From positions 2,474 to 66,473 of the forward strand of contig BRYA01000438.1 of the NCBI GenBank assembly GCA_030267965.1: a DNA stretch of 64,000 bases, written 5' to 3'. The notes under the pieces were generated by a model. The model was not told the DNA's origin. It searched no databases and was given only the letters and a program-made list of their open reading frames with translations. The DNA comes from Triparma columacea (Eukaryota; Sar; Bolidophyceae; Parmales; Triparmaceae). This document shows, one piece after another, positions 1 to 64,000 of the stretch. Position numbers and translations under genes: made by a program. The first letter of the stretch is position 1, and every line of letters starts with the position of its first letter.

Positions 1-647
1 CTTATTAGAAGCATTCCTGCTGTGAAGAGCATCATGGACACAAACACTACTGTCCTCTTGCTTGCTTTTGCTGGTATGTACCCATAGAAGTCTGGTAAAT
101 GTTTTCTCTTAGCAGGGTCTGTGTCCCAGTCATAACTTATTGTTGCTGAGGCAAAGCCTGTTGTAACTGCTGACACTGCAACTGAAAGCCATGCTGAATT
201 GCCAACCTTTTTAACACTTGTTGCTATAGCCATAAGTTGGATAATCACTCCAGGGATTGCCTCAGCAAACATCTCAACCACTTTCATACATGTCATCTCA
301 AACATTGGGTCAATTGTAGTCCCAACCTCTCGCTTTGCTCCAGTTGCCACCCTGTAGGCATCAACTGCAGGCTTGTACCCAAGCAAGATTGGAATCCACT
401 CCCTTAACACCCTCTTCATCCCCAACTTTCTATTCTGTGCCCAAACAACAAGCATCTGAATCCCAATTGACGCTACCAAACTTGCCAAAGAAGCCTGGAA
501 GTACCCATACTTTTTATCTTTCCTAAACATGTACGTCACATACACATCAGTCAGCAAATCAGTCATGCTTGTGAAAGCTCCCACTGCCACCCTCATCTTC
601 AACCCCCAAGGGACTTCCTCTATGACAAGGGTTAACACATCTTCCAT
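1..647 (-). CDS. Multi-pass membrane protein, XK-related-like (3' part outside window)
   Basis: Reading on the minus strand from an ATG at 647, the frame stays open for 215 codons to the window edge, so the C-terminus is missing. No function is known to me. The sequence shows several hydrophobic segments, an early acidic pair (MTDLLTDVYVTYMF, about residue 28) and a later EMFAEAIPGVIIQLMAI segment. The order 'D..xD...' followed by 'E...P...LQL' recalls XK-related membrane proteins, but this is a pattern-level resemblance only. The gene at 7510-9496 aligns with it over both segments (VDLITDFLVL; GELIFEVMPETVLQLFVI), so the two are paralogues. No intron is evident in the visible part. The frame continues open upstream of the ATG without another ATG, so an upstream exon cannot be excluded. 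Confidence 0.6.
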   Translation of the reverse strand, partial: MEDVLTLVIEEVPWGLKMRVAVGAFTSMTDLLTDVYVTYMFRKDKKYGYFQASLASLVASIGIQMLVVWAQNRKLGMKRVLREWIPILLGYKPAVDAYRVATGAKREVGTTIDPMFEMTCMKVVEMFAEAIPGVIIQLMAIATSVKKVGNSAWLSVAVSAVTTGFASATISYDWDTDPAKRKHLPDFYGYIPAKASKRTVVFVSMMLFTAGMLLI

Positions 648-1354
648 GATGACCTCGACAGGGTGCTGAAAATCTGCGTTTACATGGTTGACGTGCAAAA
701 ATATTGCGGCGCGATGGCGTTAATTGGTGTGAGTAATGGTGCAGTGACTTTAAATTTTCGTACGGACGAATTTAAAAATTAGACAATTTTGTCCTTGTCA
801 TGGTCTGTTGGGGCCTGATCCGACCAACCCGTTCTCCCAAGAAAATGTGGCCCAACGATGTGTTCCCTTTCCCCTCTTGTGACCCTCACGAGCCCTTCTA
901 CACCCCGCATCCCCCTCCTCCGTCCAACCGACAGCCACGCTTACCTCCTCGCCGCCCGCTTTGTCACCCTACTACTCCAAGTGTCCCAAGAAGTTCTCCC
1001 AACTTCGAGCCTTCGGTGCCTCCTGCAGAAAAATAGCACTTACAGCAGTATATCGCCCCCTAAAACGTAGCTCGTGAGTGTTTTCCAACGTCTTCAGCTC
1101 CGCAGTCCTGCTATTTTTTGTTCTCTCTCGCTCAAAGCGCTTGAGAAGCGAACCAAAATTTTGGGTCAAGAAGTAACAACTGCATCCCAATTAGTGCCTC
1201 CCGTACTCAACATACACCTAAAACACTTACTCAATAGTCACAACTATACCAAATCAAATCGATTTATCGTACAAAATGTTACTGTCATGAAAGGCCTTTG
1301 AAAACACGACCTCGTTATACCCCCTCCTCTATTCCTCTCCCCTCCCCCTTCCGA
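648..1354. other. Intergenic region, 5' of the membrane gene and 3' of the GH31 gene
   Basis: About 700 bp without a supportable gene. The ORFs here are short, low-complexity and rich in Pro/Ser, with no family signature. The first 100 bp beyond 647 should hold the promoter of the membrane protein gene. I saw no tRNA-like boxes or clear repeats. Confidence 0.6.
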
Positions 1355-4300
1355 TCAATCAACCAAAGCCAACATGTCCACCCGAATGTTGATGATCTTA
1401 TCATCCATCCCCCTCACCTCCACCAGCGTCCTCTCTTCCCCGTTCTCGTTTATGCCAGGATTGCACATTACATCTCCCTCCATCCCAGCATACTTTGCGA
1501 ATACACCACTGCCACCTAGAACAACAACGACATCGCCCTTACTCACACCTTGCTTAAGCTCTCTGCCGACAAACCGAATCACTCTCTTTTTTGTCTTCCA
1601 GTCTGACGCAGATCCCTCGACGTTTTCTACCACATTTACCTTCACAACCAAGCCCTCAACTCGGTCGTCTTCCACTTCGCCCCCCTTCCAATCGTACCAC
1701 TCAACGTGGGGGTGTTCCTGCTGACCTTCACCCATCCTCACCACCACCCAAAGTCCCTCCTCCCTCCCCTCCGTGTCCTCATCGTAATATCCAACGGCCG
1801 TTCCCCCTGTGCCTCCGACCATGAGGAACTCTGCGAAGACGTCTCCCTCTTCCTCGTCTTTACTCTTGACAGCAATACCTGTCCCCTCCTTTATGAAGTG
1901 CACGACTCCTCCCCCCACCTTGCTTGCACTGCACTCCTGTTCGACGCAGTCCTCGCCCCAATAAAAACAGTCGTCGTTCGGGCAATACCAACGTGTATCT
2001 TCCCCATCCTTTGGAAGGTAACACGTTCTAGGGAGGGGGGGGGGGTGAGGCAGGACAGAATTGAGAGATCACTTCGCCGCGACGCCCCTCACCTTGTGTC
2101 CACTCCCTTGACATAAATTGGGCAAATCAGCACATTCTTTCCAAGCAAGTAGTCGCAGCTGCGGTGTAGCGAAAGTGTTGGATGAAACGAAATCACGACA
2201 TTCTTCTCCCTACCCACACAACCCCTCCCCCCACTTACCTTGATCCATCCCTCACGTGCTCGTCTTCCTCCTCCCCACCGTCTGTCATGACATTATCGTC
2301 CATAAAGAACTCATATCCCACGTTCCTTGTTACTGGACAGCCTTCCCCTCCCAAGCATTCCTTCACAGCCTCTGACAGCCCCCTCTTCCCTCCTTCCGAA
2401 ATCCTTGTGCATGCGCCCGCAAAAAGCGTGTAAATGTGGTTACTGAACCTCCTTCTCAGTTCGAGACACCCCTTGATAATCTCCGTAGCCTCTCTCCCGT
2501 AGCTCCAGCACTCAGTTATGGACCCGTCGTCGTTCCAGCTATGGATTGTAAAGCGCGCCTGCAGGCAGCAGCTCTGGCAGAACCGCACGAAAAGCTCCTC
2601 GTCGGGAGCAGGACCTGCGAACCCCCCAACGTCCACCCCGACGCCAGGGAAGCCTGAGACACCCAAACTGTTAGCCATGCAAACACCCCACTTCAGTGTG
2701 CTCCAGTTGCTGGGGGGGACGGCGGGGGGTGGGGGGGGGGGGGTTTAGTGAAAAAGCAAGCATTGGGAGGGGGGGCGCGATCTCTTCACTCCCATGAGGA
2801 ACAACTCTCACCTGTAGTTATCCCCCGTCCACGTGAGTCCCGCGTATCTTTGCACCCCTGGTCCCCCTGCCCTCGTAACGACCGTCTTCCTCTCCTTCGT
2901 CCCGCTCTTCCTCAGAGCTTCCAGGCTCGCTTGTGCCATCCTCGTGGTGAGGGCCGGCCTGCACACCGCAACCCTAAGACCTGGGGCGCCGGCCTCGCCG
3001 CAAATCGCCGAGCCGTCATCGATCTCGAACTGAGGTGATAGGGGGAGGGGGGGGGAGGGAGGGGGAGGGGGGGTAAGCATTTTTAGATCCCCACGCTGAT
3101 AGCACGCAACCCATCGTCCTAGCGACTCACCTCGTTGTTGTCCACCCAAATTGCCTTGCACCCCATCTCCACCAGGCTCTTTTGGCAATTCTTTACCCAA
3201 AAATTGTAGCCCTTGTCGCTCAGGAAGTCAACGAAGCTCCCAGGAAGGCTTGTGTTCGGCCCCCCGCTCCACATGCTCTCCACGAGGGCTCTTCCTTTCC
3301 TCCCCTCTTCCCCCTCACCCACATAGCCCCCTTCATTCTCCTCGTACATCGGATGGCACTCTAGCAACCACGGCTGAGCGGCGTTGTTGGGGTTAGAGTA
3401 TATGGTAGGGCATCAAGGCTGGTGTCCCACTCTCACCTTGACATTGCAGATTATCGGGCAGTCTTTATTCCCCTCAAACAGATCTCTCGGATCGTCCCCC
3501 ACCCTCTCCTTGCACCAGTTGAAAACGCACCTAACGTACCCCTCCCCCTCCACCATATTTGCCGTGTACCCGCTGCTTAGGTAGATCCCCTCCACTTCCA
3601 CGCCCTCCTCCTCTGCCTTGTCCCTGAAGGTTTTGATGGCCGCGGGTATGTCCGCCGTATCTGCGTACAGCATGCTGCTGGCGTTGTAGCCCTTGACGGT
3701 CCACTCGGCCGGCATGGCGGGCGTGCCGATCAGCAGCGCAATCCCGTTGCTTACCGAGGCGGGAGAGTCACCTAACACGATGTAGTACTCAAGGTAGGAA
3801 CAGGAGAACTCTGCAGTGCGATGGAAGCCGCGATAGGCGCTAACGGTGGTGCCAAAGTCTATGGAACCACGAGCTGCGGTGTCGTAGTAAATGCCGTAGC
3901 AGCCTCGCTTGCCTGACTCTTCTACAATCCCTATATAAATTGGCCACTGAGGTTTTGAGGGTGGTTGTGTGTGTGAGTGTGTGTGTATTATAAAGTGCTT
4001 TAGGTCGATTTTTGCTCCTCTGTTCCTCCTCACCTGCTTATAAGCCGGCGCACCGCTGTTCTCCGGTCTGGGGTCGTACCCCATGCAGTCCGAGTTGGCC
4101 ACGCGAACGCACTGCCCGTAGCGGTCTGCTCTACCCGGGGAGTCCCCACAACCGTAGAAATACTCCTTCCTGTCCTCACTTCCTGGGAAGCCCCTTCTGA
4201 TGAGGTTCGTCTTGTGCACGCAAGAGAGACCGTCCGTAGCGTAGCTATAGTCTTCGGAAAGCATGAGTCCCGTCTCCCCGTCAGTGAACGTAACCCCGAC

Positions 4301-4681
4301 TCTCCCATCTGCAGCCACCTTGACTTTATGTTTTAATCTGTTGGAGGCTGTCGGTATTTGCGGTATTTGATGAGGAATTTGATCCCTATCAAACCCTTGC
4401 GATGGTGTAAAGTTGTCGTCACTCCCATCAGTCCCATCAGTCCCTTTAGAGCGTCCTAAAATGGTGCTAAATGTTGGTGGCTCGACAATTTCTGAAGAAG
4501 ATATGTATGAAACTCGAGTTATGTAGCTATTTATCACTTTAATTTCTAATCTATCGCCTCTTTGACCTAATATTGATGTTGTCGAGTCGTTTTCAGACAA
4601 ATCATCGTCGTTCTTCAACAAAAGATTCCTCATCCTAAAGGTTTGGGCATCCCGAAACCCGGTTCTGTTACTCAATTCCAT
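1355..4681 (-). CDS. Glycoside hydrolase family 31 (alpha-glucosidase-like), 7 exons
   Basis: Exons on the minus strand: 4681-4034, 3946-3437, 3373-3131, 3029-2812, 2709-2239, 2158-2093, 2027-1355; 942 residues, all phases consistent. GH31 enzymes act on alpha-linked glucosides by a retaining mechanism. Visible signatures are YFYGCGDSPGR and WPIYIGIVEE in the N-terminal beta domain, the nucleophile motif WVDNNE (D464), the acid/base motif TWTGDN (D537) and RFTIHSWNDDG (R592, H596). The DNNE version followed by FEIDD, together with the IHSWNDDG block, looks more like bacterial-type GH31 enzymes than glucosidase II, which usually has DMNE. Intron 3 starts directly after the DNNE codons. Intron 1 (3947-4033) is 87 nt and keeps the frame, so it can be mistaken for coding sequence. 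The N-terminus (MELSNRTGFRD) has no signal peptide, so a cytosolic enzyme is likely. The substrate cannot be told. Confidence 0.93.
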
Positions 4682-4887
4682 TTTTATTTTTTTGAACGGA
4701 CTTGCCTGATTTTATATTTCACTTGTCGCACTAAGGCCTTTCTACTACCGCTTTAAGAACGAAGACTGGCCTAAAAAAGGCCCAAAGGGGAAAAGAGCAC
4801 CCTCCCTCCACGCAGCTCTCCAAAGGGTGTTGAGTTTTCCACCCCTGTCAACGCCTCTAACAGTATCAGAGCTTTCTTTCTCGTCGA

Positions 4888-5999
4888 GTGTATTTACCGC
4901 TACACTGCACATCTCCCCGATCTGTGATACATTTCCTCCTATTTCCCCCTATTTCCCGCTCAAAGTTCTACCCTGGTATGCTCAACATTAGCATGAGAGT
5001 CCTCCCCCTCTTCTTCCGCACAATGATCGCGTATTTGTTCCCCACTCTCTTCCCATGTTTCTCCGCCCTCCTCCTCCCCCACCCTTCTCTCCCCCCCTCC
5101 TCCTCCTCCTCCCCAAGCCCTGTCCACACTGTCCTCAATGATCCCCCCAAGAATATATACTGCATAGGTGACATCCACGGCTGTCATTCAGAGTTCCTCT
5201 CACTGCTCTCCAAGATCCGTTCCCTCGAGGGCGGGGATCCCTGCTATCTCCGTTCCGTGATCCTGGTCGGCGACCTCGTCAACAAGGGCCCGTCCTCCCT
5301 CTCCACCCTTCGTTACTGCCGTGAGCACCGAATACTGTCCGTGCGTGGTAACCACGACGTTGCCGCCCTCAGCGTTTACAGGGGTACCAAGTCCGTACGT
5401 CCCGACCAGTCCTCCAAGTACGGCTGGGTGTCAAGCATGAGCGAGGACGACGCTAGCTACTTACAGTCCCTCCCTTGCACGGTATCCTTCGAGGCGGGGG
5501 GGAGGAACCACGTCGTTGTACATGCAGGCCTCGTACCTGGTGTCCCCCTGTTCCTTCAGAGTGAGTCCGACATGACCACGTTGAGGTTGGTGAGGAGGGT
5601 TGGAAGTGGGGAGGGGGGATCGTACAAGGCGACAAGGGGGGGGGAGGGGGAGGAGGGGGGGGGAGAGCTGCCGTGGGCGAAAGTCTACGATGGTGAGCAT
5701 GGACGGGTGGTTTTCGGGCACGACGCGAAGAGGGGACTGCAGGTTAACGATAATGCAGTCGGGCTAGACACTGGTTGCGTTTACGGGAGAGGTGAGAGAG
5801 AAAGAAAGAAACTAAATACTAAAAAAAAATAACGCACGTTTCCTGACCCCCCTCTACACAAACAATCGCCCCACCTCCCCAAACGAACAACGCAGAGATT
5901 ACAGCTGTAAAGATAGGACGTGACGATGGGAAGATAGAGTTCATATCATCACCTTGCGAGGAACCCGGGGGCTACGCGCCCGTGTCCCGTGGTTCTTAG
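4888..5999 (+). CDS. ApaH-like calcineurin-type metallophosphatase
   Basis: Exons 4888-5791 and 5896-5999 (335 residues). The full set of calcineurin-like metal-binding motifs is present: GDIHG, GDLVNKGP, GNHD, VHAG and GHD, followed by LDTGC. The last motif, and the strand completed in exon 2 (YGREITAVKIG), are typical of the ApaH/PrpE group, which cleaves dinucleoside polyphosphates or related caps; eukaryotic members are poorly characterised. Before the catalytic domain lie about 80 residues rich in Leu, Phe, Pro and Ser. A start at 4978 or 4993 (MRVLPLFFRTM...) would give a signal-peptide-like N-terminus, so the start is uncertain. A Gly/Glu-rich insertion encoded by G-runs (about 5600-5670) sits between two catalytic motifs. 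The gene is divergent from the GH31 gene with about 200 bp between the start codons. Confidence 0.86.
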
Positions 6000-6069
6000 C
6001 AAAATGACTGGGCCTCGTAATGAGATAAATCCTCCTGTTTGTTTTTATTTCAAGAGCATTATAATAAAG

Positions 6070-7358
6070 CTACCCCCCCCCTTCTCCCCCCTCCTCTCTC
6101 CCCCTCCCCCCCCCTCCCTCCCCCTCGTGTGTGACGAACCAGTGCACAGCGACCGCCGCCGCGTTCTGCACGCTCATGCTGTCCACCCCGTTCTTCATGT
6201 CTATCCTGACCTTGTTAGAGCAGGCTTCAAGGACGGAGGGGCGGACGCCGGCCCCCTCGTTCCCTAGGACAAGGCACCAAGAGCTACCGAGAGGGACGGG
6301 GGGGGAGCCGACTTGGGAAATTTCGACGCACCCTGACCCCAGGCTTGTCCCCCATGCTTCCCCCCCCCCTGCCCTCCACTTCTCGACCCACCTTCCTAGC
6401 CCGTCTTCTCCTCCTCCCTCGTCCCCCCCGTCGTCCCCTAGCCTATACACGGGTATCCTGAAGACTGCCCCCATGCTGACTCTAACGCACCTCCTGTACC
6501 AGGCACTGCAGCTGTCGGAGGATAGGACTATGGCGGAGATGCCAAAACCTGCGCAAGTGCGGATTATACTTCCCAGGTTTGACGTGTCTGCCAAAGGGGG
6601 GGGGGGAAGGGGGGTTACGGAGGAGTTTAGAAGGTGTTGGGGTTATATTGTAAAGAAGCCATCCTTGTATTTGGAGATGTTCCCTTCCCCCCGCCCCAGC
6701 TTTTGACTTCCCCCCTCCCATTAGTTCGCTCACCTGATATTTTATCCATAGCCACGACCCTGAACCCCTCCTCCTTCTTCCTCCCCTCCCACATTCTCCA
6801 GAAGTCCCTTTCCCCCCTATCCCCCGGTGCTACCCCCGCCGCTATGCAGCCCCTAGATATGCTGTACCCCGCAACGTCCTTCATGACCCCCAGCTCAGCA
6901 ACGACGGCGTTGAAGCCCCGGTCATCCCGGGACCTCCTGGCTACGCACTCGGCCCTCATGGACCCGGGGGGGGAAGACCAGATGGAGGGCTTGCACATTA
7001 CTGCCCTGACCTCGAGGGGGGAGCGGAGGAGGGTGCGGACAGTCTCTACGGACTCGGCTATGAAGATGGAGGAGTCGGCGTGGCGCTCGCTGTTGCGCTG
7101 GAGGTCGAGGAAGTAGGATAGTGTTGAGGTCGCTGAGATGGGGAGGTGCGGTAAGGGTGAAGTGGAGGAAGGGTGGGGCCTCTTTTTGCCCTTTGTTGTT
7201 TGCGTTGTTTTTGTGATTTCGTCGGTGTGATGAGTGGGGTGATTTGTTAGGTCTATTATCCAATCTGATTGTTCTTGTGGTTGTTCTTGTGGTTGTTCTT
7301 GTGATGGTTCGTCTTTTGCGTCTCCTGGTTTAGTTGTTGAGCTTATTAATGAAGACAT
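6070..7358 (-). CDS. SpoU/TrmH-family RNA 2'-O-methyltransferase
   Basis: Exons 7358-6734 and 6587-6070 (380 residues). The SPOUT domain is clear: FIAESVETVRTLL (N-terminal substrate-binding part), then NLGSIIRTCAGFG (motif 1), LVLGNEGAGV (motif 2) and SMSVQNAAAVAVHWF (motif 3, trefoil-knot SAM site). Such enzymes methylate ribose 2'-OH in tRNA or rRNA; the target is not visible. The splice joins ...DKIS to DTSNLG, restoring the usual D-x-x-N-L-G context. The N-terminus is Gln/Glu/Thr-rich (about 90 residues) and may hold a transit peptide, which I cannot confirm. A Gly/Asp/Glu-rich insertion separates motifs 1 and 2, and the extreme C-terminus after the motif 3 helix is an almost pure Gly/Glu/Arg tail from a purine-only stretch. 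Confidence 0.9.
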
Positions 7359-7509
7359 TTTTGAGTTGTTTGTGTTGCTAACTGTAGTGAGTTTTTGTTA
7401 CGTAATTGTCTACGAATTATGTACGTAATTGAATGCGTCCTTTATTATTATATTGGCTCAAACTAATTGCCAAAACATTTTTTTGCATTCGTAGAACTAT
7501 AAACCTTCC

Positions 7510-9496
7510 ATGAAGGTCTCAGACTCAGCAAGTGCGGCTTCCGATAATAACAGATCATTCCGCCGGAAGTCAATCGATAATGGCGTCGCAATGCCCTTAC
7601 ATTTTGAAGACTACAAGAAAATCTCCAAGCAGTTAAGCAGCTTGAAGGCTTTCGTAGGGCGGGTCGCCGAATCTTACATCGACATCGTGAAGAGTTACAG
7701 CGGAAACGTCGAGGAAGGTGTTAGAAAGTTCTGCGACGAGGTGCTTCCAGAGGGGGAGGTACTGGCAAGGGAACTCCTCATTGACCTCGCTCCCAAGATT
7801 AAGCCTTCACTGAAGTTGGCGAGGGTCGGGCTCGCGGCGAGGATGCTGCTGTCACTTGCTTTGACGTACGTGGACCTGATTACTGACTTCCTCGTGCTGA
7901 AGGAGTACGGAGAGGGAGGAGAGGGGATGAGGAAGTTCTTTCACATTTCCATTGCGATCCTTGCCGTGTCCACGCTCTGGAATGTGCTTGCTGCATGGAT
8001 CGCAAATAAGAGGAAGGGCGCGAAGGCCGTAGGGAAAGGGATATTTATTGCACTTTTACAGCTCAACCCACTTGTGCACGGCTTGAACGTGTGGAGGGGA
8101 GTGGAACGAGGTGAGGATGATGTAATAGGCCCGCTCGGGACGTTCCTCTTTGTAAGAATGGGCGAGCTTATATTCGAAGTGATGCCAGAGACTGTCCTCC
8201 AGCTGTTTGTCATCTACCACACGAAGGATATCTCATGGACGTCAACAATCTCTATTTTGAGCAGCGTGGTGAGCGCCGCGTTCATCTTGACAGACAACAG
8301 CATGATGTTCGAGAGGTCCTTTATGGTGAGTGTGAGAGAGGAGAAGGCGATTCCCGATTTTACGCATCCCCTTACACCGCATACTTGTGTTTTGCTTCAC
8401 ACAGAATATTCAGAAACGTGGACCCTACTCTCACCCCAATTTTGGGTTCATCACTTCTTATGGACCCTACGTTGCTGCAATTGAAGCTGGAATGTTCCTC
8501 TCTTATGGGGGATTCATCTCTTGTAGTATGATTGCCCTCTCTGCTGTGCTTACTGCTGTCAATTGGTATTACGTACCTCTTGTCATGGGTTGTGAGTTTG
8601 CGTTGTATGTAGGAGTACAAGCAAGCAGAGGACAGCTGCTTTTTGTCATGGAGGCTCCAGGCAGTAAGATAGTCTCCTCTGTTGTCCACGTTGTGTGCTA
8701 CCTCAACATGTCTTTCTGTCCTTGGGTGCAACTTCGCGTTGATGCTGGCAACCTCGGTGGTGGATGGTACTCGTCTATGATAGTTTATAAACTTGTCTCC
8801 AACGCCGCAATCTTTATGTATGTGACAGGTCAGTTTGCAGAAATCGACAGTGGGACTAGGGAAGTCTTCATGGAGGGAAGAACGGCGAGAACGATGTTTC
8901 TCATAGCACTTGTCGTGACCATCGCTGGGGTAACGCTCTTCCTAACATACGTTCAGCAGTCTCACCGATGGACCTTCTATGCCAGCAGAAGGACAGGGCC
9001 AGAATTCTTTCAGTGGGCCTTTGATGCTACCCAACTTGGCGGTGATGCAGAAACGAAGGAACAGCAGAGAGTGTGGGTATGGCTGTTTGTCCACCCAAAC
9101 TACTTAGACCAAGACAAGTTGAAGGAGTGGCTTCTGGGGCTAAAGAGCGACGGTGAGATCCTTGGCGGTGACGACAAGAAGTTACCACAAGGCTGCAGTG
9201 ACTTCACAGGTTACTCCCTTGACACCTTCTTCGCCAAGAGCCTGGAAAGTTACGCCTACTACAACGATACCAAGGGCTTCCCCCTAGTCAAGGCCCACCT
9301 CAACAAACTGAAGGAGGAGGTTGACTCTCGCCCCCTCGTCGTCACAATAGAAGGGGCGACCATACGCAGCTCGACCAAAGAAGAGGACAAGGAGAGGACA
9401 AGAAGGAGGACAAGGAGGAGGACAAGAAGGAGGACGAGGAGGAGGACAAGAAGGAGGGCAAGGAGGAGGACAAGGAGGAGATGGGAAACGGGATGA
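7510..9496 (+). CDS. Multi-pass membrane protein, XK-related-like paralogue; possible C-terminal frameshift
   Basis: Exons 7510-8325 and 8405-9496 (635 residues as read). The N-terminal 100 residues are soluble and helical. The rest holds about eight hydrophobic segments, including LTYVDLITDFLVL and GELIFEVMPETVLQLFVI, which match the truncated protein at 1-647. An XK-related (scramblase-type) relationship is only suggested. Near residue 500 a soluble domain begins (FQWAFDATQLGG...). At 9386-9400 the reading enters an Arg/Thr repeat and stops at 9496. One base of shift at this repeat instead reads Asp/Lys/Glu repeats and then a heptad-like coiled coil (KEKEIQERNEM, RDEKIARLEG) to a stop at 9646-9648. 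Loss of one G in the repeat, or an assembly error, is the simplest explanation. The gene is convergent with the membrane protein at 9783-11585. Confidence 0.65.
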
Positions 9497-9782
9497 AAGC
9501 CACCGACGAGGAGGAGATCCTCCGGTTGAAGGCCTTGCTTGGGTCAAAGGAGAAGGAGATACAAGAGAGAAACGAAATGATACAAGAGAGAGACGAGAAG
9601 ATTGCGAGGTTGGAGGGTAGGATTGCGAGGTCGCAAGAGGGAGAATGATAGATAAGCTGCAAGACTGTTCAGCGTATGAACCCTACCCTGAACATAAATA
9701 AATATATTATATGGAGTCGAAAATTATACAAACAAAACAAATTGAATGTTATTATCTTTTCAACCGTTCAATACTTCAATCG

Positions 9783-11585
9783 TCACTTTGCTATTGACAG
9801 AAGTATCAAACAGGTGAGCATCAGAGTGGTGAATGTCTTTGCTACAAAGCTCTTCAAGAGGTTCCCGAAGAACCTCCACCGACCCTCCGTCGTCTTTGCA
9901 CCTGTATGCAAGTCCCAATACTTTGAGTGAAAGACACCCAAGCCTCCAAAAACTTCCATGAAGACGCAGTAGAAGTCCAGCATGACTTCCGGGCCTACTT
10001 GAAAGAAGACGATCGAAAATAGTTGCGATCTATCCACAGCTTTACTTGCCTCGAGGTTTAATGCGCCTGTAGGTACAGCATAAATCAGGATTGATACAGC
10101 TGCAGCACAAGACAAATACTCCACAACCATGTCATTGTTTCCATCCTGTGCACGCAGCATTCCCCTCTTCCTGTAAGCAACCTTTTCCTCTTCCGTCCAT
10201 TTCCCTCCCTTTCGCAAGCCATCCTTTAGGTAGTTGTTGAAAAAGAAGACCCTAACGCCCATCTCTAAAATGCATCCGAACACCGACATGAACTGCGCAA
10301 TCTGCTGGGAAGGGATAGATAGCTGGAGGACCCTACAGAGCAACGCTGTCGAGAACTCATATGCGAACAGCAAGGAATCGGCAATCCAAACAGAGAGCCC
10401 ATCGCCTACGAACTCGATGAGTTTAATTTCACCCTTGTTGCCCGTGACTTTCACCAAGAGAGCAAACACAGAGATTGCCGCTTTCCATGCGTCAGTGTTA
10501 TATGCATTGTAGAGCGCAAATATGAGGGACGTGTACACAACGATAACAAGGCAGATGAAGAGAATGGGGACGGTAGTGATCAACGCAGTTTTCAGTCGTT
10601 TTTTCATTGTCTTCTTCGTCTTTACTTTCACCATCTTTCCGTTGTCAGAGGCTACTTTGTCACGGCTACTTTTTACAGCCAATTGCATCAAATTTCCAAT
10701 GCCTTTACCCATGATGTAAGCGAGTAAGGATGCGCACGCACCCGAAAATACGCACATAATGACAATCAGTACGCCACTCCCTAGACTTTTGCCACCGCAA
10801 GCGTAATAAACAGTCGGGAAAAACGCCGGAAGTGTCATGAGGAGGAAGAACGTGGAATAGAAAATCATCGGTACGCCCTTCTCAAGCCCGAATAAGCAGA
10901 ACGCCATGTTGCCAGCCCAAGAAAATGCGCATACTACACTGAGAAATTGCTTTGTCCGCCTTTCTCTCTCGTCAGAGTGAACGTCCACGAACTCTACTCG
11001 ACCGTAATCCTTGTTCGTCGAGTTAGTTCCAAATTGAAGTACAGCGGCGTCCCGGATAGAAACCCCTTGTAGGAAACTCTGAAAAACGTAGATTAGCCCC
11101 GCTGTAATGAAGCATAGCAAAGCGGAGATGAGCAACATGGTGCCGATATTCCACGTTGTCTGAACGAGCGCTTCCTTTAGTGTGATGTCGAATCTATGAG
11201 CTTCCTCGCCCTCCTTGAAGCCGCTCTTAATTGCGGCCTTATCAGCATCCATCCTCTCGCCTAGCTCCAACAAGGAATCAAGAATGTTGCTTGGCTGTGT
11301 TGCTCCCCTCCTGACACCAGGTGCTTCGACCGATGTCAGCGTTCTCTTTATCCGTTGACTAGCATCTTCTTCCTCTTTCGCCTCCCGCTTGCTCCTTTCC
11401 TCCAACTCCCGTAGGCAAGAGAAAGCGAACATGGACAAACCGCTGGGGGTGTCCTCATGATCAGCAAAGGCCTTGATTTGGGCGAGGTCGAAAGAGGAGA
11501 CTTTGTCGATCGCTCCGGACATTGTCTCACGAAAAACATCAAGGATGTCGGCAGTGGGGGCTTTGAGAGCCGAAGATTTGTCCAT
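9783..11585 (-). CDS. Uncharacterised 600-residue multi-pass membrane protein
   Basis: A single uninterrupted frame of 600 codons starting at ATG 11585. Residues 1-150 are soluble, charged and partly coiled coil (LRELEERSKREAKEEED). From about residue 155 there are roughly ten hydrophobic segments separated by short loops, one loop being strongly basic (KTKKTMKKRLKTAL). I do not recognise the family. It lies tail to tail with the XK-like paralogue, with 287 bp or about 135 bp between them depending on where that gene ends. A distant relation to the neighbouring membrane proteins is possible: FFQVGPEVMLDFYCVF loosely recalls their EVMPETVLQLF segment, but I could not establish it by eye. Confidence 0.65.
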   Translation of the reverse strand: MDKSSALKAPTADILDVFRETMSGAIDKVSSFDLAQIKAFADHEDTPSGLSMFAFSCLRELEERSKREAKEEEDASQRIKRTLTSVEAPGVRRGATQPSNILDSLLELGERMDADKAAIKSGFKEGEEAHRFDITLKEALVQTTWNIGTMLLISALLCFITAGLIYVFQSFLQGVSIRDAAVLQFGTNSTNKDYGRVEFVDVHSDERERRTKQFLSVVCAFSWAGNMAFCLFGLEKGVPMIFYSTFFLLMTLPAFFPTVYYACGGKSLGSGVLIVIMCVFSGACASLLAYIMGKGIGNLMQLAVKSSRDKVASDNGKMVKVKTKKTMKKRLKTALITTVPILFICLVIVVYTSLIFALYNAYNTDAWKAAISVFALLVKVTGNKGEIKLIEFVGDGLSVWIADSLLFAYEFSTALLCRVLQLSIPSQQIAQFMSVFGCILEMGVRVFFFNNYLKDGLRKGGKWTEEEKVAYRKRGMLRAQDGNNDMVVEYLSCAAAVSILIYAVPTGALNLEASKAVDRSQLFSIVFFQVGPEVMLDFYCVFMEVFGGLGVFHSKYWDLHTGAKTTEGRWRFFGNLLKSFVAKTFTTLMLTCLILLSIAK

Positions 11586-11833
11586 GATAAATGTTGATGC
11601 GATCAGTTGAGATTGAGATTAAAATAAGAGGTTGAGGCTGAAATTACTAGACGGGTGTTGTATAGTGGGTACTCGCTTCTGAAGGTCAAGCTTCTATGAT
11701 AGGTACCTAAAGTGTAATGAAAAATCAATAGAAAATGAGGTCAATAGAAAATGGGGAAAGACCAGGAAAGAGTTGAGCTTGAGACCAGAGAAAAAGAGAG
11801 GCGCCCCAAATCCAATTGTTCCATAGTTGCTAT

Positions 11834-13156
11834 ATGTCAAATCAAGCTACTATAGTTGTATTGGGTTCATCGAATGTTGATCTTATAACCTATTGCCATG
11901 AATTTCCGAAGAATGGAGGTAAATTCTGCGTAAATTGAAATAAAATTGTGCGATTGTGCGACAATTAGAGAGACAAAAGTTTGAGATATTAGTTGATTCA
12001 AGGAGCAAAATAAGCCACGAAAAGCGTACGAGTAGAACTTGCCTTATTACTAACCTCCTTGGGGCGTCGCTTCGTTCATTACCCACACATAACCCCCACA
12101 GAAACAATAATGGCAACATCATTCTCACAATCCTTCGGTGGAAAGGGTGCAAATCAGGCAGTTCAAGCAGCTAAGCTGTCAGAATCCCCAAATTATGTTG
12201 CAATGCTAGGCATGGTGGGAACTGACACTTATGGGAGGGAGACAAGGGACAACTTTACAAGCTGCAATGTAGGAGTTAAGGAACTCAAGGAGGGGAAGGT
12301 GAGGACAATGGGAGGAGGGAAAGAGAGAGAGAGAGAGAGAGAGAGACAAGAAGGTGGGAAGGAAAGTTAACCCCCCCTCCCCCCCTCCCCCCCCCACACA
12401 CACAGGAGAGCAGCGGTCTCGCCACCATCCAAGTAGACTCCCACGGGGAGAACAGGATCTGCATAATCCCCGGCGCCAACTATGAACTGCAGCCCACCGA
12501 CGTGTCTTCCATGACCTCCACGATATCCTCTGCTTCATACATGGTCTGTCAGTTTGAGATAGACCCCTTGACGACCGCCTGCGGTTTCGAGATTGCTAAA
12601 TCCCACGGCCTAACAACCGTCCTAAACCCCGCCCCCGCCGCGCCTTTATCTACCCTCCCCCCCGGTCTCCTCTCCAACACAGATTACCTCGTCCCCAACC
12701 AGCCCGAGTTATCCCTCCTCTCCGGTCTCCCCACCTCCACCGTCCCCGAGTGCGTCGAGGCCTCCCGGTCCCTAATATCCACCTTCTCCATAACCACTGT
12801 AATCGTGACAATGGGATCCTCAGGTTCCCTCCTAGTTACCTCAACCTCAACCCTCCACGTCCCCTGTCCCTCCCTCCCTTCCCCTCTCCTCGACACCGTA
12901 GGTGCCGGTGACAGTTTCCTAGGCGCGCTGGTGTACTACCTCTCGAGGGGGGTGGGGATGGAGGGTGCAATGGGGAAGGCTAACGGGATAGCGGGGTATA
13001 GCGTGGGGGGGAAGGGGGCACAGACAAGGTGAGAATAAATAGGGGGAGGGGGGGAGGGGGGACGAAAAGGAAACACACACACTGACCAATAAGCACATTT
13101 CGCGAATACGCAGCTATAAGAGTAGGGATGAACTACCAGAGGAGTTCAGGATTTAG
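11834..13156 (+). CDS. RBKS: Ribokinase (PfkB family), 4 exons
   Basis: Exons 11834-11918, 12102-12298, 12406-13028, 13114-13156 (315 residues, close to the family norm of about 310). It phosphorylates D-ribose to ribose 5-phosphate with ATP. Exon 1 supplies the N-terminal strand VVLGSSNVDLITY (the GSxNxD motif), and the splice gives FPKNGETIMATSFSQSFGGKGANQA, which includes PfkB signature 1. Signature 2 with the catalytic base is DTVGAGDSFLGAL. Exon 4 encodes only the last 14 residues (YKSRDELPEEFRI). The ATG at 12110 looks like a start but lies inside exon 2, and starting there would delete the sugar-binding N-terminus. Intron 2 contains a (GA)n run and a C-rich tract. No plastid or ER signal is seen, so it is probably cytosolic. 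Confidence 0.94.
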
Positions 13157-13250
13157 AGAAGGGTTAAAAACATCCCTCCCCCGTAGTTTCCTAGAATAGA
13201 AATGTAAGGAAAGCCCATGCACATGCGTTTGTTTTACATTGCACACCTTT

Positions 13251-16171
13251 TTACTTTACACCAGTGTCCAGGCTTTGGCTCCTTAAAGATTTCCCCCCCC
13301 CCTCGTCCTCGGTTTCCTCCTCCGTTTCTTCCCCCGCCCCCATCGTCTTTGCTCTAAATAGCAATGGCTTATGCTCTTCTGGCATGGTACCCTGTATGTC
13401 CGGTAGCTTAACTCCCCCTCCCTCCTCTGTGCAATTAATCTTAACTCCCTTGTCCTTAAAATTGACTCTCCTCGGGCTCGTCCTCTCTCCTCCCTCCTCC
13501 TCCCCCCTCTCAAACTGCACGAGTTTCCTCCCCCCTCCCACCCCCCCCGTTCCCCCCCTCTTACCGTCGAACGTCCTCCTCCTCATATGTCTAACCCTCG
13601 CCTCCTTAACGCTGATCATTTCAACGTCCTCCCCCCCCCCCGAACCTTCCCCCATAAGCAAACTCATCTCACCCTCCAGCGCCGACATCTCAGCCATGAG
13701 TTTGTCCAGCCCCTCCGCCGTAGTCTTCATGACTCTCTCCGGCTCACTCCTAGCCCTAGACGCCCTCTTCTTAAATTCCTCCCCCCCACCCTTCCCGACC
13801 CCCTCTGCCTTAACCTCTTCCCCCCCCCCTCCCCCTGTAACCCCAGCCGCAACAGCAACAGCACCGCCTCCCCTACCCGTGAAGGTTTTACGCCTCCTCC
13901 TTCTACCCCCGATCCCGTCGGTAGGGCCGCCGCTAATTAGGGACATGGCTGAGGAGGTTGTCACGCAGTAGGAGTTCAACTCGGATAAGAAACTGAAAAG
14001 GGGAAGAACAGGGGGGGTTAGGAGGAAAGACGAAGTTTACGACGAGGAGAGCGAGGAGATGCGACACTCTCCTCGGACTTGATAGGAGATTACAAAATTG
14101 AACTCAATTCTAGACGAAGGCGCATTGATCGTCAGGAAGGCGCATTGATGGTCGGGAAGGCGCATTGATCGTAATTTCTGCGCACAGCCGTCGCCTCATC
14201 CGTAGCTCCTGCGCACTAACGCAACATCCTTCACGACTCGCTTCGCTCGTCGCACGCAGCCGCCCATCCCCTTCCCCCCCCCCCCTCCCCCCACCCTCCT
14301 TTACTCACTTCTTCTCCGCCTTATCGAAACTGTCGATCACGGTAACCTCAAACATTCCCAACTTGGCGCTCAACCTTCTGATCTCCTCCCTCCCCGGTGT
14401 CCCCTTCAAGCCATTTCCCACCCTCATTTTCACAATGACCATTGCAGCGTCGTCAGTATCGTGGGTGGTCAAGTTCTTCTCAACCTTCCCCCTCTTCACC
14501 CTCTCAATGGTGCCCCTAAGGAGCTTCCTATCCTCGCTTTCCGCGTTCCCCAGTCCCCCCCCCTCCAGCCACCTGTGCTTCCTGAGCTCCTCCGCCCTCG
14601 GCCTGTCCTCCTCCCCCCTGAAGCACAGGCCGAAGAACTCCCTCTCCTCGGGCCCCATCTCACAGTCCTCCCCAACCTTTCCCCCCAGCTCCTCCAGCTC
14701 TCCGACAATCTCCCAGAACCCGGCCTTACCGTCCAAGGGGTACTCCCCCTTCCTCGCGTAGTAGACCGTCATCCCCCCGCTCCACACGTCGCTCTCCATC
14801 TTGTACTCCTTCCCGTACAGTCTCTCCGGGCTCATGAAGTTGAACGTTCCTACAAAGCTAGTGGCCTTGGCGTCCTTGCTCATCTCGACGCTCCTGGCGA
14901 GACCGAAGTCGCTAAGCTTGCAGGTGAGGGAGGAGGAAACGAGGACGTTGGCGGGCTTGATGTCGCGGTGGACACGGTGGGTGGAGTGGAAGAGGGAGAG
15001 ACCGCTGAAGAGATCGGAACAGAGGGATTGGACCCACTTCAAGTAGAGCTCCTGGGAGATAGGTGGGGTGAGGAGGAACGAACTCAAGTCAATTCACTAG
15101 TCGCTTTGCTCCTTGCCCTCTTCGTCTCACCTCACTGATCCCCCCCGCCTCCTTCTCCTTCCACAGCATCCCCACAACGTCCTCGACCGTCCCGTTCTCC
15201 ATGTACTCCATAACCATGTACGCCATGTTCCTCCCCGCGTCGACATACGCCCCGTAGTACCCCAAGACCCCGCCCCCCCCCTCCTCCTCCTCCCCTAAAC
15301 TCCCCCCCCCGTCCAGGGACCTCCTCTGCCCCTCCAACGCCCTCAGCTCCATCATGAGCATGTCCCTCTTCAGGGGCTCGGCGATCCCTATCTCCTTCAG
15401 CGCGACGAGCCTCAGCGTCACGGCGTCCACCCCCCTGTAAACGGACGCGCTAGCACCCTTGCCGACCTTGGAACCGACCTTGCAGATCCTACTCTTCAAC
15501 CTCTGGTCGAACAGCGTGAGGTCGATACCCCCGGACGTTGCAGACTGCAGCGTCGGGCGGCCCCCCCCAGTCTTCTCCGTCCCAGAGTTGTTCTTCTTTC
15601 CCTCTTGATCTATATTTCCCTCTGTGCCCTTGTCCTTTTCAGGTTCTGAAGAATTTTCGTTTTCTAAGCTACTAGCCGCCGGCAATGTGTTTGCAGGATG
15701 GGCGTTCTCAGATGCACCTCCCCCCTCCCCTTCCTCCTCCGCCTCCGCCTCCTCCTCCTCATCGCTACCTATACTGACAACCTCTTCGTTCTCATCATCT
15801 CCCTCTCCATCCCCCTCCAACACACCATCCTCCTCGCTCCCGACTTCCACCGCCGTAGACTCCTCCTCCTGTGTAGTATTCTCCTCTCTATTCTCCTCCA
15901 CTGTGCTCTTGAGCCTCAGCACAACCCCGCTCTTTGGGCTCGTCCCTCGGTCTATCTCTCCCCCCTCCCCCTTTGCTCTTACAGGCGAAAAGCATACCTG
16001 TTCGCCCACCTTATCCAGGCCCATATCGAGAGGAACGTTCCCAGCTTGGCCCGCTCCATTCTCGTCGACCCCCCCCATATGTGCATGAGCCCCTCCCTTT
16101 GACACTGACCCCGGGGCATCTCCATCAGGAGAGCTGGATGACACATTCAGCGAGAGCGACGGCCGTGGCAT
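13251..16171 (-). CDS. MAP2K-like (STE7-type) protein kinase
   Basis: Exons 16171-15131, 15051-14309, 13992-13251 (841 residues). A 230-residue acidic, Ser-rich N-terminus precedes the kinase domain. Visible motifs are the Gly loop VGKGASASVYRG (about 238-247), lysine K259 (VALKEI), HRDIKPANVLV (D377), SDFGLARS (D395), an activation segment ending TSFVGTFNFMSPERL, and DVWSGGMTVYY. The TxFVGTxxFMSPER pattern is that of MAP kinase kinases. After the kinase domain comes FEVTVIDSFDKAEKNFLSELNSYC, completed across intron 2, then a Gly- and Arg-rich low-complexity tail of about 230 residues. The protein is therefore about twice the size of a typical MEK. The Gly loop and catalytic residues are intact, so an active kinase is expected. 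Intron 2 (316 nt) contains a 20-bp tandem repeat and the recurrent CTCGCTTCGCTCG motif. Confidence 0.9.
14116..14172. repeat. 20-bp tandem repeat inside kinase intron
   Basis: Nearly three copies of a 20-bp unit beginning GAAGGCGCATTGAT, with one or two differences between copies. It lies within intron 2 of the MAP2K-like gene. Confidence 0.9.
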
Positions 16172-16336
16172 GAGGGGTGCACGTACGGGGGCGAAGGTGA
16201 GAGTGAAATTAGCGCGTGTACGTCAAGTGGGAGGGCTTGATTGGGAGTTTTACGCTTGGACATGTGCTTGTCGCTGTCAGAAAAACCTCAAATCAAACCT
16301 CAAGGGGCAATAAAAAACTTTTTTTTTCGCGGCAAA

Positions 16337-16933
16337 TCACGGCTCTTTCCGAGGCCAAAGAGCCGTTGGAGGTCGACCTTCCGTGTCGGCGTCGCTCAGC
16401 GCTTTTATTTCCGCGTCCGTTAATTGCTTGACCCCAGCCATGATTACTCTCCCTATGGGTTTGGGTCCAACCAATTTTTCGAACCACACGCTGGCAAAAG
16501 GGTTGCCGTTGTAGTCCTCGATTTCTCTGTAGCCCTCCGACAAGTACAGCTTTGTTGCGGCAAGCTGCTTTGCACCAGTGTCCATCCTAACGATGAAACG
16601 ACCAGGGCCCGCCAGCCGTCTCGCCTCCTCTTCTAGTCTACGCAACAAAGCCCGACCCAACCCCTTTCCTCTGCCGGCCTCTACGACAAACATCCTTTTG
16701 AACTCAAACAGCCCTTCCCCGAGTCTCTTCAATCCACCGCCAACGAGGGGCGTCCCCTCCTCTTCCCCAACAAGGTAAACTCCCTTTGGCTCCATGAAAT
16801 CATCCACCGACGCGGAAGGGCCAACGTCCATGGAGAATCCCGGATACATTGCCCCGACCTCGACCCCGAAGGCCTCCAGCAGGCCCTTGGCAGGTTCCTC
16901 TTCGATACTGCTTGATCTGCTCCAAACCACCAT
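16337..16933 (-). CDS. GNAT-family N-acetyltransferase
   Basis: A single exon from ATG 16933 (198 residues); the frame extends to a GTG at 16948, but the ATG is the better start. Acetyl-CoA-binding motif A is FKRMFVVEAGRGKGLGRALL, containing the (R/Q)xxGxG/A-type pyrophosphate loop as GRGKGLG. It is followed by the alpha helix RLEEEARRL and motif B (AATKLYLSEGYREIEDY), ending in the usual F-A-S-V-W-F-E-K strand. Substrate unknown: members acetylate small amines, peptides or proteins. About 35 residues after the GNAT fold (KQLTDAEIKALSDAD...) are extra. It shares strand with the kinase gene downstream but sits 165 bp away with no sign of co-transcription. Confidence 0.88.
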   Translation of the reverse strand: MVVWSRSSSIEEEPAKGLLEAFGVEVGAMYPGFSMDVGPSASVDDFMEPKGVYLVGEEEGTPLVGGGLKRLGEGLFEFKRMFVVEAGRGKGLGRALLRRLEEEARRLAGPGRFIVRMDTGAKQLAATKLYLSEGYREIEDYNGNPFASVWFEKLVGPKPIGRVIMAGVKQLTDAEIKALSDADTEGRPPTALWPRKEP

Positions 16934-17229
16934 GTTGCTTCGGCGCACTGACGCAAAAATAAGTCAAGAATCCGTTCAGAATATATCTACCTAGTCCGCC
17001 GAGGAAATGTCAGCCCGTTCAAACCAATATAGATATCGGTATCACCCCTTTGATTTTTCTTGCTCCTCTTCCCTCTCCGACTTTCCTTGTTACCGTCTCT
17101 GCTGAAGAAATTATGTTGAGAGCCAAAACTCAACGGGAAGCTCTTTCTCTCTCCCATTTATCCATTTTTACGCTATATCGTAAATCACTACGCACTATAC
17201 CTCCCTTAAGATCTAACATTTACTAATAG

Positions 17230-19546
17230 ATGTCCGGTAAGTGTCCTCACAGCCACATAATCCACCCCTCTTCATACCTGATAACGATCTCTTGCCAAGC
17301 TCCTTTGATATATTTCTTCTCCTTTTATATCATTTTTCCACATATCCACATTTATCCCTAACCCTATATATCTTCTATACTTTGCCCGTATTTTTATATT
17401 ATATTACCCACTAATACCACACAAATATACCCCTAACTCCAACCCCCACCCCCCCCCTCCCCATACCCATACCCTCCTCCCATCAACAGGTCCACCGCCC
17501 CGGGGTCCACCCCCCCGTGGTCCCCCTCCCCGTGGTCCTCCTCCCCGTGGAGCGCCCCCTCGTGGTGCTCCCCCGAGAGGCCCACCCCCCAGAGGCCCGC
17601 CCCCGAGAGGTCCGCCAGGCGGAGGCAGAGGTCCCCCTCCCAGAGGTGCCCCACCGAGGGGTCCACCGGGGGGTGGAAGGGGTCCTCCCCCTAGAGGCCC
17701 TCCCCCCCGGGGGGCGCCTCCGGGGCGTGGGCCTCCTCCTAGAGGGTCCCCAGGCCGCGGTCCTCCTCCCCGTGGTCCTCCTCCTGGTCAGCCTAGGGGT
17801 GCGGCGCCTAGGGGTATCGTGCCTCACCACGCTCTCCCTGGGGGTCCCTCTGCTAGAGGTCCACCTAGGGGTCCTCCCAGGGGTATGCCAAGAGGTGCTG
17901 CTCCTAGAGGAGCTGCGCCTACCGGTCCCAAGCCTCCTGGACAGGTTGGGAGTAGGGCGATTGTTCCTCCCCCTCCTCAGGTTGTGAAGGAGAATGTGCC
18001 GACTGCTAACGCTGCTGCCAAGTTTGGGACTCTTATTGTCAAGTGTGTGAAGGGGGTAGATATTAAGACGGGGCAGGGAATGTTCGGGAAGGTGAGGATG
18101 ATGTGTATAGGGAAGGGAAAGTGATGGAGAATCTAGAGTTTGGATATGTGAAATTCCAAGCGACGAGAGACGTTGCTGCTACCACTACGCTGCCTCCGTG
18201 CCGCCACTTTGACAACTATATTTATACATATATTTCATTATATACAACCAACCCTAACTAACAAACAACGCTCTCCTTTTCGCTCATCGCAGGCCGACCC
18301 GTATGCTAAGCTTAAGATCGGGAGCCAAGAGCACCAGACCAAGCACCACGTGCAGGGAGGGAAGAACCCGGTGTGGAATCAGGAGTTTGAGTTCCAAATT
18401 AGCACGGAGAAGGAACTGGAGATTAACATTATGGACAAGGAGAGCGTGGGTAGCGACAAGTTCATGGGAAGGGCGAAGGTTGGGATCATGGACTGGATAG
18501 CGATGGGAAACTTTCAGGGGGATATACCCATTGTGGACAAGGCCGAGAAGGAGGTTGGAAAAATTAATGTCAGCGTGAAGTTTGACCGACCCGGAGCCAA
18601 CGCGATGGATGCCGCTAAGGGGCAGATGACTGCCGCCGCCGGAGGGAAGGCGGGAGACGACGCCACTGCCATGGTCCCTCACGCGCCCAAGCAGGTCGAA
18701 CCTCCGAGGGACCCTAGCGGGAAGTTCACGGACGAGGAGATTTGGGAGGCTTTCCAGGCTTTCGACCTGGACAAGAATAACTTCGTCGGGGCGGCTGAGA
18801 TTAGGCATGTGCTTATTAATATAGGGGAGACGGTGACGGACGAGGAGGTTGACGAAATGATCAGGATGGTCGACACGGACGGGGATGGACAGGTCGGCTT
18901 TGAGGAGTTCTTCGGCATGGTGACTGGGGGGCGGAAGCCGCCTGCGAATTTGGGAGGGGGGGGGAAGCTGGGGGCCAAAACGGACGGGGCGTCCATACCA
19001 CCCCCGACAGGGCAGAGCGTTGTGCAGGCCAGGAATGCAAAGAAGACAGCCCTCGACGAGTTCTCGCGGGACAACAACATCAAGCCGGAGTCAGTCAAGA
19101 AGGCGTACAAGAGGTTCCAAGCTACAGACAAGGACAAGAGCGGAATGATAGACTACACGGAGTTCTGCGAGGTCTTGCAGATCGACCCAAGTCCCCAGTG
19201 CGAGAAGGTTTTCCAGATGTACGATTACGACAAGTCCGGGCAGATCGACGTGAGGGAGTTCATGATCGGGCTCGCGAACTTCACCGGAGCCGGGAAGGAC
19301 GACAAGCTCAAGTTCGCCTTCATGATCTTCGACGAGGAGGGCAACGGAGTAATTACCAAGGGAGAACTGACGAAGATCCTCAAGGCCAACCACATGGCGA
19401 GTACCGAGGCGGAGGTCGCGAGGAAGGCCGACACCATCATGGCGCAGGCGGACAAGGACGGGGACGGGGTTGTCACGTTCGAAGAGTTCGTCATCGTCAG
19501 CAAGAAGTTTCCCAATATTTTGTTCCCAGCTCACGCAAAGCAGTAG
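17230..19546 (+). CDS. PPRG-repeat, C2 and EF-hand calcium-binding protein
   Basis: Exons 17230-17236 (7 nt, Met-Ser plus one base), 17490-18091, 18293-19546; 620 residues. Residues 3-165 are a Pro/Gly/Arg repeat ([16 protein letters not shown]). Next is a C2 domain, about residues 180-300, split by intron 2 within the first calcium loop (KTGQGMFGK / [10 protein letters not shown], then [10 protein letters not shown] and [13 protein letters not shown]). It is followed by EF-hands: [60 protein letters not shown] and [12 protein letters not shown]. That makes six loops, most with canonical acidic positions. The composition suggests a calcium- and phospholipid-responsive protein, and the Arg/Gly/Pro segment could bind RNA or form condensates; both are inferences. 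The family is unknown to me as a named protein. Confidence 0.9.
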
Positions 19547-19752
19547 GGAGGGGGGAGGGGGGGGTGGGGGGGGTGGGGGGGGAGGGGCACACTTGTGCCG
19601 CGACCTATCTGACATGTTCTATAGTATTTGCCCCGCAAAGGGGCGCGCAAACTGTTTTTATACGAAATATGTGACTTTTTGGCTTGAAACAAAACAAAAC
19701 AAAGAAAAGAAGAAGACAGGAACAATTTATTTTCAAAGAAGCTACGCTTGAC

Positions 19753-20202
19753 TTAATCCCTTCCAGTGGTGCAAGTAGCCATCTTCCTGAGCCCCTTAGC
19801 CGCCTTGTATCCGTTGTTGAGGGCGGAGAACTTGGCCTCGAGCTTGGACTGGAGGTCGGGGCGGTAGTAGGTATTCTGGGAAGCGAGACTGGCCTGAGCC
19901 TTGCGGACGTTGGAGGTGGAGTAGTTGTTCTTCTGGATGGCTTTGACGGGCTTGGAAGCCTTGGACACGGTCTTCTTCACAAAAACAGGGACAGGTCCCT
20001 TGTCGTTGGATCCAGTGACAATATCAACGGACTTCTCATTGGCGATACCACTGTACTTGAAGCTGGAGATGTTAGCAACGTTACCCTTCTCAACAGAAAA
20101 GATAACCTTTCCGGAGCGCTTGGTGCGGCCGTTCTTTTGTCTCTGGAAAGAGTTGTGGCGAGAGACGCAAGCCCAGACGAGCGATGAAGGAGCAGAGACC
20201 AT
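19753..20202 (-). CDS. RPL28: 60S ribosomal protein eL28
   Basis: A single coding exon of 149 residues starting at ATG 20202. MVSAPSSLVWACVSRHNSFQRQKNG, with FSVEKGNVANISSFKYSGIAN, matches the eL28 fold (SSFxxxRN...FS.E..NL...SF.YSGL). The protein is small and basic, as expected for a large-subunit surface protein. A CAG preceded by a C/T tract ends 7 nt upstream of the ATG on this strand, so an intron in the 5' leader is likely; its donor was not identified. The gene is convergent with the C2/EF-hand gene, about 205 bp from its stop. Confidence 0.87.
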   Translation of the reverse strand: MVSAPSSLVWACVSRHNSFQRQKNGRTKRSGKVIFSVEKGNVANISSFKYSGIANEKSVDIVTGSNDKGPVPVFVKKTVSKASKPVKAIQKNNYSTSNVRKAQASLASQNTYYRPDLQSKLEAKFSALNNGYKAAKGLRKMATCTTGRD

Positions 20203-21146
20203 TTTTATTCTGCAGGAGGAGGAGGAGGAGAGGAGGGGGGGGGGGAGAGATGGGGAGCAGTGGTTAGCAAGACATATTTATCCACCGATTGTCGAGGAAT
20301 TGATCATATTCCAACCATTTCGTCTTTTTGTAAAACTACATCGCGGGAGGAGGACTACCGAGCGTACATCATTACAGGGTTGTGGTCATAAATGTAAGGA
20401 GGATGCAGGGGGACGTGCAATTGACAAAAGTCTGGGCCTCGAGATAAGGTTTCGTGGTGGGCCTGTCCCTTCATGATGGCACATTTGTCGACATTCGTTT
20501 CTTCGGAGGGCTCATAATCACTCATGTGACACGTGCTGAAAGGAAAATGGGCTTCAAACGGGAAGGGGGATTTTGAGTCTCACTGTCGATTTTGGCTTTT
20601 TCTTCATGAGGAAATTGGGTGATGAGACATGTTGGAGAGCTCTTCAAAATTGTGATGGATGTGACGATGGGGAGGGGCGGGATGGAAGTGGGGCGTTAGG
20701 GTGCAGGTCAGAGCAGCGATGTCAGTGAAGATGCAGCGAGTTCTCAGCGCCATGAACTCATGAAAAGCTTTGGATTTTTTCCCACCCAACCCTCACCCCC
20801 CCCGCTTTCCTCACCTTGCGTTTTTTTGCATTTCTGACCGAACGAGGCACACCCTTTTGAGGGCTTGCGTTAATTTCATTGTCGCAGTTGGGATTTCAAC
20901 CCCATCATCTCCCGATATCATCAACAAAATTTGACGCTCGTTCTCATTTTGCCCTCATCTTTTCAACCCCAAATTAATCATCCTCCCCTGCGCCCTAAAT
21001 AACAGCGCTATTTGATAGGGACTTCTTTCCCCTCCTAACTTCTAACTTCGGCTTCCCTGCCAGCGATCGTCCCTCTACCCCCTCCCTTTCCTCAATACCT
21101 CGCACCAGCACCCTGCCCTTTCTATCCACCTTCAAATTAACCCTCT
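20203..21146. other. Intergenic region between eL28 and the E2-variant gene
   Basis: About 940 bp. The first part, next to eL28, is a GGA/GGG-rich block at 20213-20260 that would form the pyrimidine tract of a leader intron on the minus strand. The remainder is unique sequence with only short ORFs, which should contain divergent promoters. No RNA gene or repeat was recognised. Confidence 0.55.
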
Positions 21147-22063
21147 ATGTCCTCCTTCGAAGCCCCTCTTGACCAATCCGCCGCCTCTGACACATCCTCT
21201 TCCTCCAATAATGAGGAGCTCCGCAACTATCACCTGTCAATTGAGTACAAACATCTCCAAACTCACTCCCCCTCTGGAGTTTACCTGCTCCCACACTCTA
21301 CATTGTTGCGTTCTTTCAGTGGGGTGATTTTCCTGCGCCGTGGAATATACCAGAACGCGATATTTAAGTTCCAGGTCGACTGCGGTGACGATTACAACTC
21401 TCCAGGCTGCTCACCTCCCAAGGTGACTTTCGTCAACCCCAATGGTGGTAACCCGTACCACCCGCTCGTTGATTCCTCCGGAGCTTTGGACGTGAAGTCC
21501 CTCGTTGGGACGTGGGATAGCAAGCGCTGCTTCTTGATAACCTTGCTGACGTTTGTCAAGAAGGCCTTTTACATTAAGGAGTTCCATAGGGGTCAGGGGG
21601 GAGTGGAGGGGGGGGCGATGAGGTGTGAGAGGTGGGCGAACGAGGCCGCGTTTGAAGCGTTCGCTAACAACAGGGAAGCTTTCATTGGTTTGGTGAAAGA
21701 GGTGAGGAGAAGGGGGGGCGGGGGGAAGGGGGGGGAGGAGAGGCGGGGGAGAGGGGGGGAGAGGGGGGTAACTTTACCCACACCAAAGCCCAAAAGATCA
21801 AAATGACGCCCAAATGATCAAATTGACTCCAACTTTCCCTAATATAAACACTCAAACCCCCACCCACCCTTCACACTCCGCTCCCCACGCAGAGCGTGGA
21901 CAAGAGCCAGGAGATGGTTTACGAGGAGGTTGAGGGAGGGTGGTCCTTCGAGAAGCAGCTTGAAGGGGATGGTATGGTTGTGAGGGCGGCTAGCAAGGAC
22001 GGGGTAGATGGTATCCTCGACGCAATAATTCAGATGGAGAGGTCAGCTGCTGAACCATCATGA
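21147..22063 (+). CDS. AKTIP/FTS-like ubiquitin E2 variant (UEV)
   Basis: Exons 21147-21701 and 21893-22063 (241 residues). The UBC fold is visible from HLSIEYKHLQ through GVIFLRRGIYQNAIFKFQVDC, the PPKVTFVN strand and NPYHPLVDSSGALDV to FVKKAFY. At the position where active E2 enzymes have the catalytic Cys (HPN...GxxCL) the sequence reads HPLVDSSGALDV, with no Cys, so it should be a catalytically inactive variant. The HPLVD..GxLDV and FVKKxFY pattern is that of AKTIP/FTS, which in animals acts with Hook proteins in vesicle transport; that role here is inference. A GGVEGGAM insertion follows the fold. Exon 2 encodes a C-terminal acidic extension (SVDKSQEMVYEEVEGG...). Confidence 0.82.
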
Positions 22064-22282
22064 ATCATGAATATTTATATTGACAAATTTTCCCGCCACG
22101 TAAGTTTTTTTTCCGGCCGACTGTACGTGGAGGGATCCCACTCCTGTACTGTATTCCCACTTCTCCCGCACCCCTTTCCCTCCCCCCTCCCCCCCCCCCC
22201 CCTACCCCACTCCCAAGAAAAAATCAACCCCACCACATTTTTTAAATTTCTACGCACTCCAGCAATCACCAGAGCAGGCATC

Positions 22283-25030
22283 ATGCCCGGTCCGCCTCGT
22301 GGTCCTCCGCCCCGCAAGAAAAAGTCGAGCGACAACTTGACGAAGATCCCACCCCCCTCAACACCTCCAACTAAGAGAGGCGGGGCCAAGTCACCCTCAA
22401 AGAGTTCACTCAAATCGCCAGATAACGAGGGAGGGGGGGGGATCCCCCCTCCTATGGTGTCTGGAGCGCCCCCTAGAGTGGGTCCTCCGGGGAAGGGGAA
22501 ACCGAAGAAGAGGCAAAGTGCTGCTCTGCTGTTCAAGATGCAGGTGAGGGTCCTCACCCACATGAGTATTGCACCGTCGTGGCGAGAAGGGAGCGACTGT
22601 ACGAGCCCCGATATGATTGCGTCTCGTTCATTCCTTCGCATCCCACCACCACCACCACCTTCCCCTCCTTTTGCTAACTCGACCCCCCTCTCCCCCCGCC
22701 TGAGCAGCAGAAGGAGGGAGGAAGTACGCCCAAGAATAGGCCGACAACCCCCGAATCCAAGGACAATGGGGAGGTCGTGAAGAGCGCTGACTGGGGCGTG
22801 ACGCCTGAAAGGGAAAGGTAAGAATAGACTGAAGTGGAGATGTTGAAAGGTTCACCGTGCTAAACTTCTCGCGACTCCCTTCGCTCGTCCCCACGTGCAG
22901 GAATAAGGACAAGGATGACAAACTGTCACCCAGGTCCAATTCCCCGTCCCCTGGCAAGCACAGCCCCCAGGAACACGACGATAGGCGCAGATCCCGCAAG
23001 TACTCTGATGCAGACAGTTATGAGGATAGCTACGACAGCTACCGCCGGGGGGGAGGGGGGAGTTACGATAGCGATTATGAGTTCGAGGAGAGGGGGGGGA
23101 GGTACACGAGGTGAGAGTGAACAAGGAGCGAGGCGACGATATTGAGGGCGCGGGCGACACGTGAAACCTTCTGGCAACTCGCTTCGCTCGTGGCAACTCG
23201 CTTCGCTCTTCGCATAATTCTCACACATTATCTGAACCCCCTCCTCGACTCTTGTCGCAGCTCTGAGGACGAGGGTGACGGGTACCGGAGGAGAGGAAGC
23301 GACAGTCGGTACTCAGACGATGCTTCGAATAGCTACGACAACGATGGGAACAGGTACAGGTAAGAATGGGTAAAAACCAATCAAGAATTGCGGCGAGGAT
23401 GTCGTGAATATCAAAAAACTTCACAGCGCCTGATACTTTGAACTCCTAAACTTGGTCCCGACCATCCATTGACGCACCCCGTCTCGAAATTCGCTTCGCT
23501 CATCGCTTCGCTCATCTCAGTCCGACCAGCGACAATGATAGCAATGGGGGGGGGGGGCGGAAAAGAAATGGCAAAAGCAGGCGAAGTAAGGAAAAAGACA
23601 AAGGCAAGGAGAGTCTAAAGGGCATAAACCCGAGCGCGTACTTTGCCGGCACTTTTGAAGGCGGGGTTGAAGAGAAGGAAGATTGTGACGACGACGATCT
23701 TGACAAAAAGGACAAGAAGACGGAGGCGAAGGCGAAGGGGAAGACCGGGTCGTCGAATAAACCCACCAAAAAGGAAAGTGAGAGTAAGAGTGACGACGAT
23801 GGCGATGATAAATCCGTCTTACCCTCCACTGTCGACTTGTTCTGCAAGAAACTCAAGTTTCACGAAAAGGGGATCAAGCCGGAGATATTCAACGGCCTCC
23901 ACATCCCTCTCATCCTTCGTGAGCTGCACGCTTTTTTGAAGGCTCCCGTAGCGGGGGGTCTCGGGACGCAAGTCAGGTGTTTCATCGAGCGAGACAAGGT
24001 GAGGATTTGCGCCGCCTTGCTCTTCCTTTTTCCCCCACTAACACGGCCCGCCCTTTCCGCGGCTCACTTTGCTCGCTGCTACTCTCATAGTCTGGAGTAA
24101 ACAAGATGGCACCTGTCTACACCCTTTTCGCAGACCATGAGGACGGTAGCGGTAGGCTGCTCATGTGTGCTCGTAAGATGTGGAAGTCGCGCGAGCCTCA
24201 CTACGTAATATCAACAAATATGGACGACCTGTACCGCAAAAGGGAGGAAAGGTCCAGGCATTACATGGGGAAGCTGAGGGCTGATGCGTCGGGCTCGGAG
24301 TACGTGCTTTACGACGCTGGAAAGAGCCCCAAGGACTTGGGATTGGATGAGGAGACCAAGATGTCGGAGAGTGGCGTCCTCAACGACGGTACGTCTTCTC
24401 TTCGCCGAGAGCTTTGCGTCATATGTTACTCGCCTCCGTCGAAGAAGGGTAAGGGGGCTCGGACCATGGAAGTTGCCCTGCCCAAGGTCAAGGGCTGTGA
24501 AGCCGAGGATGGTGTCGAGGAATGGCAACCGACGAGGTGAGAACGGACAAGAAGTAAAAATAGGGCGTCGAGAAAGGCATCTCATGTCATCACTAACACC
24601 GGCCCTCTCCAAAAATCGCTTTGCTTGCTGCAGCGCCAAGGACTCCATGCCTGCACACTTCGCCAGGATAAGATACCAGCAATCCCAGAATGTCCTCCTC
24701 GCTGGCCGCCTCTTCGTCGCGCATTTAAAGGAAAGTAAGTACGACCCTCTCAGCAGCTGCCTCGTGGACTTCAAGGAGAGAGCCAACTGCGCCAGCGTGA
24801 AAAACTTCCAGGTAGTAAAGAGCTGGCCGATGGATCAGACCAAGAAGTCCGTGTATCATGACGAGGCACATGAAGGGTACGGGATTCCTGGTAACTACGA
24901 CTTGCCTCATCCCATTTTGCTCCAGATGGGTAAAGTTGGCAAGCACTGCTTCAACATGGACTACCAGTACCCTATGAGCGCGCTCCAGGCGTTCGGTATT
25001 TGCTTGAGTAGGTTCGACACGACGCTATAG
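22283..25030 (+). CDS. Tubby-like protein, 7 exons
   Basis: Exons 22283-22543, 22708-22817, 22901-23110, 23261-23359, 23521-23998, 24091-24536, 24634-25030; 666 residues, all phases consistent. The C-terminal tubby domain (about 360-666) shows VYTLFADHEDGSGRLLMCARK, ELCVICY, TMEVALP, ASVKNFQVV and the closing LQMGKVGKHCFNMDYQYPMSALQAFGICLSRFD. Tubby domains bind PI(4,5)P2, and animal TULP3 carries membrane cargo into cilia; a ciliary role here would be inference. The N-terminal half is low complexity: [11 protein letters not shown], then Ser/Asp/Tyr-rich repeats (YSDADSYEDSYDSY) encoded in small exons, then Lys/Asp/Glu. Four of the six introns carry the TCGCTTCGCTC-type motif near their 3' ends. 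Exon 2 has adjacent AG acceptors (GAGCAGCAG). An in-frame ATG at 22067 would add 72 unlikely residues. Confidence 0.92.
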
Positions 25031-25089
25031 TGGGCGTTGTAAACAACAGCTAATTTGAAATGTAAACCAAGTTCTTCGAATATTGACGT

Positions 25090-25798
25090 TCATTTTCCGT
25101 TACCCCCGATGCCAAAGGACACCACCCCCTTGTTGAAAGTCCTCATTGTGGGCAGCATTCCGCTCGCCTCCGCTGCTCTTCTCAAGGATTCGTTCCTGTC
25201 CTCCTCCGCCTTGAGTCTCATTTGCTCCATCCTTTTTCTTTCCTCCCCCTTCCTCCTTTCTTCCGCCCTGAGCTTCGTCTCCTCCTCCGTCTTCCTTGCG
25301 AGCATCGCCATTCTCAGAACGCAAGATGATGAAGTTTCGACGCTGGCGATGACCGTCTCGGGCAGGTCCACTATTTCATTGGCAGGCTTTGCCACTAGTA
25401 TAGATTTTGACCTCTCGTATCTGGGGTTTAAGACGTTTCCCTTTTCGTCCTTTATCTCCTCCTCCTGCGCGTGAGAGTGGGGTTAGTGTTTGCAGTCCTT
25501 TCTTCCAATTGCATCTCTCCTCACTCACCTCATCAGGGTTGCTCCCTTGTCTATCCTCACCCTCGCCCGCCGCCGGCGCCTTGATCACCACCTTCTTCTT
25601 GCCCTTGGTGTCCTTACCGCTCTGCCTCTTGTTGATAGCTGGTGGTACCTTTCCCCTAACTCCATTGTCACTGCCATAGCCTCCAGTGGAGCTATTGAAC
25701 GCATTGAGCTCGTTCAACTCGTTGCGTATCGTCGATATCAGCCTGGAATTACGCTCCCCGTAAGTGAGAAGCTCCAGGTCTAACTCCTGTGACTGCAT
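25090..25798 (-). CDS. Small charged coiled-coil protein, function unknown
   Basis: Exons 25798-25529 and 25461-25090 (213 residues). The start is the ATG of MQSQELDLELLTYGERN; the frame is open further upstream but without an ATG. The N-terminal part contains RLISTIRNELNELNAF, a possible helix. The middle is Lys/Gly-rich (KGKKKVVIKAP). After the splice, EEIKDEKGNVLNPRYERSK leads into a long Glu/Arg/Lys helix (LARKTEEETKLRAEERRKGEERKRMEQ) that should form a coiled coil. I recognise no family. The intron is 67 nt. It is convergent with the tubby gene, whose stop is 60 bp away. Confidence 0.62.
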
Positions 25799-26140
25799 GC
25801 TGACCCTCAGATGCGGCTCCTCAGTAACCGCCTGGACTTCTGATTGATTATTTTGAAGCGGCGCGGTTCGATTTTGAGGTTTACGGTGCCAGTGAGTCAA
25901 CAGTATTGACGGGGGGGAGTAATAAAAGCCGCTGCTTTTCTCAAATCAAAAGAGGTCAAATATCACCCTGCCCACTTCCACAACCGGATTGGATCGAAAC
26001 GGAGCGCTGAAATATCTTACCGCCTCTTAACAACTGTGCCCCAACAAATGTACGCATAAATACCACGATTGGTCTCGCTGTTCGTTACTTCAGGCTCTGC
26101 TATAGCTTCCACTGCCGACCTTTCTGCCTCGGTCAGGACC
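25799..26140. other. Divergent promoter region between two coiled-coil genes
   Basis: About 340 bp between the start codons of a minus- and a plus-strand gene. It contains a G-run at 25912 and otherwise unique sequence. The plus-strand frame is open from a TTG at 26069 into the next gene, so an alternative upstream exon is possible. Confidence 0.5.
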
Positions 26141-29100
26141 ATGGACGACTCCAACACCCCCTTCGAACGAGTCATGGCTCATCAAACTTCAGCCTTTGGC
26201 GCCATATTTACAATGTTTACGGAACTCAAGGAAGCCAATAAGGTTCTTGAAGAGCGTGTCCAAGACCTCGCGATGGGAAGAGCCAAGGACCAACTGAAGA
26301 TCAAGGAGTTGGATGAGGAGATTAAGGTGAGCGAAGTGTAAAGGACTGGTTTTGCGGGGATTGGGGGGGGGGCTATGCGGCTTTCGGGGGCTATCACTAA
26401 TTAGTACGATCGGTCGCACCTTTTTCTCTTCAAACGTGCACAGGTTTTGGCATACAACCTTAACCCCGACAGTGAAGAAGATGAAAATCCTAGGGCACCT
26501 TCCCCCCTCCCCGAAGTCAAGGCTGCCGAGGAGGTAGTGAAGAAGCCGGAGGTCGTAAAAATTGCGCCGTTACCAACGAAGAAGGAACCTGATCCGGTGA
26601 AGAAGGAGCTGGAACCAGTTAAGAAGGAGCCGGAGCCGGTTAAGAAGGAGCCGGAGCCGGTTAAGAAGGAGCCGGAGCCGGTAATGGAGGAGCCGGAGCC
26701 AGTAAAGGAGGAGCCGGAGCCAGTAAAGGAGGAGCCGGAGCCGGTTAAGAAGGAGCCGGAGCCGGTAAAGGAGGAGCCGAAGCCAGAGCCTGTCAAAAAG
26801 GAGCCCGAGGTCGAGCCCACTCCGGCCCCTGAGCCTGCACCTACACCCGCACCCGCACCTGCGCCCACCATGCCAAAAAAGGTCACGAGCCCTTTTGGCT
26901 TGAAGCCCAAGAAAAAACCTACTATGTCGTTTGGCGCCATGGCCAAGTTGAAGTCGAAGGCGGGGGACGCTCGGAGAAAAACAATGAATATGGCAAAGGA
27001 AAGGGTTGAGAAGGAAATGACGATCACCAAGAGGCTTGGGAGGTGAGGGTGATGAAGTCCAGAATGGTTTAAAATTATCGCCAACCCCCTTCCCTCCCAC
27101 TCACTACCCATCGCAGACTCGAGGCTGAAAAGGGAAATATGGAAAAATTTATCACAGAAAGGATGAATGAGGCTATCGCAAGGCTAGTCAAGGATCAAAA
27201 TAGCAAAACCACGACCACCACCACGACAGACAATGGTGGCGTAAGTAGTGCAGCATTGGTTGGCATGACAGGAAGGATTGAAGTACTGGAGAGATTTTTC
27301 CATGGTTTTGATGCTATTAGTGACGTTCCTAGCGTGCCTGCTTCTCCAAAGAATGCCGGGGGGCTCGAGGGGGCAGTTCCGGAGGATTCGGCCGTGGAGT
27401 TTGCCGCGGATGAGGATGCAGTTTCTGGCAATGACTCATCTCCTGCTCCCGCTCCTACTCCCGCTCCTACTCCCGCTCCTACTCTCGAACCTATTCCTGC
27501 TCCTATACCAGCTCCTGAACCTGCCCCTCCTCATACCGCTACTCCTCAAAAAGAGGTTTTCACAGCTTCTCTTGAGGTCCCCGTTGAGGCCCCCGCTGCA
27601 GCTCCATCGGCGGTCCCCTCGGCCTCGCCACTCCCATCTTTGGCTTCCAACCCAAACGATGCCCCCACCCCTCAGCCCGTGCCTCAATTACAAAAATCGA
27701 ACACGGAAGAGAAACAACCCAGCCAGGCCGAACCTACCAAAACCAACAATACCAAAGCAGCCATCCCCCCAATAACGCAAGTAGTGAAGAAGGATTACAG
27801 CAAGCGTAAACTTTCTGTCTCCCACGCCAAATCAGAGTCGCATCTCGGCCTCGTGTGGCAACTTACGTCCTTCCAGAAGAACACGAAGATTGAAATTGAC
27901 AGGCTTCATAGTGAGATTTCAAACCTTCAGAACGAGATCGATAACGCGAAGAAGGGAGAAGACGAAGGGAAGTTGGAGGAGTCGCTAAAAGCTGACTATG
28001 TTACAAAGGGAGGGATGTCCGAGATGCTGCAGGCCTCCTTATCTGGAGATGTTAAGGATGACGATCCAGCAACGAATGTCGCCCTCGTCGATTTTAACAA
28101 GCGCATTTCGGCGGCCTTGTCGCACCTCAACAAGAACAAGATGGAGAAGACTTTGTTTGGCAAGGAGCTGGGCGTATATAAGGAGGTGAGTGGGAGGACA
28201 GAGGAACTAAAATATAATGCCTCCGAGTCAAGACGAGATGACAAGACCAGCCCGCAACTAGCTAACGCAGCCCACCTGGAACTCGCTTCACTCGCCGCGC
28301 AGACCATAATGTCCACAGTCAAGGCGTGGAACAAGAATTCCGCGGAAGCCACGGGTTTGAGCGTTAAGGAGATGAGGAGTGACTTGGAGGGCTTCAAGAA
28401 GTTCATGGAGGGCCTCGACGAGAGGATTGGAGGCATCGAGGGTTCTAAGGGAGTGAGTGAGGCCGATCTTCAGCTGAAGCTCTCAGCCAATGCGAGGGTG
28501 ATCGAGGACGCGATCAAACTTTCCCTTGTAGACGACGTCTCGCGGCAGGTCAACGATCTCACGTCGAGGCTATCGGAGCAGCCGTCGAAAGAAGAACTGA
28601 AGAGCATGATGGACGCCTTCCAGTCCCAGCTCAACGAACTCACTGACACCACAGGCTACAGCTCCAATAGGATCCAGATAATCATCGAAGACATGAAGCA
28701 CAAGCTTAACGAGAAGCCGGCTAAGAACACCGTGAGAGCCCTCGTTGAGGCAAAGATCAAGGAGGCAAAGAACTCCCTTCAGGCACCTGACGATACCCTC
28801 ATGTTTGGCGTCACCCAGGCGAGGTGCCTCAGCTGCAACCAGGAGTACCCCCATGTCCATGGGGAAAGGGCTAAGCCTGTCTTGCACGGTCTGGCTCCCG
28901 TCAGCTCCACAGTGCCCGACCACAAGCTGCTCAACGCAACCGCTCAATACCCCCACGGAAGGGCCGGTGCCCTCCGCCCGTTGGGGCTGGGGGGGAAACC
29001 TGGAGTTCCCAGGAATAGTTCAAGGTCAGGGACGGGGAACCAGAGCCCCAGCACGAGGGCCTATGCGATAGGTAACGTCGACGCGAGGAGGAGGATGAGC

Positions 29101-29190
29101 AATAGCAGGGGGAGCAGTCGGGGGTCTAGTAGGGGAGCGGAGGGGGGGGCAAATGGGATGCGCCCTGGGACTGCACCTACTGTGGGTTAA
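26141..29190 (+). CDS. Long coiled-coil protein with KEPEPV repeats (DUF4795/QRICH2-like tail)
   Basis: Exons 26141-26326, 26444-27042, 27117-28185, 28303-29190 (about 913 residues). The intron 28186-28302 is 117 nt and keeps the frame; GTGAGT at its start, CGCGCAG at its end and the internal ACTCGCTTCACTCG motif argue that it is a real intron. Exon 1 is a coiled coil (ELKEANKVLEERVQDL). Exon 2 has about nine copies of a 7-residue VKKEPEP-type repeat, then Pro/Ala repeats. Exons 3-4 hold long helical segments (WQLTSFQKNTKIEIDRLHSE) and end with a two-Cys stretch (ARCLSCNQEYPHVHG) and an Arg/Ser/Gly tail. Helices followed by a C-x-x-C element and a basic tail recall DUF4795 proteins such as QRICH2, a sperm-flagellum protein. 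That assignment is tentative. Confidence 0.72.
26597..26785 (+). repeat. 21-bp tandem repeat coding VKKEPEP
   Basis: About nine in-frame copies of a 21-bp unit (GTTAAGAAGGAGCCGGAGCC-type) within the coiled-coil gene. Copies differ mainly by AAG/GAG swaps, and all keep the reading frame. Confidence 0.9.
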
Positions 29191-29451
29191 AGTTGACTAG
29201 AACTAACTCCGACAGTTTTGACAGAATATTCATACCTAGTAAACTTACCGAAGTCTCACTCCGACCCCTTAGCACTCAAGGAAACCAGGTTATGGGCCAG
29301 AGGGCAGTATCTGCGTCGGGAATGTGACGGCGCAGATAATCGTTATAAGATAGCTGGTGCTCATGAGTGGAGTAGTGGAGAAGCTTGTTCAGTTTAACGC
29401 CGGTGAGGAGAGGAGCTGTGGCGGTGGTGCCTGGGGTGGCTCGGTGGCGTG
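29191..29451. other. Spacer between coiled-coil gene and retrotransposon
   Basis: About 260 bp of unique sequence. A short minus-strand frame (29276-29461) runs into the LTR and has no recognisable motif. No direct repeat matching the right flank of the element is visible here. Confidence 0.5.
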
Positions 29452-29605
29452 TGTTGAGAGANCATGAGTGAAGCTCAGTCGACGAACCCGCATTCGTTAC
29501 GGACGTAGGATCAGGGAGTTCATTTCTCCATAGGAGTGGACTGCCACGTGTTGATCTTAACCTCATAATCTTTTCTCTTTTATCACAAACACCTCTAATT
29601 CAACA
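29452..29605 (+). repeat. 5' LTR (shorter, contains N)
   Basis: Starts TGTTGAGAGA, then one N at 29461-29462, then 143 bp from CATGAGTG to TTCAACA that appear identical to the right LTR. Compared with the right LTR, about 27 bp around the N are missing. Confidence 0.8.
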
Positions 29606-29636
29606 CGATTAAGAGCCGAGTAGCTAACTACTAAAC

Positions 29637-31013
29637 ATGAATAATAACGTCCTAGGAGCCACTTTCGGTGATAACGGGATAGCAAAGGGAGGATGGACAC
29701 TCTCAACATTGAATGTCCTGTGTGATGAGTTTCACCACCCCCCTTCTCGCTCTAACGCGGTCCGTCAGGCTCTCCAGTCGCTGCTGTTTGGAACTGATGA
29801 ACCTACGGATATCGACACCGGATTCACCGGCATGACGGACGCGCAGATCGACGCCAGGGGTCAACACATCATAATCCCTGTCTTGAACGGGATCAAACAA
29901 CTCCATAAGGAGGCGCTCGCGCGCTCCAGGGGTGGCCTCCCCTACATTGATCCGCGCATAATTGCCAACACGACGGGGCAGATTAGAGGACAGGCGATCC
30001 GAAGTGCCTTCTCTCAACCCATTCCGCCAGGGCTGACCCTGGTCAGGGCCACTGAGGCCGATATCACCAGGAGGGCCAAGCACGCCGTCCCAGGAGAGTG
30101 CAAACTCAGCGATGCCGAGGACAAGGCAAGCTGGTCGCGTGCGATTCACCAGTGGCTCGGGATGATAGGACTCGAACCGGCCCCGTTCCTCCACGCCAGC
30201 AAGAACCCAAACGAGTCAAGGCTCGACATCAGGAACTCGACTTGGATGACTAACGTCCTTACGGTCATAACCAAGGGCTCCTCCCTCGCTGTGTTAATCA
30301 GGCAGGAGGACGCCGCGTGCGTCAACATGCACCGACTGCTGGACACTATTGACTCTCCGGCTCTCATCAACGCACGTCATGCGAAGATGCGCTCCGACCT
30401 AGCGAATGTGAAAGCCAGCACCACCGGTGACATCCTTGACGCCGTCGCGAAGCTCTCTACCCTCCTCGACCTAGCGAAGTTCGACAACCTCACCATCTCC
30501 GAGAAGGAGAAAGCATCACTCCTCACCAACGCTCTCCCTCAGAACGACCAGAGGCTTATGCCTTTCTACATACTGTTATCGCAAAACGACACGATGACGT
30601 TCGCTCAGATGGCAGAGCATTTCACCACCCTAGGGAGCAGGTATGGTGTGAGCAAGAGCTCGACCCCCAGGGGAGCACGTATTGCCCAGGTTTCAGGGGG
30701 GAGCGGAAGGGCAGGGCAGGCAAGGAAACCGTCCCACGACCTCCAGGTCGGTATCTCAAGGGCAGGGCTGCTGAGCTACGACGTCGCAGGATACAGCAAG
30801 TTGTCCCCCGAGCAAAAGACGGACTTGCACTCCAAGCGCGCGGCTCTCTCCGACAGCCTCGCGCAGCTGTGCGAGGAGTACCCGCCCTCCCAGGAGGCAT
30901 TGACGCCTGGTGGTGGTAAGTTTACCTCCAGTCAGGGGGGTCGCAGGACTAAGAAGTCCAAGCCCAACCACTACGGGCCCACCCCTCCGGCGGACGCCGG
31001 GGAGGGTGCCTGA
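29637..31013 (+). CDS. Retrotransposon Gag-like protein
   Basis: 458 residues from ATG 29637, 32 bp after the left LTR. The sequence is mostly helical with a central part typical of copia Gag (WSRAIHQWLGMIGL, then LTNALPQNDQRLMPFYILL). There is no CCHC zinc knuckle; instead the C-terminus is Gly/Ser/Lys/Arg-rich (RRTKKSKPNHYG) and could serve for RNA binding. The frame ends in TGA at 31011-31013, and the next frame is in the same phase. Confidence 0.82.
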   Translation: MNNNVLGATFGDNGIAKGGWTLSTLNVLCDEFHHPPSRSNAVRQALQSLLFGTDEPTDIDTGFTGMTDAQIDARGQHIIIPVLNGIKQLHKEALARSRGGLPYIDPRIIANTTGQIRGQAIRSAFSQPIPPGLTLVRATEADITRRAKHAVPGECKLSDAEDKASWSRAIHQWLGMIGLEPAPFLHASKNPNESRLDIRNSTWMTNVLTVITKGSSLAVLIRQEDAACVNMHRLLDTIDSPALINARHAKMRSDLANVKASTTGDILDAVAKLSTLLDLAKFDNLTISEKEKASLLTNALPQNDQRLMPFYILLSQNDTMTFAQMAEHFTTLGSRYGVSKSSTPRGARIAQVSGGSGRAGQARKPSHDLQVGISRAGLLSYDVAGYSKLSPEQKTDLHSKRAALSDSLAQLCEEYPPSQEALTPGGGKFTSSQGGRRTKKSKPNHYGPTPPADAGEGA

Positions 31014-34000
31014 CTCCCACCCCCCGCTCACGCCTTCTCGATAGGGGTGGCGGGGGCGAACGTTGGGGGGAGGGGGAGGGGGCGCGAGGGAAAGGATGCA
31101 CGCAAGCGAGGGAACAAAGGGGGCAACACACTTAAGGGGAACGAAAAGAAAAAGAAAGATATTGAGGTGGGGGAGACAATGGCTTTAGCGGGTGGCCCCC
31201 GCGAAGGCAACGTCACACGGAACGAACCGCCTCCACCAATCGCACACGCCTTTACAGGCACGTCCGTAGCTTACGGGGAGCTACGAGACTCTACTACCAC
31301 CATAAACGAAAATAAGGGGTGCAGTGCGCAAGTCCCGGCGCACGAGACTATGGTAAGCATAGCCGGCCCCCACAACAACAACGACATATCCACCGGACAC
31401 GAGTACTCTCACTCCCTCGAACCGAGCGTATCGCCGCACCCCACGCACCCGCAGGTGACCTCTTCTCATTCACCTGTGGGGGGGCAAGCTAGCACCGGAG
31501 TCTACAAAGTCGCCTCCGAATCCACTGGACAGACAAGCGTGGTCGGGAGTCAGGGAGGGATCGCAGACCCAGATACACCCTACTCGTTCTGCGAGCTCTG
31601 CGCCGGAAGCGGAGCCCTTACGAACGCAATGATGGACAGGGGCCGTACGGTAAGGAACCCGGTGGACATTCTTCGGGGTCCGAGCCACGACCTGTCACGA
31701 GGGACCACGAGATCACTCCTAGCTGAGGAATTCGCCGAGAACGAGGCCCTGAAGCTAGTGTGGTTCGCTCCGCCCTGCACCTACCATGGCTCATGGTCAC
31801 AACGTAATCAGCTACATGACCCAGGGGTCATCACAAAGAGGGACGAGATCTCGAGATGGGCCCGAGAAGTGTTCACGGAGCTACTCGCACCCCTCGCGGG
31901 GAGAGAAGCGTACTTCGTGATCGAGCACCCGGGGGGGTCGATGCTCTGGAATGAAACCTGGGTACAAGAAGCCCAACGAGTCACGGGGGTAAGGCTTATT
32001 GGCCTTGACCAGTGTCGGTACCGACGAGGGAGTACCCAGACCAAGAAACCGACCAAGTTATTGACGAACCTCCCAGTCGGAGCTACTCGTGACCTTGAAC
32101 GCAGGTGCAACCACGACGGGCCCCACCCAATGCAACTTACAGGGTTCGGCAAGGGGAGGGTCCCGCGCTCAGCGAGTGCACGATCGTACCCACCAGCACT
32201 ATGCAGAGCGGTGGTACGAGCACTAGACGCAGCGGTGGGTATAACGCCACATGCTAGCGACCACGTGATGGCAGTGAGTGATAACCCCCCGAACCCACTA
32301 GCTGGGACGGGTACCATCATCGACACCGGGGCCTGTGCGTCAGTCGCGGGGTCCAACTTCATCGCGACCGAGGTGTCGGACACGTACCGTGAGCTAGTCT
32401 CATGGGGAGGCGACAACCCGATCCGATACAGGATAGGCACGGCAGTCACTAAGGCATGGACAAGCAATGGATCACCGGTACTACTCGAAGTACACCAAGC
32501 AGCGATTGCTCCCAACATGCAGTCCATCCTTGACCCTTACCAAGTCTGGGACACCGTCGGAGAGGCGTGTCTCAAAGTCCGAGTTAAGGGTAAAAGGAAG
32601 AGGGACCAGTTTGGAGGGATTTACAACGTCAAGGACGGCGATGGCAACACACACGGTTGTATCCCTTTCTCCTTCGCAGGCGACGAGTCGGGTGGCGGGG
32701 GCGACCTCATTCTACGCACCGTCAGACCAACCCTGCAGGATCTTAAGCTGCCGTGCATTACCTTGACCAAGAACGTGCCATGGTCCAGGGTCGACTATAT
32801 GGAGGGGCTAGGCAATTCGTCACTTCAGCCAACCAGCGGGGAGGCGTATGTTGCCAGCACTGTGGACAGCGACGACGACGTGGGCGCCGCACGAACCCTA
32901 GTCGTATCGGCGTCCAACAGAGTGAGGCGAACAAGTAACCCAGAGGTATACGGGTGGTTGCCAGAAGCGACGCGCAGGCGCGTGCCGGAAGCGACCACGG
33001 CCTTCGGGATCGCTGACCCCATGAGCCCTTATAGAAGGACGATGAGGACGGACCCGATGGTAAGGACACCGTATTATAGGGACGAGACCCTTTATACGGA
33101 CACATTCTTCCCTAGGCTTGGAGAGGATGGGGCACACCTCAGAGGGACTGAGAAGCTACCCGAGATGATCCAACTCTTCACCTTCGGCAAGTCCAAGATC
33201 GTTCACGCGGTGCCGATCCCTGATAAATCAGCAGACTCTATATGTACGGCTATCGAGGCTATGATCCACACGTATGGAAGGCCGCATAAGATCGTGGGCG
33301 ACTTCGCAAAGGAAAACAGAGCCCAACGAGTCGCACAGCTATGCGCAAAGTATGGCGCGGACGCACGCTGGACTGAACCGTACCACCCAAACCAAAACCA
33401 CGCTGAGAGGTGGATTGGTACGGTGAAGAGGCGAACATGGACGGTGCTCGAGAAGTCCAATGCACCGAGGTCACAGTTCGTCGCCGCGTTGACGTATGTG
33501 TGCTTACTACACAACCACATGCCACGAGCGGACCTGCAATGGCGCACTCCCCTGGAGGCGCACACCCTCCACACTCCAGACGTATCTAAGTTCCGGTTCG
33601 CTTTCTACCAACGCGTGGAGACCTTGGTATACTCTGCCAAGTTTCCGGGCCAGAGATGGCTCCCGGGCTACTGGCTCGGACCTGCGGAGACAGTCGGCAA
33701 CTACCTTTGTGGGTGGATCCTAACCGACGATGGAAACGTCCACCCAAGGGGGGAGATCCGAGCTTCACAAGAGCAGAACCCGCCCCGAAACACCTACAAG
33801 TATCCTGCACGTGGCGGGGACGTCGGCGAGATGACGCGAACTGACGACACGTCGCTCCTTACCAGAGAGCCACCCCGAGAAGGGACCGTGCTAGGCTCAG
33901 GGATACACGCGCACCTAGTCGACACCCCGAGGGCTTTACGCAGGGAGGCGGTTCGTGCGGACGCTAGAGGCACGCTCAACGTACCGACCCCACAGGAGGA

Positions 34001-37000
34001 GAACGAGGATCTCGTGCCGGCTGAGCCCGAAGAGGGCAGCGCCAACATGGCGGCCGCACGAACGACGATGGCAGTTCCACAGGCCGGCTCCGGTGATGAC
34101 GACGATACCGCTCAGCCTGGGACCTTAGTGGCGGCACTGCCAGCGCCCCTAGCGACGGGCTCGCTAGGGAAGGACGGGGGCATAACCCTGTCACACGAGA
34201 CGACCACTCCGGGGAGCCCATTGGCTCCAGCCGGTACAGCGCCGCAGAATAAGTCTGTGCCCCTAGCGACAAGCTCGCTACGGAAGGACGGGGGCGTTAC
34301 CCTGTCAAAGCCGGCCACTCCGGGGAGCACGATGGCTCCAGCCGGTACGCCGCCACAGAGAGAATCTGTGCCCCTAGCGATGGACACGCTACGGAAGGAC
34401 GGGGGTATAACCCTGTCACGCAAGACGGCCACCCCGGGGAGCTTAGTAGCTCCCGCCGGTACGCTGCCACAGAACGAGTCTGTGCCCCTAACGACGAGCT
34501 CGCTACGGAAGGACGGGGGCGTTACCCTGTCAAAGCCGGCCACTCCGGGGAGCATGTTGACTCCAGCCGATTCGCCGCCACAGAGAGGATCTGTGCCCCC
34601 AGCGGCCAAGGACGTTCGGCGAACCCGACCCACTGCCGCCAGCGTCATAAGTTCGCTTGATACACATGGAGATTCAGGCAGTGCATCACCGGCAGTAGGC
34701 CTGAACATGGTGAACGCTGATGGGGAGGCGCTGGAGGATGGCGTACCGGATGACGAAGACACGAGGCTGAACGAGTTCCTGCACGCGATCGACTTCACTA
34801 GGGCTGAACGGGAGGTACTCGCCATCAAGAGTGTAGTGTCGTTCTGCAACGTCGGTGGCGTAGTTACTTACCGCGGGAGGGTCATCGACGACGGCCGTGA
34901 ATTACCACCAATTCGGTTCACGCGCGAGGAAGCTGTGGCCGCCAACCCTGATAACGCTAAGCCTCTGTCCGACTTCATCCTGAAGTTCCTCTCCTCCACA
35001 CCGGGGCCACGTGTCGGCAACCGCAGCGATGGCAAGGTGTACACCGGGGGAAGGAACACGTCACTCGGGAAGGACCTCGCCTGGGCGAGCGCGCGACGAC
35101 GGGCAGAGCAGAGGCTCGCCACCGAGCAGGGTGGGACTGCGACCAGTTCAGCACTCCTGGCGCGGCTACACGATGCCATGCCAGCTTGCGGGGAGAGAGG
35201 TGCCCGAAAGATCCGCGGCGCGACCGCTAGCGAAGTAGCAGAGGTCGACGCGCTTGTCGGCGAACTCCACCGTAAGATGGGCTTCAATGACTTGGAGGAA
35301 GGTCTCGGCACCAAGGAACACACGCCGGCAGTGCAGAACCCAGCGATCGACTTTAGCACCACCGCGCCACCACCGCTCAGGGAATCGACCGGCTCTGACA
35401 CGGCGGACGCAGCGATGGCGACGACGACAGGCTCGAAGCCTGCCTGCATGAGTGCCGTAGCCGTGAAACCCACCGGCGGGAGCAGAAGGAGCAAGTCGCA
35501 GGGCGGGTATGGCAAGAAGTCGAAGCGTAAGGCCCAGAAGGGGTCGAACGAACGTGCAGGCTCTTCCCCGCAGGTGATGTACGGTACCAAGGTCCCGAGA
35601 AACATGAGGGACATGGTCGAGTTCGATCAGGAGATGGACGAAAACCACACTCTCGACCGCGTGATGAAGGGCCAGCGGTGGCGCAAAAGCCTACGGAAAC
35701 AGGTCGCAGAGTTCGACGAGTTCCGATGCTTCAGGGTAGTCGACGACGATGTCACCGCGAGGGAGCTGCAGGAGGAAGGGTACCAGTACCTCCCCACTCA
35801 CTGGCTTGCCACTGTGAAGCAAGACGGAACTCTGAAGCTGCGGTATGTAGCAGGCGGCGACCGCATCACATCCACTGCCCAATCATTCTGCTCGATGGTT
35901 AACATGAGGTACTCACGCCTTATGTGGCTGATCCAGAAGGCCAACGGGCAACGGTTGTGGACGGCTGACGTCAAGAACGGGTACCTCCACGCGGACAACC
36001 TTGAGAAGGTGTACGTTACACTAGGCCCGGAATTCGGTCCTGAGCGAGAAGGGAAGATCGCCATTGTCGACAAGGCGCTCTATGGGCTTCCGTCTGCAGG
36101 CCATGCCTTTGGCCGCTTCATGCACGCCATCATGACGTCTCTGGGGTGGACGCCGAGCGACGCCGACCGAGACATTTGGTACCGACCGTCCAAGGATTCA
36201 CTCAAGCGCGACTATGTCAGCTTCTTTGTGGACGACGCGACGATCGTTAGCGATTACCCCGAGGACATTGTCAAGGAACTCGAGCAGTACGTGACCCTCA
36301 GCTCTGCCGGGGAGCCCACGCGTTACCTGGGCGCAGATGTCGCGGTAAACGAGGAGGGGTACACCGAGTTCAACATGGTATCGTACCTCAAGGAAGCGGT
36401 GGAGATTGTCAGGGGGACTCCTTACGGCAACCTAGCCTTTAGGAGATTCACCAAGACGCGCGAGTCATGGAACCCGATGCCGACGGACGCGACCCCCGAA
36501 ACGTTCGCAAGCGAACCAAACGCCACGTTCCTCGGTAAGCTCGAAATCCGCCTGTACCAGCGATTCATAGGGATGCTGTCATGGATTCGGATCCTGGGGA
36601 GGTTTGACATCGCTCAGGCTGTAGCAGAACTGTCGAGATACCAGATTGCGCCGACCCACAAACACATGGAGCTCGCGGCGGGAGTCTTTGGTTACCTGGC
36701 ACGCACTACCTCGTACTCATTATTGATGGACCCAGCACCTCTTGTGCCAGAAGGTGGGGGTTACAACGAGCAACCTGAGTTCCACCAGGACCGCCAGGAG
36801 CTACTGAAACAGTACCAGTCAGCCGGCGAGTTCAAGTCGTCACGTGACCCCCTCCCGATGGGCGAGGAGTTACAGATATCAGTGTTCTGTGATGCGAGTC
36901 ACGGCGACGACAAGGAGGACAGGCGATCGACGACAGGGATAGTCGTCATGGTGGGATCGACCGTCGTGCAGGTCATTTCTAAGCGGCAGGGAGTGATTCC

Positions 37001-37544
37001 CGCGTCCGCTTCGTACACGTCGGAACTCCACGCGGCGAAGCAGGCCGTTGAGCTGATTCAAGGGTGGCGAGTGACCCTCCGAGCCCTAGGCCTCCCAGTG
37101 ACGAAGCCTTCGTGGTTGTTCATCGATAACAAGGGAGTGCAGCTCACGGCGACCAACCTCAAGGCGGCTTGTAAGGTCAAGCACACCGCCATCGGGTACC
37201 ACATACTTCGGGCGTCGGTAGCAGCAGGAATCGTAGCCGTAAAGTGGGTGGCATCAGCAGACAACTGTGCGGACCTCTGCACCAAGGCGCTCGGGGGTAC
37301 GCTATTCCACCGACACGCGTCGACAATCATGAAAACGAGCCACGCGCCAGACCCCGCTACGTTCGAACGTCTACGATCTACGGACGGGGGATCAAGCAAG
37401 CGCAAGGCGGCAGGTGATGAAGCGCCCGTCGGGTCGGTACCTGTCGCCGAGTTGCGTGCAGCCAGGGTGAACTGCATATGGTCAAGTACTACCAGGGCGA
37501 GCGACGCCGACACCCTCAAGGGGAGTGTCAGAATTACGCTGTAA
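31014..37544 (+). CDS. Copia Pol polyprotein with N-terminal cytosine-methyltransferase-like domain
   Basis: About 2,176 codons open directly after the Gag TGA; the first in-frame ATG is at 31179. Domains by position: methyltransferase-like 31580-32240 (ELCAGSGALT at 31590, APPCTYHG at 31766, IEHPGG at 31918, KKPTKLLTNLP near 32045); aspartic protease, IIDTGAC near 32318; integrase about 33060-33650 with acidic residues in YTDTFFP, VGDFAKEN and NHAERW; a linker with four 37-38-residue repeats (34146-34595); reverse transcriptase about 35660-36400 (FFVDD at 36221); RNase H about 36880-37310 (CDASH, YTSEL, DNKG, ADLCTKAL). The usual HHCC zinc finger before the integrase is not apparent. All catalytic motifs of RT, RNase H and integrase look intact. 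Confidence 0.92.
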   Translation, partial: LPPPAHAFSIGVAGANVGGRGRGREGKDARKRGNKGGNTLKGNEKKKKDIEVGETMALAGGPREGNVTRNEPPPPIAHAFTGTSVAYGELRDSTTTINENKGCSAQVPAHETMVSIAGPHNNNDISTGHEYSHSLEPSVSPHPTHPQVTSSHSPVGGQASTGVYKVASESTGQTSVVGSQGGIADPDTPYSFCELCAGSGALTNAMMDRGRTVRNPVDILRGPSHDLSRGTTRSLLAEEFAENEALKLVWFAPPCTYHGSWSQRNQLHDPGVITKRDEISRWAREVFTELLAPLAGREAYFVIEHPGGSMLWNETWVQEAQRVTGVRLIGLDQCRYRRGSTQTKKPTKLLTNLPVGATRDLERRCNHDGPHPMQLTGFGKGRVPRSASARSYPPALCRAVVRALDAAVGITPHASDHVMAVSDNPPNPLAGTGTIIDTGACASVAGSNFIATEVSDTYRELVSWGGDNPIRYRIGTAVTKAWTSNGSPVLLEVHQAAIAPNMQSILDPYQVWDTVGEACLKVRVKGKRKRDQFGGIYNVKDGDGNTHGCIPFSFAGDESGGGGDLILRTVRPTLQDLKLPCITLTKNVPWSRVDYMEGLGNSSLQPTSGEAYVASTVDSDDDVGAARTLVVSASNRVRRTSNPEVYGWLPEATRRRVPEATTAFGIADPMSPYRRTMRTDPMVRTPYYRDETLYTDTFFPRLGEDGAHLRGTEKLPEMIQLFTFGKSKIVHAVPIPDKSADSICTAIEAMIHTYGRPHKIVGDFAKENRAQRVAQLCAKYGADARWTEPYHPNQNHAERWIGTVKRRTWTVLEKSNAPRSQFVAALTYVCLLHNHMPRADLQWRTPLEAHTLHTPDVSKFRFAFYQRVETLVYSAKFPGQRWLPGYWLGPAETVGNYLCGWILTDDGNVHPRGEIRASQEQNPPRNTYKYPARGGDVGEMTRTDDTSLLTREPPREGTVLGSGIHAHLVDTPRALRREAVRADARGTLNVPTPQEENEDLVPAEPEEGSANMAAARTTMAVPQAGSGDDDDTAQPGTLVAALPAPLATGSLGKDGGITLSHETTTPGSPLAPAGTAPQNKSVPLATSSLRKDGGVTLSKPATPGSTMAPAGTPPQRESVPLAMDTLRKDGGITLSRKTATPGSLVAPAGTLPQNESVPLTTSSLRKDGGVTLSKPATPGSMLTPADSPPQRGSVPPAAKDVRRTRPTAASVISSLDTHGDSGSASPAVGLNMVNADGEALEDGVPDDEDTRLNEFLHAIDFTRAEREVLAIKSVVSFCNVGGVVTYRGRVIDDGRELPPIRFTREEAVAANPDNAKPLSDFILKFLSSTPGPRVGNRSDGKVYTGGRNTSLGKDLAWASARRRAEQRLATEQGGTATSSALLARLHDAMPACGERGARKIRGATASEVAEVDALVGELHRKMGFNDLEEGLGTKEHTPAVQNPAIDFSTTAPPPLRESTGSDTADAAMATTTGSKPACMSAVAVKPTGGSRRSKSQGGYGKKSKRKAQKGSNERAGSSPQVMYGTKVPRNMRDMVEFDQEMDENHTLDRVMKGQRWRKSLRKQVAEFDEFRCFRVVDDDVTARELQEEGYQYLPTHWLATVKQDGTLKLRYVAGGDRITSTAQSFCSMVNMRYSRLMWLIQKANGQRLWTADVKNGYLHADNLEKVYVTLGPEFGPEREGKIAIVDKALYGLPSAGHAFGRFMHAIMTSLGWTPSDADRDIWYRPSKDSLKRDYVSFFVDDATIVSDYPEDIVKELEQYVTLSSAGEPTRYLGADVAVNEEGYTEFNMVSYLKEAVEIVRGTPYGNLAFRRFTKTRESWNPMPTDATPETFASEPNATFLGKLEIRLYQRFIGMLSWIRILGRFDIAQAVAELSRYQIAPTHKHMELAAGVFGYLARTTSYSLLMDPAPLVPEGGGYNEQPEFHQDRQELLKQYQSAGEFKSSRDPLPMGEELQISVFCDASHGDDKEDRRSTTGIVVMVGSTVVQVISKRQGVIPASASYTSELHAAKQAVELIQGWRVTLRALGLPVTKPSWLFIDNKGVQLTATNLKAACKVKHTAIGYHILRASVAAGIVAVKWVASADNCADLCTKALGGTLFHRHASTIMKTSHAPDPATFERLRSTDGGSSKRKAAGDEAPVGSVPVAELRAARVNCIWSSTTRASDADTLKGSVRITL
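34146..34595 (+). repeat. Four tandem repeats in Pol linker
   Basis: Four in-frame units of 111-114 bp, each starting PLATxSLRKDGGxTLS and containing TPGSxxAPAGTxPQ. They lie between integrase and reverse transcriptase. Confidence 0.92.
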
Positions 37545-37549
37545 TGGAC

Positions 37550-37729
37550 TGTTGAGGGAGTAGCCATCTCTCGTGGGGCACGTGGACATGAGTGAAGCTC
37601 AGTCGACGAACCCGCATTCGTTACGGACGTAGGATCAGGGAGTTCATTTCTCCATAGGAGTGGACTGCCACGTGTTGATCTTAACCTCATAATCTTTTCT
37701 CTTTTATCACAAACACCTCTAATTCAACA
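37550..37729 (+). repeat. 3' LTR, 180 bp
   Basis: Starts TGTTGAGGGAGTAGCC and ends CTAATTCAACA, with 6-bp inverted termini (TGTTGA/TCAACA). It begins 6 bp after the Pol stop. Confidence 0.87.
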
Positions 37730-38397
37730 AAATGAAAATCAGCAATTTTTTTTTGTCTATTTATAATCCCGAAAATAATCCAATATTAAAATAGATCAAA
37801 TTTATACATTAATTTCGTATATGTGATTATAAAAACTTTTTTTAAAATTTAAGAAACGTAAACATTGATAATGTCTCTTGTGTACTATAAAATGATACTT
37901 GACTCTATAATATTGTATGCTTATTATATTGATTGATATAAAATAACTGAATAACTATTTGAAAAATCTCATATGTAATATATTTTTCCATATAATTATT
38001 TATACAATTTCCAAAAATTTAGTAAAATTTTGATCATATTAAAGCACCTGAGACTTTTGAAACCTGTTACGAGCAAGGCGCTGAAAGCTGAATCAAAAGC
38101 GTTCAATGATAACGTTTCTCTCCTGGCGGTTAAAACTAAAGCTTTCCAATATAAAATCGGTCTTATAGAATGTCTTCTTCAGAGCTCCATCTGCTCTTTC
38201 CCTTTTCCTCCCCTGAGGTTCAAGTCCCCTTCTCAGGTTCACATTCAAAAAACCCAATTTTAGACGTATTTGACACATTTTGATTTAATATCACGCAACT
38301 CACGCACCTAGTTATCGTTTAACTACCCAGTTGTCTTCTCAAATCCCTTTCATAATCTTTCAGGAAGACTTTCTGTAAGCCTGCCGACTCAGAAACG
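37730..38397. other. AT-rich island and 5' flank of lumen-protein gene
   Basis: From 37730 to about 38045 the sequence is strikingly AT-rich, with many runs of A and T, unlike any other part of the window. From 38046 to 38397 the composition returns to normal. No gene, tRNA or further LTR was recognised, and short ORFs here are not credible. The last part should hold the promoter of the gene starting at 38398. Confidence 0.6.
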
Positions 38398-38979
38398 ATG
38401 AGATCTTTTCTCTTCTTCCTCGTGGCTGCCTCATCTGTTCAATCACTCTCAATATCTCGACGGGCATTCTCAATAGCTAGGTGAGAACGCAGTGGTTATC
38501 GCCAATGTTTGTTTTTATTGGCTGCAATCTTGGTCGAAGCAACAGCACAGCTGACCCTCAATCACCCTTTGCGAACCCCCCAGTCTGCCCTCTCTGGCAT
38601 TCCTTGCATCACCAATTTGCACCCCTGCCCTTGACATGGAAGCCTTTGCAAACTCTGAATTGACCAGAGACACTCCTAAGAGGGGCCTCTCTGAGGACGA
38701 GGCTTTGTGTCGCTTCGGTGGGGCGTCCTCCCTTCGTGCTGAGGCATGTTCTAGGGTGAAGTTGAAGCCGAAGAGTGGTTTGGATCCTTCTGGCAAGATT
38801 GATCGTGGGGACTTCGAGCGTTGCAAGGTGAGAATGAGCATACCTCCTAGCAGCGATTGCATGTATGTAATTTGACGTTTACTGATCCACACAACCACTT
38901 TCATCTCGTCGATTCGCAGAAGGACTACGTAATGGTGGATGGGAAGTGGTCTCCTTCTTGGTCGTGCGCAAGTTCATGA
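38398..38979 (+). CDS. Small plastid (thylakoid-lumen type) protein, unknown function
   Basis: Exons 38398-38480, 38584-38827, 38920-38979 (128 residues). The N-terminus reads as three signals in a row: an ER signal peptide (MRSFLFFLVAASSVQSLS), a short Ser/Arg transit-like segment, and a twin-arginine stretch with a hydrophobic core and Ala-type end (SRRAFSIASLPSLAFLASP, then CTPALD). This order is what a Tat-imported thylakoid lumen protein in a complex plastid would need. The mature part of about 80 residues has LSEDEALCRFG, AEACSR and DRGDFERCKKDY, with Cys residues that could form disulfides. I do not recognise the family. The exon 2 acceptor at 38583 was chosen because it alone joins the signal peptide to the downstream frame. 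Confidence 0.72.
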
Positions 38980-39095
38980 TGAAAAACCTCTTTTGTTGCT
39001 AAATTTCATTTGACAAACATTTCATTTTCCTACACTCATTAGGAAACACTTTTTACATTCATCCAACCCCCCCCCCCCCCTCCTCCTCCTCCTCC

Positions 39096-42000
39096 TCAAG
39101 CGCCCCCCCCCACCCCCAAAACATTGGGGGATTGGATCCCATATTTGTCAAGCGTGTCCCATGCGAACCATGCTGCAGCCCTCTTGGCCTCAACTTCTGT
39201 TTTGTGCCAGTGGCAACCAAGTTTCTCGGGGCACAGGGCTTTGCTGTTTTGCGGGCTGAGGTACTTGACTCCTGTGAGGGGGCAGACGAAGCATGCTGCG
39301 AAGTACTCGAATCTCCTGATCAGCTGCTTCTCCACGACGTAATTTGCGTCCAACTTCATTCCCCTCATACTGGGGTCAATCTTGGCGTACTGCGCCTCAA
39401 GGATTTTGAAGATTTTGTCGGCCGCCGACTTATCCCGACTAAAGCACAATGGATCCGCCTTCTGCCCCTTTCCAATCCACACGTGGCTTTTCATGCACTT
39501 GTGCCCTACGTTGCACCCCCCGTTGTTGGCAAACGAGCGGCACACCTCGTGTTCGCTCAGGGCCTTCAGAGAGACCCTTCCCGCTTCTCCCTCGTCTCCA
39601 CCCGTGGTGTTCACCGCGACCTGGAACTGCTTCGGAACGTCTCTCAGGGGTGACATCACGCCCAGGTGATAGGAGACTGACGTGCTAGATAGGTCCTCAA
39701 GGTTTGGCGAGTCTGCAATCCCGGGACTGTCATCCATGTCCACGCTCATGTCCATATCGGCGTCATTGTCAACGACCATCTCCTTATCGCCGAGCTTCAA
39801 TCTCTTCTCCCCCCTCCCCCCGGCCTCAACCGCCCTTCTCTTTCCCTTGGACGACCCCCTACCAAAAATGTCGTCAAATAACGCCTCCAGTTCTTTCACG
39901 AACTCCTCCGTTCCAAGATCTAGCGCACGCTTCCCACTTATGTCTAAGACATCGACATCGATCTTCATGTCCTTCACCAGCTCCTTCGCGACTTCCACAC
40001 GCCCACACTGCGCTGCTACGTGGAGCAGGGTTCCTCCGTAAACTTCACGGCCCGGCTTCCAAAAAACAGGCTGGTTTACGCTAAGTCTGTGATTGAAAAA
40101 GAGTTAGGATTGGAGGGGCAAGAATCAGAAGAGCCATGTATGATCGCGAAAATAATGAGGATGGGAAACTCTTCACGTAGTCCTCCTCTTCTTTCCTCGG
40201 CACGCCCGGCTCGCCGCCCTTACCTTTCGTCCTTCATCATTCTCATAATCTGCCTCAGCGACTCATCAACTGAGATGGAATCCCCATTAGTCATTGCGTT
40301 CTCGATGGCGAAATCGAAAGTTTCCATGTCATCGAGGAATTGCAGAGTACTTTCGAAAGCTATCTGTTTCTCAGTGGTCTCGTCAAGCACCAAATCGATC
40401 TCTTTTTCCCTTGCGACCTCTTCCTCGATCGATGTGACCCTATCCATGGCAATCTGCTTTGGGTCGATTTCCCTCTCTCTGGTCCCCATTCTGGCAGTCG
40501 GGTCACAGAAGTAAGGGGCGCTGACGAGCATCTTGATTATGTCGACCCTGCCAGCGTTAGCAGCCGCGTGGATGATCATTTCGTTATGAAATACAGTCTT
40601 GGCAAACGCTAACTTGGGCTCGTATCTTAGCAGGGCAAGAGCGGGATCAAAGTCAGGTTTCAGCCTGTCTCCAATTTTCGTGCGAACATCGACGTGGGAG
40701 ATTAGCATTTGGTTGACATCCGCCCAGCTTTTAGACTGTTCTGCCACGTCATCTTCGTTGTCCTCATCGAACTGACACACGACACCGCCTTCGTTGAAGC
40801 GCTCGACCTTCTTGCCAAAGGCCACCTTGATGGCGTTGATCATTTCCTTCTCGAAAATCTTGAGCTGGTTGCACCTGGAGGTTTTGGGTTTGGGTCTCGC
40901 GGGGTTTGGGTGCGGACAAATCTTTGATATCCTCCCCTCCTTCCCCAAGCAGCACTTCTTGCAAAAGCCGCACGCTTCGCAATATATCAACATCGGCCTC
41001 CTGTGGTTTGGGCGTTCGCAGTTGAAGTTGGAGCAAATCACGTCCGGGATGTTGCTGCAGTCGACGAGATGGTGTGAAGCCAAGTTTGCCTTCTCTGTCC
41101 TTTTGTGTGCAGCCTTTACTCCCGTGCCCTTGGGCTCAAAATGGGATCCAAAATCCGCTTTAGGGAAAACCCTGAACCTGCGAATGTGTTTGTGTCAGTA
41201 AGTGAAGCAAGCCCGTACAACTCTAAATACAAACGTAACATTTCATGCGCGGTGAGCGTCGCTTGTTGCTACCCCTCACCTCTGTTTCTTCTCGTCCCAT
41301 CTACCACTCGCAACCACCTCGTAATCATTCTCCTTGCTACCCTCCATGGGAGTGTGGGTGAAGCTCGGTTCGTCGACGGGAGCAATTACGACGCACGTGT
41401 TCCTCTCCTCGGGATAAAAGCCCACCTTGTTGTTGGGGTTCTTGTTCTTGCAGCCCCTCTTCATGGGGATGGGAGAGGAGCGAGAAAGGTTTTGGGGATC
41501 AAAACTAGGAAGTGGTTTGAAGCTGGACGGGTGCTTAGGAGGGCCGTGCGACTTTGGCGCGGAAACATCATAGAGAGGTTCGCTGGATCTCGTCGCATCG
41601 GGCGAGGCCCGCGGCGAAAAGTCGTTATTGGTAGTGCGACCCTGGCGTTCGATGCCTCTCCGAGCTGCTGCGTTCTGCTGGGGTGGAGGTTGGTAGTTGG
41701 ATGGCGGCTGGAAGTTGATATTACTTCGTTGCTGGGACGGCGGCGGGTATCGTTGTTGTTGTTGTTGCTGCTGCTGAAGGAGCTGCTCTTGCAATCTTCT
41801 CTGCTCCTGAGCCTCGAAGTATTTTTCCTTCTTCCTAGCAAACATTGTCTTCATGGTCTTGCTGGGGGGGAGGACGAGGTTCGTGGGTCTCGGAGGCTTC
41901 GGAGAAAGGTCGCAGGCTCCCATCTCGGAGGCAAACTTCAAGGCCTGTGCCTTTTTGTTGCGGTCGTGCAATAAATCCATATCGGGACGAACTCTCAAAC

Positions 42001-44830
42001 TGTGACAAAATTTTTCGTACTCTTTGGGAAGCGACGCAATGTTGATACCGTTGTGACTGTAGCGTTGTTCTTGGAACATCTCGTATAGGTAGAAGGCAAA
42101 CTCAATAAACCGCCTATCATCGGCGGGCAATTCTCCGGGCTTCTTTGCCCCACCCCCTCGCGACCCTCCTCCTTGACGTTCATTGGAGCGCCTTGGCGCA
42201 TCCTGCTTCCTCAGGGAAATATTCTGATAACCCGGAGCCGGCGAAGTCCTTCCCACGAGGTTACCGTCAACCGACTCCGGGATCTTACCTAACCTGAACT
42301 TGAGTACTAGCCCCGAAGTGGGCAGGAGCATCTTTTCCATCCGGACACTCTCGGTAAGTTCCTTTAATCGTTGGAATACGCTGTTGAGGTTGTGACTTGT
42401 GATTTCGGTCCAAGTGAACTTCTTCAGCTTGTAATGAGTCAACCAAGCGTTCGAGCAGTACATGGGGTTTGTTCCGCCCGGCTTGAAAGTTCTCACATCG
42501 ATGCCGTATCCCCCGTTTGCAGCAATCATATTGGCGGCCTGCGTGCTTCCCTTATCTGCGTCCAGGTTGTATTTCAGAAAATTCATCCCCTCCACTAGCC
42601 CACCGTTGGCATCCTTATACCTGCCTCGGTTTAAGCTGATGCCAATGTTTGGGGCCGAGCTATCGAACTCCAGCTCGAAAACGTCCGACCTTGCTGAGAT
42701 TGCTGCAGTTGCTACGGCAGGGGGACTTTGGCGAGCCCCACCCCCGCTGTTGTTGTTGGGGTTAGAAGTGGAGGCGTTGTTGGGATTTGTCTTGAGAGAT
42801 ATGGAGTACTTGGATCCTCCTGATGCTGGGGCGGCATATGGCGATGTGGATACGGTCGGGCCCGAAAGAGCGATTGGTTTCTTGCTCTTCTTAGGAATTA
42901 TTGGACTAGGCGCTTTAGTTTTGACCCTGAAGGTTTTCGTTTCCATCTCCCTCGCCCATTGGTTGTAAATCTTTTCCCTCCTCTTGATCTGGTCCTTGGT
43001 ACCTTGACTGAAGACCTGCGTAAAAATATCGCCAGTTGCGTCCCCACGACCGAACTTGAGAAAGACTGACTTGTTGCTCTTGAAGAAGCCGCGGATTTTC
43101 GTCTTGATTTGTTTCAAAACTTGCCCAGCAAGCGCTTTATAATTAAAGTTGGAGGACTGAATTTGGGAGCGGAATGTAGAGTCGAGCTCATCATCCATGT
43201 CGTCCTGCGAGTCGTGGGGGAGAAATGAGATGAGTTGCGAGAGTACAAAGACAAGACGGACTCCGCACGCAATTATCGATAAGCTGTTTCTCCTCAGCAT
43301 GTCCATTCTCACCTCAATCTTATTCTTTTCGTCCTGCAGCCTCCGCTTCTCATTCTCATCGATTTCGTCAGCCTCGTCCTTGTCGTCACTATCATCTTTA
43401 CCCGGCGCGACGGCGTTTGTTGCAGGAGGAGCAACCGGCAAAGTTGACGAGGATGGTCGCGCAGTCTCTTTCTTCGCCCTTAAAGCGAGCTTGGCCTGGC
43501 TTGCTTGGGGCCGCTTCATCTCGGACTTGCTAGCGGAGACGCTGGCCTCTCTCTTTTTGGTTTGCTTCGAGCCTGAAGAAGAGTCAACAAGGAGATTCTT
43601 GGGCTGAGAGACTGCTGCCAGAGGGACGCCTCCCTCAAAGCCGTTGTCGTCCAATTCTACGACCTCCCTTTTCTTGAAGGGAGCCGCTACCACCTCAACC
43701 TCATCATCATCCGTTGTTCCTTTGGGATCATCTTGGATCGGCGGACTCTTGGTCCTCTTCTGTGACAAGTGAAGCGATGGGTGAGAACACATCAATCGGG
43801 ACTTTGAGCTTATCCTCTCATCGTCTTCCCCCGTCATCACTCCTCACCTTCTTCCTCTCCTTGACGAAGCTGGAATCGCAAATCGGTCCCAACTCGATCA
43901 TAACCTTGACCCTGTCCCTCTTGGCGCTATCCGTGACGCGCTTCACGTCCTCCTTGCGGGAGATCTGCTCCCCGCCCACGGATAGGACCCGGCGGTACTT
44001 CGACAGCGGCATGAACTCAAAGGGGGGAATGGGAAGAATGGTCGGCACCGTACCACCGGAGAGTGAGACGTTGTTCTTTTCAAGGGCCAACAGGGCAGGG
44101 CCGGTAATCAGAGTCTGCTCGGTCTGCTTGACGAGCACAGAGGGAACGTCGAATTCACCTTTCAACCCCAATACGTGGCCGTTCATCATCGGAAGCCCCG
44201 TCGTCATGCCGTCCTTCCCAAAGTCCACCTCGTACATGAAATCAACCTGGTTCTCCCGAGGCAGGTCGCTCTCCTCCTCGATCATCGAGATCAGCAAGTC
44301 GTGCAACTCCGTGTGCGCTTCTGCACCAAGGCACAAACGTTCTAGGTCCTCCGGTTTTTGGTTGTCCATGGTGGTGATGATGATATCTGACTCGCCTTTT
44401 GGGGTGGTGGATCGGATTGACGGGGGGGTGAGGGGGATCAGGATTTAGGATTGGGGAGGGAAACGTTGCGCGGCACTCACATCCCTGAGGCTTCTTGAAG
44501 CCAAGCTTGAAGTCGTTCTCAGACCATGTCTTTCCCTGAAATGCTGCCCTGACTATCAGCCGCTGCTTCATAGCAGGCCACAGCGAGCTCTTCGTCAGCT
44601 GCTTTCTGAAGTTTGGAGTAAACCAAGGGAGCAGAGATCGTAAGAAAGGTGAGTATGAGTCAAGACGCGTGTGAGGAAAGGCAAAAAACACAAGCCGAGA
44701 ACAATCCAATTGTCTTTCCCCCACAAAATACTCACGAAGAGGTCCTCGGGCCAAGGAGCGTCTCTACATAGTCGTACATGGACATATTCGAGGTCACTGT
44801 CGTCCTAATTTTGAGTGATTCGGTAGTCAT
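39096..44830 (-). CDS. Large ankyrin-repeat and CCCH zinc-finger protein, 7 exons
   Basis: Exons 44830-44736, 44605-44481, 44386-43848, 43759-43313, 43204-41280, 41177-40224, 40086-39096; 1,691 residues, phases consistent throughout. The N-terminal 310 residues include a possible PDZ-like segment (FMPLSKYRRVLSVGGEQIS). Then come Lys/Glu/Ser-rich disorder and an unassigned middle region (LEFDSSAPNIGISLNRGRY; RRFIEFAFYLYEMFQEQRY) ending in a poly-Gln tract near 41765. A Cys-rich cluster follows (VICSNFNCERPNHRR, YCEACGFCKKCCLG). Two or three ankyrin repeats (HNEMIIHAAANAGRVDIIKMLV; GGTLLHVAAQCGRVEVAKELV) lie on either side of the last intron. A CCCH finger (VCRSFANNGGCNVGHKCMKSH) precedes the C-terminus. 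Ankyrin plus CCCH suggests RNA binding. The intron at 43205-43312 keeps the frame. Confidence 0.78.
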
Positions 44831-45135
44831 GATCTGTTTTTTTAGCCTGAAACAGCGTTGGGACGAGAGAAGGAGAGCCTTGGTGAAATTTAGGAGCTCT
44901 CAGCGGTATTTGGGGTGTATGAAGTAAAGAATGTGTTCTTGATAGTTAGGGTATCAAGTAGGGTATCAAAAGTAGCCCCAGAAAGAACAGGTCGTGGGTG
45001 GAATGACCAAATTAAAAAGTGAGAAAAAGCCAATCGACTCCTGGTCACTCTTTCCAGCCTCTTTCTGGTGCCGCAAGACGCTTTCCCTTCCACTCACAAA
45101 CACCCGCAAAAGTATTTTAAATAAAGAAGGCCTAC
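44831..45135. other. Divergent promoter region
   Basis: About 305 bp between start codons of the ankyrin/CCCH gene (-) and the tRNA methyltransferase gene (+). It contains a short direct repeat GGGTATCAA at 44948 and 44961. No other feature was recognised. Confidence 0.5.
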
Positions 45136-46225
45136 ATGTCAGATCAATCTGTTGAGCCACCGGCTGCAAAGAAGGCCAGATATGCCCTGCCTCCCACGAT
45201 AGGTCTCGAGGATTATAAGGTAATGTGACATAAAGCTGGTAGATTGCCATCTCATAAGGCGCCCTTGTGCTTTTGAAATCTCTTAGCGCGCACTGCGGCC
45301 ACTCTCTGATCCGCTGTCGCAACTCTTAAACTCACCTTCTTCCCCCTCCCTCCCCTCCTTCAATCCCCACCACAGTTCACTGATGGGGAGGCTATCACGC
45401 AGGAGAACGCCATGCCGCAGAAGAAGTATTACCGTTCGAGGGCCCACGCCAACCCTCTTTCCTTCAATGATAACCTTGCATACCCTCTTGACCCTCAGGG
45501 CATTGACTGGACAACTTACTACTCTGAAATAAAGGGAGAGTGTCATCCTACCGTCCTGGACATTGGCTGCGGCTTTGGCGGACTGACTGTTGCGCTTGCC
45601 CCACTTTTGCCTTCCTCAAGGATAATGGGCATGGAGATCCGCGCCAAAGTGTCTGAGTATGTCCGCCTCAGGATAATGTCTCTTCGCAATGAGACACCGG
45701 GGACTCACCAGAACGCGGCCGTCATCCGCGCGAATACCATGAAGAATCTCCTCAATTTCATAGCCCCTGGAACGCTCGAGAAGATTTTTATTTGCTTCCC
45801 AGACCCTCACTTCAAGGCCAAGAACCACAGGAGGAGGTGAGAATGGTATGGCTTTGGTAGGCATTCGCTCTTAGTGCGTTGCACCAATTACTCACCCGCT
45901 CCCTTTCCACCTTCACCCCTGCCCCAGAATCGTCACCTACGACCTCCTCACAGAGTACGCGTACGTCCTGTCCCCTGGTTCCAAACTGTACCTTATCACC
46001 GATGTCGAGGAGCTGCACAACTGGCACGTCGAGAAGAGCGACTCCCACGAGATGTTCACCCGCATCCCCGACGAGGAGGCAATCAAGGACCCTTGCGTCA
46101 AGCTCATGATCGAGACTACCGAGGAGGGGAAGAAGGTCGAGCGATCAGGATCCAACAAGTACTGGGCCGTTTATAGGAGGGTGGAGGCAACGCCCCCCGT
46201 TAACGAGGCAAACTTCTTCAGTTGA
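45136..46225 (+). CDS. METTL1: tRNA (guanine-N7-)-methyltransferase catalytic subunit
   Basis: Exons 45136-45219, 45376-45836, 45928-46225 (280 residues, the usual size). It makes m7G46 in the variable loop of tRNA using SAM, normally with a WD40 partner (WDR4/Trm82). Signatures are KKYYRSRAHANP (the Y-R-x-R-x-H-x-NP element), VLDIGCGFGGLTVALA (SAM motif I), MGMEIRAKVSEYV, and IFICFPDPHFKAKNHRRR, the TrmB hallmark FPDPHxKxKHxxRR, split by intron 2 exactly at the RR. Then IVTYDLLTEYAYVLSPGSKLYLITDV and EERGKKVERSG-type residues (EEGKKVERSGSNKYWAVY). No targeting signal is seen. The first intron begins GTAATG, less usual than the GTGAG found elsewhere. Confidence 0.94.
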
Positions 46226-46260
46226 TTCATATAACAAACATTAAGATAGCTTTTGGGGGT

Positions 46261-49200
46261 TTATTTCCTCCTCGCCCCCGCCCCCGCCCCCGCCTCCTCC
46301 TTGCTCTGATTGAAAACAACAACCACGGCGCTTACATTGTCGACGCTTCCTAGCTTGATGGCCTCCTTCACCAGTTCCTTCACTGCGTCCTTCACCTTGT
46401 GGTGCTTGTTGAGGGACTTCCTTACCATGTTTATCGCGTTCTGCGAATCCATGACATCCCAGAGCCCATCGGTCGCCAGAAGCACGAGCTCGTCCCTCTC
46501 GGTTATTATCTCGGTCCGGAGCTCAGGAAGGGCGGTGAGGGCGGCATCGGAGCCGTCAGACGTCTTGTGAGCGACATCCCCGAAGCTGAGATAAGTAGGG
46601 CGAAGTGGGGTGAGAATAATGAGGTGGAAAGGGAGAACCCCTGTACAGCCTTTCGATTGGGTGCAGCCCTGTGTCCCGTGCCCTGTACAACGCATCCATC
46701 GTTGCTTCGCTCCTTCCACCGTCCAAACTCACCTCCTTGTCACGGCCAAAACCCCGTTCAACCTCTCGCTCTTGATGATCCCTCCGCTCTTCAACACCCT
46801 CTCCCGCTCCTCCTTCCTGCTCAACCTATGGTCCTTCGAGAGATCAATAGCAGTCCCCCCCCTCGACAAAACACACCTGCAGTCCCCCACATTGGACACC
46901 GTAAATTTCTTGCTCCTACCGTCAATCACCAAAAACAGCGCCGTGCTTCCAGACTCGTCGTCTTTCGCCCTGAGCTCAGAGCAGACCTCCTCGTCGGTTG
47001 CGAGGCAAGCCTCCACAGCAGCCCTTTGCTGGTCGTTGAAGAAGCTGGGGTTTTGAGAGAACTTCGTGTGAAGCCTGTGCTGAAGGAGTTTCGAGCACGA
47101 GCTCCCGCTGTGGCCGTCGTAGATGCCAAAGTAGGCGAACTTCTGGTAAAGGTACGGCCTCTCCAGGCTGTCCCCGAGATCGCTTAGATCCATAATGACT
47201 GTTACCGCATCCTCCTGCTTTGGCCTCTTGCCCTTTTCAGAGTGAAAGGCAGCCCTGATGCCAAGCTTTGAGTTCGGAAGCCCGTCCAAAACTCGTCCCA
47301 CGACAATACCGGGGATGGGGGCCTGCTTTTTTCTCAAGGTAACAGGTGATTGGTGGGCAAGCGTGTCCATAACCGAATTGAACTCCATAGAGTCGAGCTT
47401 GGAGACCTTGACGAAATCCTCTTCGTCGTCGTCCCCATAGTCATCGTCTGAATTGTTTGCCGAGTTCGCCCCCTCCATGAGGTTGTCAAGTTTCTCGAAA
47501 CTGCGCTGCCGAACGCTGGCCTTCTTCTTGAAGCTCTTCATTCTCCGCTCTGCTTCATCTTTGTCCATCCCCCCCCCTCCACTTTCCCGTACATCCTTTC
47601 CATCTCCACCTCCTCCAGCCGCCTCCTCCGCCACCTGGTGCACACTCATAAAGATCTCGTCATTGCTCACTTCTACCCTCCTATTCTGCTCAATGTCCAG
47701 CTTCACCTTCGCCGGAGGAGTCTTCTTTGTGTCGTCACCGGGTCTGATCTGCATCCAACTGTCCTGCATAACCCTCACAAGTGTGTAGCGTTGCCCAGGA
47801 TCTTTCACCATCATCCCCTCGATTACATTCTTCAGCCCACTCGAAACACTGGCGTCAGTGAAAAGCACGGGGTCCTCCTGAATCTTGTGATACAGGGCGA
47901 TGAGCTTGCTCGCTACGAATGGCGGGTGGCCACACCTGAGCATGAAAATAGTCGCCCCCACAGCGTAGACGTCGGCAAGGTAGCCATCGTACGCCAAGCC
48001 CGCACAGAGCTCGGGGGACATGAAGGCCGGCGTCCCAGCCGTCTCGAGGAGCTTCTCTTTTTCCCCGTCCGAAGTCTCGATCATTTTCGAGATGCCAAAA
48101 TCTGCAATCTTTACGACGCCGTTCTTATCCACCAGGAGGTTCTGCGGCTTCAAGTCCCCGTGGACGATATCGTTGTCATGAAGGTACTTTAGGCCATGCA
48201 ACACCTGCCGCATAACTTCCCAAACCTGGAACTCTGGCAGGATGTTGCAGCTGTTTGTCCTCGCGTTGCCCTTCGTCATTTGCATGAGATCCCCCCTCTT
48301 GCAGTACTCCAGCACCAGGTACATCTTGTTGACCTTCGGGTCGTCCATGACTTCGTAGAGTTTGAGAACATTCTGGTGCTCCAGCTTCTTCATGATGGCG
48401 ACCTCCCTCCTGACGTCGTCCATGAACGTCGAAGACATGCCAACACTTTTCTTCATAAGCAGCTGCGAAGAGAGTTGCGTTCGATTTACGATAACGATGG
48501 AACGGTCATGTCGGTGAGGAGGTGGGGCAGGAAGGTGGGGCAAAGATTACAAAGGTAGCCCTCTAGGTGTTGTGTCGCTCGCAGCGTCTATCGATTCGAT
48601 GCCGTCTTGCGAATTGTTCAATTGTTCTCACCTCCTTATTCATGATCTTGATTGCGTAGAGTTGGTCGTTGGTCTTCTCCTTGCACAGTCGCACCTCTGC
48701 GTACGACCCCTGGCCGAGAGCGTCGAGGAGGATGTAGTTGTTGACGATGTAGCGATTCGTGAGCCAGCTACCGTGCGCGTTTATGGGCTTCGTTGTGGGG
48801 AGAGAGGCCTTCTTCCGCTTGACCTTGTTGGTGTCTTTCACGTTCGGGGTTCCCATCTCGGCTAGACCGGGAGACGCGGGGGATTGAGGTATCCTAGGCA
48901 TGGGGGGAGCAGAAGGGTGCTGAATCTTTGCCTTGGGCGTCAAGATAGGCTGCGGCCTGGTGACTGGCTGGGTGAGGATCTTGGGCGTCTTTGTTGCGCT
49001 ATTTTCCTTCTGCGGAGAGCAAAGGTTAGTAGGGTTGAGTTGGTGTGAAGTTTCGATTGGATGCTGTATTGCTCTTCAATCTTCCTCTTTCCTCCTTCCC
49101 TCTTTCCTCCTTCCTCCTTTTTCTCACCTTTTCGATCTCTTGCAGTCCCATTGCCGTGCTCATCTGCGTCCAGTCATAAACCTCTTCATCTTCCCCATCA

Positions 49201-51269
49201 ACAAGGTCGTAAGCCTCAGACTCGTCTGACTCGTCGTCAGAGTCCTTGAGCATCATGTCGATTTCGGACCGGATCGCCTGGTCCTTCATGGCAGGGTTTG
49301 CCTTTGTCTCCTGTGCAGGCGCGGCGTCGGCTTGCGAGGCCTGGTTCTCAATGGACTCCATACCGGCCTTGGTATCGAACGCGAACCAGTCGTAGACGCC
49401 GTCATCGTCCCCGACGTCGTCTTCCTCTTCGTCGACGTCACTGTAGTCTGAAGAGTCCGAGTTGTCGACCATCGGGGGAGGCGCCATCTTCGCTGGCTTC
49501 GAGGCCGGCTTTCCGGCGCTCTGGGCCCCGCCTTGAGAGACGGCCCTGGGTTTTGTCGGCGGAGGGGGTTTCATCTTTGGCGTTCCCGGTCCATAGCTCC
49601 TCCCGCCCGGTCCTCTTGGTCCCCTCGGTGTGCCTCTCCCTGGAAATCCCCTCCCCCCCCTCCCCCCCCCCCCCCTCCCTGGAGTTCCCGGCATCCTCCC
49701 GGGGTGGGCCGCCCCCCTCCCTCCCCTTCCCGGTGTGGCGTTCCCCCCCCCTCTCCCTGCAGCCCCCCTGGGTCCTCCGACGTTCAGGGGCGGGGGGGGT
49801 TTCCTTACGCTCTTTTGGTCGGGACCGAGGTAGTTCATCTCCATATTAAAGGCCTGAGCCTGCTTGGGAGTTGGGGGCTTGTGCGCGAAGGAGGGCTTCT
49901 TGGGGAGCGTGGAAGGCCGGCCTGTCTCATCCTTGCCAGAGGACAAGTTGAGAGGCTGTTTTAAGGATTTCGCGTAGGCGCCATCAGGCTGCTGCTGCTG
50001 TAACTGCTGTTGCATGGACACAGGATTGGAAAAGTTGGCATCGTCGTCTTCAGACTCGTCCGACGAGATGTCAGCCTTGAGGGACGGGTTCCGTCTTCGG
50101 TGAGGTGAGTTTGGGTTGTTTGGCTGGGGCCTAGAATTCCTCGCCTGGGCGACGGGCTGGGGGGCCGCCGACGACTTCTTCATTTGCGCGAGTTCTTTTC
50201 GGAGCTCCATGAGCTGCGCCTCGGCCTGGTCGGCGCGCTCCTTTTGAGCCATTTCGTTGATCTCTGCCATCTCCTTCTTGTCCTCGAGCTCCTTCGTCTT
50301 GGCCCTTATCTTTTTCTCAAGATTATTTCGCTTGAGCCTCTCCTTCATTTTATTGTGTTTCTCCTTGTCTATGATTGAGGGCCGTCTTACGGGCGCTTCT
50401 GCCTCTCCGTCGGAGGAGGAGGGGGAGTCAGGGGACAGGATCATGTTTTTGTTGGGGTTGGGCTGCTTGGGTATCGCAACCTGATACTTTTGACTCGCCT
50501 TCTTCTTTGAGGGCGAAGTCAAAGCAGTTCCGTAAGATTTCTTCTCAATCTTGTCCAGATATTGATTCCACTTTTCAGTCTCTTCAAAAGTCTGGGGGAC
50601 GGAGGGGTGGTGGCGAGGTGGGGATGGCGAGGAGGTGGGGATGGCGAGGTGGTGGCGGCGGTTGAGGATGAGTGTCCGCATCAATTGCACATCAATTACG
50701 CTCTCTTGTCAACGTTCTATCTCCTCCCTTCCTCTCACCTCATCCTCATCCTCCCCCCCGTCATCTGAAGAGTCCGGCGATATGTCCTGCCTGCTGTAAG
50801 TCCTGGTCATCTTCCCACCCGACGGGATTGCCGACGACCGGTGGTCACTACGGGACGACATTGAGTCCTTTTGTGTTTGTGTTGGGGGGGGGGAGGGGGG
50901 GGGGGAGGGGGTTAGTGAGGTGTGTGTTATAAATGCACTCTCGCCAGACTAACTTACCTTCCGGACATCGGGCACCTCATTAACATCTTTCCCTCCCCTC
51001 TGCGATTTCCTCCTTTCCTTCCTGTCCCCTTGCTTAGACCTGGAGGACCTTCGTTCCTTTTTAACTTTCTGCTTTGCCATCCTCTGCTCCCTCACCTTCT
51101 GCAGCTCCTCGAACGCAGGAGAGGGAAATGGGGCATGGGAGGTCATAGATTGGTGCGATCTGGATTTCGACCGCGACCGGCCACCAGGGTTGGGGTAGGT
51201 CGAGGATTGACTTGTAAGGGAGGGAGCTAAGGCGTCCTGGGAGGGCTGGGCGGAGGCCGAAGCTCCCAT
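46261..51269 (-). CDS. Protein kinase-PP2C phosphatase fusion, 6 exons
   Basis: Exons 51269-50958, 50867-50739, 50591-49128, 49009-48632, 48462-46733, 46585-46261; 1,445 residues. The N-terminus MGASAS fits N-myristoylation (Gly2, Ser6). Residues 150-720 are charged coiled coil, then RGG/PGRG-rich, with two VYDW...IE motifs. Kinase domain about 720-985: GQGSYAEV, K756 (YAIKIM), VHGDLKPQNLL (HGD in place of HRD, D864), ADFGISKM (D882), GTPAFMSPEL; the overall look is CaMKK/LKB1-like. PP2C domain about 1165-1440: RPKQEDAVTVIMD, FGIYDGHSG, SGSTALFLV, SNVGDCRCV, VTRSFGD (restored across the last intron), ATDGLWDVM and SVDNVSAV. All metal-binding positions appear present, so both activities are plausible in one chain. 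Confidence 0.88.
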
Positions 51270-51624
51270 GGAGGGAACAGGGGAGGTATTTCGTGGGGGA
51301 AATTAGGTGGAGTGAGAGCGGAAGGGGGTGGGGGTGGGGGTGGGGGTGGGGAGGAGAAGATAAAAATATCGGATTGAAAAATGGTGAGGGTCAAGGGTGT
51401 GATGTGAGGAAGAATTTGGTTTGATGGTGCGTTAAGGGTAAACATGCAGGGTGGTGAGTGGGTTGAAAAGAAGGGCAATATATCAAAATTAAAAACGAAA
51501 CGTTTGACGACAATTGCTTTGCTTGACTTGTCTTCATTAAGTATCTGATACAATGGTACATCCTCCCCCCCTACATCCCCCCCCTAGCCGACCTTCCTAC
51601 TGCACTCCCCAGGACGTTCTGTGC
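51270..51624. other. Promoter region of the kinase-PP2C gene, with a G-rich run
   Basis: About 355 bp between the kinase-PP2C start codon and the 3' end of the V-ATPase E gene, both on the minus strand. On the plus strand, 51324-51351 is (GGGGGT)n, so the coding strand has C-runs and the other could form a G-quadruplex. No credible ORF. Confidence 0.6.
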
Positions 51625-52478
51625 TTACTGCCCCTCGGGGAAGAGTATGGCCCTGATGGATGGTAGGAGCTCGATATAGACGAGGTTAAGGCGTGCCTCG
51701 AGGGTGTTGTCGCACACGATCCTCCCGTCATCCGCGACCGCGATGATGCCCCCCCCCGTCGAGGTCTCAAGGTCCTTCGAGCGGTTCTGGTTGACGGTGA
51801 CGTTGGGCTTCACGTCGACCCCAGCCTTCTCCTTCATGAGCTTGACAAGGTCAGAGACAGCCTGGGGGAGGACCTTGGTGACCATAGCCAGGTCGGCCTG
51901 ACGGCAGTAGATTACCACGTCGGTCTCCTCAATCTTAATTAGGGCCTGGACGATGAGGCGAGTAAGGAGGGAGGGGTAGTTGGGTTGGGCAGAAATGACG
52001 GCAGCACGAGCAGTGGCGTCCTTGAGCAGCTGATTGAGGAGATCATCGCGGTACTTCATCTTCTGGACACGCGAGTTTCCGAGCTCAGTGGACTTCTGGA
52101 TGCGGGCCTGCACCTCGCGCTCCTTCTCCTTCGTCTCAAACTCTGCGTGCACGTCGAGCTTGGCCTTGTGGATCAGGGTCTGCTTTTCCAGGTTAAAGTC
52201 TAGGGGTTGGGGTAAGGGTTGGGGTAAGGATTGGAATAGACGGAATAAGATGGAGTCAGTACAAGACATGGAGATGGACGAAGCGATTGGAATGAAGGGA
52301 CACACCAACAATGGGCCAACAATGACAAAGAGCGATGATAGATGATGGGAGAGGACAAGATTTACTCCATTTACTCACCATGCTCAGTCCTCACGCGAAT
52401 CTCGTTAGCCTTTTCGTGAGCTTCTTGGAGAATAAAGTTTGCCATCTGGCGGATCTGAGCTGAGGCTTGAGTGGACAT
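51625..52478 (-). CDS. ATP6V1E: V-type proton ATPase subunit E
   Basis: Exons 52478-52379 and 52199-51625 (224 residues, normal for the family). Subunit E with G forms the peripheral stalks joining V1 to V0. The N-terminus (QIRQMANFILQEAHEKANEIRVRTEH) is the usual long helix, continued across the intron as DFNLEKQTLIHKAKLDVHAEFE. The C-terminal globular part has YPSLLTRLIVQALIKIEETDVVIYCRQAD, GGGIIAVADDGRIVCDNTLEARL and LLPSIRAILFPEG, all family hallmarks. The ATG follows a CTTTTAG directly, and a GTAAGT at 52629-52624 (minus strand) gives a 5'-leader intron of 151 nt ending at the start codon. Confidence 0.94.
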
Positions 52479-53032
52479 CTAAAAGTGGAAAGGATGGGGG
52501 TGAGGATCTCGAGAAGTGGGGGTGGATTCATTGCTCCCTATTGCACTCAATGCAGCTGTTTGAACTTCATTTGAGACACCCATCCCTCTCTCAACCCTCC
52601 CATTGTTCTCAAATCAACAACTAACTTACATTGGATTGTTTGAGAGGAGGAAATCCAGGAGAAAGCAATGGGCGAATGGGAGAGGAAGAGAAAGAAGGAA
52701 AGTTGTCGAAAAGTCACAAAAAAACCAACAAAATCGGAGAAAAAACTGAAAACTTTACCTCGTGAGTAAATCGCCCCTTCTACCGCTCCGCACAACTTTC
52801 ATTATCAAGGAGATTCCATTTCAACAAGCTTTAGCGAAGAAGTCGTCACCAGAATCATCTTTCCCACTCTGCGGAAACGGGATACTTTGGTTGGAGGGGG
52901 GGAATGGTGCTTTTTGACGAAGTATCGCAGTTAAAACACAACGTTGTCGCATTATTGCTCAGAACCATACCGCTTACACCGACGTTAAACGCCTGCTAAC
53001 TCTCATTCCTCTCACAGACAGTACAGACAGAA
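52479..53032. other. Divergent promoter between V-ATPase E and HDAC genes
   Basis: About 550 bp. The left 151 bp look like a leader intron of the V-ATPase E gene. The rest is unique sequence that should hold the two promoters. No gene or repeat was recognised. Confidence 0.6.
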
Positions 53033-55841
53033 ATGAGTTCCTCTGATGAGTCTAGCTATGGGGGAGGGCCGTCGAATGTATCGAAATTCCCCCTCCACGA
53101 CGTGTGTGATAGCCCTGATGATGATGTGGAGGCTTTAAAGAAATACCTCTTCCTCAAGCCCAATGGTAGTGGCAAGAAGACGAATGGCTTTGGTTTCGAC
53201 GATAGTAGTGATGATGACGATGACGACGACAACAACAACAGCAGCAATAATAACGACGACGACGGCGAGGGGGGCAAAAAGGAGGGCGAGGCAGCCGATC
53301 CGACAGATGACCCGAACGTGTTCATCCTCTCCCCTTACATCAACACCCGTGACGATGACGAGAACACTCCCCTTCACCTCGCCATCCTTCGCGGCAACGT
53401 AAACATCGTCAAGACCCTTCTCATGGTGGCTAACGACAACCCCGACAACATCACCATAACAAAACGGTGCGACGGCTCCTTCCCCATCCACTGCATTGCT
53501 TCCCTCGCCGCCATGGCCGGGACCACTGAAAAGTGCACCTCCATGCTTCTCGCCCTCTCCGCCCACCCTCACTTCGACCACACCCTCAAGGACGACTCCG
53601 GGCACACCCCCCTCTACCTCCTTACCCTCGCCCCTTCTGCCCCCCTAATCTCCACCCTCCTAACCCTCATCCTCGAGAGGTCAGGAGGCAAGCCAGAGGC
53701 CGTGACTGAGGCGGTCAACGCGAGGTCGCACCGCACGGGGCTCAGGCCTCTGCACGCGGCGGCGAAGGTCGGAAGCCTCGAGGCTGCCAAGGTTCTGGTG
53801 GAGAGGGGGAACGAGGGAGGGAAGGTTGAGGTTAACGTATCTGACAGGTGAGACGAAGGAAGGGACCTTGGTAGATTGGGCAGGAGACAATCTTATCTTA
53901 CACGCGTCATTTGTGCGCCAAACCCCCTCCCCTCCTCTCCCCCGCAGTTTCGGAGAGACCCCCCTCCACTCTGCTGCGTTCCCCGGAGCATGGGACGTAG
54001 CTCACTACCTCGTCAGCGTGGGAGCCGACTCTGGGAAGACCAATAAACGGGGTCTCACGCCCCTCGAAGTCGCCTCTCGCAGGGGTCTGACCCCTCCGGC
54101 TGCTGCCTTCGACTCGTCCCTCCCCCCGCCCCCCCCCTTCTCCTTCCCTTCCAAGACCAAGGTTCTGTGCCACGAGATCTGCTCGTCGCACTTCTCGTGC
54201 CCACCCATCGTTAGGGGCGGTATGGAGCCCCCCCCCGAGAACGTCCGCCGCCTCCACGTCCTAATAAACAAGGAAAACGGTACCCTCAGGACTCAGGAGT
54301 TCAACGGTTCCGCAGAAGACGAGGAGGGGGACGTCGTGTGGGAGGAGAAGTGCAGGAGGGCGGACATCGCGGACGTCCTTAGGGTCCACGACTACACCTA
54401 CGTAGAGAAGGTGTCAAGGATATGCCTCACCCTACCGGACTCACCAACAATAGCACAAGTCGACCCGGACACCGCCGTAAGCAGGTGGTCATTCGAGGCA
54501 GCACTCCACGCAGCCGGCAGCCTTACAGAAGCCGTCGACGCCATAATGAACGGAGACGCTAGGAACGCCTTCTGCGCGGTCCGTCCCCCAGGTCACCACG
54601 CTGGTCCCCGCGGTGTGGTTACCTGTGAAAACGACGAGGCCGGTAGCCACGGTTTCTGCCTCCTCAACAACGTGGCCATCGGTGCCGCGTACGCTAGGAA
54701 CGTTTGGAGGAGTAAAATCAAGAAGGTGGCGATCGTAGATTTCGACGTGCACCATGGTAACGGTACTGAGGCGTGCGTTACGGCGCTGCTGCCTAGCCAG
54801 GTAAAGACCACGACTCAAACGCCGTTCGCGACGATCACGAGCGTCGATAAGACGTACCACCCGTGGCTTAACGAGGACGACGTTGATAACGTATTCTTCA
54901 CTAGCACGCACGGATATGGGGGGAGGGATAACAGAGTACCGGCTAACATCGGAGGCTGGTTCTACCCAGCCAGCGGACCCAGCGGAGTTACGGCGAACAT
55001 CACGGAGCCGGATGAGGTGGCAAGGGTTAAAGGGGACACCGGGGCATTCCTACTATCACAGGGATGGGCGAGGATGGGACCGCAGTATAGGGAGTGCTGT
55101 AAGATAATCAACTGCGGACTACCGCTGCCGGGACCGGACGCGGTACCGGGGATGCAGAGGGTGGAGATGAGGGACGCGTACAGGAAGAAGATATTCCCAG
55201 CGCTGGTGGAATTCGACCCTGACATTATCTTCATATCCGCCGGGTTTGACGCACACGCTAAGGACAGCATGAACTTCGGGTACGTGGGAATGGTTGAGGA
55301 GGACTACGAGTGGGTGACGAGGAGGCTTGTGGAGATCGCCAACACCTGCTGCGACGGGAGGGTCGTTAGCTGCCTTGAGGGTGGGTATAAGATCCACGGT
55401 AAGATGGTAAGCCCGTTCGCCAGGAGCGTCGCCGCACACGTTAGGGGACTCGTGGACGGGAGCAGGGTCAACAGGGGGGGTTACGATCAGGGTGAGGTTG
55501 ATGCTGAGGGGGAAGCGGAGAGGGAGATGGTTGAAGGGAGGGAGAGGAAGAGGAAGGAAGCGCTGGAGAGACAGAGGGAGGAAGCGAGGAGGAGCTTGAT
55601 TGAGATGTACGCGAAACAACAGCAGGCGAAGGCGGCGGTCGGGGCGGGGGTACTGGGGGGGAGGGGAGGGGAGGGGGGGGGGACGGAGATGGAAATCGAG
55701 GAGGGAGGGGGGGAGGGAGGAGGAGGGGGGGAGAGCCCGAGAAGAAAGAGACAGAAGGTCGACTATGCCAAACTTGACGAGGAGATAGCTAAGGAAGAGA
55801 AGGAGGTTAAGGAGGCGAAGAAGGGGGATGAGAAGGAGTAA
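53033..55841 (+). CDS. Class II-type histone deacetylase with N-terminal ankyrin repeats
   Basis: Exons 53033-53847 and 53948-55841 (902 residues). After an acidic Asp/Asn run come ankyrin repeats (NTPLHLAILRGNVNIVKTLL; GLRPLHAAAKVGSLEAAKVLV; GETPLHSAAFPGAWDVAHYLV, restored across the intron). The deacetylase domain, about 370-760, shows RPPGHHAG (catalytic His pair), GFCLLNNVAIGAAYA, DFDVHHGNGTE (zinc Asp and His), FISAGFDAH (zinc Asp) and CLEGGY. Class I/II zinc enzymes remove acetyl groups from lysines of histones or other proteins; HHAG and HHGNGTE with NNVAIGA fit class II. The C-terminal 130 residues are charged helix and a G-run-encoded Gly/Glu tract ending in Lys/Glu. The ankyrin part suggests recruitment through protein contacts; partners are unknown. 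Confidence 0.93.
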
Positions 55842-55940
55842 GTGGGTAGGTGGGGGGGGGGGGATGAGGAAGGGATGAGGAAGGGGGAAAGTTAGGGAAG
55901 AACAATAGATGTTTCTTTTGTCAAAATGTATTCCTTCCTT

Positions 55941-57746
55941 TCAATCCATAACTGGTACTCTTAGTGGTGGTCCTAGTCTCGAAGGTGTGTTGGTTTGTGG
56001 GGTTGTAGGCGAAGGTTTTACGGGGGTGCTTTTAGAGGTACTCGCTGTGGTGTCGTTTCCCTTCTTTTCCTTTTCCTCCATTTCCGTCTCCTTCTTAATC
56101 TCCGTATCTCTCTCTCTAATCTCCTTAATCTCCCTTTCCTTAATCACCTTTCCCCTCTCTCTCTCCCTTTCCTCCTCATCTTTAATATCTCTAATAAGTA
56201 CCTCCAATTCCTCTTCCCCACCTTCCACCATTCTCCCCATAGTCTCCCCAATAACCTCCGTCTCCTCTCTTTCAATCTCAACTTCAATCATAACGTCATC
56301 AACACCTGACACACCACCTATAGAGGCGTTGAGTTTTCTGACGGCCTCTAAACCGACTTTCATACTCTCTATTACGACTGCATTATCTCTCCCTTTTTCA
56401 ACTCCTGCCATGATGTTTTCAAGGTTGATAATATTGGCTCTTAATTCGTTTTCTCTCTCCATTAATATCCCTAAAACCCTCTTCAAGTGTTCACCCCTCT
56501 TCCCCCCCTTTGATGACTTAAATTTCTTCGCAATCTCTAATTTCCTAACCGCGATATCTTTAACTTTCCCTTCGAGTCCTTTCAAACACTCCGTAATCTC
56601 AACTTCAGCTACCACGTCATCTCTAACTTTGTATACACCGGTAGTATCTTTAGTAAGATCTATTGCACCTACGTATACCCAATCGTTTTTAATATCGTAT
56701 AAACCGTCCATACTACCTAGGATAACATACATTATAATAGTACACTCCCACTCGTTTATTTTCCCGTTTACTTGTAGTTTTTGAGGAGGTGGTTGTTCGT
56801 TGAGTAGAGGAAGTAACCAGTTTTGAAACCCTTGAAACCCCTTCCACCGGGCATGTCCTGTTGATTTGATTTGTGAGATAGCGATGAGGGTTATAGATAT
56901 AACCCTACTTGTGTAAACGTAGGTAATCACATTACCCTCATCCACATCATCCCCCTCTTTATCCTCGTTTGTTTGATTAGTATCGAAGGTCATTTCGTCT
57001 TCTTCATCCTCTCCTAATACAACGTTTTTAATACTCTCCGTAATATTAGTGACTGCGGATTTAAAAGGGTTTAATAAATACGACTTAACCGTACTTACAC
57101 CCCAAATACCAGAAGCAGGTTGTGGGGGTGTGGGGAGGGTTGATTTGTATATGTTTATTAATATACCCACTAACTTTACATCTGATGATGGTTCTGATTC
57201 TGTTGATAGTAGGCATTTCGTTACGTCCGTTTGTATTGGTGTTATTGTTTGACTGTATTTTTCAGCGTGGTTTACAAAGTTTGATGTTAAGGGGGTTAAG
57301 GGTATTGAGGATGAGGGGGAGAGGGAAGGGGGAGTGTAGGAGAGACGGGAACATATTAAGGTAGGCTGGAGGAGAGTTTCACCGGAGGGTCCTTTGTTTA
57401 GATTAGCTAAGTCACTGTGTGAGGGTGGAGGTGATTTAGAGAGGGTTTGTGAAAAGTGAGTAAGTGGTTGTGGGTGAGTATGTGTGTGTGTGTGTGTGTT
57501 ATGTGTGTGTTATGTGTATACTATCCCTCCTCTCCAGCATTTGTCTCCTCTCCAGCATCCCTTCTCTCTTCCTCTTTTCCTGTCTTACCTGTTTTTAAGG
57601 AGGATGTAATGTCCTGATTTATCAATCGTTGTGGGTATAAGTTCTGCCCAATGGCGGAGGTATTGTACACTAGGTGAGGATGTATATGAGTAGTATGGTA
57701 TTGGATGTGATGGTGTTTGTGATGGTGTTTGTGTATGATGAGCCAT
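55941..57746 (-). CDS. CHMP7: CHMP7-like ESCRT-III (SNF7-domain) protein
   Basis: Exons 57746-57589 and 57414-55941 (543 residues). The donor AAACAG/GTAAGA and acceptor CACACAG were selected because they join two open frames as YILLKNSDLANLN. The N-terminal half (QYLRHWAELIPTTIDKSGHYILLKN ... VKLVGILINIYKS) is compatible with the winged-helix region of CHMP7. The SNF7-type part, about 320-470, has basic helix 1 (KLEIAKKFKSSKGGKRGEHLKRVL), the LRANIINLENIMAGVEKGRDNAVVIESMKVGLEAV helix pair and an acidic helix (IEVEIEREETEVIGETMGRMV). ESCRT-III proteins remodel membranes; CHMP7 acts at the nuclear envelope in animals, a role not demonstrable here. The C-terminus is Glu/Lys/Arg-rich, then Pro/Ser/Thr-rich. 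The 3' exon is noticeably AT-rich for this window. Confidence 0.8.
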
Positions 57747-58485
57747 ATCAGGTTAGATATGGCTAAATGAGTCTAAATGTGGCTAGATAAGGCTAGATGT
57801 GGCTAAATAGTGCTAAATATGGCTAAATAAGGAGGATTATTTCCAAACCTTCTCGTGAATTTCTGTAATCTATGGTGGATTATATTTTGATTACAACGTG
57901 TACAGACGTTATTAGCTAGATATGTAGTATATGTGTAGTAGTATATGTAGTATTTCACTCCCTAAGACGAGATAATTAGCGATATAGAGAGAAATAAAAG
58001 GGCAATATTTGAGGCTTTGGTCGGACTCCATCTTTGGGCATAAAAATCCATCAATTTTCCTCCATTTCTCACTAATTTTAACATCACACACTCATTATAC
58101 ACTCATCACAAACTATCATACCTCAAAACAGCCAACAAAAGTAGTTATATTGGAAATTGAGCAATATTTGCAACAACTCTCATCCCAATCCTCGGAGGGA
58201 ATTGCTTATCATCTCTAATAATCAGTCTAATAATCAAGCTATATCACTTATACAACAATATACTCATTGTATAACGATACACATAACGATACACTCAATT
58301 GTACAACGATACATTGATTAGGAGAGGTTATTGTGAGACTCAATATCAAACTCAATATCACTCGTGAGACTTGTGAGACTTGTGAGACTTTGTGAGAGGA
58401 GATATTCACTGACAGACACATCTAATCAATCACTCATCAAACACTCGTCAAACACATCAACACATCAACACACACACACACCAAC
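57747..58485. other. Divergent intergenic region rich in short repeats
   Basis: About 740 bp between start codons of the CHMP7-like gene (-) and the unknown 767-residue gene (+). It contains a 10-bp-period repeat (57754-57833), repeated ACGATAC (58275-58315), paired CTCAATATCA, a TGTGAGACT array (58363-58396) and CA/CATCAA runs up to the plus-strand ATG. AT-rich overall. Confidence 0.75.
57754..57833. repeat. 10-bp-period minisatellite
   Basis: Eight units of 10 bp (consensus TAAATATGGC/TAGATGTGGC), diverged by 1-3 bases. It starts 8 bp upstream of the CHMP7-like ATG, so it occupies that gene's leader or core promoter. Confidence 0.9.
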
Positions 58486-60789
58486 ATGAACACAACTACA
58501 AAAAATGAAATGTTAAAGTCAATAACAGCCTTAACTAACTCAATCTTCAAACAATCAATACCCCCAAACACCACATCCTCAAACACCACCACATCCTCAA
58601 ACGACGTTCTAAAAAAGATCCTATCCTACGATAAGTACTCAACAAAATCAGGAGTAATAGACAACACAGAGGACCTCTTAAACCGCTTCAAATCCCTCGA
58701 CGTTAGATTGTGGGAGAAACATGGTTTACGTACAAGTGGAACGAAGAGGATTACGAGATCTCACAACAGTTTCGATAAAGATTATTCATCAGACTCAGAT
58801 TCTGATTCCCCCACCTCCTGCTCCCCCCTCAATTTAAAAGACTACGAAAACCTACAATCAATGTCTAACGCGTTAGTGCACAAAGTAGGGTTGAAAGAAG
58901 GGGTTAAAATACTCAGACTTATATGGGGCTTATCAGGCGGTTTGAATGTAGAGGTGTTTAGGATGGTTAGAGAGATTAAACGAAATGAACATAAGGGGAG
59001 GAAAAGAGTAGACAAGGAGAAGGGGGGGGGGGATGGGGAGGGGTTTGAGGAATGGGATGACGCTTGGGGGGAGGACGAAATTGAGGAGATATGGAGTACT
59101 GACGATGAAGATGACGATGGTGATGAGGTAGATGGTATTACTGTAAAGCTCCGTGATGTTAAAAACACGACGGATGAAAAAGAGGTAGATAATACCACGC
59201 TTCCTTCAAAACCCACATCACGTACAAATCGTACTAAGAGTGTACACAAGGAGGACGTAGGAGTTGGTATGATTACACCATACACACTCCCGAGTTACGA
59301 GGAGAATACAGCTATACAAGCATGCGTATTAGGGTACGATTCTTACTTAGCTGGTCGTGGGGGAGATGGGGGGGGGTGGGGGTGGAAAGGTAAAGGTAAA
59401 GGTATGGGGGATTACGGGGAATGGTGGTTTGGTAAATGCGATGATATGATATGGTGTAGAAAGTTTGGTACGGAATTAGGAAGGGATGTGGGGGGAGGTG
59501 TAGTTGAGATGTGGGTTAGTGGGATTGATGATATTATTGAGAAATGGGATACGGGGGGGGAGGGTGAATGTAAAGGGAGGGTTGTTGGGGTTATGACGGA
59601 GGTTGGGATGGTTAGACGATGGCTTGAGAGTGTTTTCTGGGAGGAATGGAAAGGGGGGTGGAGGAATCGAAGAGAATACTTGGAAGAAATCGAAAAGGAA
59701 TGGAGGTATAAGGGTAGGATCATGTACGGGGAGGAGGGAAGAAAGGAAGGGAAGGGGAGACTAGAGGCGGAGGAACTCAAATTCAGGATCGTGAGGATCG
59801 TACTCAAGGGGTATTTAGAGGAAATCAGGAAGTACGTTAAGGGGGAGACGGATGGGTACACCAAGGTAGAGTGGCTTGAAGGAGACGGGGGTGAGGGTGT
59901 AGTTATAAGGGGCAGAGTTGCTAGGGAGGTCGGACAAGAGTTCGGGATAGAGGACGGGGACGATGATGAGGACGAAGTGGGGGAAGGATGGAGAGACCCG
60001 GGGGGATGGGTTAGATGGTGGAGCAGGAGATACGCGATCGAGACGGGGAGGAGGGTTAGACCTAGACTAGAGAGAGAGGTGGAGGGGATTGAAGACGTGG
60101 TTTATATGAGGGATTTAAGGGTATGGGGGGAGTGGATAGAAATGGCGGAGAGATTCGGGAGGGGGGAGGAGACTTGGGATGACCTTGCGACAGATTGGAG
60201 GGAGAGGGCAAGGAAGGTGGGGGAGGAGAAGGGGACGGGGGTTGAGTGGGGGGAGGAGGACGGGGTGAAATTCGAAGGGGGGATTTGGAGGGTGGACATA
60301 CCAAGGGGGGGAAGGGTGGGGGGACTGCTGAGCGAGGGGTACAGGAAGGGGGTTAACGGGACGTTCGACCTTATGGTTATGGTTGGGGGGGCGGAGAGGT
60401 GGACGAGCGAGGGGAAGGGGAGGAGGGTGGAGGAGTGGGTTGTGGGGGGGGTTATGAGGGGGTGGATGGAGAGACTCAGGGAGACGACCGACGCGGGGTA
60501 CTACGAGGGGGGGGGGAGGGGGAGGGGAGGGGACACTACGGGGGACCTTTGGGTCATGGCGGGGGAGATGGAGGAGAGGGCAAGGGTGAGGGACGGGGTC
60601 GGGGGACTTAGGGACATTATGAGGGAGGCGGTCAAGGAGGGGTACCTGGTAGTTGGGGAGGGGAGGGGGATGGGGAGGTTCAGGAATTTAGTGGGAATGT
60701 GCAGGGGATGGAGCGGGGAAAGGTGGGACCCCACGGGGTGGTTCAAGTTCAAGGAGAAGGAGAAGGGGGGGGAGGAGGAGGAGGACTGA
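58486..60789 (+). CDS. Unrecognised 767-residue soluble protein
   Basis: One uninterrupted frame of 767 codons. I recognise no family. Residues 1-130 are Ser/Thr/Asn-rich; LVHKVGLKEGVKILRLIWGLSGG is a possible helical pair; 165-270 are acidic and disordered. The rest is rich in Trp, Arg, Glu and Gly, with segments such as YGEWWFGKCDDMIWCRKFG, WLESVFWEEWKGGWRNRREYLEEIEKEW and FDLMVMVGGAERW. There is no transmembrane segment and no signal peptide. Coding-strand composition changes along the gene, from AT-rich at the 5' end to almost purine-only GGG/GAG codons at the 3' end. Repeated W-x-x-R/E patterns suggest a real helical protein. Absence of introns in a gene this long is unusual here. Confidence 0.65.
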   Translation: MNTTTKNEMLKSITALTNSIFKQSIPPNTTSSNTTTSSNDVLKKILSYDKYSTKSGVIDNTEDLLNRFKSLDVRLWEKHGLRTSGTKRITRSHNSFDKDYSSDSDSDSPTSCSPLNLKDYENLQSMSNALVHKVGLKEGVKILRLIWGLSGGLNVEVFRMVREIKRNEHKGRKRVDKEKGGGDGEGFEEWDDAWGEDEIEEIWSTDDEDDDGDEVDGITVKLRDVKNTTDEKEVDNTTLPSKPTSRTNRTKSVHKEDVGVGMITPYTLPSYEENTAIQACVLGYDSYLAGRGGDGGGWGWKGKGKGMGDYGEWWFGKCDDMIWCRKFGTELGRDVGGGVVEMWVSGIDDIIEKWDTGGEGECKGRVVGVMTEVGMVRRWLESVFWEEWKGGWRNRREYLEEIEKEWRYKGRIMYGEEGRKEGKGRLEAEELKFRIVRIVLKGYLEEIRKYVKGETDGYTKVEWLEGDGGEGVVIRGRVAREVGQEFGIEDGDDDEDEVGEGWRDPGGWVRWWSRRYAIETGRRVRPRLEREVEGIEDVVYMRDLRVWGEWIEMAERFGRGEETWDDLATDWRERARKVGEEKGTGVEWGEEDGVKFEGGIWRVDIPRGGRVGGLLSEGYRKGVNGTFDLMVMVGGAERWTSEGKGRRVEEWVVGGVMRGWMERLRETTDAGYYEGGGRGRGGDTTGDLWVMAGEMEERARVRDGVGGLRDIMREAVKEGYLVVGEGRGMGRFRNLVGMCRGWSGERWDPTGWFKFKEKEKGGEEEED

Positions 60790-60834
60790 GACTAATTGGC
60801 TGTATTTGTATTATACATTTTACAATGTCACACT

Positions 60835-62239
60835 TTACAATTCAGAAGACGCTCCTCCCACCCTCCTCCTCTTATCTTCCCTCCTCCTCACCGCCTCTCC
60901 AACTCGTTCCATGATCTCCTTCGCCCCTGCCTCCAAGTTGTATTCCTTCACCATGTCCTCCCTTGCCCTCCTCCCCTTCTCCCTCCCCTCCTCCCTCTTC
61001 TCGACCGCCCTCCTCATGATCCCACTCAAACTCTCCCCACTAGGTTCCGCCCACATATGCCCCTTAAACGCCCCGTCCTCAATCATCCTCATCCCCCCAA
61101 CCTCAATCCCGTACGAGTTATTACAGTTCATGTACTTCGTCGGTCCGCTCCATTCCGTGGCTGCAATCGGCAGCCCCATTGACATGGCCTCTACGTGTGG
61201 TCGACCCCAACCCTCACCCCTTGAGGGTAGGACGAACATGTCAGAGGAGGCGTAGAGACCTCGGAGGGAGGGGGGGGATAAGGAGTGGAGGACGTATATT
61301 GGGGGCAAGGTTGAGAGGTCGTAACCTTGGGACTCGCAGAAAGACTGAGACGAAGAAGGTAAGGGGTTCAGAAATTTAAGGGGGCGAATAAGGTCGTTGC
61401 TCTCTCTCTCCCCCACCCCGTCCTCTCACCTCGAGATCCTCACGACCACCTCGGGAGTGATAGTCAGAAACGAGAATAAACAACGCCACGTCTTCCCCCC
61501 TGGTGAAGGTTGCAAAGTAGGATGATAAAAGAACATCGTAACCCTTACGGTCCTCAAACTTAAAGACGGAGAGGAACTTGAAGGTAGAGGGTGAGAGGCC
61601 GTAAGAGGAGAGTGGGTCGGGGGAGGGGATATCAGGGTCGAAGAAATCAGTATCCACAGTCTCTATTAAAGTGCTGATGGGTATCTTAACCCCACCGCTG
61701 GAGAATATCTCAGCGTGGAACGGGGTGGGAACCCATACCTCGTCCATATTGTTTATCCTGCCCGCCCAACCTTCGGGTAAACGGTCCGTCTCGAACATTG
61801 TCCTGCCTACCGTAATGACCTTAGGGTCATCAGCTGAACCTGGGGGAGGGCAGAGGGAAGTCGACCAGGATGGACCACCCAAAACATTCCAAGCACCGGG
61901 CTCTGCGTGACAAACGACGACCTTGTAGTGGTACTCTGTGGGATCAGGATTTACTTGAGATAAGGACATCAAAGTCTCGGCTTGATCTGAAGGTAGAGAG
62001 GACATGAAACTGTGGTTTATTCCATCACCATGATGACGGAGGGATACGAGGTGAGGGGAGGTGGAGAGGAAGGTTGACAAAGCAAGGAGGTAGGAGGTAC
62101 CCTCGCTGGAGTACCCACCACCAGACCATACGGGGTAATGCCATTCTATGTAGATTATTGGGGGTGTAGAGGATGGTATCGAGGATGCGAGGGTGATGGG
62201 GAGGATAGAAATGAGAGACAACAAGTATATTAACAACAT
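60835..62239 (-). CDS. GT4-type glycosyltransferase, secretory pathway
   Basis: Exons 62239-61430 and 61344-60835 (439 residues). The N-terminus (MLLIYLLSLISILPITL) is a signal peptide or anchor, so the enzyme should act in ER or Golgi. The Rossmann-like N-terminal half has WHYPVWSGGGYSSEG, VWVPTPFHAEIF and STLIETVDTDFFDP. The C-terminal half begins with FKFLSVFKFEDRKGYDVLL and carries YASSDMFVLPSRGEGWGRPHVEAMSMGLPIAATEWSG, split here as VLPSRGEGWGRP and HVEAMSMGLP, including the E-x7-E nucleotide-sugar motif of GT-B family 4 enzymes. Donor and acceptor sugars are not evident. The gene is convergent with the unknown 767-residue gene, 45 bp between stops. Confidence 0.86.
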
Positions 62240-62314
62240 AAACCGGGCGACAGTGCCCTAAGCAAAGGCCCTTGACTTAATTAGGCTCTATTTCTGGGGC
62301 AACAAAATTGGATT

Positions 62315-63256
62315 ATGATGAAAGCTACATTTTTCTTCTCACTTCTCTTTTCAACGGCATCAGCCTTTACCGTGACTACCCCAAAAGCATTCACATCCAC
62401 AAGAAGATTCAAAATTGATCAAATACGTCGTAAGTAGGAAAATTAGAAACGATGACTCTGTCCTGAGCGAGGTGGCAGACCAACAAAAACACTCACACGC
62501 CCTCCTCTCACTTTAGGGACCACACCTCTGTTCAATGATCTCAATAGCGATGACAACAAACAGGGTTGGGACGACGGCACCAAGGGTCTATCAACAATGG
62601 TGGGAGGAGCTGGTGTCTCCAACGCTGGCGAGCCTCCCTTTGAGATTCGCGGCTTCTCCTTGGGTAACGCCGTCCTCTTCGGCGGTCTCGCTGTGACCGT
62701 TCTCTCCTTCTGGGACTACCTCGGCAACAGTGGCAGCGACGGCCTGACAGTATCCGGGCTGGGCTTTGTCTACGGCATCCCCATCATGCTCGCCGGTGCC
62801 GCCCTCAAGTACGCGGAGATCAAGCCGGTCGAAAGCGTCGTCTACAACGGCGCGGAGGGAATCTTCGACGCCAAGGCCACCGAAACCCTCAAGAAGATAA
62901 AGCAGGACGTCACCAGGCACAGGTACGGAGACGAGGCCCACCTCGACACCACCGTCAAGAAGCTGGGCCTAGTCGTCCCCGGGAAGGCTTACCCCCAGCT
63001 CATGGAGCTCAGGGAGGAGAACGAGGGGGGGGAGCTGGCCTTCAGCATCGTGTGGCAGAGCCTGGACACCCCTTACAAGCTCTGGGCGGACGAGAAGAGG
63101 GTCAAGAAGTACGAGACTTACTTCGGACCAGGCCTCAACGCACAGTGCGTCAAGATCGACGCGGAGAAGAGGCTCGTCGCTATCAGGCTAACGACGGGGG
63201 AGAAGAAGGAGGAGGAACCAAAACCCGCCAAGGAGGAATCAAGTGTTGAGGCGTAA
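62315..63256 (+). CDS. Plastid-targeted DUF2854 protein
   Basis: Exons 62315-62429 and 62517-63256 (284 residues). The N-terminus MMKATFFFSLLFSTASAFTV is a signal peptide with an A-F cleavage context (ASA/F), followed by a basic Thr/Ser-rich transit-like segment, the bipartite plastid address of red-complex algae. The mature protein shows SLGNAVLFGGLAVTVLSF (membrane segment), VYGIPIMLAGAALKYAEIKPV (second membrane segment), DVTRHRYGDEAHLDTTVKKLGL and YFGPGLNAQCVKI. These are the signatures of DUF2854, a cyanobacterial and plastid family of unknown function. Two membrane passes suggest a thylakoid or envelope location. A second ATG follows the first directly. The intron of 87 nt falls after the presequence. 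Confidence 0.9.
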
Positions 63257-63366
63257 GGAGTTATAGCGGGACATGTCAAAATCAAATTGTTCAGAATTGT
63301 TTCCTATTCAAACAATTTTTGTGTCGTATCGTTCGTTGGTATTACGTGCAATTTGTTGTCCTAATC

Positions 63367-63570
63367 CCCCCCCCCCCCCCCCGCCATTTTCTTCCCATCC
63401 CCTCTCTCCCCATTTCTTCCCACCCCCCTCCACCCCCCTCCAACCCCCACTTTTTACCACTCATTCTCCTTCAGCAACGCCCCCCCCCCCGCCATTTCTT
63501 CCCATCCCCCCTTCCACCCCCCTCCTACCCCCCTCCTACCCCCACATTTACCAGTCATTCTCCTTCTTCC
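63367..63570. repeat. Poly-C tracts and partial duplication at gene 3' end
   Basis: Two related C-rich blocks, each beginning with a C-run, then GCCATTT(T)CTTCCCATCCCC, and ending with TTTACCA(C/G)TCATTCTCCTTC. The second copy includes the stop codon region of the adjacent minus-strand gene; the first is a partial copy of that 3' end. Confidence 0.75.
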
Positions 63571-64000
63571 ACTGGATCAACGCCTTCAGGTACGGTTTCT
63601 TTGACTTCATGCTAAATATGTGTTCGCGAATGAATGTCTTCCACACCTTATCCCCCTCGTCCCCCGCCTCAACGCAAAATGCGCGTATCCTCTTGAGCGT
63701 GAACAACATCATGACCTTGACCTTGGCGCTTACCTGGTTCGTAAGAAGGCGGCTGCTTAGGACCTGGTTGGCCTGGGCGCCGAGATGCTTGAGGAGCAGG
63801 GGCTTGAAGTGAGCGAGCAAGCCCGAGTTGACCTTGTGGAATTTTGGATCTTCCTCGCCCCGAAACTCGTTCGGGGTTTTGCTCGCGCTCTTGTTGAGGC
63901 TGAGCAGGGCCAAGAAATCCGGTGCCATGGGTGTGTGGGTCTTGGACAATATCTTGTCATAGATTGTCAGCTCGTGGAAGGCCAGCTTGGCGACCCATGA
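63548..64000 (-). CDS. C-terminal part of an unknown protein (5' end outside window)
   Basis: The minus-strand frame is open from the window edge to the stop at 63548 (150 codons visible). The sequence is helical and basic: VAKLAFHELTIYDKILSK, FLALLSLNKSASKTP, HFKPLLLKHLGAQANQVLSSRLLTNQVS, FTLKRIRAFCVEAG and KKPYLKALIQWKKEN. I recognise no family. The regular Leu pattern suggests an all-helical domain. Strand and frame are supported by good codon use and by the lack of stops. Confidence 0.55.
   Translation of the reverse strand, partial: SWVAKLAFHELTIYDKILSKTHTPMAPDFLALLSLNKSASKTPNEFRGEEDPKFHKVNSGLLAHFKPLLLKHLGAQANQVLSSRLLTNQVSAKVKVMMLFTLKRIRAFCVEAGDEGDKVWKTFIREHIFSMKSKKPYLKALIQWKKENDW

Follow-up and report, generated by a model that had tools for sequence, protein, structure and literature searches.

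A copia-type LTR retrotransposon, which spans positions 29463-37729 (+) of the analysed stretch of DNA (the window, 64,000 nt), carries near the N-terminus of its Pol, between the Gag ORF and the protease motif, a domain that is very probably a C5-methyltransferase homologue. The reading favoured here, to which a probability of about 0.45 is assigned, is that a Ty1/copia element captured a compact domain of the C5-methyltransferase type, which would be packaged with Gag-Pol and would methylate the element's own cDNA. The domain is predicted, at slightly better than even odds, to be catalytically active; that cDNA is its main substrate is a tentative proposal. The features of the element are the following:

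29463..29605, + strand: 5' LTR, 143 bp, identical to the 3' LTR, TG...CA core at 29465-29605
29637..31013, + strand: Gag ORF, 458 aa, terminal TGA at 31011-31013
31011..31013, + strand: TGA, sole stop between Gag and Pol
31047..37544, + strand: Pol ORF, open over 2176 codons, 2165 aa when counted from the first GTG
31572..32258, + strand: C5-methyltransferase-like domain, Pol residues 176-404 (229 residues)
31593..31613, + strand: motif I-like SAM loop ELCAGSG (motif search)
31767..31799, + strand: motif IV-like APPCTYHGSWS, candidate catalytic Cys C69 (domain numbering)
31920..31937, + strand: motif VI-like IEHPGG, candidate catalytic Glu E118, followed by His in place of the Asn of the phage rows
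32043..32069, + strand: KKPTKLLTN, whose KPT is conserved among the phage proteins
32178..32201, + strand: ARSYPPAL, matching RSxIPxxL, found towards the C-terminus in the phage family
32316..32342, + strand: putative aspartic protease motif IIDTGACAS (motif search)
33189..33389, + strand: integrase core PF00665, Pol 715-781, E 1.2e-4, below the curated cut-off
34145..34594, + strand: pair of 225-bp direct repeats within Pol, 88% alike
35784..36401, + strand: reverse transcriptase RVT_2 (PF07727), Pol 1580-1785, E 1.5e-14
37587..37729, + strand: 3' LTR, 143 bp, same sequence as the 5' LTR

Both the presence of two LTRs and the copia order of Pol, where the integrase lies ahead of an RVT_2-type RT, assign the element to the Ty1/copia group (Pseudoviridae). 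No 5-bp target-site duplication was seen by eye in the flanks, the outer bound being uncertain by a few bases, with an N at 29462. Gag was named by position alone and has no Pfam match, while IIDTGACAS is taken to be the DTG motif of an aspartic protease. Gag and Pol share one reading frame, split by the single TGA and otherwise open to 37541; stop-codon readthrough, rather than frameshifting, is a possible candidate for the passage of this codon, and a structured readthrough signal after it was not supported by RNA folding (z -1.39, not significant).

The bounds of the domain were set by eye; it lies in the same 2176-codon frame as integrase and RT, and the case for its being a DNMT depends on the homology tests described below. 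The original prediction had placed ELCAGSG, APPCTYHG and IEHPGG in the Pol frame between Gag and protease, and all three were recovered there by motif search, together with two motifs absent from that prediction, KKPTKLLTN and ARSYPPAL. Its proposal of a C5-methyltransferase-like domain fused to a copia Pol held for the SAM-type loop, the Cys of PPC and the Glu of motif VI, but not for PF00145, against which the HMM test gave no match for the domain at E<=1. C69 is invariant alongside 5 and 9 phage sequences that had not been selected for the motif; in motif VI, E118 is retained, yet EHP is found instead of EN(V/P). ARSYPPAL presumably occupies the place of motif X of C5 methyltransferases.

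A Pfam scan of the domain retrieved no family at E<=1, and no match was found in NCBIfam, PADLOC or PDB sequences. The only family matches came from PHROGs, namely phrog_757 ('DNA methyltransferase', E 0.015, not significant alone) and phrog_2882 (E 0.12), families that originate from Streptococcus, Enterococcus and Lactococcus phages and Mycoplasma phage MAV1. By tblastn, 12 of 50,697 phage records matched the domain (E 1e-3 to 0.6), mostly along residues 113-178; all are from Streptococcus phages, 11 being annotated as 'putative C5 methylase' and one as 'hypothetical protein'. Two of these phage proteins were scanned, and both match PF00145 and phrog_2882. In alignments of the domain to 5 and 9 phage proteins (A1 and A2, built with no motif filter, A1 taking 5 of the 12 phage matches), PPC, S76, I-E-x-P, W126, Y150 and KPT were invariant. 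A larger set was obtained from IMG/VR, by keeping 80 of 167 loci, selecting 74 proteins of 200-300 residues with PPC..[W/F]S and thinning them to 30. PF00145 is matched at E<=0.01 by every one of the 30, but not by the domain itself; as judged from these profiles, the link of the domain to PF00145 passes through the phage proteins. In the 31-row alignment of the 30 proteins with the domain, I-E-x-P, Y, K-x-T and S-x-P-x-x-L are invariant, besides the selected PPC and S, whose columns in A4 are invariant partly by choice, because the set had been filtered on PPC..[W/F]S. Identity of the domain to the phage rows ranges between 15 and 25%.

Against a profile of the 30 phage proteins, from which the query was left out, the domain scored 10.8 bits, compared with 6.3 bits for the entire Pol. 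The best of 10,000 shuffled sequences of 229 residues (half made from the domain and half from the remainder of Pol, 5,000 each) reached 5.5 bits, a value barely topped by the full-length Pol; judging from these scores, the resemblance of the domain exceeds chance, though not by a wide margin, and the statistical link is modest. The signal is confined to domain residues 113-169, the PPC segment giving -3.6 bits, and the sequence support overall falls within residues 112-178. Comparison by hhalign produced a probability of 53% (E 1.4e-4, residues 112-174) with 9 phage proteins, and of 76% (E 2.4e-5) with 30. An ordered-motif pattern, written post hoc after seeing the query, had no other match in the six frames of the window and none in 20,000 shuffled Pols. 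The A4 profile, with the query included, returned 19 rows from PDB sequences at E 0.11-0.27, of which 17 were METTL14 and two C5 enzymes (8yf3, the first row, and M.HaeIII); this search is regarded as lending no support. Protein searches gave 684 candidates when the domain was queried as part of Pol, none at E<=0.01, and 805 with the domain alone among 5.8 billion proteins, none at E<=1.

The model of the domain points to a C5-methyltransferase-like fold; the absence of such a fold, which would have spoken against the original prediction, was not observed. The phage alignment contributes to this result: a single-sequence model reached a pLDDT of 38, and the better model thus leans on the alignment. 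Stretches of low confidence are found at residues 31-39, 71-74, 78-86 and 180-202. DNMT3 structures fill the first 20 rows of Foldseek, and DNMT2 structures are also among the matches. VIA ranked M.HhaI over DNMT3 by about 1 Z, a near tie; its top-ranked structures are those of DNA enzymes.

One full copy of the element was found in the genome of 37.85 Mb, in searches that scored the best candidates. Related Pols were found in C277 and C20, fragments in C1, C658 and C218, and LTR-like pieces in C409, C28, C70, C218 and C516. The C277 Pol (1567 aa), the nearest relative by RT in the same genome, lacks the domain; C218 holds an old rearranged relative, which shows no trace of it, but is too decayed to count. 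The repeat block of Pol (34145-34594) has 89-94% DNA identity to blocks of the C218 relative (L014 2764-3389 and 7097-7405), and the exchange of this block is, to judge from the sequences, much younger than the remainder of that decayed element. In the C277 copia element, the Gag-like and Pol ORFs sit in different frames, and a tyrosine-recombinase-like ORF, recognized by eye, adjoins it (L011 8494-9900, -).

A protein search with the RT region, in which the 7,992 candidates with most shared words were scored, returned 60 proteins, only one of which, P0057, shows the pair PPC...S and ENP. In 13 of the 60 Pols, the sequence ahead of the protease-equivalent start is 229 residues or longer, and none of these 13 shows the domain, as checked by motif pattern and phmmer; 40 others are too short upstream, and 7, P0057 included, were unmatched by the protease-integrase profile. 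The possibility that the segment is a known copia region under another name, such as the non-methyltransferase region that would have contradicted the original prediction, was rejected, since C277 and the 13 testable relatives have nothing alike. Inheritance shared with the other copia lines of the genome was rejected as well, since the RT sister C277 lacks the domain. In a 62-row RT tree, the Pol described here (P0001) is the sister of C277 (support 100/98), and the two domain-bearing Pols, P0001 and P0057, are found on opposite sides of fully supported branches.

Similar domains may occur in dinoflagellate copia elements. P0057 is a metagenomic copia Pol of 2743 aa, whose C5-methyltransferase-like domain (residues about 1752-2012) sits between integrase/SH3 and RT. 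This domain matches phrog_757 (E 3.3e-5), has no PF00145 match at E<=1 and none to the ordered-motif pattern, and scores 2.7 bits against the 30-phage profile, under many shuffles; when it was compared directly with the P0001 domain, 1 of 10,000 shuffles scored higher. The two Pols have in common a compact domain of this type and, in the alignment, an RRC.H..HP...YPP tail; they differ in the place of the domain (after the integrase in P0057, and not before the protease) and in RT clade, and their direct similarity is weak. The different place and RT clade argue for two captures, P0057 being a long branch, and from such weak similarity a common origin of the two domains is not established. Viral contigs gave no result with the domain, the RT region, the P0057 domain or the two-row alignment A6, nor did GTDB contigs with A6; the plasmids searched gave three weak matches, in VirD4-like genes (best E 0.4). 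A phage search with the P0057 domain retrieved two records of one virus at E 7, a match taken as chance, which in the examined record is antisense to an annotated gene.

The host, whose genome contains 57 antenna-protein (PF00504) matches, one best matching LHCI and then fucoxanthin-type chains, appears to be photosynthetic, an alga whose plastid is probably of the red type. Four host loci match PF00145, namely C142, C378 (in two pieces), C267 and C467 (L124-L128); C142, with 1854 open codons, is taken to be DNMT5-like and C378 DNMT2-like, while the C467 protein has a long N-terminal part. C467 scores 12.1 bits on the 30-phage profile, slightly above the domain; the profile therefore responds to C5 enzymes in general and is of little help in identifying the donor, and a phage origin is not established. 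This score, together with the DNMT3 structures heading the Foldseek rows, would suit a host DNMT3-type domain captured as in KnitGypsy-Dnmt3 and then diverged, with no phage- or virus-type donor, but such an origin is considered unlikely, given that phrog_757 and phrog_2882 are the sole family matches, that PF00145 detects the four host loci and not the domain, and that M.HhaI precedes DNMT3, if narrowly, in the VIA ranking.

As to function, the C5-methyltransferase fold might have been kept, in an inactive state, for a role without catalysis, for example to bind nucleic acid or to act as a spacer within Gag-Pol. EHP in place of the ENP kept by the 30 phage rows, the low-confidence stretches of the model and the fact that C277 and all 13 testable related Pols do without the domain would agree with this; it is judged rather unlikely, because the SAM-type loop, the PPC Cys and the Glu persist at 15-25% identity, beyond the needs of a mere scaffold. 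An active enzyme could instead modify RNA, either the genomic RNA of the element or the tRNA primer, as DNMT2 does. The compact size, with apparently little room for target recognition, and the DNMT2 structures among the structural matches point in this direction, and an RNA substrate has been proposed for a LINE-borne DNMT that showed no DNA methylation in yeast (PMC5890265); nevertheless, the domain's relatives by sequence are phage genes, most of which carry a DNA methylase annotation, and the top structural rows are DNA enzymes, which makes an RNA substrate distinctly improbable. Least credible is a chance resemblance of an unrelated Gag-Pol linker: scores are weak, Pfam gives no match and the full-length Pol reaches just 6.3 bits, but PHROGs, phage tblastn, hhalign and the shuffle-tested profile agree on the enzyme class from different directions.

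According to the favoured reading of capture and cDNA methylation, a Ty1/copia element of a photosynthetic protist would have taken up a domain of about 220 aa, most like those of phages and of some algal viruses, inserted between Gag and protease. Encoded ahead of the protease and cut off from Gag by no more than one in-frame TGA, it is suggested to be packaged together with Gag-Pol: the domain would enter the virus-like particle as part of the fusion, where the neighbouring protease would free or expose it, and would use SAM to methylate cytosines in the new double-stranded cDNA ahead of integration. Since the candidate catalytic Cys and Glu are kept, cytosine methylation of cDNA in the particle appears as the likeliest act, and since the short stretch from KPT to RSYPP would hardly accommodate a target-recognition domain, the enzyme is expected to have low sequence specificity. 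The new copy would arrive carrying, or protected by, methylation, whose outcome may be shielding of the cDNA, mimicry of host chromatin or silencing after landing. CpG observed/expected ratios are 0.87-1.08 inside the element and 0.79-0.84 in the flanks; no methylation decay is visible, and the ratios are uninformative for a young copy.

DNMTs have been reported in LINE, DIRS and Gypsy elements, and retrotransposon DNMTs perform CG methylation (PMC5890265); Fig. 1 of that paper counts DNMTs by PF00145, and its authors describe the Copia elements of Symbiodinium as devoid of DNMT domains. KnitGypsy-Dnmt3 of Klebsormidium nitens likewise has a cytosine methyltransferase in the Pol of an algal LTR retrotransposon, but is a Gypsy element with a Dnmt3, found by PF00145 survey in several copies with Ka/Ks below 0.2 (PMC5890265), whereas the present element is a copia, has no PF00145 match and was found in one copy. 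SymbioDIRS-Dnmt3 and SymbioLINE-Dnmt also carry the enzyme in a retrotransposon ORF, but belong to the DIRS and LINE classes (PMC5890265). DNMT3 is said to occur in 'LTR Copia and DIRS' elements by PMC12344493, citing PMC5890265, which says Gypsy; as DNMT3 members are there placed in LTR Copia, a DNMT borne by copia may have been published before, though of the DNMT3 clade. The compact phage C5 methylases (phrog_2882, phrog_757) share the motifs, a size of about 210-275 aa and the KPT signature, but are stand-alone genes, 15-25% identical, with ENP and not EHP. Elsewhere, copia elements figure as methylation targets (PMC9998398), an N4/N6 methyltransferase is borne by a DNA transposon in Ectocarpus (PMC12477816), and orphan methyltransferases of lactococcal phages, whose type is not named there, shield phage DNA from restriction (PMC4759559). 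In the literature covered, partly as excerpts and with preprints and most subscription journals outside it, no report of the compact type in copia was found.

The likeness of the domain to DNA-cytosine methylases of bacterial viruses suggests that the element could place a chemical mark on its own DNA. If the domain is active, copia, or a new enzyme type within copia, would join the element classes with a cytosine methyltransferase of their own, here encoded ahead of the protease, a position from which the enzyme would be packaged. Being one small domain with a clear mutant site, C69, it would make self-methylation of retrotransposon cDNA directly testable. Since neither this domain nor that of P0057 matches PF00145 at E<=1, surveys based on this family are suggested to undercount captures. 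It is doubtful that protist copia elements repeatedly captured compact virus-type C5 methyltransferases, invisible to PF00145, to methylate cDNA inside virus-like particles before integration; if true, a self-applied epigenetic mark or protection would exist in a much larger, unrecognized set of elements.
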